The notes beneath the pieces are model-generated. The model searched no databases. It had not been told where the DNA came from and worked only from the letters and a program-made list of their open reading frames with translations. From Fusibacillus kribbianus (GTDB taxonomy: Bacteria; Bacillota; Clostridia; Lachnospirales; Lachnospiraceae), in NCBI RefSeq assembly GCF_030053595.1, contig NZ_JASGBQ010000022.1, forward strand, positions 1 through 50,811: DNA of 50,811 bases, in the 5' to 3' direction. The translations under genes and the position numbers were made by a program. The stretch's first letter is position 1; every line of letters starts with the position of its first letter. Below, piece by piece: positions 1 through 50,811 of the stretch.

Positions 1-135
1 TTTTTGTACTTGACATACTTAATTATACCACGGATGCGGGTCCTTTTGGGGCCCGTTTTCTGTTTTCGTACAAAAAAGGAGCTGCTGCTCCGTAGATTAT
101 TACTCTACTTTTGCAACAGCCCCGTAAACAAGTTG
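1..135. other. Host flank left of the transposon
   Basis: No gene fits here. On the plus strand a hairpin at 37-55 (7-bp stem with one G-U pair, TTTTG loop) is followed by TTTT and could end a gene lying left of the window. On the minus strand an extended -10 (TGGTATAAT, about 22-30) could start a leftward transcript leaving the window. Before the transposon arrived this stretch would have lain directly downstream of nrdD; that is inferred from the target duplication. Confidence 0.55.
72..91 (-). terminator. Probable original nrdD terminator, displaced
   Basis: Read on the minus strand, a GGAGC/GCTCC hairpin with a four-base loop (78-91) is followed by six T (77-72). If the transposon is removed and one TAACA copy kept, this hairpin falls roughly 70 bp after the nrdD stop codon, in the right direction to end nrdD mRNA. 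The short stem makes this moderate. Confidence 0.45.
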
Positions 136-140
136 TAACA
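136..140. repeat. Left target-site duplication TAACA
   Basis: TAACA lies directly outside the TGT that opens the element. The identical 5-mer lies directly outside the ACA that closes it at 12661-12665. Five base pairs is the duplication length made by Tn7-family transposases. Confidence 0.9.
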
Positions 141-404
141 TGTCCTTTTACAACTTTATTTGAAACAAACTCATGGGGGTTTTAGCTGAAATTTGGCATT
201 CCTCGACAACTTTAATTGAAATATATTATTTTACTCATATTTAACAATTAATTTTGTTACAACTTTATATGGAATATGAGTATTAACTCTGTCATGAAAA
301 CTTACTTTCTGATCTGTCAAGTATACCACAAAACTATCAACCATTCAACCTCTATCTCAGATGCGGTGCTAATCCAAAGTACCACATCCGAAATAATACT
401 CTAG
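141..404. repeat. Transposon left end with three TnsB-type boxes
   Basis: Three copies of a 19-bp motif, (T/C)(T/G)ACAACTTTA(T/A)(T/A)TG(A/G)AA(C/T), lie at 148-166, 204-222 and 257-275, all in the same orientation and 53-56 bp apart. The first is 7 bp inside the tip. Wide spacing of three boxes is how the Tn7 left end is built. The rest (276-404) holds no gene; a weak hairpin lies just after the RHH gene at about 361-394. Confidence 0.85.
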
Positions 405-590
405 TTATTTTCCTGTTCCCGTTTCTACATCATCATTCTGAACATACGAGGCGAAACAACGCTTCACTGCTATCTCTACAGCGGCAGTCTTTGTTGCTCC
501 CGTCTCTTCACAATAAGCATCAAGTATATCTGAGACTTCTTTATCCAATTTTATATTCAGGTGTGTATATTCCTTTTTCGGTCTCGGCAT
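405..590 (-). CDS. Small ribbon-helix-helix (CopG/Arc type) protein
   Basis: This 61-residue protein has a basic N-terminus (PRPKK) followed by YTHLNIKLDKEVSDILDAYC, a beta strand and first helix typical of ribbon-helix-helix DNA-binding proteins, then a TKTAAVEIAVKRC second helix. It begins two bases after the stop of the helicase gene, and its ribosome binding site (GGGGAGGTG) lies inside that gene's 3' end, so it is translated as the last gene of the restriction operon. A likely role is a repressor or dosage regulator of the operon. It could also be an orphan antitoxin-like protein, but no toxin partner is adjacent. The fold is reasonably sure, the role is inference. Confidence 0.7.
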   Translation of the reverse strand: MPRPKKEYTHLNIKLDKEVSDILDAYCEETGATKTAAVEIAVKRCFASYVQNDDVETGTGK

Positions 591-592
591 AG

Positions 593-3500
593 TTACACCT
601 CCCCAAGCACATCGCCAAACAGCTCAATCAGTTTAGCCTCCAAAGTGCCATCTTTGGCATACTGAAGGGAATCACACGGTCTGATGTTATGCTTTTCAAT
701 GTCCACCTCATCCTTGAAGCCCAAAATGTACGACAGGCTGATCCGATAAATAATCTCGGTCGGCGCGAGGCCGAATACCTGCTTTTCAAAGATATGGCGG
801 AGGCGTTCGTTTCCATCAGGGAACAGTGCCTTCATGCGTCCACTCTGATACAGCCGCTTCACGATTTCAGTGATGTACATACCTGACTTCATATACAGGT
901 CTGCGAATGTCTTATTCGGGTCATCAAAGCAGCCAGGATTTTCTTTTTCCAGCCGATCAACCATATCTTTTACAACCCACTTCGGGGTAAAGATCTGATT
1001 GGTTTTCTGCGGAGGGATGTAATCGAAAATATCCTCTGTGGTTTCTGGATTAAAGTAATCTGCCAAGGCTACTTTCTTCGCCAGAAATTCCCGAACAGAA
1101 TCATTGAATACGACCGGATCAAATAGATGGCCGTAATAATCTTCCATTTGACCGGTTTCCGGATTCAACACCTGACCGCCATCTCGAAGCAATCGGAACT
1201 GCTCTAAAGAGATACTGGTCACTTCCCGGAATACTACATCTGGAATGATTTGGTCAAAAGTTTCTAGTGTTGTACCATCATCCCCGTATGCCATTAGGAA
1301 GGAGGGGATTGTCCGGGAAAATCCGCGCAGATGGTCTTTGATTCCGTCCTCAATGGTCCGCTTCTTCTGCTCCCGTTTTTCCGTCTCTACCGTTTCCACA
1401 ACCGTCTGACCTGCCGTATCGATAAAACTGTTCACGGATTCCTTGATGGTCTGCTGAAGCGTTTCAACCGCCTGCTTTTTCTGCTTATCAATGTGCTGAT
1501 TCACCGCCTGCATTTCTTCTCTGGTCGTTGCTTCCGCAAGTTTTTGCTCTCGCTCTTTCTCCAGGATCTTCTGTTGGATCTGGAAATCACCAACAGCTTT
1601 GCCTACTACGGCATGGGTTTCTGTCTGCAGTTTTCGTTCCAGATTTTTCTTAGTTGATACAGAAAGGTCTTTTCCATATTCTTCCACAGCCTTCTGAATG
1701 ACATGATCGGTTACTTCGGTTTTAAAGGTCTTGGAAAGAGATTCGATCAGGACGTCCTCTGGCTTCTTATCCGATTTCTTTACGTCATAATTGGCAATCG
1801 CTTCCTCTACCCTGTTTCCAATAGAATCCGTATCGAAAATCTTTGCACCGAACAGCTCTGCCGATTTTCCGATCACATAACCAATATCCATCTCAACCTC
1901 ACCGGAATCATTTACGGACAATTCTTCCGCGGTATCCGGATTCACGCCAAGTGGTGTCGTCGGTTCTTTTACGGCTTCCATGCTAGTCAGAATATCAATG
2001 ACAGCTTGCGGAGCATTAAAGATATGGCCGATATTCTGGAAAAGAAAATCAGACATAAAGCCACGGCGAACAACTTCCTTGGATTTCAGTTTACGCGGGA
2101 TGGAAAGCACTTTTTCCGCATCCAGCTGGATCATTTCACCGTTTTCATCCTCACCGACAACCGGGAAGAAGTTTAACAGTTCCCGGACATGCTGCTTTCT
2201 GATATCGGAATCTCCCTTATCGCCGGATGTATCTTCAGACAAACCGTTTGCAATCTGTTCATAGATAATCAACGTTCTGGCCGGATCGAAATCAAAGATA
2301 TAAGCATTTTTCTTCCGGTACTGTTCCTTGCCATTAGAGAAAAGGCACGGGTTCTGGGCACGGAAAGCAGCCTGCATATACAGGGCCGGGCTTTTCAAAC
2401 TAGATAGCATCAACACTGCCGACCATTCCGGGAGCGTGACACCGGTTGTGAGCTGACCAACGGACAACGTAATGGTCTTATCGTGTTTTTTAATCGCGTT
2501 CGTAACCTTATCGTAGGCTTTCTTAATCTCTTTATCGTCGGCTTCCTGGTCTTCATCCAGTCTTCCGTCTCCTGCCGCAAGGACAATTTCATAATTTTTA
2601 AAAACCGGATGATCGTGCAGTTTTTTCGCCAGGGCCTTTACGGAATCAACACGGTTTAATAACCATAAGGTATGTTTTAACTCATCACGCAAATCCGGAG
2701 TGGAAAATGGAAACTTCTCCTGTTCCGTCATGGCATCCAGAAACTTGTCAACAGATTCATCGTAAACAAATTTTCCGGATGTATTGGTGGAAAAGAACTC
2801 ATTCAGATCAAAGGCATACTCAACCGTTTCACCGTCCAGTGCCTTTCCCTGAGACAGCTCGTCCTTAATGATTTCCGACATCTGATAGGTAAACATATTA
2901 AGCTGTGGGAGTTTTCCATAAGGGTTCTCCTGTCCAGGTTCTGCCTTAAATTCCCGCTTTGCTTTCTGCTCATCCGCATAGGTCCAGTTGTAAATTGCCT
3001 TCTGATCAAACTTATCATTTGCCAGAGCCTTAAACGGGGTTCCGGAAAGGTGCAGCGTGTATTTCCGATGGATCCGGTCAAAGGCTACATCGGTTTTGTA
3101 GGTATCGACACCCTCATGGGCCTCGTCAATCACAAGGATATCCCAGACCATCGGATGATCCTTGTCACCGCAGATCTCGTGCAGTTTATCATACTGACCG
3201 CCGAAATACAGGGAGCCTTTCAAATCCTGGAGAGACACAAATTCAATGCAACCGCAAAATTCGTCATCTTTCACATGAGCACCGATCTTTTTGTATTCAT
3301 CCCTAGAAATGACATAGGGTTTTCCCTGGATCCCGTCTACGGTACTGACAAAATGATATCCGGACTTCACACCAACAAATTTCTCATAATCCTCATACCA
3401 GCTGTTGGCAATGGCAGGCCGGTTCGTGACGATCAGAATATTGATAGCTCCTAAGCGCTTGCAAAGATCATAGGTAGCAAGCGTTTTTCCGAAACGCGGT

Positions 3501-3964
3501 TTTGCATTGAATAGGAATTGACCATGTTCATGCAGCTTGAAATAATTAATCGCACTGCTTACGGCTTCTTCCTGCTCTGGTCGGAGCGCATAGTCAATGA
3601 CTTCCGTTCCCTGGAGCTGACCACGATCCGCTTTAAATGAGTAAAACATCGTGCGGCTCAGGGCTGGAAGAATCTTAAACCATTCTGTTTTTGGCTTTCG
3701 CTCAATTCCACTTTTGGAAAGATAGGCGTGAAAATCAGAATCATGGAAAATATCTCCGGATCCATCGTCATAGATGGCTGTTCCCTTCCATTCCAACTTA
3801 TACTCCACATCTGCAGTGTGCATCTGCTGACCCAGTCGTTTATCAACACTCTGCTCTGTATATCCGATCTTCGTCCAGCCATCATGTCGCCGGATCTCCG
3901 GAGTGGTATAGGCATAAATCATCGGCACAACCTTCTCGGCAGTATTTAAGTTGATTTTTGCCAT
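593..3964 (-). CDS. GIY-YIG nuclease/helicase restriction subunit with C-terminal methylase half
   Basis: This 1123-residue protein probably cuts DNA in a restriction system. Residues about 15-98 resemble a GIY-YIG domain of the T5orf172/MUG113 type (YAYT...WTKIGYTEQSVDKRL). A superfamily 2 helicase follows: Walker A KPRFGKT (155-161), DEAH (280-283), a SGTP motif near 310 and a Q..FRAQN motif VI. Residues about 815-900 form a charged coiled coil. The last 135 residues carry an N6-adenine methylase start: motif X (FTPKWVV, near 992) and a motif I-like FADLYMKSG (near 1022). The protein then stops, before any NPPY motif. The NPPY half is the separate gene just upstream (3966-5000). It is third in a four-gene operon with 1-4 base gaps. 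The start codon is 1 base after the previous stop. The Eco57I-like family assignment is from sequence likeness; specificity is unknown. Confidence 0.8.
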   Translation of the reverse strand: MAKINLNTAEKVVPMIYAYTTPEIRRHDGWTKIGYTEQSVDKRLGQQMHTADVEYKLEWKGTAIYDDGSGDIFHDSDFHAYLSKSGIERKPKTEWFKILPALSRTMFYSFKADRGQLQGTEVIDYALRPEQEEAVSSAINYFKLHEHGQFLFNAKPRFGKTLATYDLCKRLGAINILIVTNRPAIANSWYEDYEKFVGVKSGYHFVSTVDGIQGKPYVISRDEYKKIGAHVKDDEFCGCIEFVSLQDLKGSLYFGGQYDKLHEICGDKDHPMVWDILVIDEAHEGVDTYKTDVAFDRIHRKYTLHLSGTPFKALANDKFDQKAIYNWTYADEQKAKREFKAEPGQENPYGKLPQLNMFTYQMSEIIKDELSQGKALDGETVEYAFDLNEFFSTNTSGKFVYDESVDKFLDAMTEQEKFPFSTPDLRDELKHTLWLLNRVDSVKALAKKLHDHPVFKNYEIVLAAGDGRLDEDQEADDKEIKKAYDKVTNAIKKHDKTITLSVGQLTTGVTLPEWSAVLMLSSLKSPALYMQAAFRAQNPCLFSNGKEQYRKKNAYIFDFDPARTLIIYEQIANGLSEDTSGDKGDSDIRKQHVRELLNFFPVVGEDENGEMIQLDAEKVLSIPRKLKSKEVVRRGFMSDFLFQNIGHIFNAPQAVIDILTSMEAVKEPTTPLGVNPDTAEELSVNDSGEVEMDIGYVIGKSAELFGAKIFDTDSIGNRVEEAIANYDVKKSDKKPEDVLIESLSKTFKTEVTDHVIQKAVEEYGKDLSVSTKKNLERKLQTETHAVVGKAVGDFQIQQKILEKEREQKLAEATTREEMQAVNQHIDKQKKQAVETLQQTIKESVNSFIDTAGQTVVETVETEKREQKKRTIEDGIKDHLRGFSRTIPSFLMAYGDDGTTLETFDQIIPDVVFREVTSISLEQFRLLRDGGQVLNPETGQMEDYYGHLFDPVVFNDSVREFLAKKVALADYFNPETTEDIFDYIPPQKTNQIFTPKWVVKDMVDRLEKENPGCFDDPNKTFADLYMKSGMYITEIVKRLYQSGRMKALFPDGNERLRHIFEKQVFGLAPTEIIYRISLSYILGFKDEVDIEKHNIRPCDSLQYAKDGTLEAKLIELFGDVLGEV

Positions 3965-3965
3965 T

Positions 3966-5000
3966 TTATACCATCTCCTTTACATTGGATTCAATAAATA
4001 GAATTTCATCATCTGTTAGCTTATATTTTTTATAAAGTTGTTGATCAATTTCGGAAATAGACTTAGACCAATCTACATCTGAATGATTCGTGAAATTTTG
4101 TTTAGGAATATAACGCCAAACAGCTGGTAAATTATCTTGTGTTACTTTCAGAACATATAATAATGCGCGACAAAATTTTGTTTTGAGGTATTTTAAAAGA
4201 TTGATTGCATCTGTTTCTTCATCAAACGTTCCAACAGAAATATAGGTTTGAGTAAAAGCAACGTTAGGCTGAACCACTATCATTTCGGAAAATGCCTCTC
4301 CAAATTTACCTGAACCAGTAGCTTTAGGTACAAGTACTTTATATTTATAAAGGCTTTTATGATTGGATTTTAAATATCGTCGGTGACAGTACTTTTTTCC
4401 TCTTTTGCCGTTGACCAAGCCATAAACTGAATAGTCATCGTCTTCGGTCGGCACATCTGTGAAAATAGGATTGATATTTAAAACATTGGTTTTTAACTGA
4501 CTATGTCTCCCTCCATCTCCAATGTATTTAGTATAATCAGGATGATCAGAGTATATATTGTTTAAATCATAAGTATTAGAACTGTCAGCTATATCTGTCA
4601 AACTGTCCTCAACACATTCAGCTCCTGCCTTTTTAAGTACCGTTTTTAATTCTTTATATGGTACAAAAACCCGAATAGGTTCATAATGTTCATTTGAACT
4701 TCGATAAGTAACAGCTACACCACCCTTTATATCCGTGTTATGAAAGATCTTTGATGCATCTCGTTCATAAAGCAGAACTTTAAAATGTGAATCATCCAGC
4801 ATTTTTTTATTCCATGCTTTTGGTGTTTGTCCAGCGTTAAAAAGAAAACGGGCAGGTGTAATTAGTTCAACTACATTAGCAACTTGATTCGCCTCATCCA
4901 TGAAGCGATCATATACTGGTGGCATTCTTGTTGAGTCAGAATCAGTCACTTCCTGGTATGGCGGATTACCTATGACAAAATCAAACAACTTTTTTCCCAT
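3966..5000 (-). CDS. Eco57I-type N6-adenine methylase half carrying NPPY
   Basis: This 344-residue protein opens almost directly with the catalytic motif IV: DFVIGNPPYQE, with N12-P-P-Y15. That motif flips and methylates adenine at N6. The rest resembles the region after NPPY in Eco57I-type enzymes (ITPARFLFNAG, TDIKGGVAVTY) and the variable C-terminal half is probably the target recognition part. It lacks the S-adenosylmethionine-binding motifs X and I, which should precede NPPY; copies of them sit in the proteins encoded on both sides (residues about 82-148 of the upstream M subunit, and the C-terminus of the downstream helicase). It therefore probably works only as part of a complex. It is four bases downstream of the M gene. 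Base composition is the most A/T-rich of the cargo. Family confidence is good, the complementation model is inference. Confidence 0.8.
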   Translation of the reverse strand: MGKKLFDFVIGNPPYQEVTDSDSTRMPPVYDRFMDEANQVANVVELITPARFLFNAGQTPKAWNKKMLDDSHFKVLLYERDASKIFHNTDIKGGVAVTYRSSNEHYEPIRVFVPYKELKTVLKKAGAECVEDSLTDIADSSNTYDLNNIYSDHPDYTKYIGDGGRHSQLKTNVLNINPIFTDVPTEDDDYSVYGLVNGKRGKKYCHRRYLKSNHKSLYKYKVLVPKATGSGKFGEAFSEMIVVQPNVAFTQTYISVGTFDEETDAINLLKYLKTKFCRALLYVLKVTQDNLPAVWRYIPKQNFTNHSDVDWSKSISEIDQQLYKKYKLTDDEILFIESNVKEMV

Positions 5001-5004
5001 ATTC

Positions 5005-5928
5005 TCACATCCCCTTTTTTAAATCTTTATATATAATCATTTCTTTCGAACGCCAATTTTTAATCTTACACGGAAGTGCCACGTCTTCCGGTTCCGGCTC
5101 TTCAAACATATCAAAAAGCGACATCTGATGGTACGCCTCGTGCGGTTTTCCAAGCGGAACCGTATCTTTCAGGCCATCCATCTGCCAAATATTCCATGTC
5201 ACTATGTTCGCTATTCGCTTTAGTAATTTCATATCTGGATCTTCACCGAATCGCTCATCATAGTAGTCGCAGTAGGTTAAAACGCAGTTGATCCTGGCAA
5301 TGAGCAGGTTATCGCCCTGATATTCATAACCGTAACAACTCTGCACGGCCCGTTCTGCCCATTTGATCCAGTTTTCTTTGGTATCCGTGTTCTCATTCAC
5401 CACACGGAGTTTACGGTCGAGCATTCCGATGCGCTTGATGGGAGGCACGATCAGTTCTCCTGTCGTTGTATCGTAACGTGAGACGAGATAAGGAGCTTCA
5501 CCGCAGGTGATCTCAAGCCGTTTTGAATCAATATAGCTTTTCCATGACTTATCTCCGAAAGCAATATTATCCTCCGTAACCGTCCAAGTATTGTCGTCGT
5601 TCTCGTGATTGAAGACGTCCTTCCGACCAAACCATTGCTCATCAGCGTAGTTGTTCATTTTGTTACAAAGCCACACTGGAGTCATGACCTCTGCTTTCTT
5701 ACGAGTACGTTCCTGCTGTTCCTCCAGCGTCTTGCTGATGCGAGGCTGCAATACGAATGCGCCTCCGAGCAGTTCCGGCGATATGATGTTCTTGTCGCCG
5801 TATCCTGGACCGAGATTCGTGTACGCATCTGTAGCCCATATGATGTTTTTCTTTGTCGTCTTGTCCTGCAAGAGCAGTGGTAGCAGCTCTTTGATTGGAT
5901 ATGAGTTGATATCTATTAAACCAGCCAC
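5005..5928 (-). CDS. Restriction-modification M subunit (methylase-like, no NPPY)
   Basis: This 307-residue protein resembles the proteins annotated as restriction endonuclease subunit M that accompany Eco57I-like helicase systems. It has a motif X-like VMTPVWLCNKM (81-91) and a motif I-like LEITCGEAPYL (138-148) for S-adenosylmethionine binding, followed by a conserved LDRKLRVVNENT stretch and YGYEYQGDNLLIARIN. I find no NPPY or DPPY motif, so it is unlikely to methylate alone; it may supply cofactor binding or DNA recognition. Translation starts at GTG with AAGGAGG seven bases upstream. It is the first gene of the cargo operon behind the promoter at 5998-6026. Confidence 0.78.
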   Translation of the reverse strand: MAGLIDINSYPIKELLPLLLQDKTTKKNIIWATDAYTNLGPGYGDKNIISPELLGGAFVLQPRISKTLEEQQERTRKKAEVMTPVWLCNKMNNYADEQWFGRKDVFNHENDDNTWTVTEDNIAFGDKSWKSYIDSKRLEITCGEAPYLVSRYDTTTGELIVPPIKRIGMLDRKLRVVNENTDTKENWIKWAERAVQSCYGYEYQGDNLLIARINCVLTYCDYYDERFGEDPDMKLLKRIANIVTWNIWQMDGLKDTVPLGKPHEAYHQMSLFDMFEEPEPEDVALPCKIKNWRSKEMIIYKDLKKGM

Positions 5929-5997
5929 AGAACGGCCTCCTTATCGTCGTATTGTTTAAGCGACACTTTTCGTTATCTAGCATCACTATTCAATAAT

Positions 5998-6026
5998 AAT
6001 ATACGTTTTTTGTGATGTTTCGTCAA
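5998..6026 (-). promoter_or_regulatory. Promoter of the restriction-modification operon
   Basis: On the minus strand TTGACG (6026-6021) is separated by 17 bases from TATATT (6003-5998). It lies between tniQ and the M subunit gene, about 70 bases before the GTG start, so the cargo can be expressed independently of the tns genes. Confidence 0.75.
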
Positions 6027-6071
6027 CACCTTTCTTCTCTAAACCACGTTTTATTATGACAGATTCCAACA

Positions 6072-7991
6072 TCAACTTACAAAGAATAATGGATTTGCTT
6101 TTAGAAGTTTTTCCTTGCGCTCATCGCTCATTTTCCCTGTTTTATACCATTTTCTCTGGGTCTCGACCCACGCACCAAGATGCTCGCCTTCGTAATCTGT
6201 TCTCCTTGATATATATGTCGTACTTTTTTCTTCGATATAGCGAAGATACTGCTCATACCGTCTGTTCCATTCCGTTTCTTTTGGGTCGAAATCGAATCCG
6301 ATATCAGATAATTTCTTTACCTTTTCTGGTGTCATTGTCCGTTTATTGCAGTTGTAGTTATCCCGCTGGCGTTGGCACCATAGTCCAAGGTTTTCTCCTT
6401 TATATAAGTCTCTTTTTGGAATAGTTATGTTGCCATGCTCTGCCTTATAGTCCAATAACAGCGCATACATTCTTTCCCACTGATCCGCAAAAGAACTGTT
6501 ACAGAAAGGACATCTGGCCCCCATATAAAAATACTTCGGGCTATATTCCGTAGTTCGTCCGCAAACATGATGAAGAATTGATATTTTAGTGTTCTGGTTC
6601 ACAAAATCTCCAACCATTTCATACTCCCCATTAGATTCCCTGGCGATCCTGTCTCGAAGGTACTCCGTAGTCATGTTGTGAGGGAAACAGATACGACAAT
6701 GAGGCGAACGAACAAACTTCCTGTATCTTGCTTCGAAGATATGACCACAATCCCGTGCTCGTATTTTGCATAGTGATTCAGCCGAAGTAAACTCACACAA
6801 ATCATAATTTCCGAGCTCAGATATCGTCTTCTTGGCCTCTGCTTCGGTGATCACTGATTCACACATACAACGAACGCCCTCATATATGAAGCCTCTTGGC
6901 GTTACAACTGTATGATGACCGCATTTATGATGAATCAGATCTATTTTCCGGTTCATAGATTTAAATGCAGAGCTCGCACTATATCCATTTGTTTCAAACA
7001 CTCTGTTAGCAAAGTCGCTTTCCGACAGAGATTCATTGCACAAACCACAACCAAAGACATTTAGCTCAGCAAATGGGGTCGATATATAATTCCGACCACA
7101 TGTATCACAATGATATATCTCAAGCAACGGATTGCTATCCGCCCTTTGAATGAGTGATATCATCTCATTTGCGTCAGGATACAAGAACATAAAGAGCGGC
7201 ATTAATTCCTCAGGAGAGACATACTCAGCTTTAATCATTTTCACTTTCAGGAAATGTGGAATATCCATTTTGAGCAGATCTGCATACTGCCAGCTGTGCA
7301 GATCACTATTAAAAGAGGCATATGCATCCGAAACAGAATATCCTCTATCTTTCAAAGTGCTGTACAGAATACCTTTTAGTGCTTTAATATCCGTTGTAAC
7401 ACCTGCATCAAAGATCTCTCTTGCATAATCTGCATACACAGCATCTGATGTCGAGATCAATTCATATGTAGAATAAGCGGTCCAATCGTAATCGCAGGCA
7501 CGACCCTTGGTTCCATCAAAACGCATCAGAGCACAGTGGTGTTTTGGGCACACCCTTATGCCTGAAAGATGATGTATCCGATGCAGATATGCCTCTCCAT
7601 ACATTGCAATATCTTCTTTAGCACATTCCGGACACACATGTAATTGCTGAAATATACCATTCGAGGTAGTGTTTACGCTGCTTTTCTCCATGAAGACATT
7701 GTTAACGTATTTCGTCTGTTGACCTTCCGTCATAAACATTGCTTCAAACGGAAACGTACTGACAGATAAGAACAATTCGACCATATCAGGCTTTTTCAGA
7801 AGACTGTCGTATAACCCGACAAATTCCCGCCTGACATCCGGCCGGAACGAATTGATGGTGGCATTTTTTACACCAAGATATTCAATTAAAAAGTCTTTCA
7901 CTAACAAGCCATTTGCTGCTGCAAGACGATGTATCCATGAATATAACAGTTCGTCTGGATACGGTTTTTTGCCTACCGGAATGAATCCCAA
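6072..7991 (-). CDS. tniQ: TniQ/TnsD-type target selector with HA-repeat tail
   Basis: This 639-residue protein should choose the insertion site by binding target DNA and recruiting TnsC. The N-terminus (PYPDELLYSWIHRLAAANG, 10-28) is the TniQ signature. A zinc site follows (C120, C123, C148, H151/H152). The C-terminal half has four more CxxC-type clusters, in HCDTCGRNY, HHKCGHHT, RDCGHIFEARY and HHVCGRTTEYS contexts, each with a partner CxxC further on, that is, a chain of zinc ribbons. Residues about 505-632 form two helicase-associated (HA) repeats (GENLGLWCQRQR and GEHLGAWVETQRKW), a DNA-binding module. The length and tail resemble TnsD rather than short TniQ proteins. It is four bases after tnsC. 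Because the element lies beside nrdD, I infer that this protein reads the nrdD 3' end. Confidence 0.88.
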   Translation of the reverse strand: MGFIPVGKKPYPDELLYSWIHRLAAANGLLVKDFLIEYLGVKNATINSFRPDVRREFVGLYDSLLKKPDMVELFLSVSTFPFEAMFMTEGQQTKYVNNVFMEKSSVNTTSNGIFQQLHVCPECAKEDIAMYGEAYLHRIHHLSGIRVCPKHHCALMRFDGTKGRACDYDWTAYSTYELISTSDAVYADYAREIFDAGVTTDIKALKGILYSTLKDRGYSVSDAYASFNSDLHSWQYADLLKMDIPHFLKVKMIKAEYVSPEELMPLFMFLYPDANEMISLIQRADSNPLLEIYHCDTCGRNYISTPFAELNVFGCGLCNESLSESDFANRVFETNGYSASSAFKSMNRKIDLIHHKCGHHTVVTPRGFIYEGVRCMCESVITEAEAKKTISELGNYDLCEFTSAESLCKIRARDCGHIFEARYRKFVRSPHCRICFPHNMTTEYLRDRIARESNGEYEMVGDFVNQNTKISILHHVCGRTTEYSPKYFYMGARCPFCNSSFADQWERMYALLLDYKAEHGNITIPKRDLYKGENLGLWCQRQRDNYNCNKRTMTPEKVKKLSDIGFDFDPKETEWNRRYEQYLRYIEEKSTTYISRRTDYEGEHLGAWVETQRKWYKTGKMSDERKEKLLKANPLFFVS

Positions 7992-7995
7992 TGTG

Positions 7996-9606
7996 TTAAT
8001 TCTCCTTTATGCCCAGAAAATCCCGCATATGCTGCATGTCGGGCGTTTCAAGTTTATTCTTCATATTGCTCCGTTTTGGAGCCCTCTGAAGCTGTTCAAC
8101 GACAAGGCGACTGATTTCCTTTTCAGTCTTTCCCTGCGCAGATTTTCTTCTAATTACTTTGTTGTATGCTGTCTCAATCTGCGCATCCGAATACTCGTCA
8201 TACAAAGCTCTTATAATCGACACGACATTGGATAACTGAATCGTTTCCATGGAAGTATCCATGTTGATGAGCTTCTGCATCTCAGTTTCTTGTTTTGCAG
8301 CATCAAGAAGAGCATCTATTTTCGTTTCTGCCTCTCCCCTGATATTGTGGAGTTCGACCGTATTCTCAGTAGATTCGAGATTAGCCAAAACGTCCTGAAT
8401 GCCAGGATAGAACTTATTTGCAACAGTCCTCACATATTTATCATCAACCGTCGGTTTTTTCTTTTTGCTCAGATAATCGTAATGCATACACGAATATACA
8501 GCGACAAGCTGGTCTACAATACCTTTTGTGACGTCGTACAAGGCATCTATAAGCTCGTTTGTGGCCTCAACTGGAGTATCGAACCACTGATACCTGAAAA
8601 GCGATTTAACAAGGTGTTTGAAGTAGTCCTTATTCTCACAGTAAAGATTACCGTTGATCATTACCCCGATTCTTCTCGATGTCCTGAGTTCTCGAAACAT
8701 CTTGTCTCTGGCGTCCTCGGTTCCAACAACTGCTATGGCAACCTTTGTTCTATTCGACAGGGTCAGAAGAGAATTGAATGTGTTTTCTCTGGTGTGTTCA
8801 AAATCTATGAACTGAATCTCATCAAGGATGATGATACCGATGCCAAACTTCTCTACATACTCCTTAACCAGTTCCGCCTTCTTTCCAAGACCCTTTGCTC
8901 TTGAGATTGCTTTTGCGTAAACGGGCGTGATATTGTTCAGGGCCTTATCTATAGCATCGCCAATGCCTTCATACAAGGCAGAAAAGTTGCTGTTTGGAAT
9001 ACAGTTGACCACAAGGTATGTAATTTGCGGGAAATAGCCCCCGTTTTCATCGGTATGTATGATTACCTGCGGATAATAATTCACAAGATTGCTGATAGCT
9101 GAGCTCTTCCCGCAGCCTGAATATCCGATTAGGGAAAATCCGGCATTTGTGGCCTCGCTGGAATCTCCGCTTAGAATAAGATTCGTCGTCTTGCTGGTAT
9201 TATCTACCGTCAATTCTATCCGTGAGTTATCAGATTTCATCTGCTTTCTTGCTCTGTACGAAGTGAGCAGAGCATTATAAAGTGAAAATTCCAAATCCCT
9301 GTTGAATGGCAACGGGAACCTCAGTTCTCTCAATGTGCCAACTGCAAGCATCTTGTCGAGCTTAGACATATCCTTAACCTTGTCATAGCTATATCCGGGA
9401 AGTTCCCTTGTATAAGCTCTTCTGATACCAAAATCGTCTCTCGGATTTGGAAGAGCCTCAATATACGGATTTCCCTTATCTATATCCATTCTGGCAGGAA
9501 TATAAATGGCGTCGACAATATTTGTTTCATTCAGGTCATAATCGTCATATTGCGAAGCGCCTTCTTCGCACTGTGTATATTCATAATCCACGGACGGTTC
9601 CTCCAC
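7996..9606 (-). CDS. tnsC: TnsC AAA+ ATPase, transposition regulator
   Basis: This 536-residue ATPase is the switch between target selector and transposase. Walker A is GYSGCGKSS (161-169); Walker B is IIILDE (258-263), followed by a likely sensor region (KVAIAVVGTEDARDKM) and a basic C-terminal tail. Residues 1-150 are an acidic then mixed N-terminal arm. Translation starts at GTG; TAG of tnsB and GTG share the G, so the two genes are translationally coupled. The length matches TnsC of Tn7 (about 555). Nothing is broken. Confidence 0.93.
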   Translation of the reverse strand: MEEPSVDYEYTQCEEGASQYDDYDLNETNIVDAIYIPARMDIDKGNPYIEALPNPRDDFGIRRAYTRELPGYSYDKVKDMSKLDKMLAVGTLRELRFPLPFNRDLEFSLYNALLTSYRARKQMKSDNSRIELTVDNTSKTTNLILSGDSSEATNAGFSLIGYSGCGKSSAISNLVNYYPQVIIHTDENGGYFPQITYLVVNCIPNSNFSALYEGIGDAIDKALNNITPVYAKAISRAKGLGKKAELVKEYVEKFGIGIIILDEIQFIDFEHTRENTFNSLLTLSNRTKVAIAVVGTEDARDKMFRELRTSRRIGVMINGNLYCENKDYFKHLVKSLFRYQWFDTPVEATNELIDALYDVTKGIVDQLVAVYSCMHYDYLSKKKKPTVDDKYVRTVANKFYPGIQDVLANLESTENTVELHNIRGEAETKIDALLDAAKQETEMQKLINMDTSMETIQLSNVVSIIRALYDEYSDAQIETAYNKVIRRKSAQGKTEKEISRLVVEQLQRAPKRSNMKNKLETPDMQHMRDFLGIKEN

Positions 9607-11717
9607 TAATTATTCTCCCAGAAATCCTCAAGGGCTTCCTCAAAGTTATCATAATCTTTTCCGTTATTGACGGTCGCATTGTCAGGACGTGCAGCCGGTT
9701 CTTTTCGGGGAAGTTCTGAGCTCGTTTCGATTCTTGCCGTAATACTTCCTTCATGTGAAACGGTCTGCTTTTCCAGTTCCCTTGCAGGCCGCATATTCTT
9801 AGGATCGGAGATTGTTTCTTTCTTTGCCTCGTCCACAACCGCCGCGTTCACCGCATAATTAAATGCTGAAAGTTCCTGGTTATGAACCCGTCCTTCTGCA
9901 TCCATCTGCTTTTTTTTCTTGAGATAATCTTCATATTGCTTCATAGTCAAACCTTTGAAATCTGCATTGCCGGAAAGTCTTTCATTCAACGGAGCGTCAA
10001 TGAGCTTTCCGTTACACAAATAATAGATATGACCAACATCACGCATATCCATTCTGGCGTCAAACGACACTTTCTTCGTTCCCGCCTTAAACATTGCCTT
10101 TGAAAGTTCAGTGTCGTTATCTGACAAATAGTAAAGGTTTTTGTAAGATATTCCCCGCCTATCAACCTTTGCTTTCACAGGAATCATCAGATCAAAAAGA
10201 TACTGCTCGCGAACAGGAATGGGCCTGGGATTGCCGTACTTTTTTACACCATAATCCCATAAAAGGCACGGAATAGGTTTGATTCCCTGTTCAATCATCT
10301 CTTTGGTGACAGGGTAGGAGGAATCATATTCCTGATTATGTGTCAGGACAAAGTTGATCACCATTTTCGTGTACTGCTCGATATTCAGAGTAGCTTCCTT
10401 GTGATGGTTCGAATCGTATCGTTTTTCAATCAAGCCATAGTTTTCAAGATGTGGGTTCTGCTTTGAATGCATCTGATGGAATGACTGTTCAACGATACCT
10501 TTTAAAGATCCGGAAGCGCCTGGTACTATCTGCTTTTCAATTCCAAGTTCGTTGCAGATACGATCAAACTCTTTGCTCTTAAACTCCGATCCACGGTCTA
10601 CTCTCAATCTGCGGGGAATGATATTCGACCGCCACATAGCAGGGTTGTCAAAGCCCATCCCATATTTTTTACAGTATTCAAGCTTATCATCGGCAAGATT
10701 GAGGAAAAGATTTGTGATGCCTAATACCGAGTTGTTATCAAAAGCAACTGATACAGCCAGAATCATTCTGGTGAATACATCTATCATAAAGTAAACGATA
10801 GGCCTTCCAATTGTTTTATTCGGATCAAATGTAGACACGAGAGATACATCTGCTTCACAAGCGTCGATCTCAACCATATCGCCCGGACCAAATACTTCAA
10901 ACGTAGAGTCGCTGGTGATAAGCCTCTTGTTGTTGCGTTGTTCCTGCGCGGAAGTTTTAATAGCGTCCTTTTCTTGTTCTGTAAGCTGCTTGTTAGCATA
11001 GTAGTAAAACTGACGCATTGTCGGTCTCTCAGCCTCAGATAATAAAACAAGCGTAGGAATACCATTGCGTAGCTCTGTCTTAGTAAAATGGAGAGCGTTC
11101 ATTCTGTCGTAACAAGCCCTTAAATTTTTTTGTCTTCCAGAACGGTATTCTTTAAGCGCTTCATTAAAATATTCCTTGATCTCATCAGTAATCAAAACGC
11201 CACTTCGACCAAAATACTCTGAGGGTTTCCCTGTCTTTACAGTGTAACTATAGGTATTTCCCTTTGAACGAAAATGCCTGTTATCGATAAGCGAAGAGTC
11301 CTTCATTCCACTTTGAATATATTTTGTAAACATTCTCCAAAACGAAGATGTCGGCATGGAATATTTCTCCAGTATCGCCTTTAATTCCGGTTTCGGGCTT
11401 TTACCACATAGATCGGTGAGACGCTTGCCGTATATGTTCATAGTCTCAGAAACAACAGCCTGTTTCATGATATATTTTTCTTTGACACTCCCATTCAAAA
11501 GTTCAGCATCAAACACGATAATGTCTTCTGATTCTTCAATCAGCCCGCCATCTACAACCAAGGTGATTATTGCTTTCAGACTATGCGTCATCAATATAAA
11601 CTTATTGGTATCCATCTGGCATAGCACAACATTCTCATATGATAAATCTACAATCCTGTATCGCGTTTGTGTTTGAGGATCTTTAAGGATGCCCCCTACT
11701 GCAATGAGGTTATTCAT
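9606..11717 (-). CDS. tnsB: TnsB DDE transposase
   Basis: This 703-residue integrase-fold transposase binds the 19-bp end boxes and joins the 3' ends of the element to target DNA. The catalytic triad is visible: D285 in MVEIDACEAD, D374 in RVDRGSEF and E410 in GSLKGIVEQSF. Residues about 85-230 form the helix-rich DNA-binding part; a Mu-like beta barrel domain follows the core, near 510-580; the acidic C-terminal tail (about 640-703) is where TnsC contact is expected in this family. Its start overlaps the end of tnsA by 8 bases. The length matches Tn7 TnsB (702). Confidence 0.95.
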   Translation of the reverse strand: MNNLIAVGGILKDPQTQTRYRIVDLSYENVVLCQMDTNKFILMTHSLKAIITLVVDGGLIEESEDIIVFDAELLNGSVKEKYIMKQAVVSETMNIYGKRLTDLCGKSPKPELKAILEKYSMPTSSFWRMFTKYIQSGMKDSSLIDNRHFRSKGNTYSYTVKTGKPSEYFGRSGVLITDEIKEYFNEALKEYRSGRQKNLRACYDRMNALHFTKTELRNGIPTLVLLSEAERPTMRQFYYYANKQLTEQEKDAIKTSAQEQRNNKRLITSDSTFEVFGPGDMVEIDACEADVSLVSTFDPNKTIGRPIVYFMIDVFTRMILAVSVAFDNNSVLGITNLFLNLADDKLEYCKKYGMGFDNPAMWRSNIIPRRLRVDRGSEFKSKEFDRICNELGIEKQIVPGASGSLKGIVEQSFHQMHSKQNPHLENYGLIEKRYDSNHHKEATLNIEQYTKMVINFVLTHNQEYDSSYPVTKEMIEQGIKPIPCLLWDYGVKKYGNPRPIPVREQYLFDLMIPVKAKVDRRGISYKNLYYLSDNDTELSKAMFKAGTKKVSFDARMDMRDVGHIYYLCNGKLIDAPLNERLSGNADFKGLTMKQYEDYLKKKKQMDAEGRVHNQELSAFNYAVNAAVVDEAKKETISDPKNMRPARELEKQTVSHEGSITARIETSSELPRKEPAARPDNATVNNGKDYDNFEEALEDFWENN

Positions 11718-12351
11718 TTTTCACCTCCAATAATTTCATTAGATCAGAATTTTCAATAGGTTTGAAACCCATATCGAACTCTATTTCTTTAATAGCAATT
11801 TTGTGTTTTATCGCACTAACCACATCGAATACAAGTGCCGCGTCATAAAACTCAGTAACAAGTCTAATATTTGATGCCAGTATTGTATTCATCTCAGACT
11901 TGAATACCAATTGACATTCAGTTCCTTGATTGAGCCAATACTGTTTTTCAATGCACAAGAGCTGCATTTGTCTTTTACTTAATTGTTTGTCTGCTTTAAC
12001 AGAATATGCGACCTCTGTTCCATCTTTTTTAGTTGCCAGCATATCCGTAGTCATAATTTCTCTTGGTGGAGGAAATCCCATCTCATTTGCGATATTAACT
12101 GTTTCCGTATAATCAAGAGGATATTGTTCCCTTACGTCAACGTTTGTGTCATCCCAGCGAAGGATATAATACCAATACATTTCTCCCTGAGATAAGCAGT
12201 GAACAGCTCGACCAGTTTTCCAATCCTTGATGACTGATGTGGTTCCCTGGCTATTAAACTCACTGGTCGTAATATAAGGCTTATAGTCTGCACCCGTTCC
12301 TTGTCCCATCTTTCGAATGGCTTTTGTTTTTGCTGATGGGCGATTACTCAT
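11710..12351 (-). CDS. tnsA: TnsA endonuclease, 5'-strand cleavage subunit
   Basis: This 213-residue protein should cut the 5' ends of the element, allowing cut-and-paste. The restriction-enzyme-like core shows E57 (LSQGEMYWYY), D103 (MTTDML) and K119 (AYSVKA); the usual Gln of the QxK motif is Ser117. VREQYPL (73-79) is a family hallmark. I chose the ATG at 12351 rather than one ten codons upstream because AGAGGTGATT sits at ideal distance before it. A TnsB-type box lies about 50 bases upstream (12399-12417), so the operon is probably repressed by TnsB. It is the first gene of tnsA-B-C-tniQ. Confidence 0.92.
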   Translation of the reverse strand: MSNRPSAKTKAIRKMGQGTGADYKPYITTSEFNSQGTTSVIKDWKTGRAVHCLSQGEMYWYYILRWDDTNVDVREQYPLDYTETVNIANEMGFPPPREIMTTDMLATKKDGTEVAYSVKADKQLSKRQMQLLCIEKQYWLNQGTECQLVFKSEMNTILASNIRLVTEFYDAALVFDVVSAIKHKIAIKEIEFDMGFKPIENSDLMKLLEVKNE

Positions 12352-12660
12352 ACAATCACCTCTTTTTATTTGTTCGTGCATAAATAATATGCATTATTAT
12401 TTCAAATATAGTTGTGATTATCGAAAATTTATTTCATATAGAGATGTAAATTCCTCTATTTTTTATTATAGCATTTTCTTATTTCATTTCAAGCGTGCGA
12501 GCAAATAAATAGAGCCGAAACATCTCTGTCTCGACTCTACCCTCTTTAAATGCTGATTATTTAGTTCTATTTTAACTAAAGTTGTAAATCAGCAAATTTA
12601 CTGTTTTCCATCTGTTTCATCTATAGTTGTTTCTGTTTCAGTTAGAGTTGTAAATTTACA
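12352..12660. repeat. Transposon right end with four TnsB-type boxes
   Basis: No gene fits. The 19-bp box, inverted relative to the left end, occurs at 12635-12653 (7 bp from the tip), 12614-12632, 12569-12587 and 12399-12417. The outer two are only 21 bp apart, so this end is denser than the left, as in Tn7. The innermost box lies in the tnsA promoter region. An imperfect 8-bp inverted repeat lies at 12511-12518/12531-12538; no clear T-run makes it a terminator. Confidence 0.85.
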
Positions 12661-12665
12661 TAACA
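12661..12665. repeat. Right target-site duplication TAACA
   Basis: Second copy of the 5-bp duplication, directly after the terminal ACA of the element. Ten bases separate it from the nrdD stop codon (12678-12676). Confidence 0.9.
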
Positions 12666-12675
12666 TTTTCAGTTT

Positions 12676-14865
12676 TTACAGATGCAGTACCCGATCCTTG
12701 ATCTCCTGGGTACGTCCCTGATTCCAGAACTGGGTTCCGATATAGCCGCAGGTACGGCGGGCCACAAAGAGCTTATCCTGATTGCGGTTTCCGCAGTTGG
12801 GGCACTCCCATATGAGCTTGCCGTCCTCCTGCTCCTTGATCTGGATCTCTCCGTCATAGCCGCAGCACTCGCAGTAATCGCTCTTGGTGTTGAGCTCCGC
12901 GTACATGATGTTGTCGTAGATGAACTTCATCACCGACAGTACGGCGGGAATATTATGCTGCATGTTGGGCACCTCCACATAGCTGATGGCGCCGCCGGGA
13001 GAAAGCTTCTGGAAGTCAGACTCGAACTTCAGCTTACTGAAGGCATCGATCTCCTCGGATACATGCACGTGATAGCTGTTGGTGATATAATTCTTGTCGG
13101 TCACACCCTTGATGATGCCGAACCGCTTCTGAAGGCACTTGGCAAATTTGTAGGTTGTGGACTCCATCGGTGTTCCGTAAACGGAATAGCTGATGTTTTC
13201 CGCAGCCTTCCACTCGGCACACTTGTCATTTAACCGCTGCATCACTGCCAGGGCAAAGGGCTTCGCCTCCGGATCGGTGTGGGACTTGCCCAGCATCCTC
13301 ATGCACATCTCGTAGAGACCTGCATAGCCCAGGGAAATGGTGGAATAGCCGTTGTATAACAGCTTGTCGATGGTCTCGCCCTTTTTGAGTCTTGCCAGTG
13401 CACCGTACTGCCACAGGATCGGTGCCACGTCGGAAACCGTTCCCAGAAGGCGCTCATGACGGCACCGCAGTGCCCGGTGGCAAAGCTCCAGGCGCTCGTC
13501 CAGGATCTCCCAGAACTTATCCATATCCCCCTGAGAGGAGCAGGCCACATCCACCAGATTGATGGTGACAACGCCCTGGTTGAACCGGCCGTAGAACTTA
13601 TAGCTTCCGTCGGGATTCTTCTGGCTCTCCTCCACAGTCAGGAAGGAACGGCAGCCCATGCAGGTGTAGACATTGCCCTTCTTAAGCTCCCGCATCTTCT
13701 TGGCGGAAATGTAATCGGGAACCATCCTCTTGGCGGTACACTGGGCAGCCAGCTCGGTCAGATACCAGTATTTGGAATCCTCGGTGATATTATCCTCATC
13801 CAGCACGTAGATCAGCTTGGGGAAGGCGGGAGTGATCCAGACGCCCTTCTCGTTCTTCACGCCCTGCATTCTCTGGCGGAGGACTTCCTCGGTGATCATG
13901 GCAAGGTCATCCCTGGTCCGGCCCTCAGGCACCTCATCCAGGTACATGAACACGGTTACAAAGGGAGCCTGTCCGTTGCAGGTCATCAGCGTGATCAGCT
14001 GATACTGAATGGTCTGGATGCCGCTCTTGATCTCTTCCTTCAGACGGCGCTCCGTCACTTTGTTAATGATCTCTTCATCCATGGACTCGCCGCAGGCCTG
14101 ACGCTCTTCGATCACTGCCTTTTTTAACTTCTGGCGGCTGATGTCCACAAAGGGAGCCAGATGAGCCAGAGAGAAGGACTGGCCGCCGTACTGGTTGCTG
14201 GCTACCTGAGCCACGATCTGGGTGGTCACGTTGCAGGCTGTAAAGAAGCTGTGGGGCTTCTCGATCATAGTCTCGCTGATGACCGTGCCGTTCTGAAGCA
14301 TATCCTCCAGATTGATCAGATCACAGTTGTGCTCTCTCTGTGCGTAATAATCGGTATCGTGGAAATGGATGATGCCCTCCTCATGGGCACGGACCACTTC
14401 CTCGGGAAGCAGGACTCGTCTGGACAGATCCTTGCTGACCTCGCCTGCCATATAGTCTCTCTGGGTGGAGTTGATCACCGGGTTCTTGTTGGAATTTTCC
14501 TGGGTCACTTCCTCGTTGATGTTGTCCAGGAGGGAGAGAATGCCGTTGTCCGTGGTATTGGACTTACGGGTCAGCTCTCTCTTGTAGCGGTAGCGCACAT
14601 ACTTCTGAGCCACCTCATAGCCTCTCATCTCCATGATCCCGGTTTCTACCATATCCTGAATATCTTCCACATTTACCGCATGGGTCGATGCCTGAATCTT
14701 GTCTGCCACATTGTCGGCAATGGCAAGAATCTGGTAATCATTCATCTTGTGGATATTGTCAACCTCATGATTTGCCTTCTTGATCGCATTGACGATCTTG
14801 GACAGATCAAAAGTTACCTCTTCCCCATTTCTCTTGATTACTCTGTTTTTTACCTCAATACTCAT
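12676..14865 (-). CDS. nrdD: Anaerobic ribonucleoside-triphosphate reductase, class III
   Basis: This 729-residue glycyl-radical enzyme makes dNTPs from NTPs without oxygen. Residues 1-95 form an ATP-cone (VIKRNGEEVTFDLSKIVNAI). The C-terminal zinc site has C665/C668 (CECC) and C688/C691 (CPNC), and the radical loop RTCGY places the radical glycine at about G707. I chose ATG 14865, with GAGGAG just upstream, over a start 19 codons earlier. Two NrdR-like boxes cover the promoter. The activase gene nrdG is not adjacent upstream; it may lie beyond the left edge of the window, separated by the transposon. The coding region is intact: the transposon begins 15 bp after the stop codon. Confidence 0.97.
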   Translation of the reverse strand: MSIEVKNRVIKRNGEEVTFDLSKIVNAIKKANHEVDNIHKMNDYQILAIADNVADKIQASTHAVNVEDIQDMVETGIMEMRGYEVAQKYVRYRYKRELTRKSNTTDNGILSLLDNINEEVTQENSNKNPVINSTQRDYMAGEVSKDLSRRVLLPEEVVRAHEEGIIHFHDTDYYAQREHNCDLINLEDMLQNGTVISETMIEKPHSFFTACNVTTQIVAQVASNQYGGQSFSLAHLAPFVDISRQKLKKAVIEERQACGESMDEEIINKVTERRLKEEIKSGIQTIQYQLITLMTCNGQAPFVTVFMYLDEVPEGRTRDDLAMITEEVLRQRMQGVKNEKGVWITPAFPKLIYVLDEDNITEDSKYWYLTELAAQCTAKRMVPDYISAKKMRELKKGNVYTCMGCRSFLTVEESQKNPDGSYKFYGRFNQGVVTINLVDVACSSQGDMDKFWEILDERLELCHRALRCRHERLLGTVSDVAPILWQYGALARLKKGETIDKLLYNGYSTISLGYAGLYEMCMRMLGKSHTDPEAKPFALAVMQRLNDKCAEWKAAENISYSVYGTPMESTTYKFAKCLQKRFGIIKGVTDKNYITNSYHVHVSEEIDAFSKLKFESDFQKLSPGGAISYVEVPNMQHNIPAVLSVMKFIYDNIMYAELNTKSDYCECCGYDGEIQIKEQEDGKLIWECPNCGNRNQDKLFVARRTCGYIGTQFWNQGRTQEIKDRVLHL

Positions 14866-14916
14866 AATTCTCCTCACCCGCATCCTACCAGATGTTGATA
14901 TTTCTTTCGTTGTGAA

Positions 14917-14962
14917 ACACAATATATAGTTGCAGATTTAATAATACAACAAAATATAGGAA
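14917..14962 (-). promoter_or_regulatory. Tandem NrdR-like boxes before nrdD
   Basis: ACACAATATATAGTTG (14917-14932) matches the NrdR consensus ACACWATATWTWGTGT at 14 of 16 positions. A weaker copy (14947-14962) matches at 10 of 16, with a 30-bp offset, close to the three-turn spacing of NrdR box pairs. The weaker box overlaps the -10 to -35 region of the promoter. NrdR represses ribonucleotide reductase genes when dATP is high. Confidence 0.75.
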
Positions 14963-14969
14963 TTGAAAA
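14941..14969 (-). promoter_or_regulatory. nrdD promoter
   Basis: On the minus strand TTTTCA (14969-14964) and TATTAT (14946-14941) are 17 bases apart. The -35 is poor, but position and overlap with the NrdR boxes support it. Confidence 0.5.
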
Positions 14970-15008
14970 GGGGAAAACCGAATGTTTTTAAAAAAAACAA
15001 TATGCGCC

Positions 15009-16184
15009 CTACAGTCTGGCTACGCCGGTATCTCTGGCCGCCTGAGCCACTGCCTTTGCCACCGCGGGGCCGACACGCTTGTCAAATGCCCGGGGAATAA
15101 TATAATCTTCTGAAAGTTCTTCGTCGGAGATCAAATTTGCCAGAGCATAAGCTGCTGCCAGCTTCATCTCATCATTGATATCTCTTGCGCGGACATCAAA
15201 GGCTCCGCGGAACACGCCGGGGAAGGCCAGCACGTTGTTGATCTGGTTGGGATAATCGCTCCGTCCGGTGGATACCACGCGGGCTCCTCCTGCCTTGGCG
15301 TCATCCGGGAAGATCTCCGGTGTGGGATTTGCGCAGGCAAATACGATGGCATCCTGATTCATGGTCTTCACCATCTCCGTGGTCACCACGCCGGGGGCAG
15401 ATACACCGATGAATACATCGGCACCCACCAGCATATCAGCCAGAGAGCCGGCCTTCTTTTCCAGATTGGTCACCAGAGCCATCTCGTCCTTGATGGGGTT
15501 CATGCCTTCCTTCCGGCCTTCATAGATGGCGCCGTGGCGGTCACACAGCGTGATATGCTTCACCCCGCTCTTCAGCAGCAGTCTGGCAATGGAAATAGCC
15601 GCAGCTCCGGCACCGTTCATGACGACCCGGATCTCCTCCTTCTTCTTTCCCACCACCTTCAGAGCGTTGGTCAGACCGGCCAGGGTAATGATGGCCGTTC
15701 CGTGCTGATCGTCGTGGAAGATCGGAATGTCACATTTTTCCTTTAATTTCTTCTCGATCTCAAAGCATCTGGGCGCTGCGATATCCTCCAGATTCACACC
15801 GCCGAAGGAACCGGAGATCAGATAAATGGTGTTGACGATCTCGTCTACGTCCTTGCTCTTGATGCAGAGGGGGAACGCATCCACATCGCCGAAGGCCTTG
15901 AAGAGCACACACTTTCCTTCCATAACAGGCATGCCGGCCTCCGGGCCGATGTCACCGAGACCCAGCACCGCGGTGCCGTCGGTCACCACCAGACACATAT
16001 TGTGGCGGCGGGTCAGTTCATAGCTTTTGTCCACATCCTTCTGGATCTCCAGACAGGGCTGGGCAACACCGGGGGTATAGGCGAGGGACAGATCGTCCTT
16101 CGTTTCCACGGGCACCGTAGCCACCACTTCAATCTTTCCCTTCCATTCGCCGTGAAGGCGCAGGGACTCCTTTGCATAATCCAT
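15009..16184 (-). CDS. NAD(P)-dependent malic enzyme
   Basis: This 391-residue enzyme oxidatively decarboxylates malate to pyruvate. Visible signatures are YTPGVAQPC near the N-terminus (catalytic Tyr), GLGDIGPEAGMPVMEGK with the catalytic Lys, the metal-binding FHDDQHGTA, and the dinucleotide-binding MNGAGAAAISIARLL. The length fits the short bacterial NAD-type form without a phosphotransacetylase domain. I chose ATG 16184 because AAGGAG lies eight bases before it; an ATG seven codons earlier overlaps that site. It is 40 bases after the phosphatase-like gene, so the two may share a transcript. The cofactor preference cannot be told from sequence by eye. Confidence 0.95.
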   Translation of the reverse strand: MDYAKESLRLHGEWKGKIEVVATVPVETKDDLSLAYTPGVAQPCLEIQKDVDKSYELTRRHNMCLVVTDGTAVLGLGDIGPEAGMPVMEGKCVLFKAFGDVDAFPLCIKSKDVDEIVNTIYLISGSFGGVNLEDIAAPRCFEIEKKLKEKCDIPIFHDDQHGTAIITLAGLTNALKVVGKKKEEIRVVMNGAGAAAISIARLLLKSGVKHITLCDRHGAIYEGRKEGMNPIKDEMALVTNLEKKAGSLADMLVGADVFIGVSAPGVVTTEMVKTMNQDAIVFACANPTPEIFPDDAKAGGARVVSTGRSDYPNQINNVLAFPGVFRGAFDVRARDINDEMKLAAAYALANLISDEELSEDYIIPRAFDKRVGPAVAKAVAQAARDTGVARL

Positions 16185-16224
16185 AATGATATTCTCCTTT
16201 TTCATATATTAATCGCCTGAGCAT

Positions 16225-17325
16225 TTACTCCAGCGTGAACGTCAGCTTCACCGGGTTGTGGTCCGAATAGCGGAATCCGGCATCGATGTTCTCCGCCCGG
16301 GCCTTCACTCCTTCCGAGACAATGAACCCGTCCACAATGACGGTATAGGTCACGCCTTCCTCATAGGGAATGTCGGCTCCGCGGCAGGTAGGCACCAGCT
16401 CTGCATTGTCCGCTTTCACAAAATGATAGCCTTCCGCAAGCTGGGAATCATCCAGCTGAAACACCCATTCCGGCACCTTCTGTTCTGTGGGAAAGCTCTC
16501 GATGGAATCCGCGATATCGTGGTTAAAGTCGCCTCCCACGATCACGTAATTTCCCTTTTCCCGCTCTTCGGCAAGGACCTCATTGAGAAGCTCCAGCTGT
16601 TTGGCCCGGATCTTCCCGCCCTCGTCGTAGGCACTCAAATGCACGTTGATGAGCAGAAGCTCCTTCCCATTATTTACCGGGACACGGCTGATCATAAAGC
16701 ACCTGTCCAGATCCGTAAACTTTGTAATGAAGGAATTGTCTACCGGGAACTGTCTGCGGATGCTCTCCTCAATGCGGTACTTACCCAGTGTCAGCATTCC
16801 GGCCTTTACAGAGCCGTGGGGCTCCAGAATCGGATAAAACAGATAGGCGCTGTGGAAATTGCAGGCGTAGGCCGACCCGTATCCGGAAAAAGCCTCCTTA
16901 AGCATCTCCACCTGATTGAGTTGATAGCTTCTTGTGGCTTTTTCATCTGCCTCCTGGATAAACAGGAAGTCCGGATCCTCCTCTTTAAGCAGGCCGATGC
17001 TTCCCTCCGTATTGGAACAGGCTTCCTCCTTCGACTCTGCCCGGGAGGACTTTCCGGCCGTCTTCGTGCCGTCCTTCATCTCCCCGGTATCCATAAAAAA
17101 GGTATAATCCTCCGAATAAGCGCCGAAGCCGATATTATAGGTCATGATCGTATAGGAGCTGTCTGTTCCCAGCTGCTCCTCCCGATTATTCTCTGTAAAG
17201 ATCACCAGATTGTCCTCAATACGGTAATACTGGATCTGCATATAGGCCACATAACCGACCACCGCGACCACGATAAGAAGGAGAAGAATCCCCAGAATCT
17301 TACCGGCTGTTTTTAATACTCTCAC
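16225..17325 (-). CDS. Membrane-anchored endonuclease/exonuclease/phosphatase-family protein
   Basis: This 366-residue protein has one N-terminal membrane helix (about 10-30, ILGILLLLIVVAVVGYVAYM) and an extracytoplasmic catalytic domain of the EEP superfamily, which cleaves phosphodiester or phosphomonoester bonds. Active-site motifs are YTIMTYNIGFG (Asn), FLFIQEADEK (metal Glu), NVHLSAYD (His), VGGDFNHD (Asp/Asn) and a final SDHNPV (Asp-His pair). The set is complete, so it should be active. The substrate is unknown; nucleases, sphingomyelinases and inositol phosphatases share the fold. Translation starts at GTG. It has its own promoter at 17371-17399. Confidence 0.88.
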   Translation of the reverse strand: MRVLKTAGKILGILLLLIVVAVVGYVAYMQIQYYRIEDNLVIFTENNREEQLGTDSSYTIMTYNIGFGAYSEDYTFFMDTGEMKDGTKTAGKSSRAESKEEACSNTEGSIGLLKEEDPDFLFIQEADEKATRSYQLNQVEMLKEAFSGYGSAYACNFHSAYLFYPILEPHGSVKAGMLTLGKYRIEESIRRQFPVDNSFITKFTDLDRCFMISRVPVNNGKELLLINVHLSAYDEGGKIRAKQLELLNEVLAEEREKGNYVIVGGDFNHDIADSIESFPTEQKVPEWVFQLDDSQLAEGYHFVKADNAELVPTCRGADIPYEEGVTYTVIVDGFIVSEGVKARAENIDAGFRYSDHNPVKLTFTLE

Positions 17326-17370
17326 TGCTCATCCCGCCCTTCTGCGGCCGCCGGCCGCTCTTCACCAAAG

Positions 17371-17399
17371 ATTCTACCACAGTTTTTCCGCTCCGTCTA
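17371..17399 (-). promoter_or_regulatory. Promoter of the EEP-family gene
   Basis: On the minus strand TAGACG (17399-17394) and an extended -10, TGGTAGAAT with hexamer at 17376-17371, are 17 bases apart and about 45 bases before the GTG start. Confidence 0.55.
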
Positions 17400-17422
17400 C
17401 GAAAGGTTTTGAGCCCCTTCAG

Positions 17423-17477
17423 AAAAAAGCCGGCATCCGTATCCTCCGCGCCGATGCGGAAGCACACAGATGCCGGC
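17423..17477 (-). terminator. Terminator of the aldolase gene
   Basis: A perfect 9-bp stem, GCCGGCATC (17429-17437) with GATGCCGGC (17469-17477), is followed on the minus strand by six T. A further T-rich run on the other side suggests it could act in both directions. Confidence 0.85.
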
Positions 17478-17507
17478 CTTTTGTTCCTTTTATAGATTCC
17501 CCTTCTT

Positions 17508-18353
17508 TTACAGCCTGGAAAGCTGCATTTTCACCCTCAGATATGCCTTCAGCTTCTCCTGCACAAACATGGGAAGATCCAGAACGCTTCCCTTATCCGG
17601 ATTCTGGCTGCAGAATTCCCGGATGCTGTCCAGATAAAGCTGGAAATACTCCGTCCCCACATTAAATTTGTTGATGCCGCGCCGGAATGCCTGTTCCAGC
17701 TGATCGTTGGGGATCCCGCTGCCTCCGTGAAGTACCAGAGGTGTATCCGTTGCCGCATTGATCTCGTCCAGCCGCTCAAGATCCAGCTTCGGAGTCTCCA
17801 GATATACGCCGTGAGCGCTGCCGATGGCGACTGCCACCGAGTCCACTTTTGTCTCCTCACAGAATTTGGCCGCCACCTCAGGTCTCGTGTACAGATCCAG
17901 ATTATGCTGGTCGGACTGAGCTGCAAAGCCCACATGTCCAAGCTCTGCCTCCACATCTGCTCCCAGCGCATGGGCCGCATCGACCACTCTCCTGGTCAGC
18001 CGGATGTTTTCCTCCACCGGCAGCATGGAGCCGTCATACATCACCGAGGAAAAACCGCATTTAATGGCGTTTAAAATATAATCAAAGTCGCTGCAGTGAT
18101 CCAGATGCAGACCGATGGGAACCTTCACCTTATCCGCCAGTTCCCGCACAGTTGCCGCAAAGCCGCTTATATTGCAGCAGTTTTTCTGAAAACTGTCAGC
18201 AGGATAAAGCATGATGATCACCGGCTTGTTCAGCTCCTCCGCCACTGCTGCTACCGAATAGGCCATGGTGTAATCGTTACAGTTAAAGGCGATCGCAGAG
18301 GTGTTTGCCTCATCTGCCATTTTTAAAATGCTGCTTACCTTTTCAAGTGCCAT
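17508..18353 (-). CDS. Class II fructose/tagatose-bisphosphate aldolase
   Basis: This 281-residue zinc aldolase splits a ketose 1,6-bisphosphate into dihydroxyacetone phosphate and an aldehyde. HLDHC (catalytic Asp and zinc His), MYDGSMLP, VEAELGHVG, GSAHGVY (zinc His), LHGGSGIP (zinc His) and the phosphate-binding KFNVGTE motif are all present. The length and motifs suit the KbaY/GatY/Fba branch; which sugar is used is unclear. I chose ATG 18353, with AAGGAG at ideal spacing, over a start 13 codons earlier. A consensus promoter precedes it. A DeoR-type regulator is divergently encoded next door, which suggests sugar-controlled expression and hints at a catabolic aldolase rather than housekeeping glycolysis. 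Confidence 0.9.
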   Translation of the reverse strand: MALEKVSSILKMADEANTSAIAFNCNDYTMAYSVAAVAEELNKPVIIMLYPADSFQKNCCNISGFAATVRELADKVKVPIGLHLDHCSDFDYILNAIKCGFSSVMYDGSMLPVEENIRLTRRVVDAAHALGADVEAELGHVGFAAQSDQHNLDLYTRPEVAAKFCEETKVDSVAVAIGSAHGVYLETPKLDLERLDEINAATDTPLVLHGGSGIPNDQLEQAFRRGINKFNVGTEYFQLYLDSIREFCSQNPDKGSVLDLPMFVQEKLKAYLRVKMQLSRL

Positions 18354-18412
18354 AGCTGTTCTCCTTTTATTTTTGTTTTTGTTTTTTATCATTTATTATC
18401 GCTTTTGTTTGA

Positions 18413-18441
18413 ATTATAGAAGTTTTTCAAGGGTTTGTCAA
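18413..18441 (-). promoter_or_regulatory. Consensus promoter of the aldolase gene
   Basis: On the minus strand a perfect TTGACA (18441-18436), 17-base spacer and perfect TATAAT (18418-18413). Confidence 0.92.
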
Positions 18442-18463
18442 TAGCACCCTCCCTTCTTTTCTA

Positions 18464-18492
18464 TTGATATTTCATGGAATATCCGTTAAACT
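18464..18492 (+). promoter_or_regulatory. Promoter of the DeoR-type regulator
   Basis: TTGATA (18464-18469), 17 bases, TAAACT (18487-18492), 34 bases before the start codon. It lies back to back with the aldolase promoter, so a single operator could serve both. Confidence 0.6.
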
Positions 18493-18526
18493 GATAGAGA
18501 ATCATCAGGAAAAACGGAGGCGTCCT

Positions 18527-19297
18527 ATGCTGGCAGAAGAAAGAAAAAGAAAAATTATGGACATGCTTGAAAAGTCCCGGATCGTAAAAGTGGCGGAGCT
18601 GAGCCGGGCTCTCGATGCAACCGAGGCAACCATCCGACGGGATCTGGAGGAGCTCCAGAAGCAGGACAAGCTGAGGCGCGTCCACGGAGGCGCTGTTCCC
18701 AACAATAAAATGAGCCGGGATTTCAATTATTCCGAGCTGTCCGTTCTCCGCATCGTAGAAAAAAAACGCATTGCCGCACGCGCCCTGGAATATATTCACG
18801 ACAGCGACACCATTCTTCTGGACAGCTCCACCACCACCTTTGAGCTTGGACGGCTGATTCGGGAAAGTGCCCTTAAGGATATTTCCGTCATCACCAATTC
18901 CTTCAATCTGACCGGCCTCTTTTCCGGAAGCCGGGTAAGGGTCATTCACACCGGCGGAGAACTGTTTTCCGGCATGAATTATGCAGCCGGAGCCATCGCC
19001 GAACAGATGCTTTCCGGCATCCGGGTCGACAAATGCTTTCTCGGCACCAACGGAATCGACCCCTCCTACGGCTATTCTGTCCCCAACTTCCGTGACGCCG
19101 CCATAAAAAAGGCCATGCTCCGCGCCTCAAAGCAGACCTTTATTCTGGCCGACCACAGCAAATTCGGAGAAGCCTACATGGCCCGGTTTGCCGACTGCAA
19201 CGGCGAGATCGATTATCTCATTACCGATTACATCCCCGATGATGCGGACCGGACAGAGCTTGAGTCCTGCGCCTCTGTGATACTCACGGACAAGTAA
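18527..19297 (+). CDS. DeoR/GlpR-family transcriptional regulator
   Basis: This 256-residue regulator has an N-terminal winged helix (ERKRKIMDMLEKSRIVKVAELSRALDATEATIRRDLEEL, about 4-45, with the RRDLEEL recognition helix and RRVHGGAV wing). Its C-terminal sugar-phosphate sensor has LDSSTTT, VITNSFNLTGLFSG and VIHTGGE, typical of the DeoR family, which usually represses carbohydrate genes until a phosphorylated sugar binds. The ATG at 18527 has GGAGG six bases upstream; a longer reading frame begins inside the promoter and is rejected. It diverges from the aldolase gene, its likely target. Confidence 0.92.
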   Translation: MLAEERKRKIMDMLEKSRIVKVAELSRALDATEATIRRDLEELQKQDKLRRVHGGAVPNNKMSRDFNYSELSVLRIVEKKRIAARALEYIHDSDTILLDSSTTTFELGRLIRESALKDISVITNSFNLTGLFSGSRVRVIHTGGELFSGMNYAAGAIAEQMLSGIRVDKCFLGTNGIDPSYGYSVPNFRDAAIKKAMLRASKQTFILADHSKFGEAYMARFADCNGEIDYLITDYIPDDADRTELESCASVILTDK

Positions 19298-19308
19298 ATA
19301 CTGCGTAC

Positions 19309-19344
19309 AAAAACAGAGCCGGTCTTTCGACCGGCCCCGTTTTT
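19309..19344. terminator. Bidirectional terminator, regulator/gdhA
   Basis: GCCGGTC-TTTC-GACCGGC hairpin with T5 on the plus side and a T5 run on the minus side. It serves the two convergent genes. Confidence 0.88.
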
Positions 19345-19380
19345 AGAGGTAATATGTTGAATATGTAGATGTCTGATCAA

Positions 19381-20637
19381 TTACGGCCAGATGCCTCTCA
19401 TCTTCTTTGCATCAACGGTTCTCTTGATGGCGATGAGGTAAGCGCCGATTCTGGGCTCTACGCCCTTCTCCTTGGAGATCTCCCATACAGACTCGAAAGC
19501 ACGATCCATCACGTCTTTCAGCTTCCTGTTGACATCCTCCTCGGTCCAGTACATGGACTGAATATTCTGTACCCACTCAAAGTAGGAAACAACTACGCCG
19601 CCAGCATTGGCAAGAATATCGGGAATCAGAAGGATTCCCCTCTTCTTCAGGATCTCATCTGCCTCTACGGTGGTAGGACCGTTGGCTGCCTCGATGATGA
19701 TCTTGCAGTTTAACTTGTCAGCGTTGTCGCCGCGGATCTGGTTTTCCAGAGCTGCAGGAACAAGCACGGTGGTCTCAAGAGTCAGGAGCTCGTCGTTGGT
19801 GATGTGCTCAACGCCGGGAGCATCGTAATCCTTAAGGAGAGCCTTGGGTGTCTTCAGGAACTCCAGGATGCCGGGGATATCCAGGCCATCCTTGCAGGTG
19901 ATACCGCCGGATACATCGCTGACACCGATTACCTTCATGCCTTCTGCGTGAAGCAGCTTGGCAGAAATGCTTCCTACATTACCCATACCCTGTACCACAA
20001 CGGTGGTTCCGGCCATCTCCATGCCCAGCTTTGCCAGGGTATTCTTTGTGGTGATCATAACGCCGCGGCCGGTAGCCTCGCTGCGGCCTAAAGCTCCGCC
20101 GATCTCAATGGGCTTTCCGGTAACAACACCGGGTACGCAATGGCCCTTGAGCATGCTGTAGGTATCCATCATCCAGCCCATAACCTTGGGATTGGTTCCT
20201 ACATCGGGAGCGGGAACGTCCTGCTCCGGTCCGATGATGGGAGCGATCATAGCAGTAAATCTTCTGGTGATTCTTCTCATTTCGCCTTCAGATAAGGTGG
20301 TGGGGTCGCAGACCACGCCGCCCTTGGCGCCGCCGTAAGGAATATTTACTACGGCACATTTGAAGGTCATCCATGCAGCCAGTGCCTTAACCTCATCCTG
20401 GTTTACATTGGGATGGAAACGCACACCGCCCTTGGCCGGGCCGCGGCTGGTGGAATGCTGTACGCGGAAGCCTTCAAACACTCTGACGCTTCCGTCATCC
20501 ATCTGCACCGGGATGGAAACCTTTAATTCTCTCTCGGGATATTTCAGCGCTTCATAGTCAGCCTTCTCATATCCCAGTACCTTTGCTGCGTTTTCTACAA
20601 CTGCCAGCACGTTGTCATACGGATTATAATTACCCAT
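19381..20637 (-). CDS. gdhA: Glutamate dehydrogenase
   Basis: This 418-residue enzyme interconverts glutamate and 2-oxoglutarate plus ammonia. The substrate-binding region has GPAKGGVRFHP and YGGAKGGV with the catalytic lysines, followed by PAPDVGTNPKVMGWMMDTY, and the Rossmann part has VVQGMGNVGS. The length and sequence fit the short hexameric (about 420-residue) catabolic type common in Clostridia. GGGAGG lies before the ATG. It is monocistronic, with its own promoter and terminator. Cofactor choice is not settled by eye. Confidence 0.96.
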   Translation of the reverse strand: MGNYNPYDNVLAVVENAAKVLGYEKADYEALKYPERELKVSIPVQMDDGSVRVFEGFRVQHSTSRGPAKGGVRFHPNVNQDEVKALAAWMTFKCAVVNIPYGGAKGGVVCDPTTLSEGEMRRITRRFTAMIAPIIGPEQDVPAPDVGTNPKVMGWMMDTYSMLKGHCVPGVVTGKPIEIGGALGRSEATGRGVMITTKNTLAKLGMEMAGTTVVVQGMGNVGSISAKLLHAEGMKVIGVSDVSGGITCKDGLDIPGILEFLKTPKALLKDYDAPGVEHITNDELLTLETTVLVPAALENQIRGDNADKLNCKIIIEAANGPTTVEADEILKKRGILLIPDILANAGGVVVSYFEWVQNIQSMYWTEEDVNRKLKDVMDRAFESVWEISKEKGVEPRIGAYLIAIKRTVDAKKMRGIWP

Positions 20638-20714
20638 GGTAAAATCCTCCCTTTCTAGGAATTTGTGAGATCAGGTATTCTCTACACCCCCATGTAGTGT
20701 CACTGTCTACCCTC

Positions 20715-20743
20715 ATTATTTCTCAGGATCTTCCATCTGTCAA
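20715..20743 (-). promoter_or_regulatory. gdhA promoter
   Basis: On the minus strand TTGACA (20743-20738), 17 bases, AATAAT (20720-20715). The leader of about 70 bases contains a small CTACA/TGTAG hairpin of unknown meaning. Confidence 0.78.
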
Positions 20744-20800
20744 CACCCAAATTGTATTCAAAAAAAAACATCATTTTTGGATAATTCGACGAAATAATAT

Positions 20801-20840
20801 AAAAAAAGGTACCCTTAAACTATAGATTTTTAAGTGTACC
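20801..20840 (-). terminator. Terminator of the leftward six-gene cluster
   Basis: A GGTAC/GTACC plus CTTAA/TTAAG stem (20808-20840) is followed on the minus strand by seven T. It ends the transcript that includes the two small membrane proteins. Confidence 0.8.
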
Positions 20841-20867
20841 TTTTCTCATATTGTCTCATTTACGCTT

Positions 20868-21209
20868 CTATTTTTTATGGGTGTAATCGTCCCACATCAG
20901 GAGCCTGGCAAAGAGGATTCCCAGGCACACGATAATACCGAGGGCCATGACCGGGGTGATGATATTTTCTGCCGGAAGGAGGGAAAAGCCATCCAGGATG
21001 CAGGCGCTTCCCATGATCAGAAACACCAGTCCGAAGGCCAGATCGCAGCCTCCCATCTTTCTGCAGAGGATATCCCATTCTCCCTGGCGGTCCTCCCGTA
21101 TCTTCTTTTTTGCATGCTCTGCATAACGGCCCCGGAGACGGAATTCTCCCACCGCCCGGACGCCCCAGACCACCCCGAGAAGGAGCCATATGATTCCTGC
21201 TGTCTTCAA
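20868..21209 (-). CDS. Small membrane protein, three to four helices, paralogue of neighbour
   Basis: This 113-residue protein has hydrophobic segments at about 4-22, 55-75 and 83-104. Between the first two is a basic loop with RYAEHAKKKIREDRQGEW and LCRKMGGCDLAFG. The upstream gene shares the same layout (R-x-HLQ...K..K...EEW, CRLWGIGDLILG), so the two are a tandem duplication. I do not recognise a named function. Translation starts at TTG, with AAGGAGG at good spacing. It is the last gene of the leftward cluster. Confidence 0.75.
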   Translation of the reverse strand: MKTAGIIWLLLGVVWGVRAVGEFRLRGRYAEHAKKKIREDRQGEWDILCRKMGGCDLAFGLVFLIMGSACILDGFSLLPAENIITPVMALGIIVCLGILFARLLMWDDYTHKK

Positions 21210-21227
21210 TTCAGACTTCCTCCTTCT

Positions 21228-21599
21228 TTATCTCCAGAATGAACCGGTATATTTCTTATTGAGAACCATCGTATATGCGACGCCGACAACAACGAACAAA
21301 AGCGCTACGCCTGCCACCCATTTTGTAATATCTCCTGCAAAGGAGAGAGAAAAGAATCCCAGCGTATGAAATACGCCTGCCACAGCCACAGCCACGGCCA
21401 GCACGCCGAGGATCAGATCTCCGATCCCCCACAGCCGACAGAACCTCGGCCACTCTTCCAGCTTATCCTTCTTCATTTTTTCCTTCAGGCTTTCCGCTGT
21501 TTTTCCCTGTAAATGGCGGAGGGCAAAGCCCTCCCCCAGATTCCGGACTCCGATGTAAAGCAACATGAGATACGTGAGTAACAAAAGCACTGTTTCCAT
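21228..21599 (-). CDS. Small membrane protein, paralogue of the next gene
   Basis: This 123-residue protein has hydrophobic segments at about 3-20, 57-78 and 89-112 and the same central motif as the 20868-21209 product (EEWPRFCRLWGIGDLILG against GEWDILCRKMGGCDLAFG). It lies 18 bases upstream of that gene and 53 bases after the symporter. I do not recognise a function; the pair might form a heteromeric membrane complex, which is a guess from the duplication alone. Confidence 0.75.
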   Translation of the reverse strand: METVLLLLTYLMLLYIGVRNLGEGFALRHLQGKTAESLKEKMKKDKLEEWPRFCRLWGIGDLILGVLAVAVAVAGVFHTLGFFSLSFAGDITKWVAGVALLFVVVGVAYTMVLNKKYTGSFWR

Positions 21600-21652
21600 T
21601 GATTCTTCCCTCTATCCTGTCATTTTCGCTTTCCTCTTTCGGAAGCGCGCTG

Positions 21653-22930
21653 TCATTTTATCGTCATATCGTTGAATATTTCCCTGTCAAACCCGCCGTC
21701 CTGATGGGCAACGATGGTGGTGCAGACTGCATCACCGGTGATGTTGACCGCCGTTCTGCTCATGTCAAGGATCCGGTCGATGCCCATGATGATACCGATG
21801 GCTTCCACAGGAAGTCCCACAGAAGCAAATACCATGGTCAGGGTTACAAGGCCGACGCCGGGCACACCTGCCGTACCGATGGAGGCAAGGGTCGCCGTGG
21901 CGATGACCATGGCATATTCCTTGATTCCCAGCGGGATTCCGAAGGCCTGGGCCGCAAAGACCACTGCCACGCCCTGCATGATGGCCGTACCGTCCATGTT
22001 GATGGTAGCACCCAGAGGAATGGTAAAGGACGAGATCTTTTTGGTCACGCCCATCTTTCTCGACAGGGTATCAATGGACATGGGAATGGTTGCATTGGAG
22101 GTGGCTGTCGAAAAGGCAAAGCCCATGACCGGCGCGAATTTCTTTAAGAACCGGAAGGGATTTGCGCCGGTGAATATCTTGAGCATCACCATATAGACCA
22201 CCAGGCACTGAACTACAAGAGCAAGCATAACGCCCGCCATATATTTGATCAGATTGAAGAAGGCGCCGAAGCCGATGTTGGTGAAAGTCTTTGCCACCAG
22301 ACAGAAAACGCCGATGGGGGCCACCTTCATCACGATCATGGTCATCTCCATCATAATGTCATTGAACTGGGCAAAGAAATTGGAAACCACCTCAGCCCGC
22401 TCGCCCAGCTTCGCCAGAATGATGCCGATAAGCAGGGCAAACAGAATGATCTGAAGCATATTGCCCTCGGCCAGACCCTGGATTGGATTCTTGGGGATAA
22501 TATTAAGCAGCGTATCCGCCAGAGAAACACTTTCCGCCGTCTTCACCTCTGTCGCCTCCAGTTGGGAAATATCCAGACCGACTCCGGGATTGATGAGATT
22601 ACCCACCAGCAGCGCGATGGAGATGGCAAGGGCTGTAGTCACCAGATAGAAGCCCAGGGTCTTGATACCGACCTTTCCCAGGCTCTTGGTGTCGCCGATG
22701 GCAGAGCTTCCGCAGATCAGGGAGCAGAACACCAAAGGCACGACCAGCATCTGCATGAGCCGCAGGAAGCCGTCACCCAGGACCTTGAAAATGCCGCCCA
22801 CAAACACCGTATCCCTCACATAGCCTGCCGGAACTGCATAATGGAAAACTACGCCGGTCACAAGGCCAAGGAGGAGACCGATAAAGATCTTCGTTGTCAA
22901 TCCGACTTTTTTTCTCTTTTTATCCGCCAT
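21653..22930 (-). CDS. Dicarboxylate/amino acid:cation symporter (DAACS)
   Basis: This 425-residue transporter carries glutamate, aspartate, serine or a C4-dicarboxylate inward with Na+ or H+. Family signatures are clear: a hairpin-loop serine-rich stretch (FSTATSNATIPMS), TINMDGTAIMQG, and the C-terminal DRILDMSRTAVNITGD. About eight membrane segments plus two re-entrant loops are expected. Its ATG immediately follows the reductase stop codon, so the two are coupled. Na+ coupling is common in this family; the substrate is not decided here. Confidence 0.93.
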   Translation of the reverse strand: MADKKRKKVGLTTKIFIGLLLGLVTGVVFHYAVPAGYVRDTVFVGGIFKVLGDGFLRLMQMLVVPLVFCSLICGSSAIGDTKSLGKVGIKTLGFYLVTTALAISIALLVGNLINPGVGLDISQLEATEVKTAESVSLADTLLNIIPKNPIQGLAEGNMLQIILFALLIGIILAKLGERAEVVSNFFAQFNDIMMEMTMIVMKVAPIGVFCLVAKTFTNIGFGAFFNLIKYMAGVMLALVVQCLVVYMVMLKIFTGANPFRFLKKFAPVMGFAFSTATSNATIPMSIDTLSRKMGVTKKISSFTIPLGATINMDGTAIMQGVAVVFAAQAFGIPLGIKEYAMVIATATLASIGTAGVPGVGLVTLTMVFASVGLPVEAIGIIMGIDRILDMSRTAVNITGDAVCTTIVAHQDGGFDREIFNDMTIK

Positions 22931-23788
22931 CTATTCACTCTCCTTTCCCGCCATAAAGGCCGCCAGGGCTTCCTTCCAGTCAGGCATCTCATAGATGCCT
23001 GAAACCCGCATCATAAAATTGTCAAGCAGCGTATATCTGGGCCGGTTCACCACAGAAGGGTTTTCTCCGGCTGTCAGCGGCTCGATATTGACATTTTTGC
23101 CGGACAATCTTACGATCTCCTTCGCAAATTCATACCGGCTGCACATTCCCTCACAGGAGGCGTGATAGATTCCGTACTCGGAAGAATTGACCAGCTTTAC
23201 AATAAATTTCGCCAGTTCAACGGCGCTGGTGGGAGTGCTCACCTGATCCACCGGCACAAAGATCGTGTCCTCGGTCAGGAGCTCCTCCAGAATATATCTG
23301 ACAAAATTATTCTTCGTATTTCCATAGATCCAGGAGCTTCTCACCACCATATGCTTGGGCGCCAGCTCGCGGACAAACATTTCACCGGCCAGCTTGGACT
23401 TTCCGTAAACCGTCAGCGGATTGGTCCTGTCAAACTCGTTCAGGGGCTGCTTGGCCGTACCATCAAAAACATCATCAGTGGAAATGTGGATCAGCTTTGC
23501 ATTGACCTTGCGGGCCGCAATGGAAAGATTCCTTGCTCCCAGTGCATTGACCCGGTATGCCTCCTCCACATTTCTCTCACACATGGCAAGATCTGTCATT
23601 CCCGCGCAGTTGATGATCACATCCGGATGATTCATGGAGGCAAAGGAATCCACATCCACCATATTCCTCACATCCACATCCAGATCGGAGGTCAGAACCT
23701 CCACATTGACATTCTCATGAAGAATCTTATAGATTGCAGAGCCAAGCTGTCCCCTGGCCCCTGCGATCCATACGCTCATTCCATTCAT
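22931..23788 (-). CDS. RmlD-like sugar-nucleotide reductase (SDR family)
   Basis: This 285-residue NAD(P)-binding protein resembles dTDP-4-dehydrorhamnose reductase. GARGQLGS (10-17) is the cofactor glycine motif, STDDVFDG follows strand 5, and VYGKSK is the catalytic YxxxK. The later RSSWIYG and TPTSAVELA stretches also fit RmlD. No other rhamnose genes are nearby, so the substrate may be a different nucleotide sugar. Its ATG overlaps the end of the alarmone synthetase by 4 bases (ATGA). Confidence 0.85.
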   Translation of the reverse strand: MNGMSVWIAGARGQLGSAIYKILHENVNVEVLTSDLDVDVRNMVDVDSFASMNHPDVIINCAGMTDLAMCERNVEEAYRVNALGARNLSIAARKVNAKLIHISTDDVFDGTAKQPLNEFDRTNPLTVYGKSKLAGEMFVRELAPKHMVVRSSWIYGNTKNNFVRYILEELLTEDTIFVPVDQVSTPTSAVELAKFIVKLVNSSEYGIYHASCEGMCSRYEFAKEIVRLSGKNVNIEPLTAGENPSVVNRPRYTLLDNFMMRVSGIYEMPDWKEALAAFMAGKESE

Positions 23789-24429
23789 ACTTTTTTCTCC
23801 TCTCTCTGAAGGGACTCATTGAGCGCCAGCATCCGTTCATCCAGAACAGCTGCCATATCAGCGCACTCCTTCAGACTTTCCCGCATATGCTCGGGAGCCG
23901 CCCCCTCAAACTTATACTGAATCTTATGCTCCAGACTGGCCCAGAAATCCATGGCAATGGTGCGTATCTGAATCTCCACCTTCATCTCCACCTGTCCACT
24001 GGACAGATAAATCGGCACAGAAATAACCATATGATAGCTTCGGTAGCCGTTGGGCTTGGGATTCGCAATGTAATCCTTGACCATCAGAACCTCCACGTCA
24101 TTCTGCCTGGAAATGGCGTCAGCCAGATAATAAATATCCGACGTGAAGGAGCAGACAATCCGGATACCTGCGATATCATGAAGCTCCCGGTACATATTGT
24201 CAATAGTTGCCTCAAAGCCAAGGCGCTTTAATTTCTTCACAATGCTTTCCGGCGTCTTGATCCTGGCCTTTACATGTTCGATCGGATTATAATGATTGAT
24301 GTGCTGAAATTCATCGCTTAATATATTGACCCTTGTCTGGACCTCCTTGAGAGCCGAATTGTAAAGCATCATCAAGGTTGTCCACTGATCCAGCTGGTCA
24401 TACTCCTCAGGTAAATTCGGTATTGCCAT
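23785..24429 (-). CDS. Small alarmone synthetase (RelQ/YjbM type)
   Basis: This 214-residue RelA/SpoT synthetase-domain protein should make (p)ppGpp from ATP and GDP/GTP. Motifs include DIAGIRIVCSF, the G-loop-like NPKPNGYRSYHM, and VEIQIRTIAMDFWASLEHKIQYK. There is no hydrolase HD, TGS or ACT domain, and the length matches the single-domain RelQ/RelP class. The C-terminal helix is where this class forms tetramers. It lies between the S1 protein and the reductase in one leftward operon. Which of the RelQ or RelP subgroups it belongs to is unclear. Confidence 0.9.
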   Translation of the reverse strand: MAIPNLPEEYDQLDQWTTLMMLYNSALKEVQTRVNILSDEFQHINHYNPIEHVKARIKTPESIVKKLKRLGFEATIDNMYRELHDIAGIRIVCSFTSDIYYLADAISRQNDVEVLMVKDYIANPKPNGYRSYHMVISVPIYLSSGQVEMKVEIQIRTIAMDFWASLEHKIQYKFEGAAPEHMRESLKECADMAAVLDERMLALNESLQREEKKV

Positions 24430-24451
24430 AAGCCATCCCCCAGATGTCGTA

Positions 24452-25384
24452 TTAATTCAGTTTGATTCCTTTCAAAAGAGCGCCCAGGCTTGTGGCTGCC
24501 TGTCCCTCCTCCACGTATTCCACATGCTCCTCGGTATCCTCCGGCTCTGCCACATCGAGAAGTGCCTTCATGCTGAGGCTCAGCTTCCCGTCCTTGACGG
24601 CAATGATCTTTACCGTGATCCTCTGTCCCTCGGACAGTACCGCCGCCGGCGACTTGATCCTCTTATCGCTGATCTGAGACACATGAAGAAGCCCGGTGGC
24701 TCCGTTGTCCAGCTTCACAAAAGCGCCATAATTCTGAATGGTTTCCACCACGCCCTCGGAAACAGCGCCCACCTCGCAGGCCGCAATCTTCCTCTGGCGT
24801 TCCTCCATCTCCTTGGCATAAGCCAGCTCTCTTGCGGAAAGCACCAGCTTTTTCGCCTCTCTGTCAGCTGTCACCACCTGAACGGAAAGCTCCCGTCCCA
24901 GCCAGTCCTCCAGATTCTCCACATAAGAGGTGTCCAGCTTGGAGGCCGGGATAAAGCCGCGGATCCCATCCACATTGGCCACTGCGCCGCCCTTTACGAT
25001 CCCGTCTATCCTGACCGCGATCGGCGTCCTGTCTTCCAGGCACTGTTCCATTCTGTCCCAGGCCATGGCGTCATTGGCTGCCTTTCTTGACAGAAGCACA
25101 TGGCCGTGGCCGTCATCTGCCCTGAGCACGGTGGCCGTAAGCTCAGCTCCCACCTGAACCTCATCCTTCAGGACACAGTCCGGATCATTGCTGTAATGCT
25201 CCTTCGTGATGATTCCCTCCGTGTAGGACTGAAGGTCCACGGTAATCGCATCCTCATCCACACCAATGACGGTTCCGGTCAGGATATCGCCTTCCTCCAC
25301 GCTCCGGAAGGAGGCATCAATCGCTTCTTTGTAATCATCCATCGTTTCAGTCTGTTCTTCCAACATTACCTCTTGTTCTTCCAT
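24452..25384 (-). CDS. S1-domain RNA-binding protein (S1-like, short form)
   Basis: This 310-residue protein has S1 repeats starting near residues 33 (GDILTGTVIGVDEDAITVDL), 79 (GAELTATVL), 121 (TPIAVRIDGIVKGGAVANVDGIRGFIPASKLD) and 203 (GAVSEGVVETIQNYGAFVKLDNGATGLLHVSQIS). The last is the most canonical. The layout matches the shortened ribosomal S1-like proteins of Clostridia, which bind mRNA; it is not a full six-domain S1. The N-terminus is acidic and the C-terminus ends in a short amphipathic tail. It is the first gene of the cluster, behind a good promoter. Confidence 0.87.
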   Translation of the reverse strand: MEEQEVMLEEQTETMDDYKEAIDASFRSVEEGDILTGTVIGVDEDAITVDLQSYTEGIITKEHYSNDPDCVLKDEVQVGAELTATVLRADDGHGHVLLSRKAANDAMAWDRMEQCLEDRTPIAVRIDGIVKGGAVANVDGIRGFIPASKLDTSYVENLEDWLGRELSVQVVTADREAKKLVLSARELAYAKEMEERQRKIAACEVGAVSEGVVETIQNYGAFVKLDNGATGLLHVSQISDKRIKSPAAVLSEGQRITVKIIAVKDGKLSLSMKALLDVAEPEDTEEHVEYVEEGQAATSLGALLKGIKLN

Positions 25385-25419
25385 GGGTATCCCCTCCCGT
25401 TCATAAAATTAATAAGATA

Positions 25420-25448
25420 ATCATAGCATTTTTTTGCTTCTCTGGCAA
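25420..25448 (-). promoter_or_regulatory. Promoter of the S1/alarmone/symporter cluster
   Basis: On the minus strand TTGCCA (25448-25443), 17 bases, TATGAT (25425-25420), 35 bases before the S1 start codon. Confidence 0.75.
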
Positions 25449-25617
25449 TGTCCCACCTTCGTTCTGTCGTAATTTTCTGTCAAAAAGTGCGCCTTTCCCA
25501 AATACTAACAGGGAATTACGGAATTCTTAATAATTTTTAACAAGACTTGCCATACGTTATCTGTTAGAATAAAGACAGAGTTGTGCATTATATGAAAACG
25601 GAGGGTAAACAGAAATT

Positions 25618-26928
25618 ATGAAGAAAAAAATCATTGCAGGTGTCTGCCTTGCCCTTGTGGCTGTCGTCGCCGGACTGGTCATCTGGAAGACCGCAGCCGG
25701 GAACAGGGAACCCGCAGGCGAGGAAGCTGCCCTGTATGCCGATTCCGTCGGCATGCTGACCGGCACCGGCCTCGGGACCCAGAACCGGTTCGCCGGCGTG
25801 GTGGAGGCGCAGAACACCCTGAAGATCCAGCTGGAAGCAGGCCAGACAGTGAAGGAGATCTTTGTGGAAAAGGGCCAGTCTGTGGAGGTCGGCACCCCGC
25901 TTTTCGCCTATGATACGGAAGAGATGGGGCTTAAGCTGGAGCAGGCAAACCTGGAGCTGGAGAAGATCACCTCCAGCATCGACACTCTGAACACCCAGAT
26001 CGATGAGCTTACCAAAGCAAAGAAGAAGGCTCCCCAGAGCGAGCAGCTTTCCTACACCACCCAGATCCAGGAAGCGCAGATGAGCGTCAAGCAGGAGGAA
26101 TATAACTATAAGGTAAAGGAGCTGGAGATCGACCGGCTGAAAAAGTCTCTGGAATCCTCCCAGATGAACTCCACCATCGCCGGAATCGTCCAGGAGATCA
26201 ACGAAACTCCCTCTTACGACAACTACACCGGTGAGCAGCAGCCCTTCATGAGCATTCTGGCTGTCGGCAAATACCGCATTAAGGGCACCGTCAGTGAGAC
26301 GAATATGATGAACCTTTATCCCGGCATGCCCATCCTGGTCCATTCCAGAGTGGACGAAAGCATTGTCTGGACCGGCACGGTGGACAGCATTGATATGGAA
26401 AAGCCCATCTCCAACAACAACGGCTACTATATGGAGGGGCAGGAAAACATGCAGGCCTCCCGGTATCCCTTCTATGTGACTCTCGATTCCAGCGACGGCC
26501 TCATGCTGGGACAGCACGTATTCCTGGAACCCGACCTGGGACAGGAGGAGACAAAGGAAGGCATGTGGCTTATGAGCTCCTACATCGTACAGGATGACGG
26601 AGATCCCTATGTCTGGGCCGCCGGCGAAGACGACAGGCTGGAGAAGCGGACGGTAACTCTCGGTTCCTACGATGAGGAGACAGATACCTGGGAGATCACA
26701 GACGGGTTAAAGGCCAGCGACTACATCGTGTGGCCCAGCGAGGACTGCAAAAAGGGCGTTCCCGTCTATAAGAATACCGGCGGTATGATGGGCGGTATGA
26801 TGCCGGCTGACGGCGAAATGCTCATGGATGAAATGCCTGTGGACGAAATGCCCATCGATGAGATGCCTGTCGATGAGATGCCCCTGGATGAGATTCCCGT
26901 CGATAAAGAAATGGAGGATGCGTCATGA
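25618..26928 (+). CDS. HlyD/MacA-type efflux adaptor with pentapeptide-repeat tail
   Basis: This 436-residue protein has a membrane signal anchor (about 4-22), a lipoyl-like half (FVEKGQSVEVGTPLFAYDT), a coiled-coil hairpin (about 105-185) with the second lipoyl half (STIAGIVQEINET), and a barrel domain (YRIKGTVSETNMMNLYPGMPILV). In Gram-positive bacteria such adaptors bridge MacB-type permeases to the cell wall. The last 40 residues hold five copies of DE(M/I)P(V/I/L), an acidic extracellular tail. The stop overlaps the ATPase start (ATGATG). No clear promoter; TTGCCA at 25547 with TAAAGA at 25570 is the best guess. Confidence 0.87.
   Translation: MKKKIIAGVCLALVAVVAGLVIWKTAAGNREPAGEEAALYADSVGMLTGTGLGTQNRFAGVVEAQNTLKIQLEAGQTVKEIFVEKGQSVEVGTPLFAYDTEEMGLKLEQANLELEKITSSIDTLNTQIDELTKAKKKAPQSEQLSYTTQIQEAQMSVKQEEYNYKVKELEIDRLKKSLESSQMNSTIAGIVQEINETPSYDNYTGEQQPFMSILAVGKYRIKGTVSETNMMNLYPGMPILVHSRVDESIVWTGTVDSIDMEKPISNNNGYYMEGQENMQASRYPFYVTLDSSDGLMLGQHVFLEPDLGQEETKEGMWLMSSYIVQDDGDPYVWAAGEDDRLEKRTVTLGSYDEETDTWEITDGLKASDYIVWPSEDCKKGVPVYKNTGGMMGGMMPADGEMLMDEMPVDEMPIDEMPVDEMPLDEIPVDKEMEDAS
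26827..26901 (+). repeat. Five 15-bp tandem repeats encoding DEMPV-like units
   Basis: Five in-frame units of GAYGARATKCCY plus a variable codon, at 26827, 26842, 26857, 26872 and 26887. Third-base differences between units argue for selection on the peptide, or for an old duplication. Confidence 0.85.
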
Positions 26929-27647
26929 TGCTGGAGCTTGATCACATTTTCAAGGATTATATCCAGGGCAAAATGACCGTTCCCGTGCTGAAGGACGTAA
27001 CGCTCCATGTGGATAAGGGCGAATATGTGGCCATCATGGGCCCCTCCGGCTCAGGAAAGACCACCCTGATGAATATCATCGGCTGCCTCGACGTTCCCAC
27101 CTCCGGCAGCTATACCTTAAACGGAAACGATCTTCTTCACCATAAGGACAAAGAAATGTCCCGGATACGGAACCGGTCCATCGGCTTCGTATTCCAGAGC
27201 TTCAACCTGCTTCCCAGGCAGTCCGCCCTGGACAATGTGGCCCTCCCCCTGCTCTACGCAGGCGTTCCCGGAAAGGAACGGAGAGAACGGGCAGTCCGTG
27301 CCCTGCAGAAGGTCGGCCTTGAGGACCGCATGAACTTTAAACCCACCCAGCTTTCCGGCGGCCAGAAGCAGAGAGTCGCCATTGCCCGTGCCATTGTCGG
27401 CGAGCCGGATCTTCTTCTTGCCGACGAACCGACCGGTGCGCTGGATTCCGCCTCCGGACGGCAGGTCATGGAGCTTTTCGAGCAGCTGAATAAGGAAGGA
27501 ATGACCGTGATCATGATCACCCATGATTCCGAGATCGCCGCCCATGCCAAGCGTACCGTCCTCATCCGTGACGGTATCCTGACCGGTGCAGGAAGCGCCG
27601 CCGGGGCCCTGGCAGACGGCTCACAGGAAAGGGAGGTGTCTGTATGA
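26925..27647 (+). CDS. MacB-type ABC transporter ATPase
   Basis: This 240-residue ATPase drives the MacB-type permease encoded at 29578-30834. Walker A is GPSGSGKTT (about 39-47), the Q-loop is VFQSFNLL, the signature is LSGGQKQRVAIARA, and Walker B with the catalytic Glu is [13 protein letters not shown]; the H-loop is ITHD. Such LolD/MacB-like ATPases power lipoprotein or peptide export by mechanotransmission. It overlaps both neighbours by 4 bases (ATGA). The glycine/alanine-rich last 20 residues are outside the conserved fold. Confidence 0.95.
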   Translation: MMLELDHIFKDYIQGKMTVPVLKDVTLHVDKGEYVAIMGPSGSGKTTLMNIIGCLDVPTSGSYTLNGNDLLHHKDKEMSRIRNRSIGFVFQSFNLLPRQSALDNVALPLLYAGVPGKERRERAVRALQKVGLEDRMNFKPTQLSGGQKQRVAIARAIVGEPDLLLADEPTGALDSASGRQVMELFEQLNKEGMTVIMITHDSEIAAHAKRTVLIRDGILTGAGSAAGALADGSQEREVSV

Positions 27648-29566
27648 AATCCTCCGGAAAAAAGCTTGCAGTCATGATTGTTTCCGTGGTTCTCGTCATT
27701 GCCCTGGCAGGCGGAGGCATTCTGTTTGCCGTGAAGAACAGCGGAAAACCGGTCAAGGTGGCACCGGTCAGCGCCATGAATAACGGCGGCTACTGGAACA
27801 GCAGCACCGACCTGGCCCCCTACGGCAATGTGACCACCAACATGAATCAGGAGATTCTCTATGACGAAAGCCTCGTCATCACGGAGATCTTTGTGAGCGA
27901 GGGGGACACCGTCAGGATCGGAGATCCTCTCATCGCCTATGACACCACGCTGGTGTCTCTGGAACTGGAAATGAAACAGATGGAGGTGGAGGGAATCGGC
28001 CTCAACATTCAGAATGTGACCGCCGAGCTGGAACAGCTTCGAAAGACAAAGCCGGTGGCCTCCGCCTCTCCCAACGGTCTGGCCGGAATGGCTCTGGCAA
28101 CCGCAGCCGATCCCGCAGAATCCTCTGCCCCCGGAGAATCTTCGGATCCTGCAGGTCCGTCCGATCCTGCAGATCCCTCTAACCCTGCAGATCCACCTCT
28201 CCCTGCAGGCACCGTATACAGTGAGATCACAGCGGACTCCGTCCCTTACAAGGGGTCCGGAACAAACGAGGATCCTTTCCGCTATTATGTCTGCCCGGCA
28301 AAGGATAAGGCTGCGGTCACTGTGAGATCCGATTATCTGAAAAAAGCGCTGGCTGAGAAAACCACCGCTGTGTTTGATACGGTGGACCAGGCTGAGACGC
28401 CCCGCCGGATCGTCAGCAGCTGGGAAATGAACTGGAACACGGTTTCAGAGCTTTTAAAGACCATGACCGGCACCGAGCTTCCGGAAGCACTCCGGAATCA
28501 GCCCGTATACCGGGAGATCACGGCAGACGCGCTTCCCTACAACCTTCCCTGTGAGGGCGGTTCCGCCATTCCCGGCATCGAAGCAGGCGACGGCTCCCCG
28601 GAAAATCCCTTCCGGATCCTCTGTATCCCTGGCGCTCCCGCCGATGCAGAGTTTCTGTCCATGGTTCTGGACAGCCAGAGCACCTATGTGTTTGAGGCCG
28701 TGGACGATGCAGAAAATCCCTCCAGGATCCTTTATTCCTGGACCTTAAACGGCAAAGCACCGGAAACTCCGGAGGACCCCGGCATGGACGATCCCGGAAT
28801 CATCGACCCCGGCATCGACATCCCCACCGGTCCCACCAAGGAGGAGCTGGCGCGGGAGATCCGGGAAAAGGAAGAACTCTTAAAGACTCTTGACCTGAAT
28901 AAGCGAACAGCCGAGCTGGAGCTCAGGCAGCTTCAGAAAAAAATGGATGACGGAGTCATTGAAAGCACCTTAAACGGTACCGTAAAATCCGTCATCGACG
29001 AGGAAACAGCCAAGCTGGAGGGTTCTCCCCTCATCAAGGTCTCCGGCGAGGAGGGCTTCTACGTGACCGGCGCTGTCTCGGAGACGGCTCTCGGCAAGGT
29101 GGAGACCGGCATGACCGTCACGGTCACCTCCTGGAATATGGGAATGAGCTACGAGGCGACCATTACCAGCATCAGCAGCTCTCCCTTCTCCGGCAATTAC
29201 TACAGCAGCAATCCCAACATGTCCTATTACCCCTTTACCGCAGTGATCAGCGGAGACGCGGACCTGAGCAACGGGGAGGGCGTGGATCTTTCCATGGACG
29301 GCTTCACCTCCTCCTATGATCCCAACGCCATTTTCCTTTCCCAGGCTTTTGTCCGGGAGGAAGGCACCCGTTATTATGTCTACAAAAAGGGAGAGGACGG
29401 ACGTCTCACCAAACAGTATGTGGAAGCCGGAAAGGTCATGTACGGAAGCATTGAAATCAGATCCGGTCTGGATATGGACGACGAGATCGCCTTCCCCTAC
29501 GGAAGAGACGTGAAGGAAGGCGCCCGGACAGAACAGGCCGATACTCTTTACGACTACGGCTATTAG
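27644..29566 (+). CDS. Second HlyD-type adaptor with duplicated inserted domain
   Basis: This 640-residue protein has an N-terminal membrane anchor (8-28), a lipoyl-like motif (IFVSEGDTVRIGDPLIAYDT, 82-101) and the first helix of a coiled coil (about 103-135). A low-complexity Pro/Ala/Asp/Ser linker (about 155-189) then leads into two related domains: 190-264 (YSEITADSVPY...DTVDQAETPRRIVSSW) and 287-371 (YREITADALPY...EAVDDAENPSRILYSW). The second coiled-coil helix (about 395-440) and the second lipoyl and barrel parts follow. Ordinary adaptors of this class lack the insert. It sits between ATPase and permease, so the operon has two adaptors. The insert's function is unknown; its place at the hairpin tip suggests a binding role outside the membrane. 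Confidence 0.83.
   Translation: MKSSGKKLAVMIVSVVLVIALAGGGILFAVKNSGKPVKVAPVSAMNNGGYWNSSTDLAPYGNVTTNMNQEILYDESLVITEIFVSEGDTVRIGDPLIAYDTTLVSLELEMKQMEVEGIGLNIQNVTAELEQLRKTKPVASASPNGLAGMALATAADPAESSAPGESSDPAGPSDPADPSNPADPPLPAGTVYSEITADSVPYKGSGTNEDPFRYYVCPAKDKAAVTVRSDYLKKALAEKTTAVFDTVDQAETPRRIVSSWEMNWNTVSELLKTMTGTELPEALRNQPVYREITADALPYNLPCEGGSAIPGIEAGDGSPENPFRILCIPGAPADAEFLSMVLDSQSTYVFEAVDDAENPSRILYSWTLNGKAPETPEDPGMDDPGIIDPGIDIPTGPTKEELAREIREKEELLKTLDLNKRTAELELRQLQKKMDDGVIESTLNGTVKSVIDEETAKLEGSPLIKVSGEEGFYVTGAVSETALGKVETGMTVTVTSWNMGMSYEATITSISSSPFSGNYYSSNPNMSYYPFTAVISGDADLSNGEGVDLSMDGFTSSYDPNAIFLSQAFVREEGTRYYVYKKGEDGRLTKQYVEAGKVMYGSIEIRSGLDMDDEIAFPYGRDVKEGARTEQADTLYDYGY
28142..28210 (+). repeat. 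18-bp imperfect tandem repeats encoding SDPADP
   Basis: Units begin at 28142, 28160, 28178 and 28196 (the last partial), encoding SDPAGP, SDPADP, SNPADP and PLPAG. CCTGCAG recurs at the same place in each. They form the flexible linker before the inserted domains. Confidence 0.75.
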
Positions 29567-29577
29567 GAGGTGGACTC

Positions 29578-30834
29578 ATGCTTGAAAATATCAGATTATC
29601 CTTTCAGGGAATATGGGCCCACAAGCTCCGTTCCATTCTGACCATGCTGGGCATCATCATCGGCATCGGCTCCATCATCGCCATTGTGTCCACCATCAAG
29701 GGGACCAATGAGCAGATCAAGCAGAACCTGGTGGGTTCCGGCAACAACGCAGTCAAGATCCAGCTTTATCAGGGCGACTGGACCATGGATCTGACCTATC
29801 AGACCCCGCCCGACGGTGTCCCGGCCATTGACAGCAGCACCCTGGAGGAGATCCAGGACCTTCCGGAGGTGGCTGAAGCTTCCCTGTATTATACAAGAAA
29901 CGAGTACGACGCCGTTTTTAACGGCAGTCTGACCCTGGAGGGCGGAAATATCCTCGGCATCGACTCCCACTATCTGGACGTCTACGGTTACCAGATCACC
30001 AGGGGAAGAGGCTTTACGGAAAAGGACTTCACCGATTACCGCAAGGTGGCCCTTCTTGACAAGATCGCTGCCTCCAATCTGTTCCAGGGGGAGGATCCCA
30101 TCGGAAAAACCATTGAGATCAAGGGAGAGCCCTACACCGTTGTCGGGACCGTGGCGAAAAAGGCCGGCTTTGAGCCCGTCATCAACTCTCTGGAGGACTA
30201 TGACCGCTACGCCGCCAATTATTCCAGCGGCATGGTCTGCGTGCCCGACAGCACCTGGCCCATTCTTTACCGTTACGACGAGCCCCAGAATCTGGTGGTT
30301 CGTGCTGTGACCACCGACGATATGACAGCCGCCGGAGAAAAGGCCGCTGACATTCTCAACAGCCGGCTAACCGTAGCCGACGACTCCATCCGCTACAAGG
30401 GCGAGGACCTTCTGGAACAGGCCGCCAAGCTGCAGGAGCTTTCGGCAGCCACCAACCGCCAGCTCATCTGGATCGCCAGCATTTCCCTGCTGGTGGGCGG
30501 CATCGGCGTCATGAATATCATGCTGGTGTCCGTCACCGAACGTACCCGTGAGATCGGCTTAAAGAAGGCTCTGGGCGCCAGAAAGACCCGGATCCTCGGA
30601 CAGTTCCTGACGGAAGCTGCTGTTCTGACCGGACTGGGCGGCATCCTGGGCATCGGCGGCGGCATCGGCCTGGCCTATGTGATCTCCAGTCTGTCCCAGG
30701 CGCCGGTAGCCATCAGCGTCCCGGCCATCATCATCGCAGTGGTCTTCTCCACCCTCATCGGGATCATTTTCGGAATCATCCCGTCGGTGAAGGCGGCAAA
30801 CTTAAATCCCATTGATGCTCTGAGACATGAGTAG
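29578..30834 (+). CDS. MacB/FtsX-type ABC permease
   Basis: This 418-residue permease has one N-terminal membrane helix (about 18-40, LTMLGIIIGIGSIIAIVS), a large extracellular domain (about 45-290) and three C-terminal helices, including LIWIASISLLVGGIGVMNIMLVSVTERTREIGLKKALGA, the FtsX-family hallmark. It pairs with the ATPase at 26925 and the two adaptors as an export or envelope-stress system. AGGAGG precedes the ATG. A strong terminator follows. Confidence 0.94.
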   Translation: MLENIRLSFQGIWAHKLRSILTMLGIIIGIGSIIAIVSTIKGTNEQIKQNLVGSGNNAVKIQLYQGDWTMDLTYQTPPDGVPAIDSSTLEEIQDLPEVAEASLYYTRNEYDAVFNGSLTLEGGNILGIDSHYLDVYGYQITRGRGFTEKDFTDYRKVALLDKIAASNLFQGEDPIGKTIEIKGEPYTVVGTVAKKAGFEPVINSLEDYDRYAANYSSGMVCVPDSTWPILYRYDEPQNLVVRAVTTDDMTAAGEKAADILNSRLTVADDSIRYKGEDLLEQAAKLQELSAATNRQLIWIASISLLVGGIGVMNIMLVSVTERTREIGLKKALGARKTRILGQFLTEAAVLTGLGGILGIGGGIGLAYVISSLSQAPVAISVPAIIIAVVFSTLIGIIFGIIPSVKAANLNPIDALRHE

Positions 30835-30895
30835 GCATCCGCGTCAATGCACGGAGGGCAGCATGCTTTCCCGCTGACGCTGAGCTGCACACAAT

Positions 30896-30948
30896 AAAAA
30901 GGTGCTGCTTCATTGCTGATTTCAAATCAGCAATGGACAGCACCTTTT
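30896..30948. terminator. Bidirectional terminator between convergent genes
   Basis: A long hairpin: AAAAGGTGCTG pairs with CAGCACCTTTT, then a near-perfect 12-bp inner stem (CATTGCTGATTT/AAATCAGCAATG). T-runs occur on both strands. It ends the efflux operon and the HD-protein transcript. Confidence 0.92.
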
Positions 30949-30954
30949 GAACAT

Positions 30955-31635
30955 CTATGCAATTTTTCCGCCGTTTGCCGTCAGTTTAAAGCGCAGCCCC
31001 AGCATTTCCGCCGCCTTCCGGCACATGAGCATCCGCTGCAGAAAGATCTCGAAATAGTCCATCATGGAGCAGATGGTCTCATCCAGCTCAATATTCAGGG
31101 TTATGACCTTTTTATCGGTCTGGACCGTCAGCTTCGACGTCTTCGCCGCATAATTGACCCGGTCGTGCTTGTCAAAGGTCTCCTTCTTTTTGTTGCGTAC
31201 CCGGTTGCGCCGCACATCTGTCTTATCTGCCAGGATCAGGGCCGCCGATACGGGATCCACAGCCGTTCCCGTATGCTCGTCATGCTCGCCGATGGCGCTG
31301 ACCACCACAGCAACCTCCTCCGGCGCCATTCCCAGCTCCCTGAGGATTCCAAAAGCCATCAGTGCGCCGTTGTGGGCGTGATCGTTCCGGTTGACGCAGT
31401 TGCCCATATCGTGAAGATATCCGGCGATGCGCGCCAGCTCCACAGTCCTCTTCGGATAGCCCAGCTCCTTTAAGATCTTTCCGGCCGTCTCCGCTGTTTT
31501 TACCGCATGCTTTTCCGAGTGCTCCGTATAGCCCAGCGCCCCCAGGGCGGCGTCTCCCTGGGCAATATATGCCCGGATCTCCTCCGATTCCCTCAGACCT
31601 TTATAAGTAACAGGTTCGTTATTTTCACATTTCAT
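30955..31635 (-). CDS. HD-domain phosphohydrolase
   Basis: This 226-residue protein has the HD metal site HSEKHAVKTAE (first His), YLHDMGN (His-Asp), and a later GEHDEHTG and LADKTD (final Asp). These fit a metal-dependent phosphohydrolase of nucleotides or second messengers. The C-terminal 90 residues, rich in beta-strand patterns (KLTVQTDKKVITLNIELDE), are unrecognised. Its start overlaps the end of the phosphate transporter gene by 11 bases, so it is likely co-induced with it. Confidence 0.83.
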   Translation of the reverse strand: MKCENNEPVTYKGLRESEEIRAYIAQGDAALGALGYTEHSEKHAVKTAETAGKILKELGYPKRTVELARIAGYLHDMGNCVNRNDHAHNGALMAFGILRELGMAPEEVAVVVSAIGEHDEHTGTAVDPVSAALILADKTDVRRNRVRNKKKETFDKHDRVNYAAKTSKLTVQTDKKVITLNIELDETICSMMDYFEIFLQRMLMCRKAAEMLGLRFKLTANGGKIA

Positions 31636-33280
31636 CCTTTACATACCCCGCGATGTTGTAAGCGTGATCCGCCACACGCTCCAGATTTCCGATGAGGTCA
31701 AGGAAGATCACTCCGTGGGATGCCCGGCACTCATGGTTGGCCAGTCTTGCAATATGCTTATCCCTCATATCCTCCTCGGCATTGTCCACCAGATCCTCAA
31801 ATTTGATAACCTTGCGGATGCTCTCTGCATCCTCATTTTTCCGCGCCAGCACTGCATTTTCCACAGCCCCCTGCGCATAGGAATAGATCTGCTCCAGATC
31901 CTTCTGACCCATAGGTGAAAAATGGATCTCTCCCTTGATCTTGCTTTCCGCCAGCTCGGCAATATTTTCCGCATGGTCACCGATCCGCTCCAGATCATTG
32001 ACCGTATAAAGAAGATTCTTTACCTGTTCCGACTGATCCTCCATCAGGGAAAGATTTGTGATCTTCACCAGATAGTCGCTCAATGCGCTGGCCATGAAAT
32101 CGATGGTCTTCTCCTGAGCCCGGATCTTATCCACTGCCTCCCGGCTGTTGGTAGCCACCGCCGTAAGCCCCAGCTTCACGCTGTCAAGAGCCAGCTCACC
32201 CATATGGACGACCTCACGCTTGGCAGTCTCAATGGCAAAGGACGGGTTTTCGAGAATACGATTGTCCAGATGGGACAGGATCTGCTGCTCCGTCGTCTCC
32301 TCGACCTCTGCTTCCTTGTCCCGAACGATCTTCTCTGACAGGGCGACCAGCTTCCCGGCAAAGGGGAACAGGATCACCGTATTGGCCACATTGAATACTG
32401 TATGGAACATGGAGATCTGGGTACTGGAGATGGCAGAGGATGCCCATGCTCCGTTCAGCCGGAACAAGATAAACATCGGTACAGCAAACAACACCGCACC
32501 AAGGACATTGAACATCAGATGGATGACAGCTGCCCGCTTGGCTGTCTTGTGGGCGCCCATGCTGGCAAGAAGTGCCGTCACACAGGTACCGATATTCTGG
32601 CCGAGGGTAATATAGACCGCCGAATTCCAGGTCACCACGCCGTTCATGGCAAGGGTCTGCAGGATACCTACCGATGCCGATGAGCTCTGGATAATGGCCG
32701 TCACAGCCATACCGGCAAGAATACCAAAGAGCGGATTGCTTCCCAGTGTGGTGAATATCTGAGCAAAGACAGGAGCATCCCGATAAGGCTTGATCGCTCC
32801 CGACATAAAGCTCAGGCCGATGAAGAGAAGGCCGAAGCCCACCAGGATCCCGCCGGCTTCCCTCCGCTTTTCCTTTTTGGCAAACAGCAGGATAAAGGCA
32901 CCGATGCCGATGAGCACAGGCGCAAAAAATTCGGGCTTCATGACCTCGCCCCACTCGCTCATGGAAACGATCCAGGCGGTGATGGTCGTACCAATATTGG
33001 CTCCCATGATAACGCCCACCGCCTGGGACAAGGTCAGAATGCCCGCATTCACAAAGCCGACCACCATGACTGTGGTCGCCGAACTGCTCTGGATAATGGC
33101 TGTAATCAGCGCACCGAGAAGAATTCCCAGTATCCGGTTGTTGGTGATATATCCCAGCATCCGCTTCATACGGCCTCCGGCCGCCTTCTGAAGGCCATCC
33201 GCCATGATGTTCATACCATACAAGAACATGCCAAGGCCGCCGACAAATTCAAAGATCAACTTTACATCATTTAACGTCAT
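31625..33280 (-). CDS. Na+/phosphate cotransporter with PhoU-like tail
   Basis: This 551-residue protein imports phosphate with sodium. It has the two inverted Na/Pi repeats with the QSSSATTVMVVGF and QSSSASVGIL signatures, eight or more membrane helices, then from about residue 330 a cytoplasmic helical PhoU-like domain (EKTIDFMASALSDYLVKI...RIGDHAENIAELA). I chose ATG 33280, preceded by AGGAGAGGG, over a start 16 codons earlier. The promoter region has a probable PhoP box, consistent with induction by phosphate starvation. The HD protein is coupled downstream. Confidence 0.93.
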   Translation of the reverse strand: MTLNDVKLIFEFVGGLGMFLYGMNIMADGLQKAAGGRMKRMLGYITNNRILGILLGALITAIIQSSSATTVMVVGFVNAGILTLSQAVGVIMGANIGTTITAWIVSMSEWGEVMKPEFFAPVLIGIGAFILLFAKKEKRREAGGILVGFGLLFIGLSFMSGAIKPYRDAPVFAQIFTTLGSNPLFGILAGMAVTAIIQSSSASVGILQTLAMNGVVTWNSAVYITLGQNIGTCVTALLASMGAHKTAKRAAVIHLMFNVLGAVLFAVPMFILFRLNGAWASSAISSTQISMFHTVFNVANTVILFPFAGKLVALSEKIVRDKEAEVEETTEQQILSHLDNRILENPSFAIETAKREVVHMGELALDSVKLGLTAVATNSREAVDKIRAQEKTIDFMASALSDYLVKITNLSLMEDQSEQVKNLLYTVNDLERIGDHAENIAELAESKIKGEIHFSPMGQKDLEQIYSYAQGAVENAVLARKNEDAESIRKVIKFEDLVDNAEEDMRDKHIARLANHECRASHGVIFLDLIGNLERVADHAYNIAGYVKDEM

Positions 33281-33319
33281 AGATTTTTCCCTCTCCTGTT
33301 TTCCATTCGTACAGCTTCC

Positions 33320-33373
33320 ACTATACAAAATTTATGTCAAGAAAAAACCATGCTTATGTAAATTTTATGTAAA
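33320..33373 (-). promoter_or_regulatory. Probable PhoP box and promoter of the Na/Pi gene
   Basis: On the minus strand TTTACA (33373-33368), TTTACA (33362-33357) and TTGACA (33340-33335) lie at offsets 0, 11 and 33, that is, an 11-bp phase with the third unit degenerate. PhoP boxes of Firmicutes are TT(A/T/C)ACA repeats every 11 bp. TATAGT (33325-33320) is a plausible -10 with a poor -35, as expected of an activated promoter. Confidence 0.7.
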
Positions 33374-33384
33374 GTCGCCCGTTG

Positions 33385-36300
33385 TTACTCCACGCTCTTT
33401 AAGGATTCCACCATGTCGATCCGCCGCAGCTTATAAAACATGGTCACATTGACCAGCACGGCGAAGAGCGCCGTAAGTCCGGCTCCGTACAGGTAGCTGA
33501 CCGGGTGTACCGTTCTGCCGAACATGATCAGATCCACCTCCACCGTCCGGATCACAAACCGGTGAAGAATGCTTCCCATGAATACGCCCGCCACAATACC
33601 GATCCCGGTCAGCAGGATATTTTCCCGGTATACATACATGGCAAGCTCCATGTCGTAAAAGCCCAGAAGCCGTATGGTCGCCAGCTCCCGCCGCCTTTCT
33701 GTGATGTTGATATTGTTCAGATTATAAAGCACCACAAAGGCCAGAAGTCCCGCCGAGATGATGAGGACCCAGACCACCGCATCCAGGCTGCCCAGCATAT
33801 CCAGGATCGACTGGTTCATATCAGACACCAGAGTCACGCCCGACACGGCATCCTGCTTTAAAAGCCTTGCCACCAGCTCCTGCTCCCGGTCCTTATGGAC
33901 TTCCGTAAGCTTCAGATATTCTGCATTGCTCTCCGGTTCCTTTCCGTAAAGCTCCCGGTAAAGGTTCGCAGATGCATACACATAATTATATACATAGTTC
34001 TCCGTAATATGCGATACCCGGACCGAAATGCCCTTCACATCGCTCTCCTTTAAGGTGAAGGTGTCGCCCTCCTCCACATCAAGGTACTTCGCCAGCTTTT
34101 CACTGATGATCACACCGCTGTCATCCAGGCTGTAGCCCTTCTTAGTTTTTCTGTCCCGAAGGACAAAGAAATCGGGGAACCGCTCCAGATCCTCCGGCAC
34201 CACCAGATTGACCTCCTTGGTGACGCCGTTGGCCTCCGCATCCATCACTGCCGTGTAGGCTGCCAGAGACTCCGAGACAGCTTCGTCTGACAGAAGCGCT
34301 TCCTTAAGCTCCGCCTTCTCAGCTTCTCCGGCATCCTTTTCAATGGTTGCCGTCGCATCGTACCGCCAAAGCTCTCCGTACTGCTTATCGGAAACCACAT
34401 AGATGGAATCCCGGAGCCCAAAGCCCACGATCAGCAGAGCCATACAGGCTCCGATCCCGAACACCGTCATCAGGAGCCGCTTTTTGTAACGAAGCAGGTT
34501 CCGAAGTGTCGACTTCCAGCTGAAATTCAGATGACGCCACAGGGGACGGACCCGCTCCAGGAATATCTTCTTTCCCTTTAAGGGAGCCACCGGCCGCATA
34601 AGCTCCGACGGCTGCGACATGGTCGCCTTTAAGCAGGCCGCCAGCGTTGCCCCCACCGTGCACATCAGAGAGATCGCCGCTGCGCCCAGCGCATAGCCCC
34701 AGTTGTATGGGATCCGGATCACATTCAGATTGGTATACAGGATCTTATAGGTGGTAATGATCACCCACGGGAGCGCCTTTTCTCCCACAAGAAAACCGAG
34801 AACGCTCCCGGCAAGAGTGGCCGTCAGGGCGTAAAAAATATATTTGGAAGCGATGGACATAGTACTGTAGCCAAGCGCCTTCATGGTACCGATCTCCGTC
34901 CGCTTCTCCTCCACCATTCTTGTCATGGTAGTCAGGCTTACCAGAGCCGCCACCAGGAAGAAGACGACCGGAAATACCTTTCCGATGGCGCCGATCCGGT
35001 CGGCATCGCTGTCAAATTCCACATAGGACTGAACAGAATCCCGGTCAAGAACATACCATTCCGGCATCTCCAGGTCTTCCAGCTCTGCCCTGGCATCAGC
35101 GAGCTCCTGCTCTCCGTCGGCAAGCTTTTCGTCTGCCTCCGCCTTCGCCTCCTCATAAGCTTCCCATCCGTCTGAAAGCTCCTTTTCCCCATCGGCAAGG
35201 GTTTCCTTTGCCTCTGCAAGGGCCTCCTCCCCGTCAGCGATCTCCTGTCGGCCCTCGGCGAGCTCTCTCTCGCCGTCAAGAAGCTCCTGCCTGGAAGCCT
35301 CCAGACGGGTTTCCCCGGCGGCCAGCTCTCTCCTGCCGGCCTCCAGAGCTTTTTCTCCTTCCGCCACGCCGGCGGCAAGCTGTGAAAGACCGCTTCGTCC
35401 GGCCTCAAGCTCAGCCTCTTTTTCGGTCAGCAGGGCATCTGTCTGTGCGAGAGTTGCCTCTGCAGCCGCAAGCTCCCTTTCCTTCTCTGCAAGGAGCTCA
35501 TCTGCCCTGTTCCACTCTTCCTGACCGGCAAGAAGCTCCGTTTCCTTCCCGGCAAGGAGCTCTTCTGCAGCCGCAAGTTCCTTTTTCCCGGCCTCCAGAG
35601 CCTTCATTCCCGCCGTATAATCCGGGTTCGTCTCCGGATCGATCCCTGCTGCAAGAAGCATTTCCCGGAGCGCAGCCAGCTCTTTTTCCTTTACTTCGAG
35701 GGTTTCCCTTGACGACTCCAGGTCCTTCCTGCCTGCTTCCAGAGCGGCAAAGCCTTCATTCAGCTGCTCCGCCTTTCCGGAAAGCTCTGTCCTGGCCTCA
35801 GAAAGGCTCTGCCTTCCCGCATCCGCTTCTGCTTTTCCCGCTTCATACTGAGCTCTTGCCTCCGCCAGAGCCGTCTGCGCCTGTTCAAATTCCGCCCGCT
35901 TCTCCTCGAGAAGAGCCCTTGCCTCCGTTACCTTTCTCTCATTCGCTGCAAGCTCCTCCCTGCCGTCCGACAGTTCCCGTTCTCCGTCAGCCAGCTTTAT
36001 CCTGCCATCCTCCAGGGCTTTTTCCCCGTCGGCAATTTCCGCTTTTGCATCCGCCAGCTTCTTTTCATTGTCCTCAATTTCTTTTCGTCCGTCCGAAAGC
36101 TCCTCTTCTCCGTCCAGAAGCTCTGCCCTGGCGTCGGCAAGCTCTGTTTCCGCCTCCTTCCTGGCATCGGCAAGCTCTGCCTCGCCCTCGGCGATCTCTT
36201 CTTCAGCATCCTTCTTTATCTCAGCCAGACGGATCTCACACCGTTCTCCGGCAATAGCCTCAATGGCCTCCGTAAGAGCTTCCGCCCCTTCCTTATAATC

Positions 36301-36981
36301 CTTCCCTGCTGTGACAAATCCATCCAGCCCATCCGCTGCCGCATAGATCTGGGTGTAGACCTCCAGAGCAAAATCCTCCTTCGGTACCATCACAAAGCCC
36401 TTGACATCACCGTTTCCGATCTGGGAGCTTCCCCTGTCAAGATTCAGATAATAGGGGCTGGTCCCGATGCCGACCACCGTATAGGTCTCCCGCTTTAAGG
36501 TGTCGGAAACAGGATCTTTTGTACCGGAGTTTAAAGTGATCTCGTCTCCCAGAGCAAACTCGGTCACCTGAAGAAGCTGTTCATCGATCAGACATTCGCC
36601 GGATTTTTCCGGAAGCCGTCCTTCCTTCACCGTCAGCTGATTCAGCTCAGACGACAGGGAAGCCACATGGAGCACCAGCTCCTTCTCTCCGCGGACGCAC
36701 AGGAAATCAGAGGAATACTCTCCCTCAACTGCCGTGATCCCCTCGATCTTTCCGATGGCCTCCAGATCTCCTTCCGTAAGTCCCATGGTGGAGATCACAC
36801 GGATATCCATAAAATTCGCTTCATCGGCCACCGCATCTGCGGAGAGCCGCATATCAGGCTCCGCCGCCCGGATACCCGAAAAAAACGCCACTCCCAGAGC
36901 CACGATAAACAAAATCGAAAGATATCGATTCAAGCTTCTTTTAATTTCAACAAAAAAATCCTTACGCTGTGCTTTCTTCAT
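33385..36981 (-). CDS. FtsX-type ABC permease with very long coiled coil
   Basis: This 1198-residue permease has an N-terminal membrane helix (about 20-38, LSILFIVALGVAFFSGI), an extracellular domain, then about 400 residues (roughly 245-650) of Glu/Ala/Leu-rich repeats of the type xLADGExELSDGREEL, a very long coiled-coil arm. FtsX helices follow (about 685-800, LTTMTRMVEEKRTEIGTMKALGYS), a second extracellular domain, and a last helix set (AGLLAFVVLYNLNNINITERRRELATIRLLGFYDMELAMYVYREN). Two FtsX halves in one chain suggest a monomeric permease. With the ATPase gene upstream it probably remodels or exports across the envelope. A large protein with a real, intact frame; the substrate is unknown. 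Confidence 0.92.
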   Translation of the reverse strand: MKKAQRKDFFVEIKRSLNRYLSILFIVALGVAFFSGIRAAEPDMRLSADAVADEANFMDIRVISTMGLTEGDLEAIGKIEGITAVEGEYSSDFLCVRGEKELVLHVASLSSELNQLTVKEGRLPEKSGECLIDEQLLQVTEFALGDEITLNSGTKDPVSDTLKRETYTVVGIGTSPYYLNLDRGSSQIGNGDVKGFVMVPKEDFALEVYTQIYAAADGLDGFVTAGKDYKEGAEALTEAIEAIAGERCEIRLAEIKKDAEEEIAEGEAELADARKEAETELADARAELLDGEEELSDGRKEIEDNEKKLADAKAEIADGEKALEDGRIKLADGERELSDGREELAANERKVTEARALLEEKRAEFEQAQTALAEARAQYEAGKAEADAGRQSLSEARTELSGKAEQLNEGFAALEAGRKDLESSRETLEVKEKELAALREMLLAAGIDPETNPDYTAGMKALEAGKKELAAAEELLAGKETELLAGQEEWNRADELLAEKERELAAAEATLAQTDALLTEKEAELEAGRSGLSQLAAGVAEGEKALEAGRRELAAGETRLEASRQELLDGERELAEGRQEIADGEEALAEAKETLADGEKELSDGWEAYEEAKAEADEKLADGEQELADARAELEDLEMPEWYVLDRDSVQSYVEFDSDADRIGAIGKVFPVVFFLVAALVSLTTMTRMVEEKRTEIGTMKALGYSTMSIASKYIFYALTATLAGSVLGFLVGEKALPWVIITTYKILYTNLNVIRIPYNWGYALGAAAISLMCTVGATLAACLKATMSQPSELMRPVAPLKGKKIFLERVRPLWRHLNFSWKSTLRNLLRYKKRLLMTVFGIGACMALLIVGFGLRDSIYVVSDKQYGELWRYDATATIEKDAGEAEKAELKEALLSDEAVSESLAAYTAVMDAEANGVTKEVNLVVPEDLERFPDFFVLRDRKTKKGYSLDDSGVIISEKLAKYLDVEEGDTFTLKESDVKGISVRVSHITENYVYNYVYASANLYRELYGKEPESNAEYLKLTEVHKDREQELVARLLKQDAVSGVTLVSDMNQSILDMLGSLDAVVWVLIISAGLLAFVVLYNLNNINITERRRELATIRLLGFYDMELAMYVYRENILLTGIGIVAGVFMGSILHRFVIRTVEVDLIMFGRTVHPVSYLYGAGLTALFAVLVNVTMFYKLRRIDMVESLKSVE

Positions 36982-37031
36982 TTACCCTGCACTCCTGCCG
37001 CTTTCTTTCTGCTCGCCTGCTTCGTCAGCCT

Positions 37032-37736
37032 TTACCATTCGATCCCTTCCACCGGCGTCGGATTTTCATTGACGGACATGGATGACACCTGTCCGTTCTT
37101 TATTTTGATCACACGGTCCGCCATGGGCGTCAGGGCTGAATTGTGGGTAATAACGACCACCGTCATTCCCCGCTCCCTGCAGGTATCCTGAAGCAGCTTG
37201 AGAATGGCCTTGCCGGTCTGGTAATCGAGAGCTCCCGTCGGCTCATCGCAGAGCAGCAGCTTCGGATTCTTTGCCAGCGCCCGCGCAATGGACACCCGCT
37301 GCTGTTCCCCTCCGGAAAGCTGGGACGGGAAATTATCCATCCGGTCCTTGAGTCCCACCTCTGCCAGGATCTCCCTCGCATCCAGATGATCCCTGCAGAT
37401 CTGGATCGCCAGCTCCACATTCTCCAGTGCCGTCAGATTCTGCACCAGATTGTAAAACTGAAAGACGAAGCCGATATCCTCCCGACGGTACTTTGTCATT
37501 CTGCGGTTGTCAAATCCTGCCACATCCACGCCGTCCACCAGGACCTGCCCCTCCGTGGCCTTATCCATTCCGCCGAGAATATTTAAGACCGTGGTCTTAC
37601 CGGCCCCGCTGGGCCCCACGATCACAACAAACTCGCCCTTTTCGATGGAAAAGTTCATATTGTCCACCGCTTTGATGACGACCTCTCCCATTCGGTAGAT
37701 TTTCTTTACTCCCTTAAGCTCTACAAATGCAGCCAC
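37032..37736 (-). CDS. ABC transporter ATPase partner of the long-coil permease
   Basis: This ATPase has Walker [11 protein letters not shown]-loop VFQFYNLV, signature [14 protein letters not shown], Walker [13 protein letters not shown] and H-loop ITHN. I chose GTG 37736 (start [18 protein letters not shown], 234 residues) because AGGAGG lies eight bases before it. An ATG ten codons earlier (37766) is in frame but overlaps the phosphatase gene and lacks a good binding site. It is 50 bases upstream of the permease gene. Confidence 0.93.
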
Positions 37737-37756
37737 ACCAAGTTCCTCCTGACTCT

Positions 37757-38575
37757 TTATTTCCATTCTCCGGACACAATGCGCTCAATGGCCAGAGCCG
37801 CACCGTCCTCCTCACAATCTCCTGTCACATACCGGGAAAGCTCCTTCACACAGGCCTCCGCATTTCCCATGGCGATCCGGCAGCCGGCAAAGCGGAACAT
37901 GGAAATGTCATTGATGCTGTCTCCGATGACCGCCGTCTCCTCCGCCCGGATCCCAAGGTATTCACAAAGCCGGGAAAGGCCCTGCCCCTTGGAGGCGGTA
38001 AGACTGTTGAGCTCCACATTGTCCGGTCCCGAGGCCGATACCGAAAGCGGAAGCACCGAGGTGATCCGCGCCGTCAGCTCCGGCTTCACCTCCGGCTGAA
38101 ACAGAACCGCATAGATCTTTTCCACGCCCTGCTTCTGTTCCGTCACATAGTCGGTGAGGCTGTCCGCACTATGCCGCGTAAAATAATCCGAATTGCCGTA
38201 TTTTGCCACGATCCGCGGATCCGCCGTCTTCAGATTCACACTGGCTCCGTTCATATGTACAGACGGCTGGACCTCATAATCCTCCAGCATATGAAGTGCC
38301 TTCACCGCCGTTTCCCAGGGGATCAGATCATGAAAGCTGCTCTCTCCCGTTCTCCCGTCTACGATATTGGCACCGTTGGAGGTCACAAAATAGGGGATCC
38401 CGGGGAGCTCCCTGATGCCCTTCGGAATATCAATATAGGATCGGCCGGTGGCGGGAACCACCAGAATGCCGGCCTTAAGGGCCGCAGAAACTGCCTTTGC
38501 ATTCCTCTCACTGAAATCCCTGTGATGTTTCAGTGCCGTGCCGTCCAGATCCAGTGCAATCAGCCTGACTTCCAT
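37757..38575 (-). CDS. HAD-superfamily Cof-type phosphatase
   Basis: This 272-residue phosphatase has motif I LDLDGTAL (about 7-14), motif II VVPATGRS, and motif III/IV KGQGLSRLCEYLGI...AVIGDSINDISMF, with the large C2-type cap between them, typical of the Cof/YidA sugar-phosphate phosphatases. I chose ATG 38575, preceded by GGAAGG; the longer frame adds 28 unlikely residues. The next gene starts 20 bases after its stop, so it may share a transcript with the ABC system without a functional link. Confidence 0.9.
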   Translation of the reverse strand: MEVRLIALDLDGTALKHHRDFSERNAKAVSAALKAGILVVPATGRSYIDIPKGIRELPGIPYFVTSNGANIVDGRTGESSFHDLIPWETAVKALHMLEDYEVQPSVHMNGASVNLKTADPRIVAKYGNSDYFTRHSADSLTDYVTEQKQGVEKIYAVLFQPEVKPELTARITSVLPLSVSASGPDNVELNSLTASKGQGLSRLCEYLGIRAEETAVIGDSINDISMFRFAGCRIAMGNAEACVKELSRYVTGDCEEDGAALAIERIVSGEWK

Positions 38576-38681
38576 ATCTTCACGTCCTTCCGCAAGTTGT
38601 CTTCTTGATATAATATAACATAGCTTTTTTTTAATTTCATCCGATTTCCCCCTGTTCATACTTTTTTAATGATTCCAAAAC

Positions 38682-38726
38682 AAAAAAGGAACCGCAGCCC
38701 GGATCCCGTCCGTTCTCTGCAGTTCC
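38682..38726 (-). terminator. Terminator of the sugar kinase gene
   Basis: A GGAACYGCAG/CTGCRGTTCC stem with one mismatch (38688-38697 with 38717-38726), followed on the minus strand by six T and a second T-run. Confidence 0.8.
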
Positions 38727-38741
38727 CTGATTCCTGTTATT

Positions 38742-39626
38742 TTACAGCTCCGTCTCCTCCACCTCTTTTTTCCAGGGAATGGACGGGCTCGCCCCCTGCC
38801 TGGAAACCGCGATGGCAGACGCCTTTGATGCCATGCACAGAGCCTCCGCTACGGGATCTCCTCCCAGAACTCCCGACAGGAAGTAGCCGGTAAAGGTATC
38901 TCCTGCGGCTGTGGTATCCACCGCCTTCACCTTGAAGATGCCCTGGGTGCACTGTTCCTCCTTGTCCCGGTACACCACGCCGTCCTTTCCCAGAGTCAGG
39001 ACGACCTTCGCATCCGGATACCGTTCAAGCATCACATCCAGAATGTCCTCCGGCTGCGTCTTTCCCGTGATCTGTCCACCCTCGATCTCATTCATCAGGA
39101 AATACGTCACCTTAGACAGGTCACAGGCCTCCATGGCTTCATTATAAGGGGACGGGTTCAGCGCAATGATCATCTCCTGCTCATAAGCACGTTCTATGAT
39201 ATAATCCATCAGGTTCACTTCATTCTGCAGAAGGATCAGATCACCGCTGTCAAAATGACCGATCACCTCATCGATAAATTCCTTCGTCAGCGTCCGGTTG
39301 CTGCCGCCATAGAGCAGAATGCAGTTCTGTCCGCTCTGGTCCACCTGGATCACCGCATTCCCGTTCTTTCCGGGAATTTCCTTCAGGTACGTGCAGTCCA
39401 CACCGTTTTCCTCGCAGAGCTTCTTTAAGAAAAGGCCATCCTCTCCCACCTGGCCGGCATGGTAAACTTCCGCACCTGCCCTTGCCAGGGAAATGGACTG
39501 GTTTAACCCTTTACCGCCCGGAAAAACCTCCATTTTCTGAGACGCCAGCGTTTCTCCCGGCTGCACCATATGATCCACGGTGTACACATAATCCACATTC
39601 AGAGAACCGAAATTCAAAATTTTCAT
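38742..39626 (-). CDS. PfkB-family sugar kinase (ribokinase-like)
   Basis: This 294-residue kinase phosphorylates a sugar or nucleoside with ATP. FGSLNVDYVYTVDHMV and PGGKGLNQSISLARAGAEV at the N-terminus bind substrate, and the C-terminal DTTAAGDTFTGYFLSG carries the anion hole and catalytic Asp. Sequence is closest by eye to ribokinases; the true sugar is uncertain. It has its own promoter, which coincides with a perfect inverted repeat, and a terminator. Confidence 0.9.
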   Translation of the reverse strand: MKILNFGSLNVDYVYTVDHMVQPGETLASQKMEVFPGGKGLNQSISLARAGAEVYHAGQVGEDGLFLKKLCEENGVDCTYLKEIPGKNGNAVIQVDQSGQNCILLYGGSNRTLTKEFIDEVIGHFDSGDLILLQNEVNLMDYIIERAYEQEMIIALNPSPYNEAMEACDLSKVTYFLMNEIEGGQITGKTQPEDILDVMLERYPDAKVVLTLGKDGVVYRDKEEQCTQGIFKVKAVDTTAAGDTFTGYFLSGVLGGDPVAEALCMASKASAIAVSRQGASPSIPWKKEVEETEL

Positions 39627-39655
39627 GTTTCCTTACCTCCTCCATTCCTTAAGGT

Positions 39656-39689
39656 CCATTGTATCTTATTTTTCCGTCGAATACAATGG
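39656..39689 (-). promoter_or_regulatory. Sugar kinase promoter embedded in a 9-bp inverted repeat
   Basis: CCATTGTAT (39656-39664) and ATACAATGG (39681-39689) are perfect inverted repeats 16 bases apart. On the minus strand they contain the -35 TTGTAT (39686-39681) and the -10 TACAAT (39663-39658), spacer 17. A repressor dimer binding both arms would block polymerase. RNA would start after the repeat, so this is not an RNA hairpin. Confidence 0.7.
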
Positions 39690-39732
39690 ATGGAAGATAA
39701 GAAAAACCTGCGGACAGGAAACCTACCTATAT

Positions 39733-40152
39733 CTAATACAGAGTTTCTTCTCCCTCCGAAAACAGCTTGTCGTTGACATCAAACAGACTTATACCGTTGA
39801 TCAGTCCGAACATAACGATGGCATCCCGCTTGTCCCTGGAGTAGAGCTGTGCCATCCTGCATTGCTTTAAAAGCTCCTGGGTTTCCTCCAGCGTGGCAGA
39901 AAGGCCGAAGCACAGGGAGATCAGGCGGCTGCGGGAGGGGTTTCGCCGTCCGGCAAATACCTGATGCAGGTAGACCTCACTCATACCGGACTGTTTCGCA
40001 AGGGTCGCCTTGGAAATTCCCTTCTTCCGAAGCAGGACGCTTAAGATCTTCCCCACATTGTTTTCGGTAAAGCTTTCCTTATTGTCAGACAGAAACCGAT
40101 CCAGATCTGAAGCGCTCATCAGCTCCTGCAGCAGATTATCCGTACTCTTCAT
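39733..40152 (-). CDS. XRE-family helix-turn-helix regulator
   Basis: This 139-residue protein has an N-terminal helical stretch (1-30), then an HTH (KILSVLLRKKGISKATLAKQSGMSEVYLHQVFAGRRNPSRSRLISLCFGLSATLEETQELL, about 34-92). The C-terminal DKRDAIVMFGLINGISLFDVNDKLFSEGEE stretch is shared by HTH proteins found beside Ser/Thr kinases in Clostridia, as far as I recall. It diverges from the kinase gene at 40244 and may regulate it. TATAAT (40189-40184, minus strand) is its likely -10. Confidence 0.82.
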   Translation of the reverse strand: MKSTDNLLQELMSASDLDRFLSDNKESFTENNVGKILSVLLRKKGISKATLAKQSGMSEVYLHQVFAGRRNPSRSRLISLCFGLSATLEETQELLKQCRMAQLYSRDKRDAIVMFGLINGISLFDVNDKLFSEGEETLY

Positions 40153-40243
40153 GACTTTCCCGCCTTTACTTTTTGCTCAATTTATTATATATTTTACATA
40201 ATTCATACAAAAAACACAATATGCAGTCAGCATATCAGAGGCG

Positions 40244-40951
40244 GTGTTGATCATTTACGACTATTTGATAAAAGCGTTGCATGAAGAATATGAGCAGATC
40301 CGGATCATTAAGGAAAGTAAACGAGGCAGGGTTCTGCTGCTTCGTCACAAACAGAGCAAAACTCCCTACATCTTTCGCCACTATCACGGAAACTGCGACG
40401 TTTACAGAAAGCTCCTTGGCATCAGCTGCCCGAACCTGCCGCAGATCATGGAGGCGGCAGAAAAGGACGGAATGGCGGCGGTGCTGGAGGAATATATTCA
40501 GGGTGATTCCCTGTCCCACCTGCTGGAGGGCGCCCTGTTCACCCCTGCGGAGGCAAGAGCAGTCATCCGGCAGCTCTGCAGTGCCCTCTGGGTCCTCCAC
40601 TCCATGGGTGCGGTCCATCGGGATATCAAGCCGGAAAATGTGATCCTTCGGGGCAGCACTGCGGTCCTGATTGATTTTGACGCCGCCCGTATCTTCAAAA
40701 ACGAAAACAGCAGCGACACACTGATCCTGGGCACTATGGGCTACGCCGCTCCGGAGCAGTACGGTATTTCCCAGACAGACGAACGGGCGGACATTTATTC
40801 CATCGGTGTACTTTTAAATATCATGCTCACAGGCAAACATCCCTCCAAAGAGCTGGCAGGCGGAAAACTTGGCCATGTGGTGCAGAAATGTACCCGAATC
40901 AATCCGAAAAAGCGATATCATAATGTACTTCACCTGATGGAAGTACTGTAA
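40244..40951 (+). CDS. Short Ser/Thr protein kinase
   Basis: This 235-residue Hanks-type kinase has a catalytic loop HRDIKPEN (about 125-132), a metal motif DFDAAR in place of DFG, an activation segment ending GTMGYAAPEQYG, and DIYSIGVLLNIMLTGKHP. The N-lobe lacks an obvious VAIK lysine: the strand reads PYIFRHY, so Arg may replace it. No membrane helix, PASTA or sensor domain is attached; the partner membrane protein 10 bases downstream may serve that role. The start is GTG 40244 or TTG 40247; neither has a strong binding site. Confidence 0.85.
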   Translation: MLIIYDYLIKALHEEYEQIRIIKESKRGRVLLLRHKQSKTPYIFRHYHGNCDVYRKLLGISCPNLPQIMEAAEKDGMAAVLEEYIQGDSLSHLLEGALFTPAEARAVIRQLCSALWVLHSMGAVHRDIKPENVILRGSTAVLIDFDAARIFKNENSSDTLILGTMGYAAPEQYGISQTDERADIYSIGVLLNIMLTGKHPSKELAGGKLGHVVQKCTRINPKKRYHNVLHLMEVL

Positions 40952-40960
40952 GGAGAACAT

Positions 40961-42202
40961 ATGAGTAAGACCTGTAAAAACTGCGGTGCCCAGCTTCCGG
41001 ATGAAGCATCCTTTTGCCCCCACTGTACCGGGAATCAGACGGAAAAGACCGTCGTTAAGCCGCCTCGCCTGTGGAGAAAAAAAGCGGTGACAGCCGCACT
41101 GTGCCTGGTCCTCATCGCTGGCCTGATTCTCGCCTTCGTCCTCACGCACCGCTCAAAGACCTATGAAGGCGGCGCTTACCTTACCTACACGGATAAGGAC
41201 GGAGAATATGAGCTTCTGGCCGCCTTCCACCCCCGCGACATTGAAGCCAACAGGCCCGTGGGAGAAAAAAGTGTTTCCCTGTCCACAGACGAAGCCTCCA
41301 ATATGACTGTCATGCTGGGGGTTTATCACAACGGAGAAATCGCAGATCCCGATGAATTCTTTGCAAAAGTGGAAAGCTGTACCCTGGAAGCAAGCCCCAA
41401 TGAAAATGAGGCTCTGATTCTCTCCGAGCCCACCTACAATACCAACTTTCTCCCGGCAGCCCGGGAGAGCGATATCACCTACACCGGAGCCAGCGGCACC
41501 AACGAGCTTTGCTGGACGCTGCACATGAAAAATGGAGATACCATCCGGCTCAGGCAGACCTTTGAGGTGATTCCCCTTGTTCATCAGGTCTATACCCCGG
41601 AGGACACAAAACTTGACACCCTGGAGGATCTGAACGCGCTCCTTGCACGGATCAATGAGGAGGTCCCGGAGGATACCATCGTGGACATTTACCTGCCTCC
41701 GGTCACCTATACCGGCAATCTCACCATACTCTCGCGGGCAGTGAATCTCTACGGCAATACCGAGGACAGCGGACGCACCGTCTTTGCCGGCTCCTTAAGT
41801 GTCAACACCCATTATCCCTCCAATGTGATGCTGTTTAACCTGGATTTTGAAGGGAACGGCGGTATCGGCCTTTCCGCCACCGCCTCCGTCTATATGGGCG
41901 GCTGTTCCTTTACCGGCTGGGATATCGGAGCTGTGGCACTGGACGGCGGAATGATCGGCGTGGAGCGCTGCGTATTTAAATACAACGGGATTGGCTTCAA
42001 GTATGATTCCTCCGTCTATTCGTCCTTTAACAGCGTCTTCCCGGACTGCACCATCGCGGATAATGACATCGGCGTCCAGTTTGCACGCCTCCAAGGAACG
42101 ATCACCATTGACTTTTTGAACAGCGTCTTTTCCGGAAACAGAATTGACATTGACAATCAGGCTGGATATCCCATTGACACATCAACCGCTGTTTTCCAAT
42201 AA
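40961..42202 (+). CDS. Zinc-ribbon, single-pass membrane protein with beta-helix domain
   Basis: This 413-residue protein begins with a zinc ribbon (CKNCGAQLPDEASFCPHC, 5-22), then one membrane helix (about 46-66, AVTAALCLVLIAGLILAFVLT). The outside part has an unrecognised domain (about 75-215) and then repeats of short beta strands with Asn/Gly turns (LTILSRAVNLYGNTEDSGRT through FLNSVFSGNRIDI), a right-handed parallel beta-helix of the NosD/pectate-lyase kind. It is 10 bases after the kinase gene, so the cytoplasmic zinc ribbon is a natural partner or substrate of the kinase; that is inference. Confidence 0.8.
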   Translation: MSKTCKNCGAQLPDEASFCPHCTGNQTEKTVVKPPRLWRKKAVTAALCLVLIAGLILAFVLTHRSKTYEGGAYLTYTDKDGEYELLAAFHPRDIEANRPVGEKSVSLSTDEASNMTVMLGVYHNGEIADPDEFFAKVESCTLEASPNENEALILSEPTYNTNFLPAARESDITYTGASGTNELCWTLHMKNGDTIRLRQTFEVIPLVHQVYTPEDTKLDTLEDLNALLARINEEVPEDTIVDIYLPPVTYTGNLTILSRAVNLYGNTEDSGRTVFAGSLSVNTHYPSNVMLFNLDFEGNGGIGLSATASVYMGGCSFTGWDIGAVALDGGMIGVERCVFKYNGIGFKYDSSVYSSFNSVFPDCTIADNDIGVQFARLQGTITIDFLNSVFSGNRIDIDNQAGYPIDTSTAVFQ

Positions 42203-42239
42203 AAAATACAGAATTTTCCAACACTATGCAGCCAGCTAA

Positions 42240-42268
42240 TTGCTTTCCTGTTTCTATTGTTGTATTCT
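42240..42268 (+). promoter_or_regulatory. Possible promoter of the large surface protein
   Basis: TTGCTT (42240-42245), 17 bases, TATTCT (42263-42268). Both hexamers are imperfect. The 147-base gap before the gene suggests separate transcription, and no terminator is visible in it. Confidence 0.4.
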
Positions 42269-42349
42269 TATAGTTACAACATTTTTCCGTCCCCAGTCTG
42301 TGCGTACTGAACGACATGGGCTCATCTTATCCACAGGAGGCAATCGAGT

Positions 42350-45300
42350 ATGAAACAAAAAATCCGCAAGTTTCTGAGCATCCTGCTCGCCTTTCTTCTC
42401 CTTGCCGGTCTCATTCCGGCGACTTCCTTTGCAACAGAATCAACCACCGATCTGGCTCTCGGCGAGGAAAAATCCTTTTCCCTGACCAATGCGGAGGATA
42501 CGGAAACCTTCCGTTTTACCGCCTCCGAGGCCGGCACCTATATTTTATACTTTCAAAATATAAGTCAGTGGCCCATCGGATTGAGTTGTTCGACAGGCTC
42601 TGCAGAATATCATCTTCCCCACTCCGATTTCCAGGGGCATATCATGGATCTGGCGGCCGACGAAACAGTTTCATTCACATTCCGCTACCCTTCTGATTAT
42701 GAAGAAATTGAAGGATACAGCGGGTACAGCGGCATCGTCGGTGCCGCCCGAAAAGCAGACGAAACAGAATTCACCTCATTTTATGCAGCCGAAGTAACTG
42801 ACGAAAGCGCCCCGATCCCGATCCCGCTTGATGGAGGTGCCATCGAGTTTTGTTCGGGCAATTCCTTCTGCTATGGCATCAACTGGGATATCACGATTGA
42901 AGACACACAGATCCTTACCCTGGATTCTGAGAATTCCTCAGAAGGACCTGTATCCTATTGCGCTGTCTTTGACCCTCAGACGCTGGGCGAAACTAAAATA
43001 ACGGTTTCTGCCGCATATGGCAGCAAAACCCTGACAAAAGACTATACCATTCAGGTCACTGAAAACGGCGGAGAGGGCGGCAGCCAAGACACCACCTCTT
43101 ACGACTTCTCTGACCTTTCCGAACTGAAGACGCTGATTGGAAATCATGATGGCAGCCATGTCACTTTTGTCTATAACGGTACAGGAGAACTGGTAATTTC
43201 GGAAGATCTTCAGCTTCCTCAAAATGTGAATCTTGATCTGGGCGGTCAGGATCTCCGCATCGCATCCGGCGCTGTATTTACACTGGAAGAAGATACGAAT
43301 CTCAGCTACGGAAGTCTCACGGTAGATGGTACCATGATCTCTTCCGGATTTATCCACGACGGAAGTGCTTTGACAGTCACCGGTACCATGATCTGTTCCG
43401 AATCAAGCTATACGTCCTTATCCTACCCGGCACAGCTTCAGGGACTGGAAAACATTCAGTTCTCAGAGGAATGGCAGCGCATTTATGTTGATACGACTGC
43501 CAACGCCGGTACTCTTGCCAGTCTCCTCACTCAGTTAAATACCAGCTATATCGATGACCCCCGTGTGGAATACCGGGTAAACATATGGGGCGAAGAGGAT
43601 CCCAATGCTGCCATGACGCTGCAGGCGGATGTTGTTGTTCCGAAACATGTGGTGATTGAATTCCACGATCTCGGTTCCTTTACCGTTGCCGAGGGATACA
43701 CCATGTCGGTGGCGGGAGAACTGCATATCAGTTCACCGATGATCATCAATGGGACCCTGGATAATAACGGAAACGTTATCATCGATCATAATACCTACAG
43801 CAATGGCATTCTGACCTTCGGCAGCAGCGGAACCTATGCCGGAAACGGAGGTCTGCAGATCAATTCCAACAGTTCCTGTACGCTGAATGACTGCTTAAGC
43901 GGACTGAAGCTGGATGACTTTGATGTAGAAACCTGGACCGATCCGGAAGGAAATATCACCTGGAATCTGACAAATGCCGCCGGACTGATCAAGCTTGGAA
44001 CGCCGACCGACCTTTCCTGGGGGACAAGATATAATGAGATAATCGATTACGATGAAACCGCGGGGATGGATGTCATCACCGGTTATGATCCGATCTCTCA
44101 GCCCGGTATCATGAGCTGGAGGACAGCCTTGCCCGATCAGGCACAGGCGCAGATCAAGATCTATGATGAAAACAACATCTGCGTACATGAAGGCTGGGCT
44201 GGTTATGATCCCCAGCTTCAGCCGGAATGGCGGTCCATGGATGATTTCCTGTTAAGCGATCTGGACAGCGGAACCTATTATTTTACGGTCCAGTCCATGG
44301 GAGATTATGAAACTTACCGCAACAGCGATATTGCAAAATCCGACACTTATACCTATGTGAAGCCGTCCGCACAGCTTTCCCCCTGTACGGATCCTGCATG
44401 GATCAATAAAAATGACGAGTTTGTGAGCTGGGCACAATATACTCTGCCCTCAGACACTGAAAATAAGGTGGGATACGAAGTCCAGTTCTATTACAGCCCT
44501 ACAGAAAACGGAGACTATGAGCCGTTCGGCGGAATATTTTCATCCAATCCGGAGGGAACTGTTGAAGATACCGTCCCTCTGGAAGATCACTTCCTTCAGC
44601 AAAAAGGAGTTGGATATTACAAGTTCAGGGTTCGACTGATCTCTCTCGAAGTGGAAACAATCTGCAACAGCGAATGGTCCGACTTCTCTCCTGCCCTGGA
44701 TGTGGAAACCATATCGCAGAACGTGGAAAGTACTCTGGATACGATCATCAGCAATGCCGGCAATGCTTCCGCCGCCGATATCCGTGCAGCCGTACAAACG
44801 CTGGTTCCCACGGATCTTAAGACGGCCCTTGTGACTGATCAGGATAATACAACTGTTACTGCCAAGCTTGCAAATATCGAAGACATGGTAGGAGGACCTG
44901 CGCAGATCACCGTTACTTCCGGCGCGAGCGCCTTCCAGAAGTCCGATGTCTCCATTGTCGGTGCCAACTTAAACACCAATACCTCCGACAGTGATCCGAT
45001 CACCCTTGTCATTGACAAGCCTGTCGCTGACCATGTGATCCCGGAGCTTTACGACAGTGCAGTTGCTGTAAAATTCTCAATGACCCTGACCAACGTTCCG
45101 GATCCGGAGCATCTGGAAGTCCCGGTTAAAATTACTCTTCCGGTACCGGAAAGCATTAATCCGGATTTCCTGGTAGTCTTCCATTACCACTCCGACGGAA
45201 GCCACGAACTGCTGCATCCGTACGTGCATGAAATCGGCGGAAAGTTTTTTGCAGATTTCGTCCTGACAAGCTTTTCCGATTTCACAATGACTCAGGAACA

Positions 45301-45955
45301 TGTCCATGTCTATGATCAGGAGATCGCCGAAAAGGAATATCTGGAAACACCGGCAGACTGTAAACATCCTGCCGTGTACCACAAATCCTGTACCTGCAAA
45401 GACAAGGGAGAAGAAACCTTTGAGTACGGCTCTGTCACCGATCATACCTTTGAGAACGGTGTATGCAGTGTCTGCGGCTTTGTACAATATTCTATCATCG
45501 AGGGTTCCGATCAGACCTGGCAGGTCGGCAGCAAGGATTCCTTATCCTTCCGTTCCGATGCAGATTTTAACACGTTCGAATCAGTGAAGATAGACGGCAG
45601 TGTTCTTTCCTCCGACCATTACACCGTTTCGGAAGGAAGCACCATTGTTACGCTGAAGGCTTCGTACCTGAAGACTTTGGATGCAGGAAATCACGTACTT
45701 ACCGTTGTTTCCTCAAACGGTGAGGCAAAAACATCCTTTACGATCACCAGGAAAGACAATGGCAACAACCCCACGGATCCGACCAAGCCTGCCGATCCGG
45801 CCGGCTCGAATACCGGAAAAACAGATTCGCCTGCAACCGGCGACACCAATCTGCTATGGATGTGGAGCCTGCTGGCAGCATGTTCCTTCCTCGTGGCTTA
45901 CGCAGTGATTCTTTCTAAAAAGGCAAGGAAGGCTTCCTCTGCACACCGCTTCTGA
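42350..45955 (+). CDS. Large cell-wall-anchored surface protein with SPATG sorting signal
   Basis: This 1201-residue protein has a signal peptide (about 1-28, ending near SFA), a long extracellular part and a C-terminal SPATGD motif (about 1160) followed by a hydrophobic helix and a KKARK tail, as in (S/N)PxTG sortase substrates. Residues about 250-580 show beta-helix-like repeats (NLDLGGQDLRIASGAVFTLEEDTNLSYGSLTVDGTM). Near 985-1045 lies a His/Cys-rich stretch with CTCKDKGEE and CSVCGF, perhaps a metal knuckle. Near 1050-1125 is an Ig-like X2-type module (VSEGSTIVTLKASYLKTLDAGNHVLTV). The Pro/Thr/Asp linker before the sorting signal spans the wall. Its ligand is unknown. GGAGG precedes the ATG. 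Confidence 0.87.
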   Translation: MKQKIRKFLSILLAFLLLAGLIPATSFATESTTDLALGEEKSFSLTNAEDTETFRFTASEAGTYILYFQNISQWPIGLSCSTGSAEYHLPHSDFQGHIMDLAADETVSFTFRYPSDYEEIEGYSGYSGIVGAARKADETEFTSFYAAEVTDESAPIPIPLDGGAIEFCSGNSFCYGINWDITIEDTQILTLDSENSSEGPVSYCAVFDPQTLGETKITVSAAYGSKTLTKDYTIQVTENGGEGGSQDTTSYDFSDLSELKTLIGNHDGSHVTFVYNGTGELVISEDLQLPQNVNLDLGGQDLRIASGAVFTLEEDTNLSYGSLTVDGTMISSGFIHDGSALTVTGTMICSESSYTSLSYPAQLQGLENIQFSEEWQRIYVDTTANAGTLASLLTQLNTSYIDDPRVEYRVNIWGEEDPNAAMTLQADVVVPKHVVIEFHDLGSFTVAEGYTMSVAGELHISSPMIINGTLDNNGNVIIDHNTYSNGILTFGSSGTYAGNGGLQINSNSSCTLNDCLSGLKLDDFDVETWTDPEGNITWNLTNAAGLIKLGTPTDLSWGTRYNEIIDYDETAGMDVITGYDPISQPGIMSWRTALPDQAQAQIKIYDENNICVHEGWAGYDPQLQPEWRSMDDFLLSDLDSGTYYFTVQSMGDYETYRNSDIAKSDTYTYVKPSAQLSPCTDPAWINKNDEFVSWAQYTLPSDTENKVGYEVQFYYSPTENGDYEPFGGIFSSNPEGTVEDTVPLEDHFLQQKGVGYYKFRVRLISLEVETICNSEWSDFSPALDVETISQNVESTLDTIISNAGNASAADIRAAVQTLVPTDLKTALVTDQDNTTVTAKLANIEDMVGGPAQITVTSGASAFQKSDVSIVGANLNTNTSDSDPITLVIDKPVADHVIPELYDSAVAVKFSMTLTNVPDPEHLEVPVKITLPVPESINPDFLVVFHYHSDGSHELLHPYVHEIGGKFFADFVLTSFSDFTMTQEHVHVYDQEIAEKEYLETPADCKHPAVYHKSCTCKDKGEETFEYGSVTDHTFENGVCSVCGFVQYSIIEGSDQTWQVGSKDSLSFRSDADFNTFESVKIDGSVLSSDHYTVSEGSTIVTLKASYLKTLDAGNHVLTVVSSNGEAKTSFTITRKDNGNNPTDPTKPADPAGSNTGKTDSPATGDTNLLWMWSLLAACSFLVAYAVILSKKARKASSAHRF

Positions 45956-46016
45956 TATCCGGCAGATATTGCAAAAATGGTAATTCAAGAGATTCCGCGA
46001 GAAGGACTACAGCAGT

Positions 46017-46062
46017 AAAAAGAACCCCTGCCGCACTTTTGTGCCGCAAGGGTTCTTTCTTT
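46017..46062. terminator. Bidirectional terminator
   Basis: AGAACCC/GGGTTCT outer stem and GCAC-TTTT-GTGC inner stem with T-rich or A-rich sides. It lies between the convergent surface-protein gene and the small metal-protein gene. Confidence 0.85.
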
Positions 46063-46104
46063 ATGGCTGTTTTTACAGCCCTCTCTTATCATTGACATCT
46101 TATC

Positions 46105-46434
46105 TTAGTCAAGAATCTCCATCAGGCGGCCGCAGCAGAAGGGGATGGGCTCGCCGGCCTTAACGTGCTGAGTCTTGTTGCAGGTGACGCAGTAAACGTC
46201 GGTATCATAGGGTGCCCGGATCACGGGAACCTCCTTGGCCTCCTGCTCAGTCAGACCTTCGATATGGAACGTGGCAGTCTTATTCTCGCTGGGGATATAA
46301 ACGCCTATAGGGGACAGAGACTTATTGCCTCCCACACAATTGCCCATCTTCACCCACAGGGCTTCCAGTTCAGCAGCTTCAGATGCATGTTCCGGTGTAA
46401 ATTCAACGATATCTTTATTAATACGAATCTTCAT
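46105..46434 (-). CDS. Small metal-binding protein with desulforedoxin-like CxxC...CC knuckle
   Basis: This 109-residue protein has an unrecognised N-terminal 75 residues (EFTPEHASEAAELEALWVKMGNCVGG) and a C-terminal CVTCNKTQHVKAGEPIPFCCG. CxxC followed by CCG is the iron or zinc knuckle of desulforedoxin and of the N-terminal domain of desulfoferrodoxin. The catalytic superoxide reductase domain (HxxxH pattern) is not present. AAGGAGG precedes the ATG. It lies after a broken rubredoxin and rubrerythrin and so probably belongs to oxygen or peroxide defence. Confidence 0.75.
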   Translation of the reverse strand: MKIRINKDIVEFTPEHASEAAELEALWVKMGNCVGGNKSLSPIGVYIPSENKTATFHIEGLTEQEAKEVPVIRAPYDTDVYCVTCNKTQHVKAGEPIPFCCGRLMEILD

Positions 46435-46570
46435 AGCTTAGTCCTCCTTGGTAAAGTCCTTTTCCCATGCCGCAGAGCTCACAGGTGAAGTCATCCGGAA
46501 GCTCTTCCTATTTTTCTCCGTCCTCTTCTTCATCAAATACCCAACCGCATACATTACATACATATTTCAT
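46418..46570 (-). pseudogene. Rubredoxin interrupted by an in-frame amber codon
   Basis: On the minus strand from ATG 46570 the frame reads MKYVCNVCGWVFDEEEDGEK, then TAG (46510-46508), then continues without break as EELPDDFTCELCGMGKGLYQ and nine further residues to TAA at 46418. Both CxxCG iron-ligand knuckles are present, one on each side of the stop, giving about 50 residues in all, the length of a rubredoxin. TGG (Trp) to TAG is a one-base change and an aromatic residue fits that place. It lacks a strong ribosome binding site and overlaps the next gene by 17 bases. It could be a recent pseudogene, a sequencing error or, less likely, a read-through site. Confidence 0.75.
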
Positions 46571-46626
46571 AATATGTCACTCTGTTCTGTCATTTTTCAC
46601 GGGGAACCGTCCGCCGCTTTCTGAAC

Positions 46627-46664
46627 AAAAAAGGGCCGGAAGGGTATAAATCCTCTTCCAGCCC
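46627..46664 (-). terminator. Rubrerythrin terminator
   Basis: GGGCYGGAAG/CTTCCRGCCC stem (46633-46642 with 46655-46664), followed on the minus strand by six T. Confidence 0.85.
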
Positions 46665-46695
46665 TTTATTGTCTCAAATTTTGTCAGCCAGAAGC

Positions 46696-47238
46696 TTAGC
46701 CGAAGTATCTCTCTAACAGACCCTTGAATGCTTTGCCGTGTCTAGCCTCGTCGCGAGCCATCTCATGAACGGTGTCATGGATTGCATCAAGACCAGCTGC
46801 TTTTGCTCTCTTAGCCAGGTCAGTCTTACCAGCGGTAGCGCCGTTCTCAGCCTCTACACGCATCTCCAGGTTCTTCTTGGTGCTGTCGGTAACAACCTCA
46901 CCTAAGAGCTCTGCGAACTTAGCAGCATGCTCTGCCTCTTCGTAAGCAGCTTTCTCCCAGTACAGACCGATCTCAGGATAGCCTTCTCTGTGGGCAACTC
47001 TTGCCATAGCCAGATACATACCAACCTCGGAGCACTCACCGTTGAAGTTTGCTCTCAGATCTGCAATGATATCTTCGCTAACGCCCTGAGCTACGCCTAC
47101 TACGTGCTCTGCTGCCCAGCTCATCTCATCCTTCTGCTCTACAAACTTGCTTGCGGGAACTCCGCACTGAGGACATTTTTCAGGTGCTGCTTCGCCTTCA
47201 TACACATAACCACATACGCTACATACAAATTTTTTCAT
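46696..47238 (-). CDS. rbr: Reverse rubrerythrin (rubredoxin domain first)
   Basis: This 180-residue protein reduces hydrogen peroxide, drawing electrons from NADH through rubredoxin-like partners. Residues 1-35 are the rubredoxin-type centre ([10 protein letters not shown] and CPQCGVP); residues about 40-180 form the four-helix di-iron domain with [41 protein letters not shown] and [11 protein letters not shown] ligands. The domain order is the reverse of classical rubrerythrin, as in Clostridium revRbr. It follows perR on the same strand and has a PerR-type operator upstream. Confidence 0.96.
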
Positions 47239-47285
47239 TTCCGTAATCTCCTTTTCTTATATAAAAATATTATTCAGGTCAATTT

Positions 47286-47300
47286 CAGTAATAATTACTG
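47286..47300 (-). promoter_or_regulatory. PerR-type operator before rubrerythrin
   Basis: CAGTAATAATTACTG is a perfect 7-1-7 inverted repeat, the form of a Per box (consensus TTATAAT-N-ATTATAA). It lies 48 bases before the rubrerythrin ATG and just upstream of a possible promoter, TTGACC with TATAAG, whose spacer is short (15). Confidence 0.75.
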
Positions 47301-47377
47301 TTATTGAAATTTTACCACATTACCATCGGGTTGTCAAGCTGTTTTTCATACAATTCCTGACGGATTTTTGTTTTCCC

Positions 47378-47773
47378 TCATTGGTCCTCTTTGTTCCGAC
47401 AGGCATTGCAAACTCCGTAAAACAAGGCCGTATGACCGTCGATTGCTCCCGCAAACCCCTTGGATGCCATCGTTTCCAACCCGTCCAGAGGCTCCATGGG
47501 AATATCCTGCACACACCCGCATTCGCGGCACACAAAGTGATAATGAGGTACAATATTGGGATCAAACCGCTCTACCCCGTCACCGCAGGACACCTTGCGG
47601 ATCTCCCCCAGGGACGCCAGCAAAGAAAGATTACGGTAAACCGTTCCAAGGCTGATATTGGGATAAAGCTTACGAATATTCATATAAACGGTATCTGCTG
47701 TCGGATGATCCCGACGGTCAGCCAAAAACTCTTTAATACTCTCGCGCTGTCTGCTATACTTTAAAGCTTTCAT
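47378..47773 (-). CDS. perR: PerR-type peroxide-sensing Fur-family repressor
   Basis: This 131-residue repressor has an N-terminal winged helix (YSRQRESIKEFLADRRDHPTADTVYMNIRKLYPNISLGTVYRNLSLL), then the metal-sensing half HYHFVCRECGCVQDI with a C-terminal CNAC, giving the structural CxxC...CxxC zinc site. It is likely PerR rather than Fur because of its position beside rubrerythrin. I chose ATG 47773, with GGAGGAG before it, over one six codons upstream. The promoter is consensus, with a second Per-like box just downstream of the -10, which suggests autoregulation. Confidence 0.92.
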   Translation of the reverse strand: MKALKYSRQRESIKEFLADRRDHPTADTVYMNIRKLYPNISLGTVYRNLSLLASLGEIRKVSCGDGVERFDPNIVPHYHFVCRECGCVQDIPMEPLDGLETMASKGFAGAIDGHTALFYGVCNACRNKEDQ

Positions 47774-47795
47774 GGCAGCTCCTCCAAACAAGAAA

Positions 47796-47810
47796 CAATA
47801 ATCGGTACTG
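47796..47810 (-). promoter_or_regulatory. Second Per-like box in the perR leader
   Basis: On the minus strand CAGTACCGATTATTG matches the rubrerythrin operator at 11 of 15 positions, including both CAGTA and TG ends. It lies five bases past the perR -10, where a repressor would block transcription start. Confidence 0.55.
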
Positions 47811-47815
47811 TTTTT

Positions 47816-47844
47816 ATTATAAAGAACTATGCAACTTATGTCAA
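47816..47844 (-). promoter_or_regulatory. Consensus promoter of perR
   Basis: On the minus strand a perfect TTGACA (47844-47839), 17 bases, perfect TATAAT (47821-47816). Confidence 0.92.
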
Positions 47845-47911
47845 GGATAAATCGCCTTCATTTTCATATACTAACAAAAACTTTAACTCTTAATCCAGAA
47901 AGGAGCCAATC

Positions 47912-48343
47912 ATGAACGACGATACGAAAAAACTCTTGAAGGAATGTGACTCCGGCACAAAAATGGCTGCCGAAACCATCAGCCGTCTGCTTCCCTCCAT
48001 TCGAAACCGCGAATTCAAAGAAAGCCTTGAAAAATACAGAAACGCCCACATAAGCTTTGGAAACAGGATTCACAGCCTTTTAAACAAGGGTAATGAGCCT
48101 GCCGGGGATCTGACACCTGTCGAAAAGCTCTCTGCCCGCCTCATGATCGGCCTGCGCCTCATTCTCGACGATTCCGATAAAAAAATCGCCTCCATGGTCG
48201 CAGACGGCTGCAGCACAGGCATCAAATCCCTCCGTTCCTATCTGAATCAGTATACCAGCGCCGATAAAGCTTCCCGCGATATCGCAGAAAACATCATTCG
48301 TCTTGAAGAGAGTCTCTGGGAGGATCTGAAGCCGTATCTGTAG
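47912..48343 (+). CDS. Helical-bundle protein, DUF2383/ferritin-like fold
   Basis: This 143-residue protein is all helical, with amphipathic segments suited to a four-helix bundle (KLLKECDSGTKMAAETISRLLPSI, EFKESLEKYRNAHISFGNRIHSLL, RLMIGLRLILDDSDKKIASMVADGC, SIKSLRSYL-like, DIAENIIRLEESLWEDL). The layout resembles DUF2383/PA2169-type proteins; the di-iron ligands of true ferritins are not obvious. It diverges from perR and so may belong to the stress group. AAAGGAG precedes the ATG. Its last 50 bases overlap the convergent hydrolase gene. Confidence 0.75.
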   Translation: MNDDTKKLLKECDSGTKMAAETISRLLPSIRNREFKESLEKYRNAHISFGNRIHSLLNKGNEPAGDLTPVEKLSARLMIGLRLILDDSDKKIASMVADGCSTGIKSLRSYLNQYTSADKASRDIAENIIRLEESLWEDLKPYL

Positions 48344-50240
48344 AAATCACCGAATCCTCTGAAGCTGCCTCCTGCTCTGCCATGGCCTCTCCGTCATTTT
48401 CACGGAGCCATTTTCCGGTGACAATGGGATGAACTGTTTTTTCTACCAGGATCGCCGGCAGATCCACCCCCAGCCTGCTGCTGATTCCTTCCATTAAACC
48501 GGTGGGAAGGGAATCCCCGACCAACGCTCCCAAGCCCTCGGTAATCATCCTTCCGCCGGGCGTTTCATCCCAATAAAGCTCGATCCGTTCTCCGAAATCC
48601 GGGAAACGACATTTCAGCCTGCGCCGAACTGCTTCTTCCAGAAAAGCAATATCCAGCTTCAGAACCGGAATTCCCTCTTCATCCTTCGCAAATGCTCCTC
48701 CCACTCCCAAAAGATACGGTTCACCATGAAAGGAGACCTCCGTCACTGCAGCTCTGCCAAAGCCCACCTCCATGCGGTGAAGCTCATTCCCTTCCTCCAA
48801 AACCAGATAAAAGCGGTTCCTCTCATAATAAAATGCCGCCCTTCGAATGCCATCCGTATAATTATTGTGGAACACCTGAAATACTAGGGGGCAAAGTCCT
48901 ACATGCTGCTGCTCCAGCTCATAAACCTTTCCGTCAAGCCGACGCTTAAGCTTCTCTTCCTCCAACAGCCGTACCGCTGCGCCGCTTCTGCTCCGCCGTC
49001 CCCAGCCGCCGGAAGCCGGCTGCCGCCCTCTCCTGCTGCTCTCCCTGATTCCAAGACCATTGCTCCGGCATATGCCCTTACTCATGGAAATATTCGAGCG
49101 GCCATCTCTGGAAAACCGCCGTTCCGTCTCAAGAAGCTTCCGGTATCCGGATGGATTCTCAGAAAGAAGCGCGTCGGGCACAAAATCCCCCTCGAAATAC
49201 TTTCTCACTATATTTAACAGGATACAGTTCTGAAAAAGCTCATCGCTCCCGGCATTGGTTGCAATCACCATATCAAGATCCGGATACACGACCACATTTT
49301 GTCCCAGCATACCATTGAAGGTACAACTTCCCGGCCGCCCGCTCCTCCATACCTGATACCCATAGCCATAAGGCCCCATATTTTCCGGCGTATCCATATG
49401 TTTTTCCACGCTTTCAAGAATCCATTTCTCAGGAACCAGCTGTTTGCCCTGCCACATTCCCTTCTGCAGGAAAAGCTGCCCGATTTTTGCCGCGTCTTCT
49501 GTATTGATAAAAAGACCCCAGCCGCCTTTTGTAATTCCCTTGGGACAGGTTTCCCAAAACACTCTGGTTATTCCCAACGGCTCCCACAATCTGGGCCTCA
49601 AATATTCCATCAGCGTTTCTCCCGTCACCTTTGTGACGATTGCAGACAAAATATAGGTATTCATGCTATTATATTCAAACTGTTTTCCCGGCGTTCCCTT
49701 AATTCCCGCCTGCAGGTAGGAAGATACCCAATCGTCACCTGAAACGATCCCGGTCTCATTGAACATAACTCCTGAGGTCATTGTCAGAAGATGCTCCACC
49801 GTCAGATTTTTCTTGACGGTCAACAAAGATTTTTTGTCCAGAAGCGCCAAAACCTTATCGTCCGGAGTCAGCTTCCCCTCCTCCATCAGCATCCCCACCG
49901 CAAGCCCGGTAATCGTCTTGCACATAGAATAAGATGCATGCCACATCCCATCCACATAAGGTGCCACCGACGTCTCAGCGATCACATTGCCATGGCGGAC
50001 AACGATCACATGATGAAGATCGGTACGCTCATTTCCGGCCAGTTCCTCAATGAAATCCGCCAGATATCCGGATGCAATCCCCTGGGACTCCGGCGTCCTC
50101 CTGGGAAAACGCCAGCCCGGATCATCCCACCCGGGAAATGCCGGCTTCTGTGGGCTGTAAGTTACCCGGCTGGTATTGTTTGTATTTCCCCGAATCAGAT
50201 TTTTCGAAAGCTCCAGTACCGCAAGCTGCTCTCTCAGCAT
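48294..50240 (-). CDS. Serine hydrolase, class C beta-lactamase family
   Basis: This 648-residue protein has the penicillin-binding/beta-lactamase fold: the nucleophile motif SMCK (about 108-111) and a YNSM motif (about 192-195, YxN type), then a GYGYQVW region and an HGxxG-like NGMLGQN stretch. No signal peptide is seen, so it should stay in the cytoplasm. From about 385 an Arg/Gly/Ser-rich linker leads to a second C-terminal domain (about 440-560, LYWDETPGGRMITEGLG) common to esterase-type members. It is probably an esterase or peptidase rather than a drug-resistance enzyme. Its 3' end overlaps the convergent gene. Confidence 0.86.
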   Translation of the reverse strand: MLREQLAVLELSKNLIRGNTNNTSRVTYSPQKPAFPGWDDPGWRFPRRTPESQGIASGYLADFIEELAGNERTDLHHVIVVRHGNVIAETSVAPYVDGMWHASYSMCKTITGLAVGMLMEEGKLTPDDKVLALLDKKSLLTVKKNLTVEHLLTMTSGVMFNETGIVSGDDWVSSYLQAGIKGTPGKQFEYNSMNTYILSAIVTKVTGETLMEYLRPRLWEPLGITRVFWETCPKGITKGGWGLFINTEDAAKIGQLFLQKGMWQGKQLVPEKWILESVEKHMDTPENMGPYGYGYQVWRSGRPGSCTFNGMLGQNVVVYPDLDMVIATNAGSDELFQNCILLNIVRKYFEGDFVPDALLSENPSGYRKLLETERRFSRDGRSNISMSKGICRSNGLGIRESSRRGRQPASGGWGRRSRSGAAVRLLEEEKLKRRLDGKVYELEQQHVGLCPLVFQVFHNNYTDGIRRAAFYYERNRFYLVLEEGNELHRMEVGFGRAAVTEVSFHGEPYLLGVGGAFAKDEEGIPVLKLDIAFLEEAVRRRLKCRFPDFGERIELYWDETPGGRMITEGLGALVGDSLPTGLMEGISSRLGVDLPAILVEKTVHPIVTGKWLRENDGEAMAEQEAASEDSVISTDTASDPPRDSLQDE

Positions 50241-50266
50241 AAAATCCCGCCCTTTCCTTATTACAT

Positions 50267-50295
50267 ATTATAGGTCTATTGTTCCCTCTTTTCCA
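50267..50295 (-). promoter_or_regulatory. Promoter of the serine hydrolase
   Basis: On the minus strand TGGAAA (50295-50290), 17 bases, perfect TATAAT (50272-50267), 27 bases before the ATG. The region 50296-50340 holds nothing else that I can see. Confidence 0.65.
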
Positions 50296-50340
50296 GAAAC
50301 ATTTCCTAAACAATTCTAAAAGCTTTCTGTTCCGGGACAC

Positions 50341-50368
50341 AAAAACCCCAGGAAAATTTCCTGGGGTT
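50341..50368 (-). terminator. Terminator of the rRNA/tRNA operon
   Basis: On the minus strand AACCCCAGGAAA pairs with TCCTGGGGTT and runs into TTTTT, directly after tRNA-Cys. Confidence 0.9.
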
Positions 50369-50372
50369 AAAG

Positions 50373-50443
50373 AGGCGACAGCCGGATTTGAACCGGCGAT
50401 AGAGGTGTTGCAGACCTTTGCCTTACCACTTGGCTATGTCGCC
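50373..50443 (-). tRNA. tRNA-Cys (GCA)
   Basis: Cloverleaf: acceptor GGCGACA/TGTCGCC, T arm GCCGG-TTCAAAT-CCGGC, anticodon loop CTGCAAC giving GCA. CCA is not encoded. Confidence 0.96.
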
Positions 50444-50456
50444 ATATGAAATTAAG

Positions 50457-50528
50457 TGACTCCAAGGGGATTTGAACCCCTGTTACCGCCGTGAAAGGGC
50501 GGTGTCTTAACCGCTTGACCATGGAGCC
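50457..50528 (-). tRNA. tRNA-Glu (TTC)
   Basis: Acceptor GGCTCCA/TGGAGTC with G-U pair, anticodon arm CCGCC-CTTTCAC-GGCGG giving TTC, T arm AGGGG-TTCAAAT-CCCCT. CCA is not encoded. Confidence 0.96.
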
Positions 50529-50576
50529 TTATTCCGTTTTAGAACTCCGTGGAGCCTTCAGCGCTTACTGCACTAG

Positions 50577-50648
50577 CTCCCCGAGTAGGGCTCGAACCTA
50601 CAACAACTCGGTTAACAGCCGAGTGCTCTACCATTGAGCTATCGAGGA
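50577..50648 (-). tRNA. tRNA-Asn (GTT)
   Basis: Acceptor TCCTCGA/TCGGGGA, anticodon loop CTGTTAA giving GTT, T arm GTAGG-TTCGAGC-CCTAC. It is the first tRNA after 23S rRNA. Confidence 0.96.
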
Positions 50649-50685
50649 ATACTCTCAAAGGTTAAGATACCCATTTGATATCTAC

Positions 50686-50714
50686 ACTATACCTTCAAAA
50701 CTACACATTGTCAA
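50686..50714 (-). promoter_or_regulatory. Internal promoter before the tRNA cluster
   Basis: On the minus strand TTGACA (50714-50709), 17 bases, TATAGT (50691-50686), between the 23S end and tRNA-Asn. The three tRNAs can be made independently of the rRNA promoter. Confidence 0.85.
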
Positions 50715-50744
50715 CATCTTTTCCAAAACAAACCCTTGCCGCCT

Positions 50745-50811
50745 GGATAAGCCCTCGACCGATTAGTAACAGTCAGCTCCATACATTACTGTACTTCCAC
50801 CTCTGTCCTAT
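50745..50811 (-). rRNA. 23S rRNA, 3' end (cut by the window edge)
   Basis: The minus strand ends with the conserved 23S tail (TGTTACTAATCGGTCGAGGG, then CTTATCC). Only the last 67 or so bases are in the window; the exact 3' base is approximate. Confidence 0.88.

Follow-up and report, generated by a model that had tools for sequence, protein, structure and literature searches.

We describe a complete Tn7-like transposon in Fusibacillus kribbianus (Lachnospiraceae) that lies 15 bp behind the stop codon of nrdD, and whose target selector TniQ ends in a pair of HA domains (PF03457) from a single clade co-located with nrdD in three genera. Our preferred explanation, to which we assign a probability of roughly 75%, is a TnsABC-TniQ transposon homing to the nrdD 3' end by means of its HA pair, an address part that two types of element would have in common.

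The window, by which we mean the whole 50,811-nucleotide stretch analyzed, is the beginning of contig C15, and the element occupies positions 141-12660, starting with TGT at 141 and finishing with ACA at 12658-12660. Copies of TAACA on either side (136..140 and 12661..12665) form the target-site duplication, and over their outermost 26 bp the element ends are identical at 20 of 26 positions. Using a box pattern derived from the element's own boxes (cut-off of at least 12 of 15 specified positions), we detected eight end boxes: three TnsB-type boxes on the forward strand at 148, 204 and 257 in the left end (141..274, TGT terminus included), and five on the reverse strand at 12400, 12432, 12570, 12615 and 12636 in the right end (12400..12660, ACA terminus included). 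No further match at this cut-off was present elsewhere in the 50.8-kb window, matches at 11/15 numbered 28 in all across the window, and when the ends were shuffled 300 times (first order), the mean box counts were 0.05 and 0.07, with maxima of 2 and 1. Measured inward from the terminus, the boxes are spaced by 21, 45, 138 and 32 on the right and by 56 and 53 on the left. The sequence-only reading had delimited a complete Tn7-like transposon to the base from these termini, the duplication and its open core genes, and those limits are correct; it had also proposed seven end boxes, of which the arrays at both ends stand while the count becomes eight. TGT/ACA ends and a 5-bp duplication likewise characterize Tn7 itself.

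The core transposition genes all lie on the reverse strand, and Pfam and PDB matches identify each of the expected Tn7-like components: a TnsA nuclease that cleaves the ends (tnsA, 11710..12381; Pfam Tn7_TnsA-like_N; Tn7 TnsA, PDB 1t0f, E 4.3e-19), a TnsB DDE transposase (tnsB, 9606..11717; Pfam rve; Tn7 TnsB, PDB 7pik, E 1.8e-38), a TnsC AAA+ regulator (tnsC, 7996..9606; Pfam AAA_22 and TniB) and a TniQ-family selector of 639 aa with a TTG start (tniQ, 6072..7991; Pfam TniQ 70.8 bits and, over two stretches, HA 108.6 bits). All four reading frames are open, as had been claimed from the letters, and at positions matching the active-site stretches of TnsA and TnsB from Tn7 the residues are conserved, which bears out the earlier statement that catalytic residues are kept for those aligned residues that we take to be catalytic. 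At the nearest TnsB relatives, the window-derived box pattern found no end boxes.

Within TniQ, the TniQ domain (aa 8-155) is followed by a cysteine-rich middle and the two C-terminal HA domains, and among PDB entries the protein is closest to Tn7 TnsD (8glu, E 0.0003). An AlphaFold model of the HA pair (aa 499-639; 6075..6497, reverse strand) has a mean pLDDT of 90.5 and folds into two sets of three helices. Faure et al. (PMC10293859) suggested that the C-terminal region of TnsD proteins recognizes the target site, and because the HA pair occupies this same C-terminal place in TniQ, we propose it as the module that reads nrdD. The sequence-only reading had used nrdD as a landmark only, leaving the HA domains and their implication unmentioned.

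The remaining element genes, its cargo, also on the reverse strand, encode a small ribbon-helix-helix-like protein (405..590; weak Pfam matches, all under cut-off), a restriction-like ResIII protein (593..3964; Pfam ResIII 45.3 bits, part match to PADLOC REase_MTase_IIG), an Eco57I-type methyltransferase protein (3966..5000; Pfam PF07669 52.8 bits, PADLOC MTase_II and REase_MTase_IIG) and a second methyltransferase-type protein (5005..5928; PADLOC MTase_II 337.3 bits, no Pfam match). We considered a CRISPR-associated Tn7-like transposon and ruled it out, as neither cas genes nor a CRISPR array was found in the element: none of the eight element proteins compared with Pfam was recognized as Cas, positions 141-12660 hold no direct repeats of at least 22 bp within 200 bp, and Rfam returned only tRNAs over the window. 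In a PADLOC run on five element proteins, TniQ alone was named as a CRISPR-associated type.

To place the HA pair, we built a profile (A1) from the window and G044 sequences and ran it on 397 genomes of the family. It scored 280 bits on the window's own protein, 275 on G044 and 158 on G218, with the next best match at 72.6 bits; in the genomes searched, G044 and G218 hold the only close HA relatives, each in another genus of the family and both at the nrdD 3' end. A tree of 71 HA domains joined the window, G044 and G218 in one clade (support 100/98), and the HA pairs of the two relatives share 52 and 54% of their residues with that of the window. In overlapping samples, no new clade members appeared in 392 genomes of the order (E 1e-18), in 325 relatives of G218 (E 1e-22) or in 8 congeners of G044 (E 1e-10), and 341 genomes of the class (E 1e-20) yielded two weaker G880 matches (79 and 77 bits), which the tree placed outside the clade. 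No further relatives came from three scans of viral contigs, and a scan of genome contigs, in which the automatic patterns were poor, recovered G044 again along with two HA proteins at 35% identity. For TniQ, tblastn matches in plasmids and phages (185 and 174 records) were below 60% identity, and below 35% among the 20 matches listed for each. The neighbouring HA branch (G046, G050, G066) was considered as a source of further TniQ-HA selectors and rejected, its members being by eye two helicase-like proteins and one cysteine-rich protein, with no tns genes seen near them in the 3.4-3.7 kb per locus.

As a weak control, a tblastn of nrdD against the collected loci found the gene at the window, G044, G218 and those loci fetched for nrdD only. 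Most of the HA and TnsB loci carried a flank of just 1.5 kb, and for this reason the short G044 locus (L010) missed nrdD; the informative wide loci were L061, L062, L063, L066 and L069 (19-20 kb), L070 (12.8 kb) and L065 (5.7 kb).

In G218, we found a deleted Tn7-like element of 2,316 bp that is built like the window element, with its HA frame about 400 bp behind nrdD. The sequence-only reading had called for a search for the same ends elsewhere, and here the end boxes recur at near-identical spacing (right 21, 45, 115 and 33; left 55 and 53). The G218 TniQ tail is 58% identical to that of the window (106/184 columns), and no matching 5-bp duplication is present, its two sides reading TATAT and AATAC. 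The window's nrdD (12676..14922, reverse strand; open, Pfam NRDD 655.1 bits), encoding anaerobic ribonucleoside-triphosphate reductase, and that of G218 are followed by their elements at 15 and 16 bp behind the stop codon, respectively, so that insertion behind one gene in different hosts occurs at a nearly fixed distance, in two cases only. From this near-constant distance in two genera, we propose the nrdD 3' end as the recognition site (12676..12720, reverse strand, an extent that is a guess).

The second relative, G044, belongs to a different kind of element. Here, two stretches matching congeners flank 13,841 bp, and the element is inserted in the last nrdD codons; both junctions read ATTTAT, the inverted ends are TCTAGAGGAACC / GGTTCCTCTATA, and NrdD has eight added residues. 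In congeners G731, G729 and G733, nrdD is joined to nrdG, while in G044 the element separates nrdD from the native nrdG and carries both the HA gene and an nrdG copy of its own. Three large frames in a row plus a small fourth are present, and integrase matches in two of the three (PHROG integrase for frames 1 and 3, E 1.4e-7 and 8.2e-6; Pfam integrase for frame 3 at 21.4 bits, below the cut-off of 27.1) led us to label the element integrase-type on these weak matches; frame 2 had no PHROG match and frame 3 no PDB match. Part of the GInt literature (PMC5385486) describes a ginABCD operon of three integrases plus GinD, with imperfect flanking repeats of 10-17 nt. The G044 gene order fits ginABCD; weak integrase matches were seen in 2/3 frames, and the repeat at the junctions is a 6-bp core. 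Its frame order, short junction repeat and position at a gene 3' end give it a likeness in layout to GInts and Tn554-type elements; unlike them, it also encodes an HA protein and an nrdG of its own. The HA pair belongs to a 395-aa protein distinct from the recombinase-like ones, and gene position suggests the role of this protein.

Comparison with known systems helps frame a possible mechanism. Tn7 inserts just behind a conserved gene, glmS, whose end is the recognition site (PMC2918618). The window element resembles Tn7 in its TnsA, TnsB, TnsC and TniQ-family selector, in its insertion behind a conserved gene, and in its TGT/ACA ends and 5-bp duplication, but targets nrdD, 15-16 bp behind the stop, rather than attTn7 at glmS; its selector is weakly similar to TnsD (E 0.0003, 8glu) and ends in the HA pair, and Pfam recognized no TnsE among its proteins. 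We envisage that TniQ would act like Tn7 TnsD, its N-terminal TniQ domain contacting TnsC while the C-terminal HA pair binds the conserved nrdD end; with TnsC licensing the step, TnsA and TnsB would then insert the element 15-16 bp beyond the stop codon, duplicating 5 bp and keeping nrdD intact. A related HA pair would serve the integrase-type element as it recombines into the last nrdD codons. The HA domains would accordingly need to bind DNA and read nrdD, and would have moved between element types.

A precedent for such sharing is TnsF, common to the Tn7-like Tn6022 and the tyrosine-recombinase element Tsy at comM (Faure et al. 2023, PMC10293859). There too, a targeting part is common to a Tn7-like transposon and a recombinase-type element at one gene, but that part is the recombinase-derived TnsF at comM, whereas here it would be an HA pair at nrdD, fused to TniQ in the window and part of the 395-aa protein in G044. 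Assignment of the window element to the Tn6022/TnsF type itself, with a short TniQ and a separate recombinase-like TnsF, was rejected: it has a single 639-aa TniQ carrying the HA pair, and no recombinase match among its other proteins. Since HA pairs occur at nrdD in both Tn7-like and integrase-type elements, they may form a portable address part of two unrelated machineries. On balance we favor this broader proposal, in which the HA pair serves as a portable address for nrdD, fused to TniQ in a DDE Tn7-like transposon and present also in an integrase-type island. TnsF-like sharing would thereby gain a second example, with another fold, nrdD would be added to the homing sites, and the nrdG carried by the island would offset the break that the island makes between nrdD and nrdG.

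The left boundary requires separate consideration, as the contig starts within a repeated IS end. Bases 1-123 match the starts of four other contigs (C8, C45, C16 and C35) at 100% identity along 117-120 bp, and C35 continues into a transposase gene (IS1182 match 380.8 bits, cut-off 270); these bases are thus the end of an IS1182-family element rather than native flank, and only the 12 bp between it and the duplication (124..135) could be native. The earlier prediction that an empty site would continue into positions 135-1 therefore does not apply to 123-1, and the predicted empty junction was present in none of the fetched loci but the window's own. In 8 of 10 congeners, nrdG follows nrdD by 12-179 bp with no element between; in one other it lies 1,024 bp beyond nrdD, and the last contig stops inside nrdD. 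The host's nrdG lies on contig C17, where broken two-component genes precede it, and gave no link to the left flank. That an assembly error at the contig start produced the left boundary is scarcely credible all the same: the left terminus lies 17 bp past the IS end, has its boxes laid out as on the right and is bordered by a perfect 5-bp duplication, and the same end layout was found again in G218.

Another explanation would treat the nrdD 3' end as a general safe harbour, with the HA module swapped between co-resident elements and having no part in choosing the site. Insertion marks exist at the nrdD end with no close HA match, namely an altered NrdD C-terminus in G730 and, in G724, a repeated 28-bp stretch from the 3' end of nrdD, and the G730 case implies that this end is also struck by things lacking such an HA pair; part of PMC5385486 moreover reports GInt islands at a few conserved gene ends, including those of a class of ribonucleoside-diphosphate reductases in P. 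aeruginosa. We nevertheless regard this explanation as unlikely, given that HA identities of only 52 and 54% across three genera reveal no recent local swap, that the pair in TniQ sits where TnsD proteins are thought to hold target recognition (PMC10293859), and that both Tn7-like insertions lie at nearly equal distances. Less credible still is that an ordinary Tn7-like element landed behind nrdD by chance, its HA domains being generic nucleic-acid-binding extras. HA domains are indeed common in the family (25/397 genomes at E 1e-8 or better, own included), but both other clade members are also at nrdD, in two element kinds, and the remaining HA domains fall on other branches.

Target choice is what gives Tn7-like elements their interest and use. 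If homing through the HA pair holds, so that some 140 aa forming two HA domains suffice to name a site, whether fused to TniQ or beside integrase-type recombinases, then the way transposons acquire addresses could be tested with one small module, and nrdD would offer anaerobic bacteria a new protein-guided safe site.

The Tn7-like transposon adjoining the 3' end of nrdD (window 141-12660) begins with TGT at 141, ends with ACA at 12658-12660 and has TAACA on both sides, and the frames of its tnsA, tnsB, tnsC and tniQ genes are open, with the same orientation as nrdD, bearing out the termini, 5-bp duplication and intact tnsABC-tniQ of the sequence-only reading. Boxes likewise occur at both ends as claimed, but number eight (3 left, 5 right, at ≥12/15 pattern positions) rather than seven. 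No other match at this threshold was found in the window (28 match at 11/15), and shuffled element ends gave a mean count below 0.1; since the pattern was derived from the boxes themselves, the result demonstrates that they cluster at the ends and is no independent discovery of them. TnsB aligns with the solved Tn7 protein 7pik (E 1.8e-38) and TnsA with 1t0f (E 4.3e-19), each across its active-site stretches. The cargo is restriction-modification-like (a ResIII protein and two methyltransferase-type proteins).

The flank proposed at 135-1 did not hold up. The window starts where its contig starts, and its first 123 bp are common to the starts of four other contigs (100% identity over 117-120 bp), one of which, C35, carries on to a transposase gene of the IS1182 family. 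This leaves only 12 bp (124-135) as possible old left flank. Read along the coding strand, left flank and duplication together (130-140) give TGTTACAACTT, 11 bases that recur in the third left-end box (255-265), either by chance or as a remnant of an older element end. Among ten congeners, nrdG follows nrdD at 12-179 bp in eight, so that the site is without such an element in 8/10 relatives (the exact junction is not comparable); in one of the others, nrdG lies 1,024 bp away, and in the last the contig ends inside nrdD. The nrdG of the window's own genome is on contig C17, where two-component-system genes with internal stops lie upstream (L067 1-2295) and the contig start resembles, by eye, another IS end.

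What the analysis adds to the sequence-only reading is the selector. In the window's TniQ, a TniQ domain at aa 8-155 is joined by a C-terminal pair of HA (PF03457) domains, modeled by AlphaFold from a two-sequence alignment as two three-helix units (mean pLDDT 90.5), the second weakly matching the solved helicase domain 2kta (E 0.018). When 98 genomes, the window's among them, were searched, a 395-aa protein from G044, a genome of another genus of the family, gave the best match beyond the own genome (52% identity over the HA pair). A profile of these two sequences, run on 397 family genomes, scored 280 bits for the own genome, 275 for G044 and 158 for G218, a third genus, with the next best at 72.6; further searches beyond this run found no new member. 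In a tree of 71 HA domains the three pairs form one clade (support 100/98), nearest to a branch of two helicase-like proteins and one cysteine-rich protein, and both clade members found outside the window therefore stand at nrdD, a small number (n=2) from overlapping genome samples, with a position control that is weak at loci with short flanks. Counting the window, the three cases come from three genera and involve two unrelated types of recombination machinery. Two TniQ proteins encoded with TnsB relatives (TnsB identity 40 and 31%) extend into a long C-terminus that lacks an HA match (L061 6914-9358, L062 14468-16870), so this part varies among related elements.

In G044 the insertion separates nrdD from native nrdG, with 13,841 bp between the two stretches matching congeners; nrdD is joined to nrdG in the congeners G731, G729 and G733; G398, G730 and G734 differ, and G732 gave no nrdD match. 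The junctions share ATTTAT, the element ends, TCTAGAGGAACC and GGTTCCTCTATA, form an inverted pair, and NrdD gains eight residues through the insertion. The element's first gene is a second nrdG (L064 5888-6421), 48% identical to the displaced one, possibly keeping the nrdD-nrdG pair working. Three large frames follow, and after them the genes for a small protein and for the HA protein. Frames 1 and 3 match a family of phage integrases (E values of 1.4e-7 and 8.2e-6, respectively); frame 3 also has a Pfam integrase match below cut-off and matched no PDB chain, and frame 2 had no match in the phage-family or Pfam comparison.

G218, whose NrdD is 56% identical to the window's, carries a deleted Tn7-like element of 2,316 bp (L101 7572-9887), with its right end starting 16 bp past the nrdD stop, followed by a TniQ tail with HA pair (58% identity to the window's over 184 columns), a PBECR4-domain gene and the left end. 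Its five right and three left boxes follow the window's layout, with spacings inward from the termini of 21, 45, 115, 33 and 55, 53, against 21, 45, 138, 32 and 56, 53 in the window. The flanks differ (TATAT vs. AATAC), so no duplication is seen; six congeners did not show the empty site, and none of the other loci compared gave a match to the 400 bp past the left end. Imperfect repeats precede the PBECR4-domain gene (L101, about 8500-8700 and 7809-8456), an arrangement resembling a type III toxin-antitoxin layout.

On our analysis, the best-supported reading is homing as by Tn7 TnsD, in which the HA pair would sit on the end of nrdD, the TniQ core would engage TnsC, and insertion would follow at a set distance from the gene. 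The main rival is that nrdD serves as a shared harbour, where the HA part is exchanged without choosing the site, and in its favor other events strike the same place. In G724 (contig C201, L118), the final 28-bp stretch of the gene, stop codon included (119-146), has an exact copy at 159-186, just past nrdD, which looks like the scar of an element bringing its own copy of the site. In G730 (contig C39, L113), whose genome has no HA match, LHTSNSSFSMCG replaces LHL at the NrdD C-terminus, with 195 bp left to the contig end, possibly through another insertion at the last codon.

The closest precedent comes from Faure et al. 2023 (PMC10293859), in which TnsF is common to Tn6022 and Tsy, a transposon of the tyrosine-recombinase kind, at comM. 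The main text of that paper mentions neither nrd genes, ribonucleotide reductases nor HA/helicase-associated domains, and the consulted passages of a Tn7-like cargo survey (PMC8649781) mention neither nrd nor ribonucleotide reductase. Our search of the literature, main texts and mostly open papers, found none joining Tn7-like elements with nrdD or anaerobic ribonucleotide reductase, and the site may thus be listed in supplements or subscription papers. A mycobacteriophage paper does mention nrdD together with an integration site and a transposon, and three papers mention it with a genomic island and an integrase. GInts have already been described behind one class of ribonucleoside-diphosphate reductase genes (PMC5385486), so the use of a reductase gene by an island has, in itself, a precedent in print.
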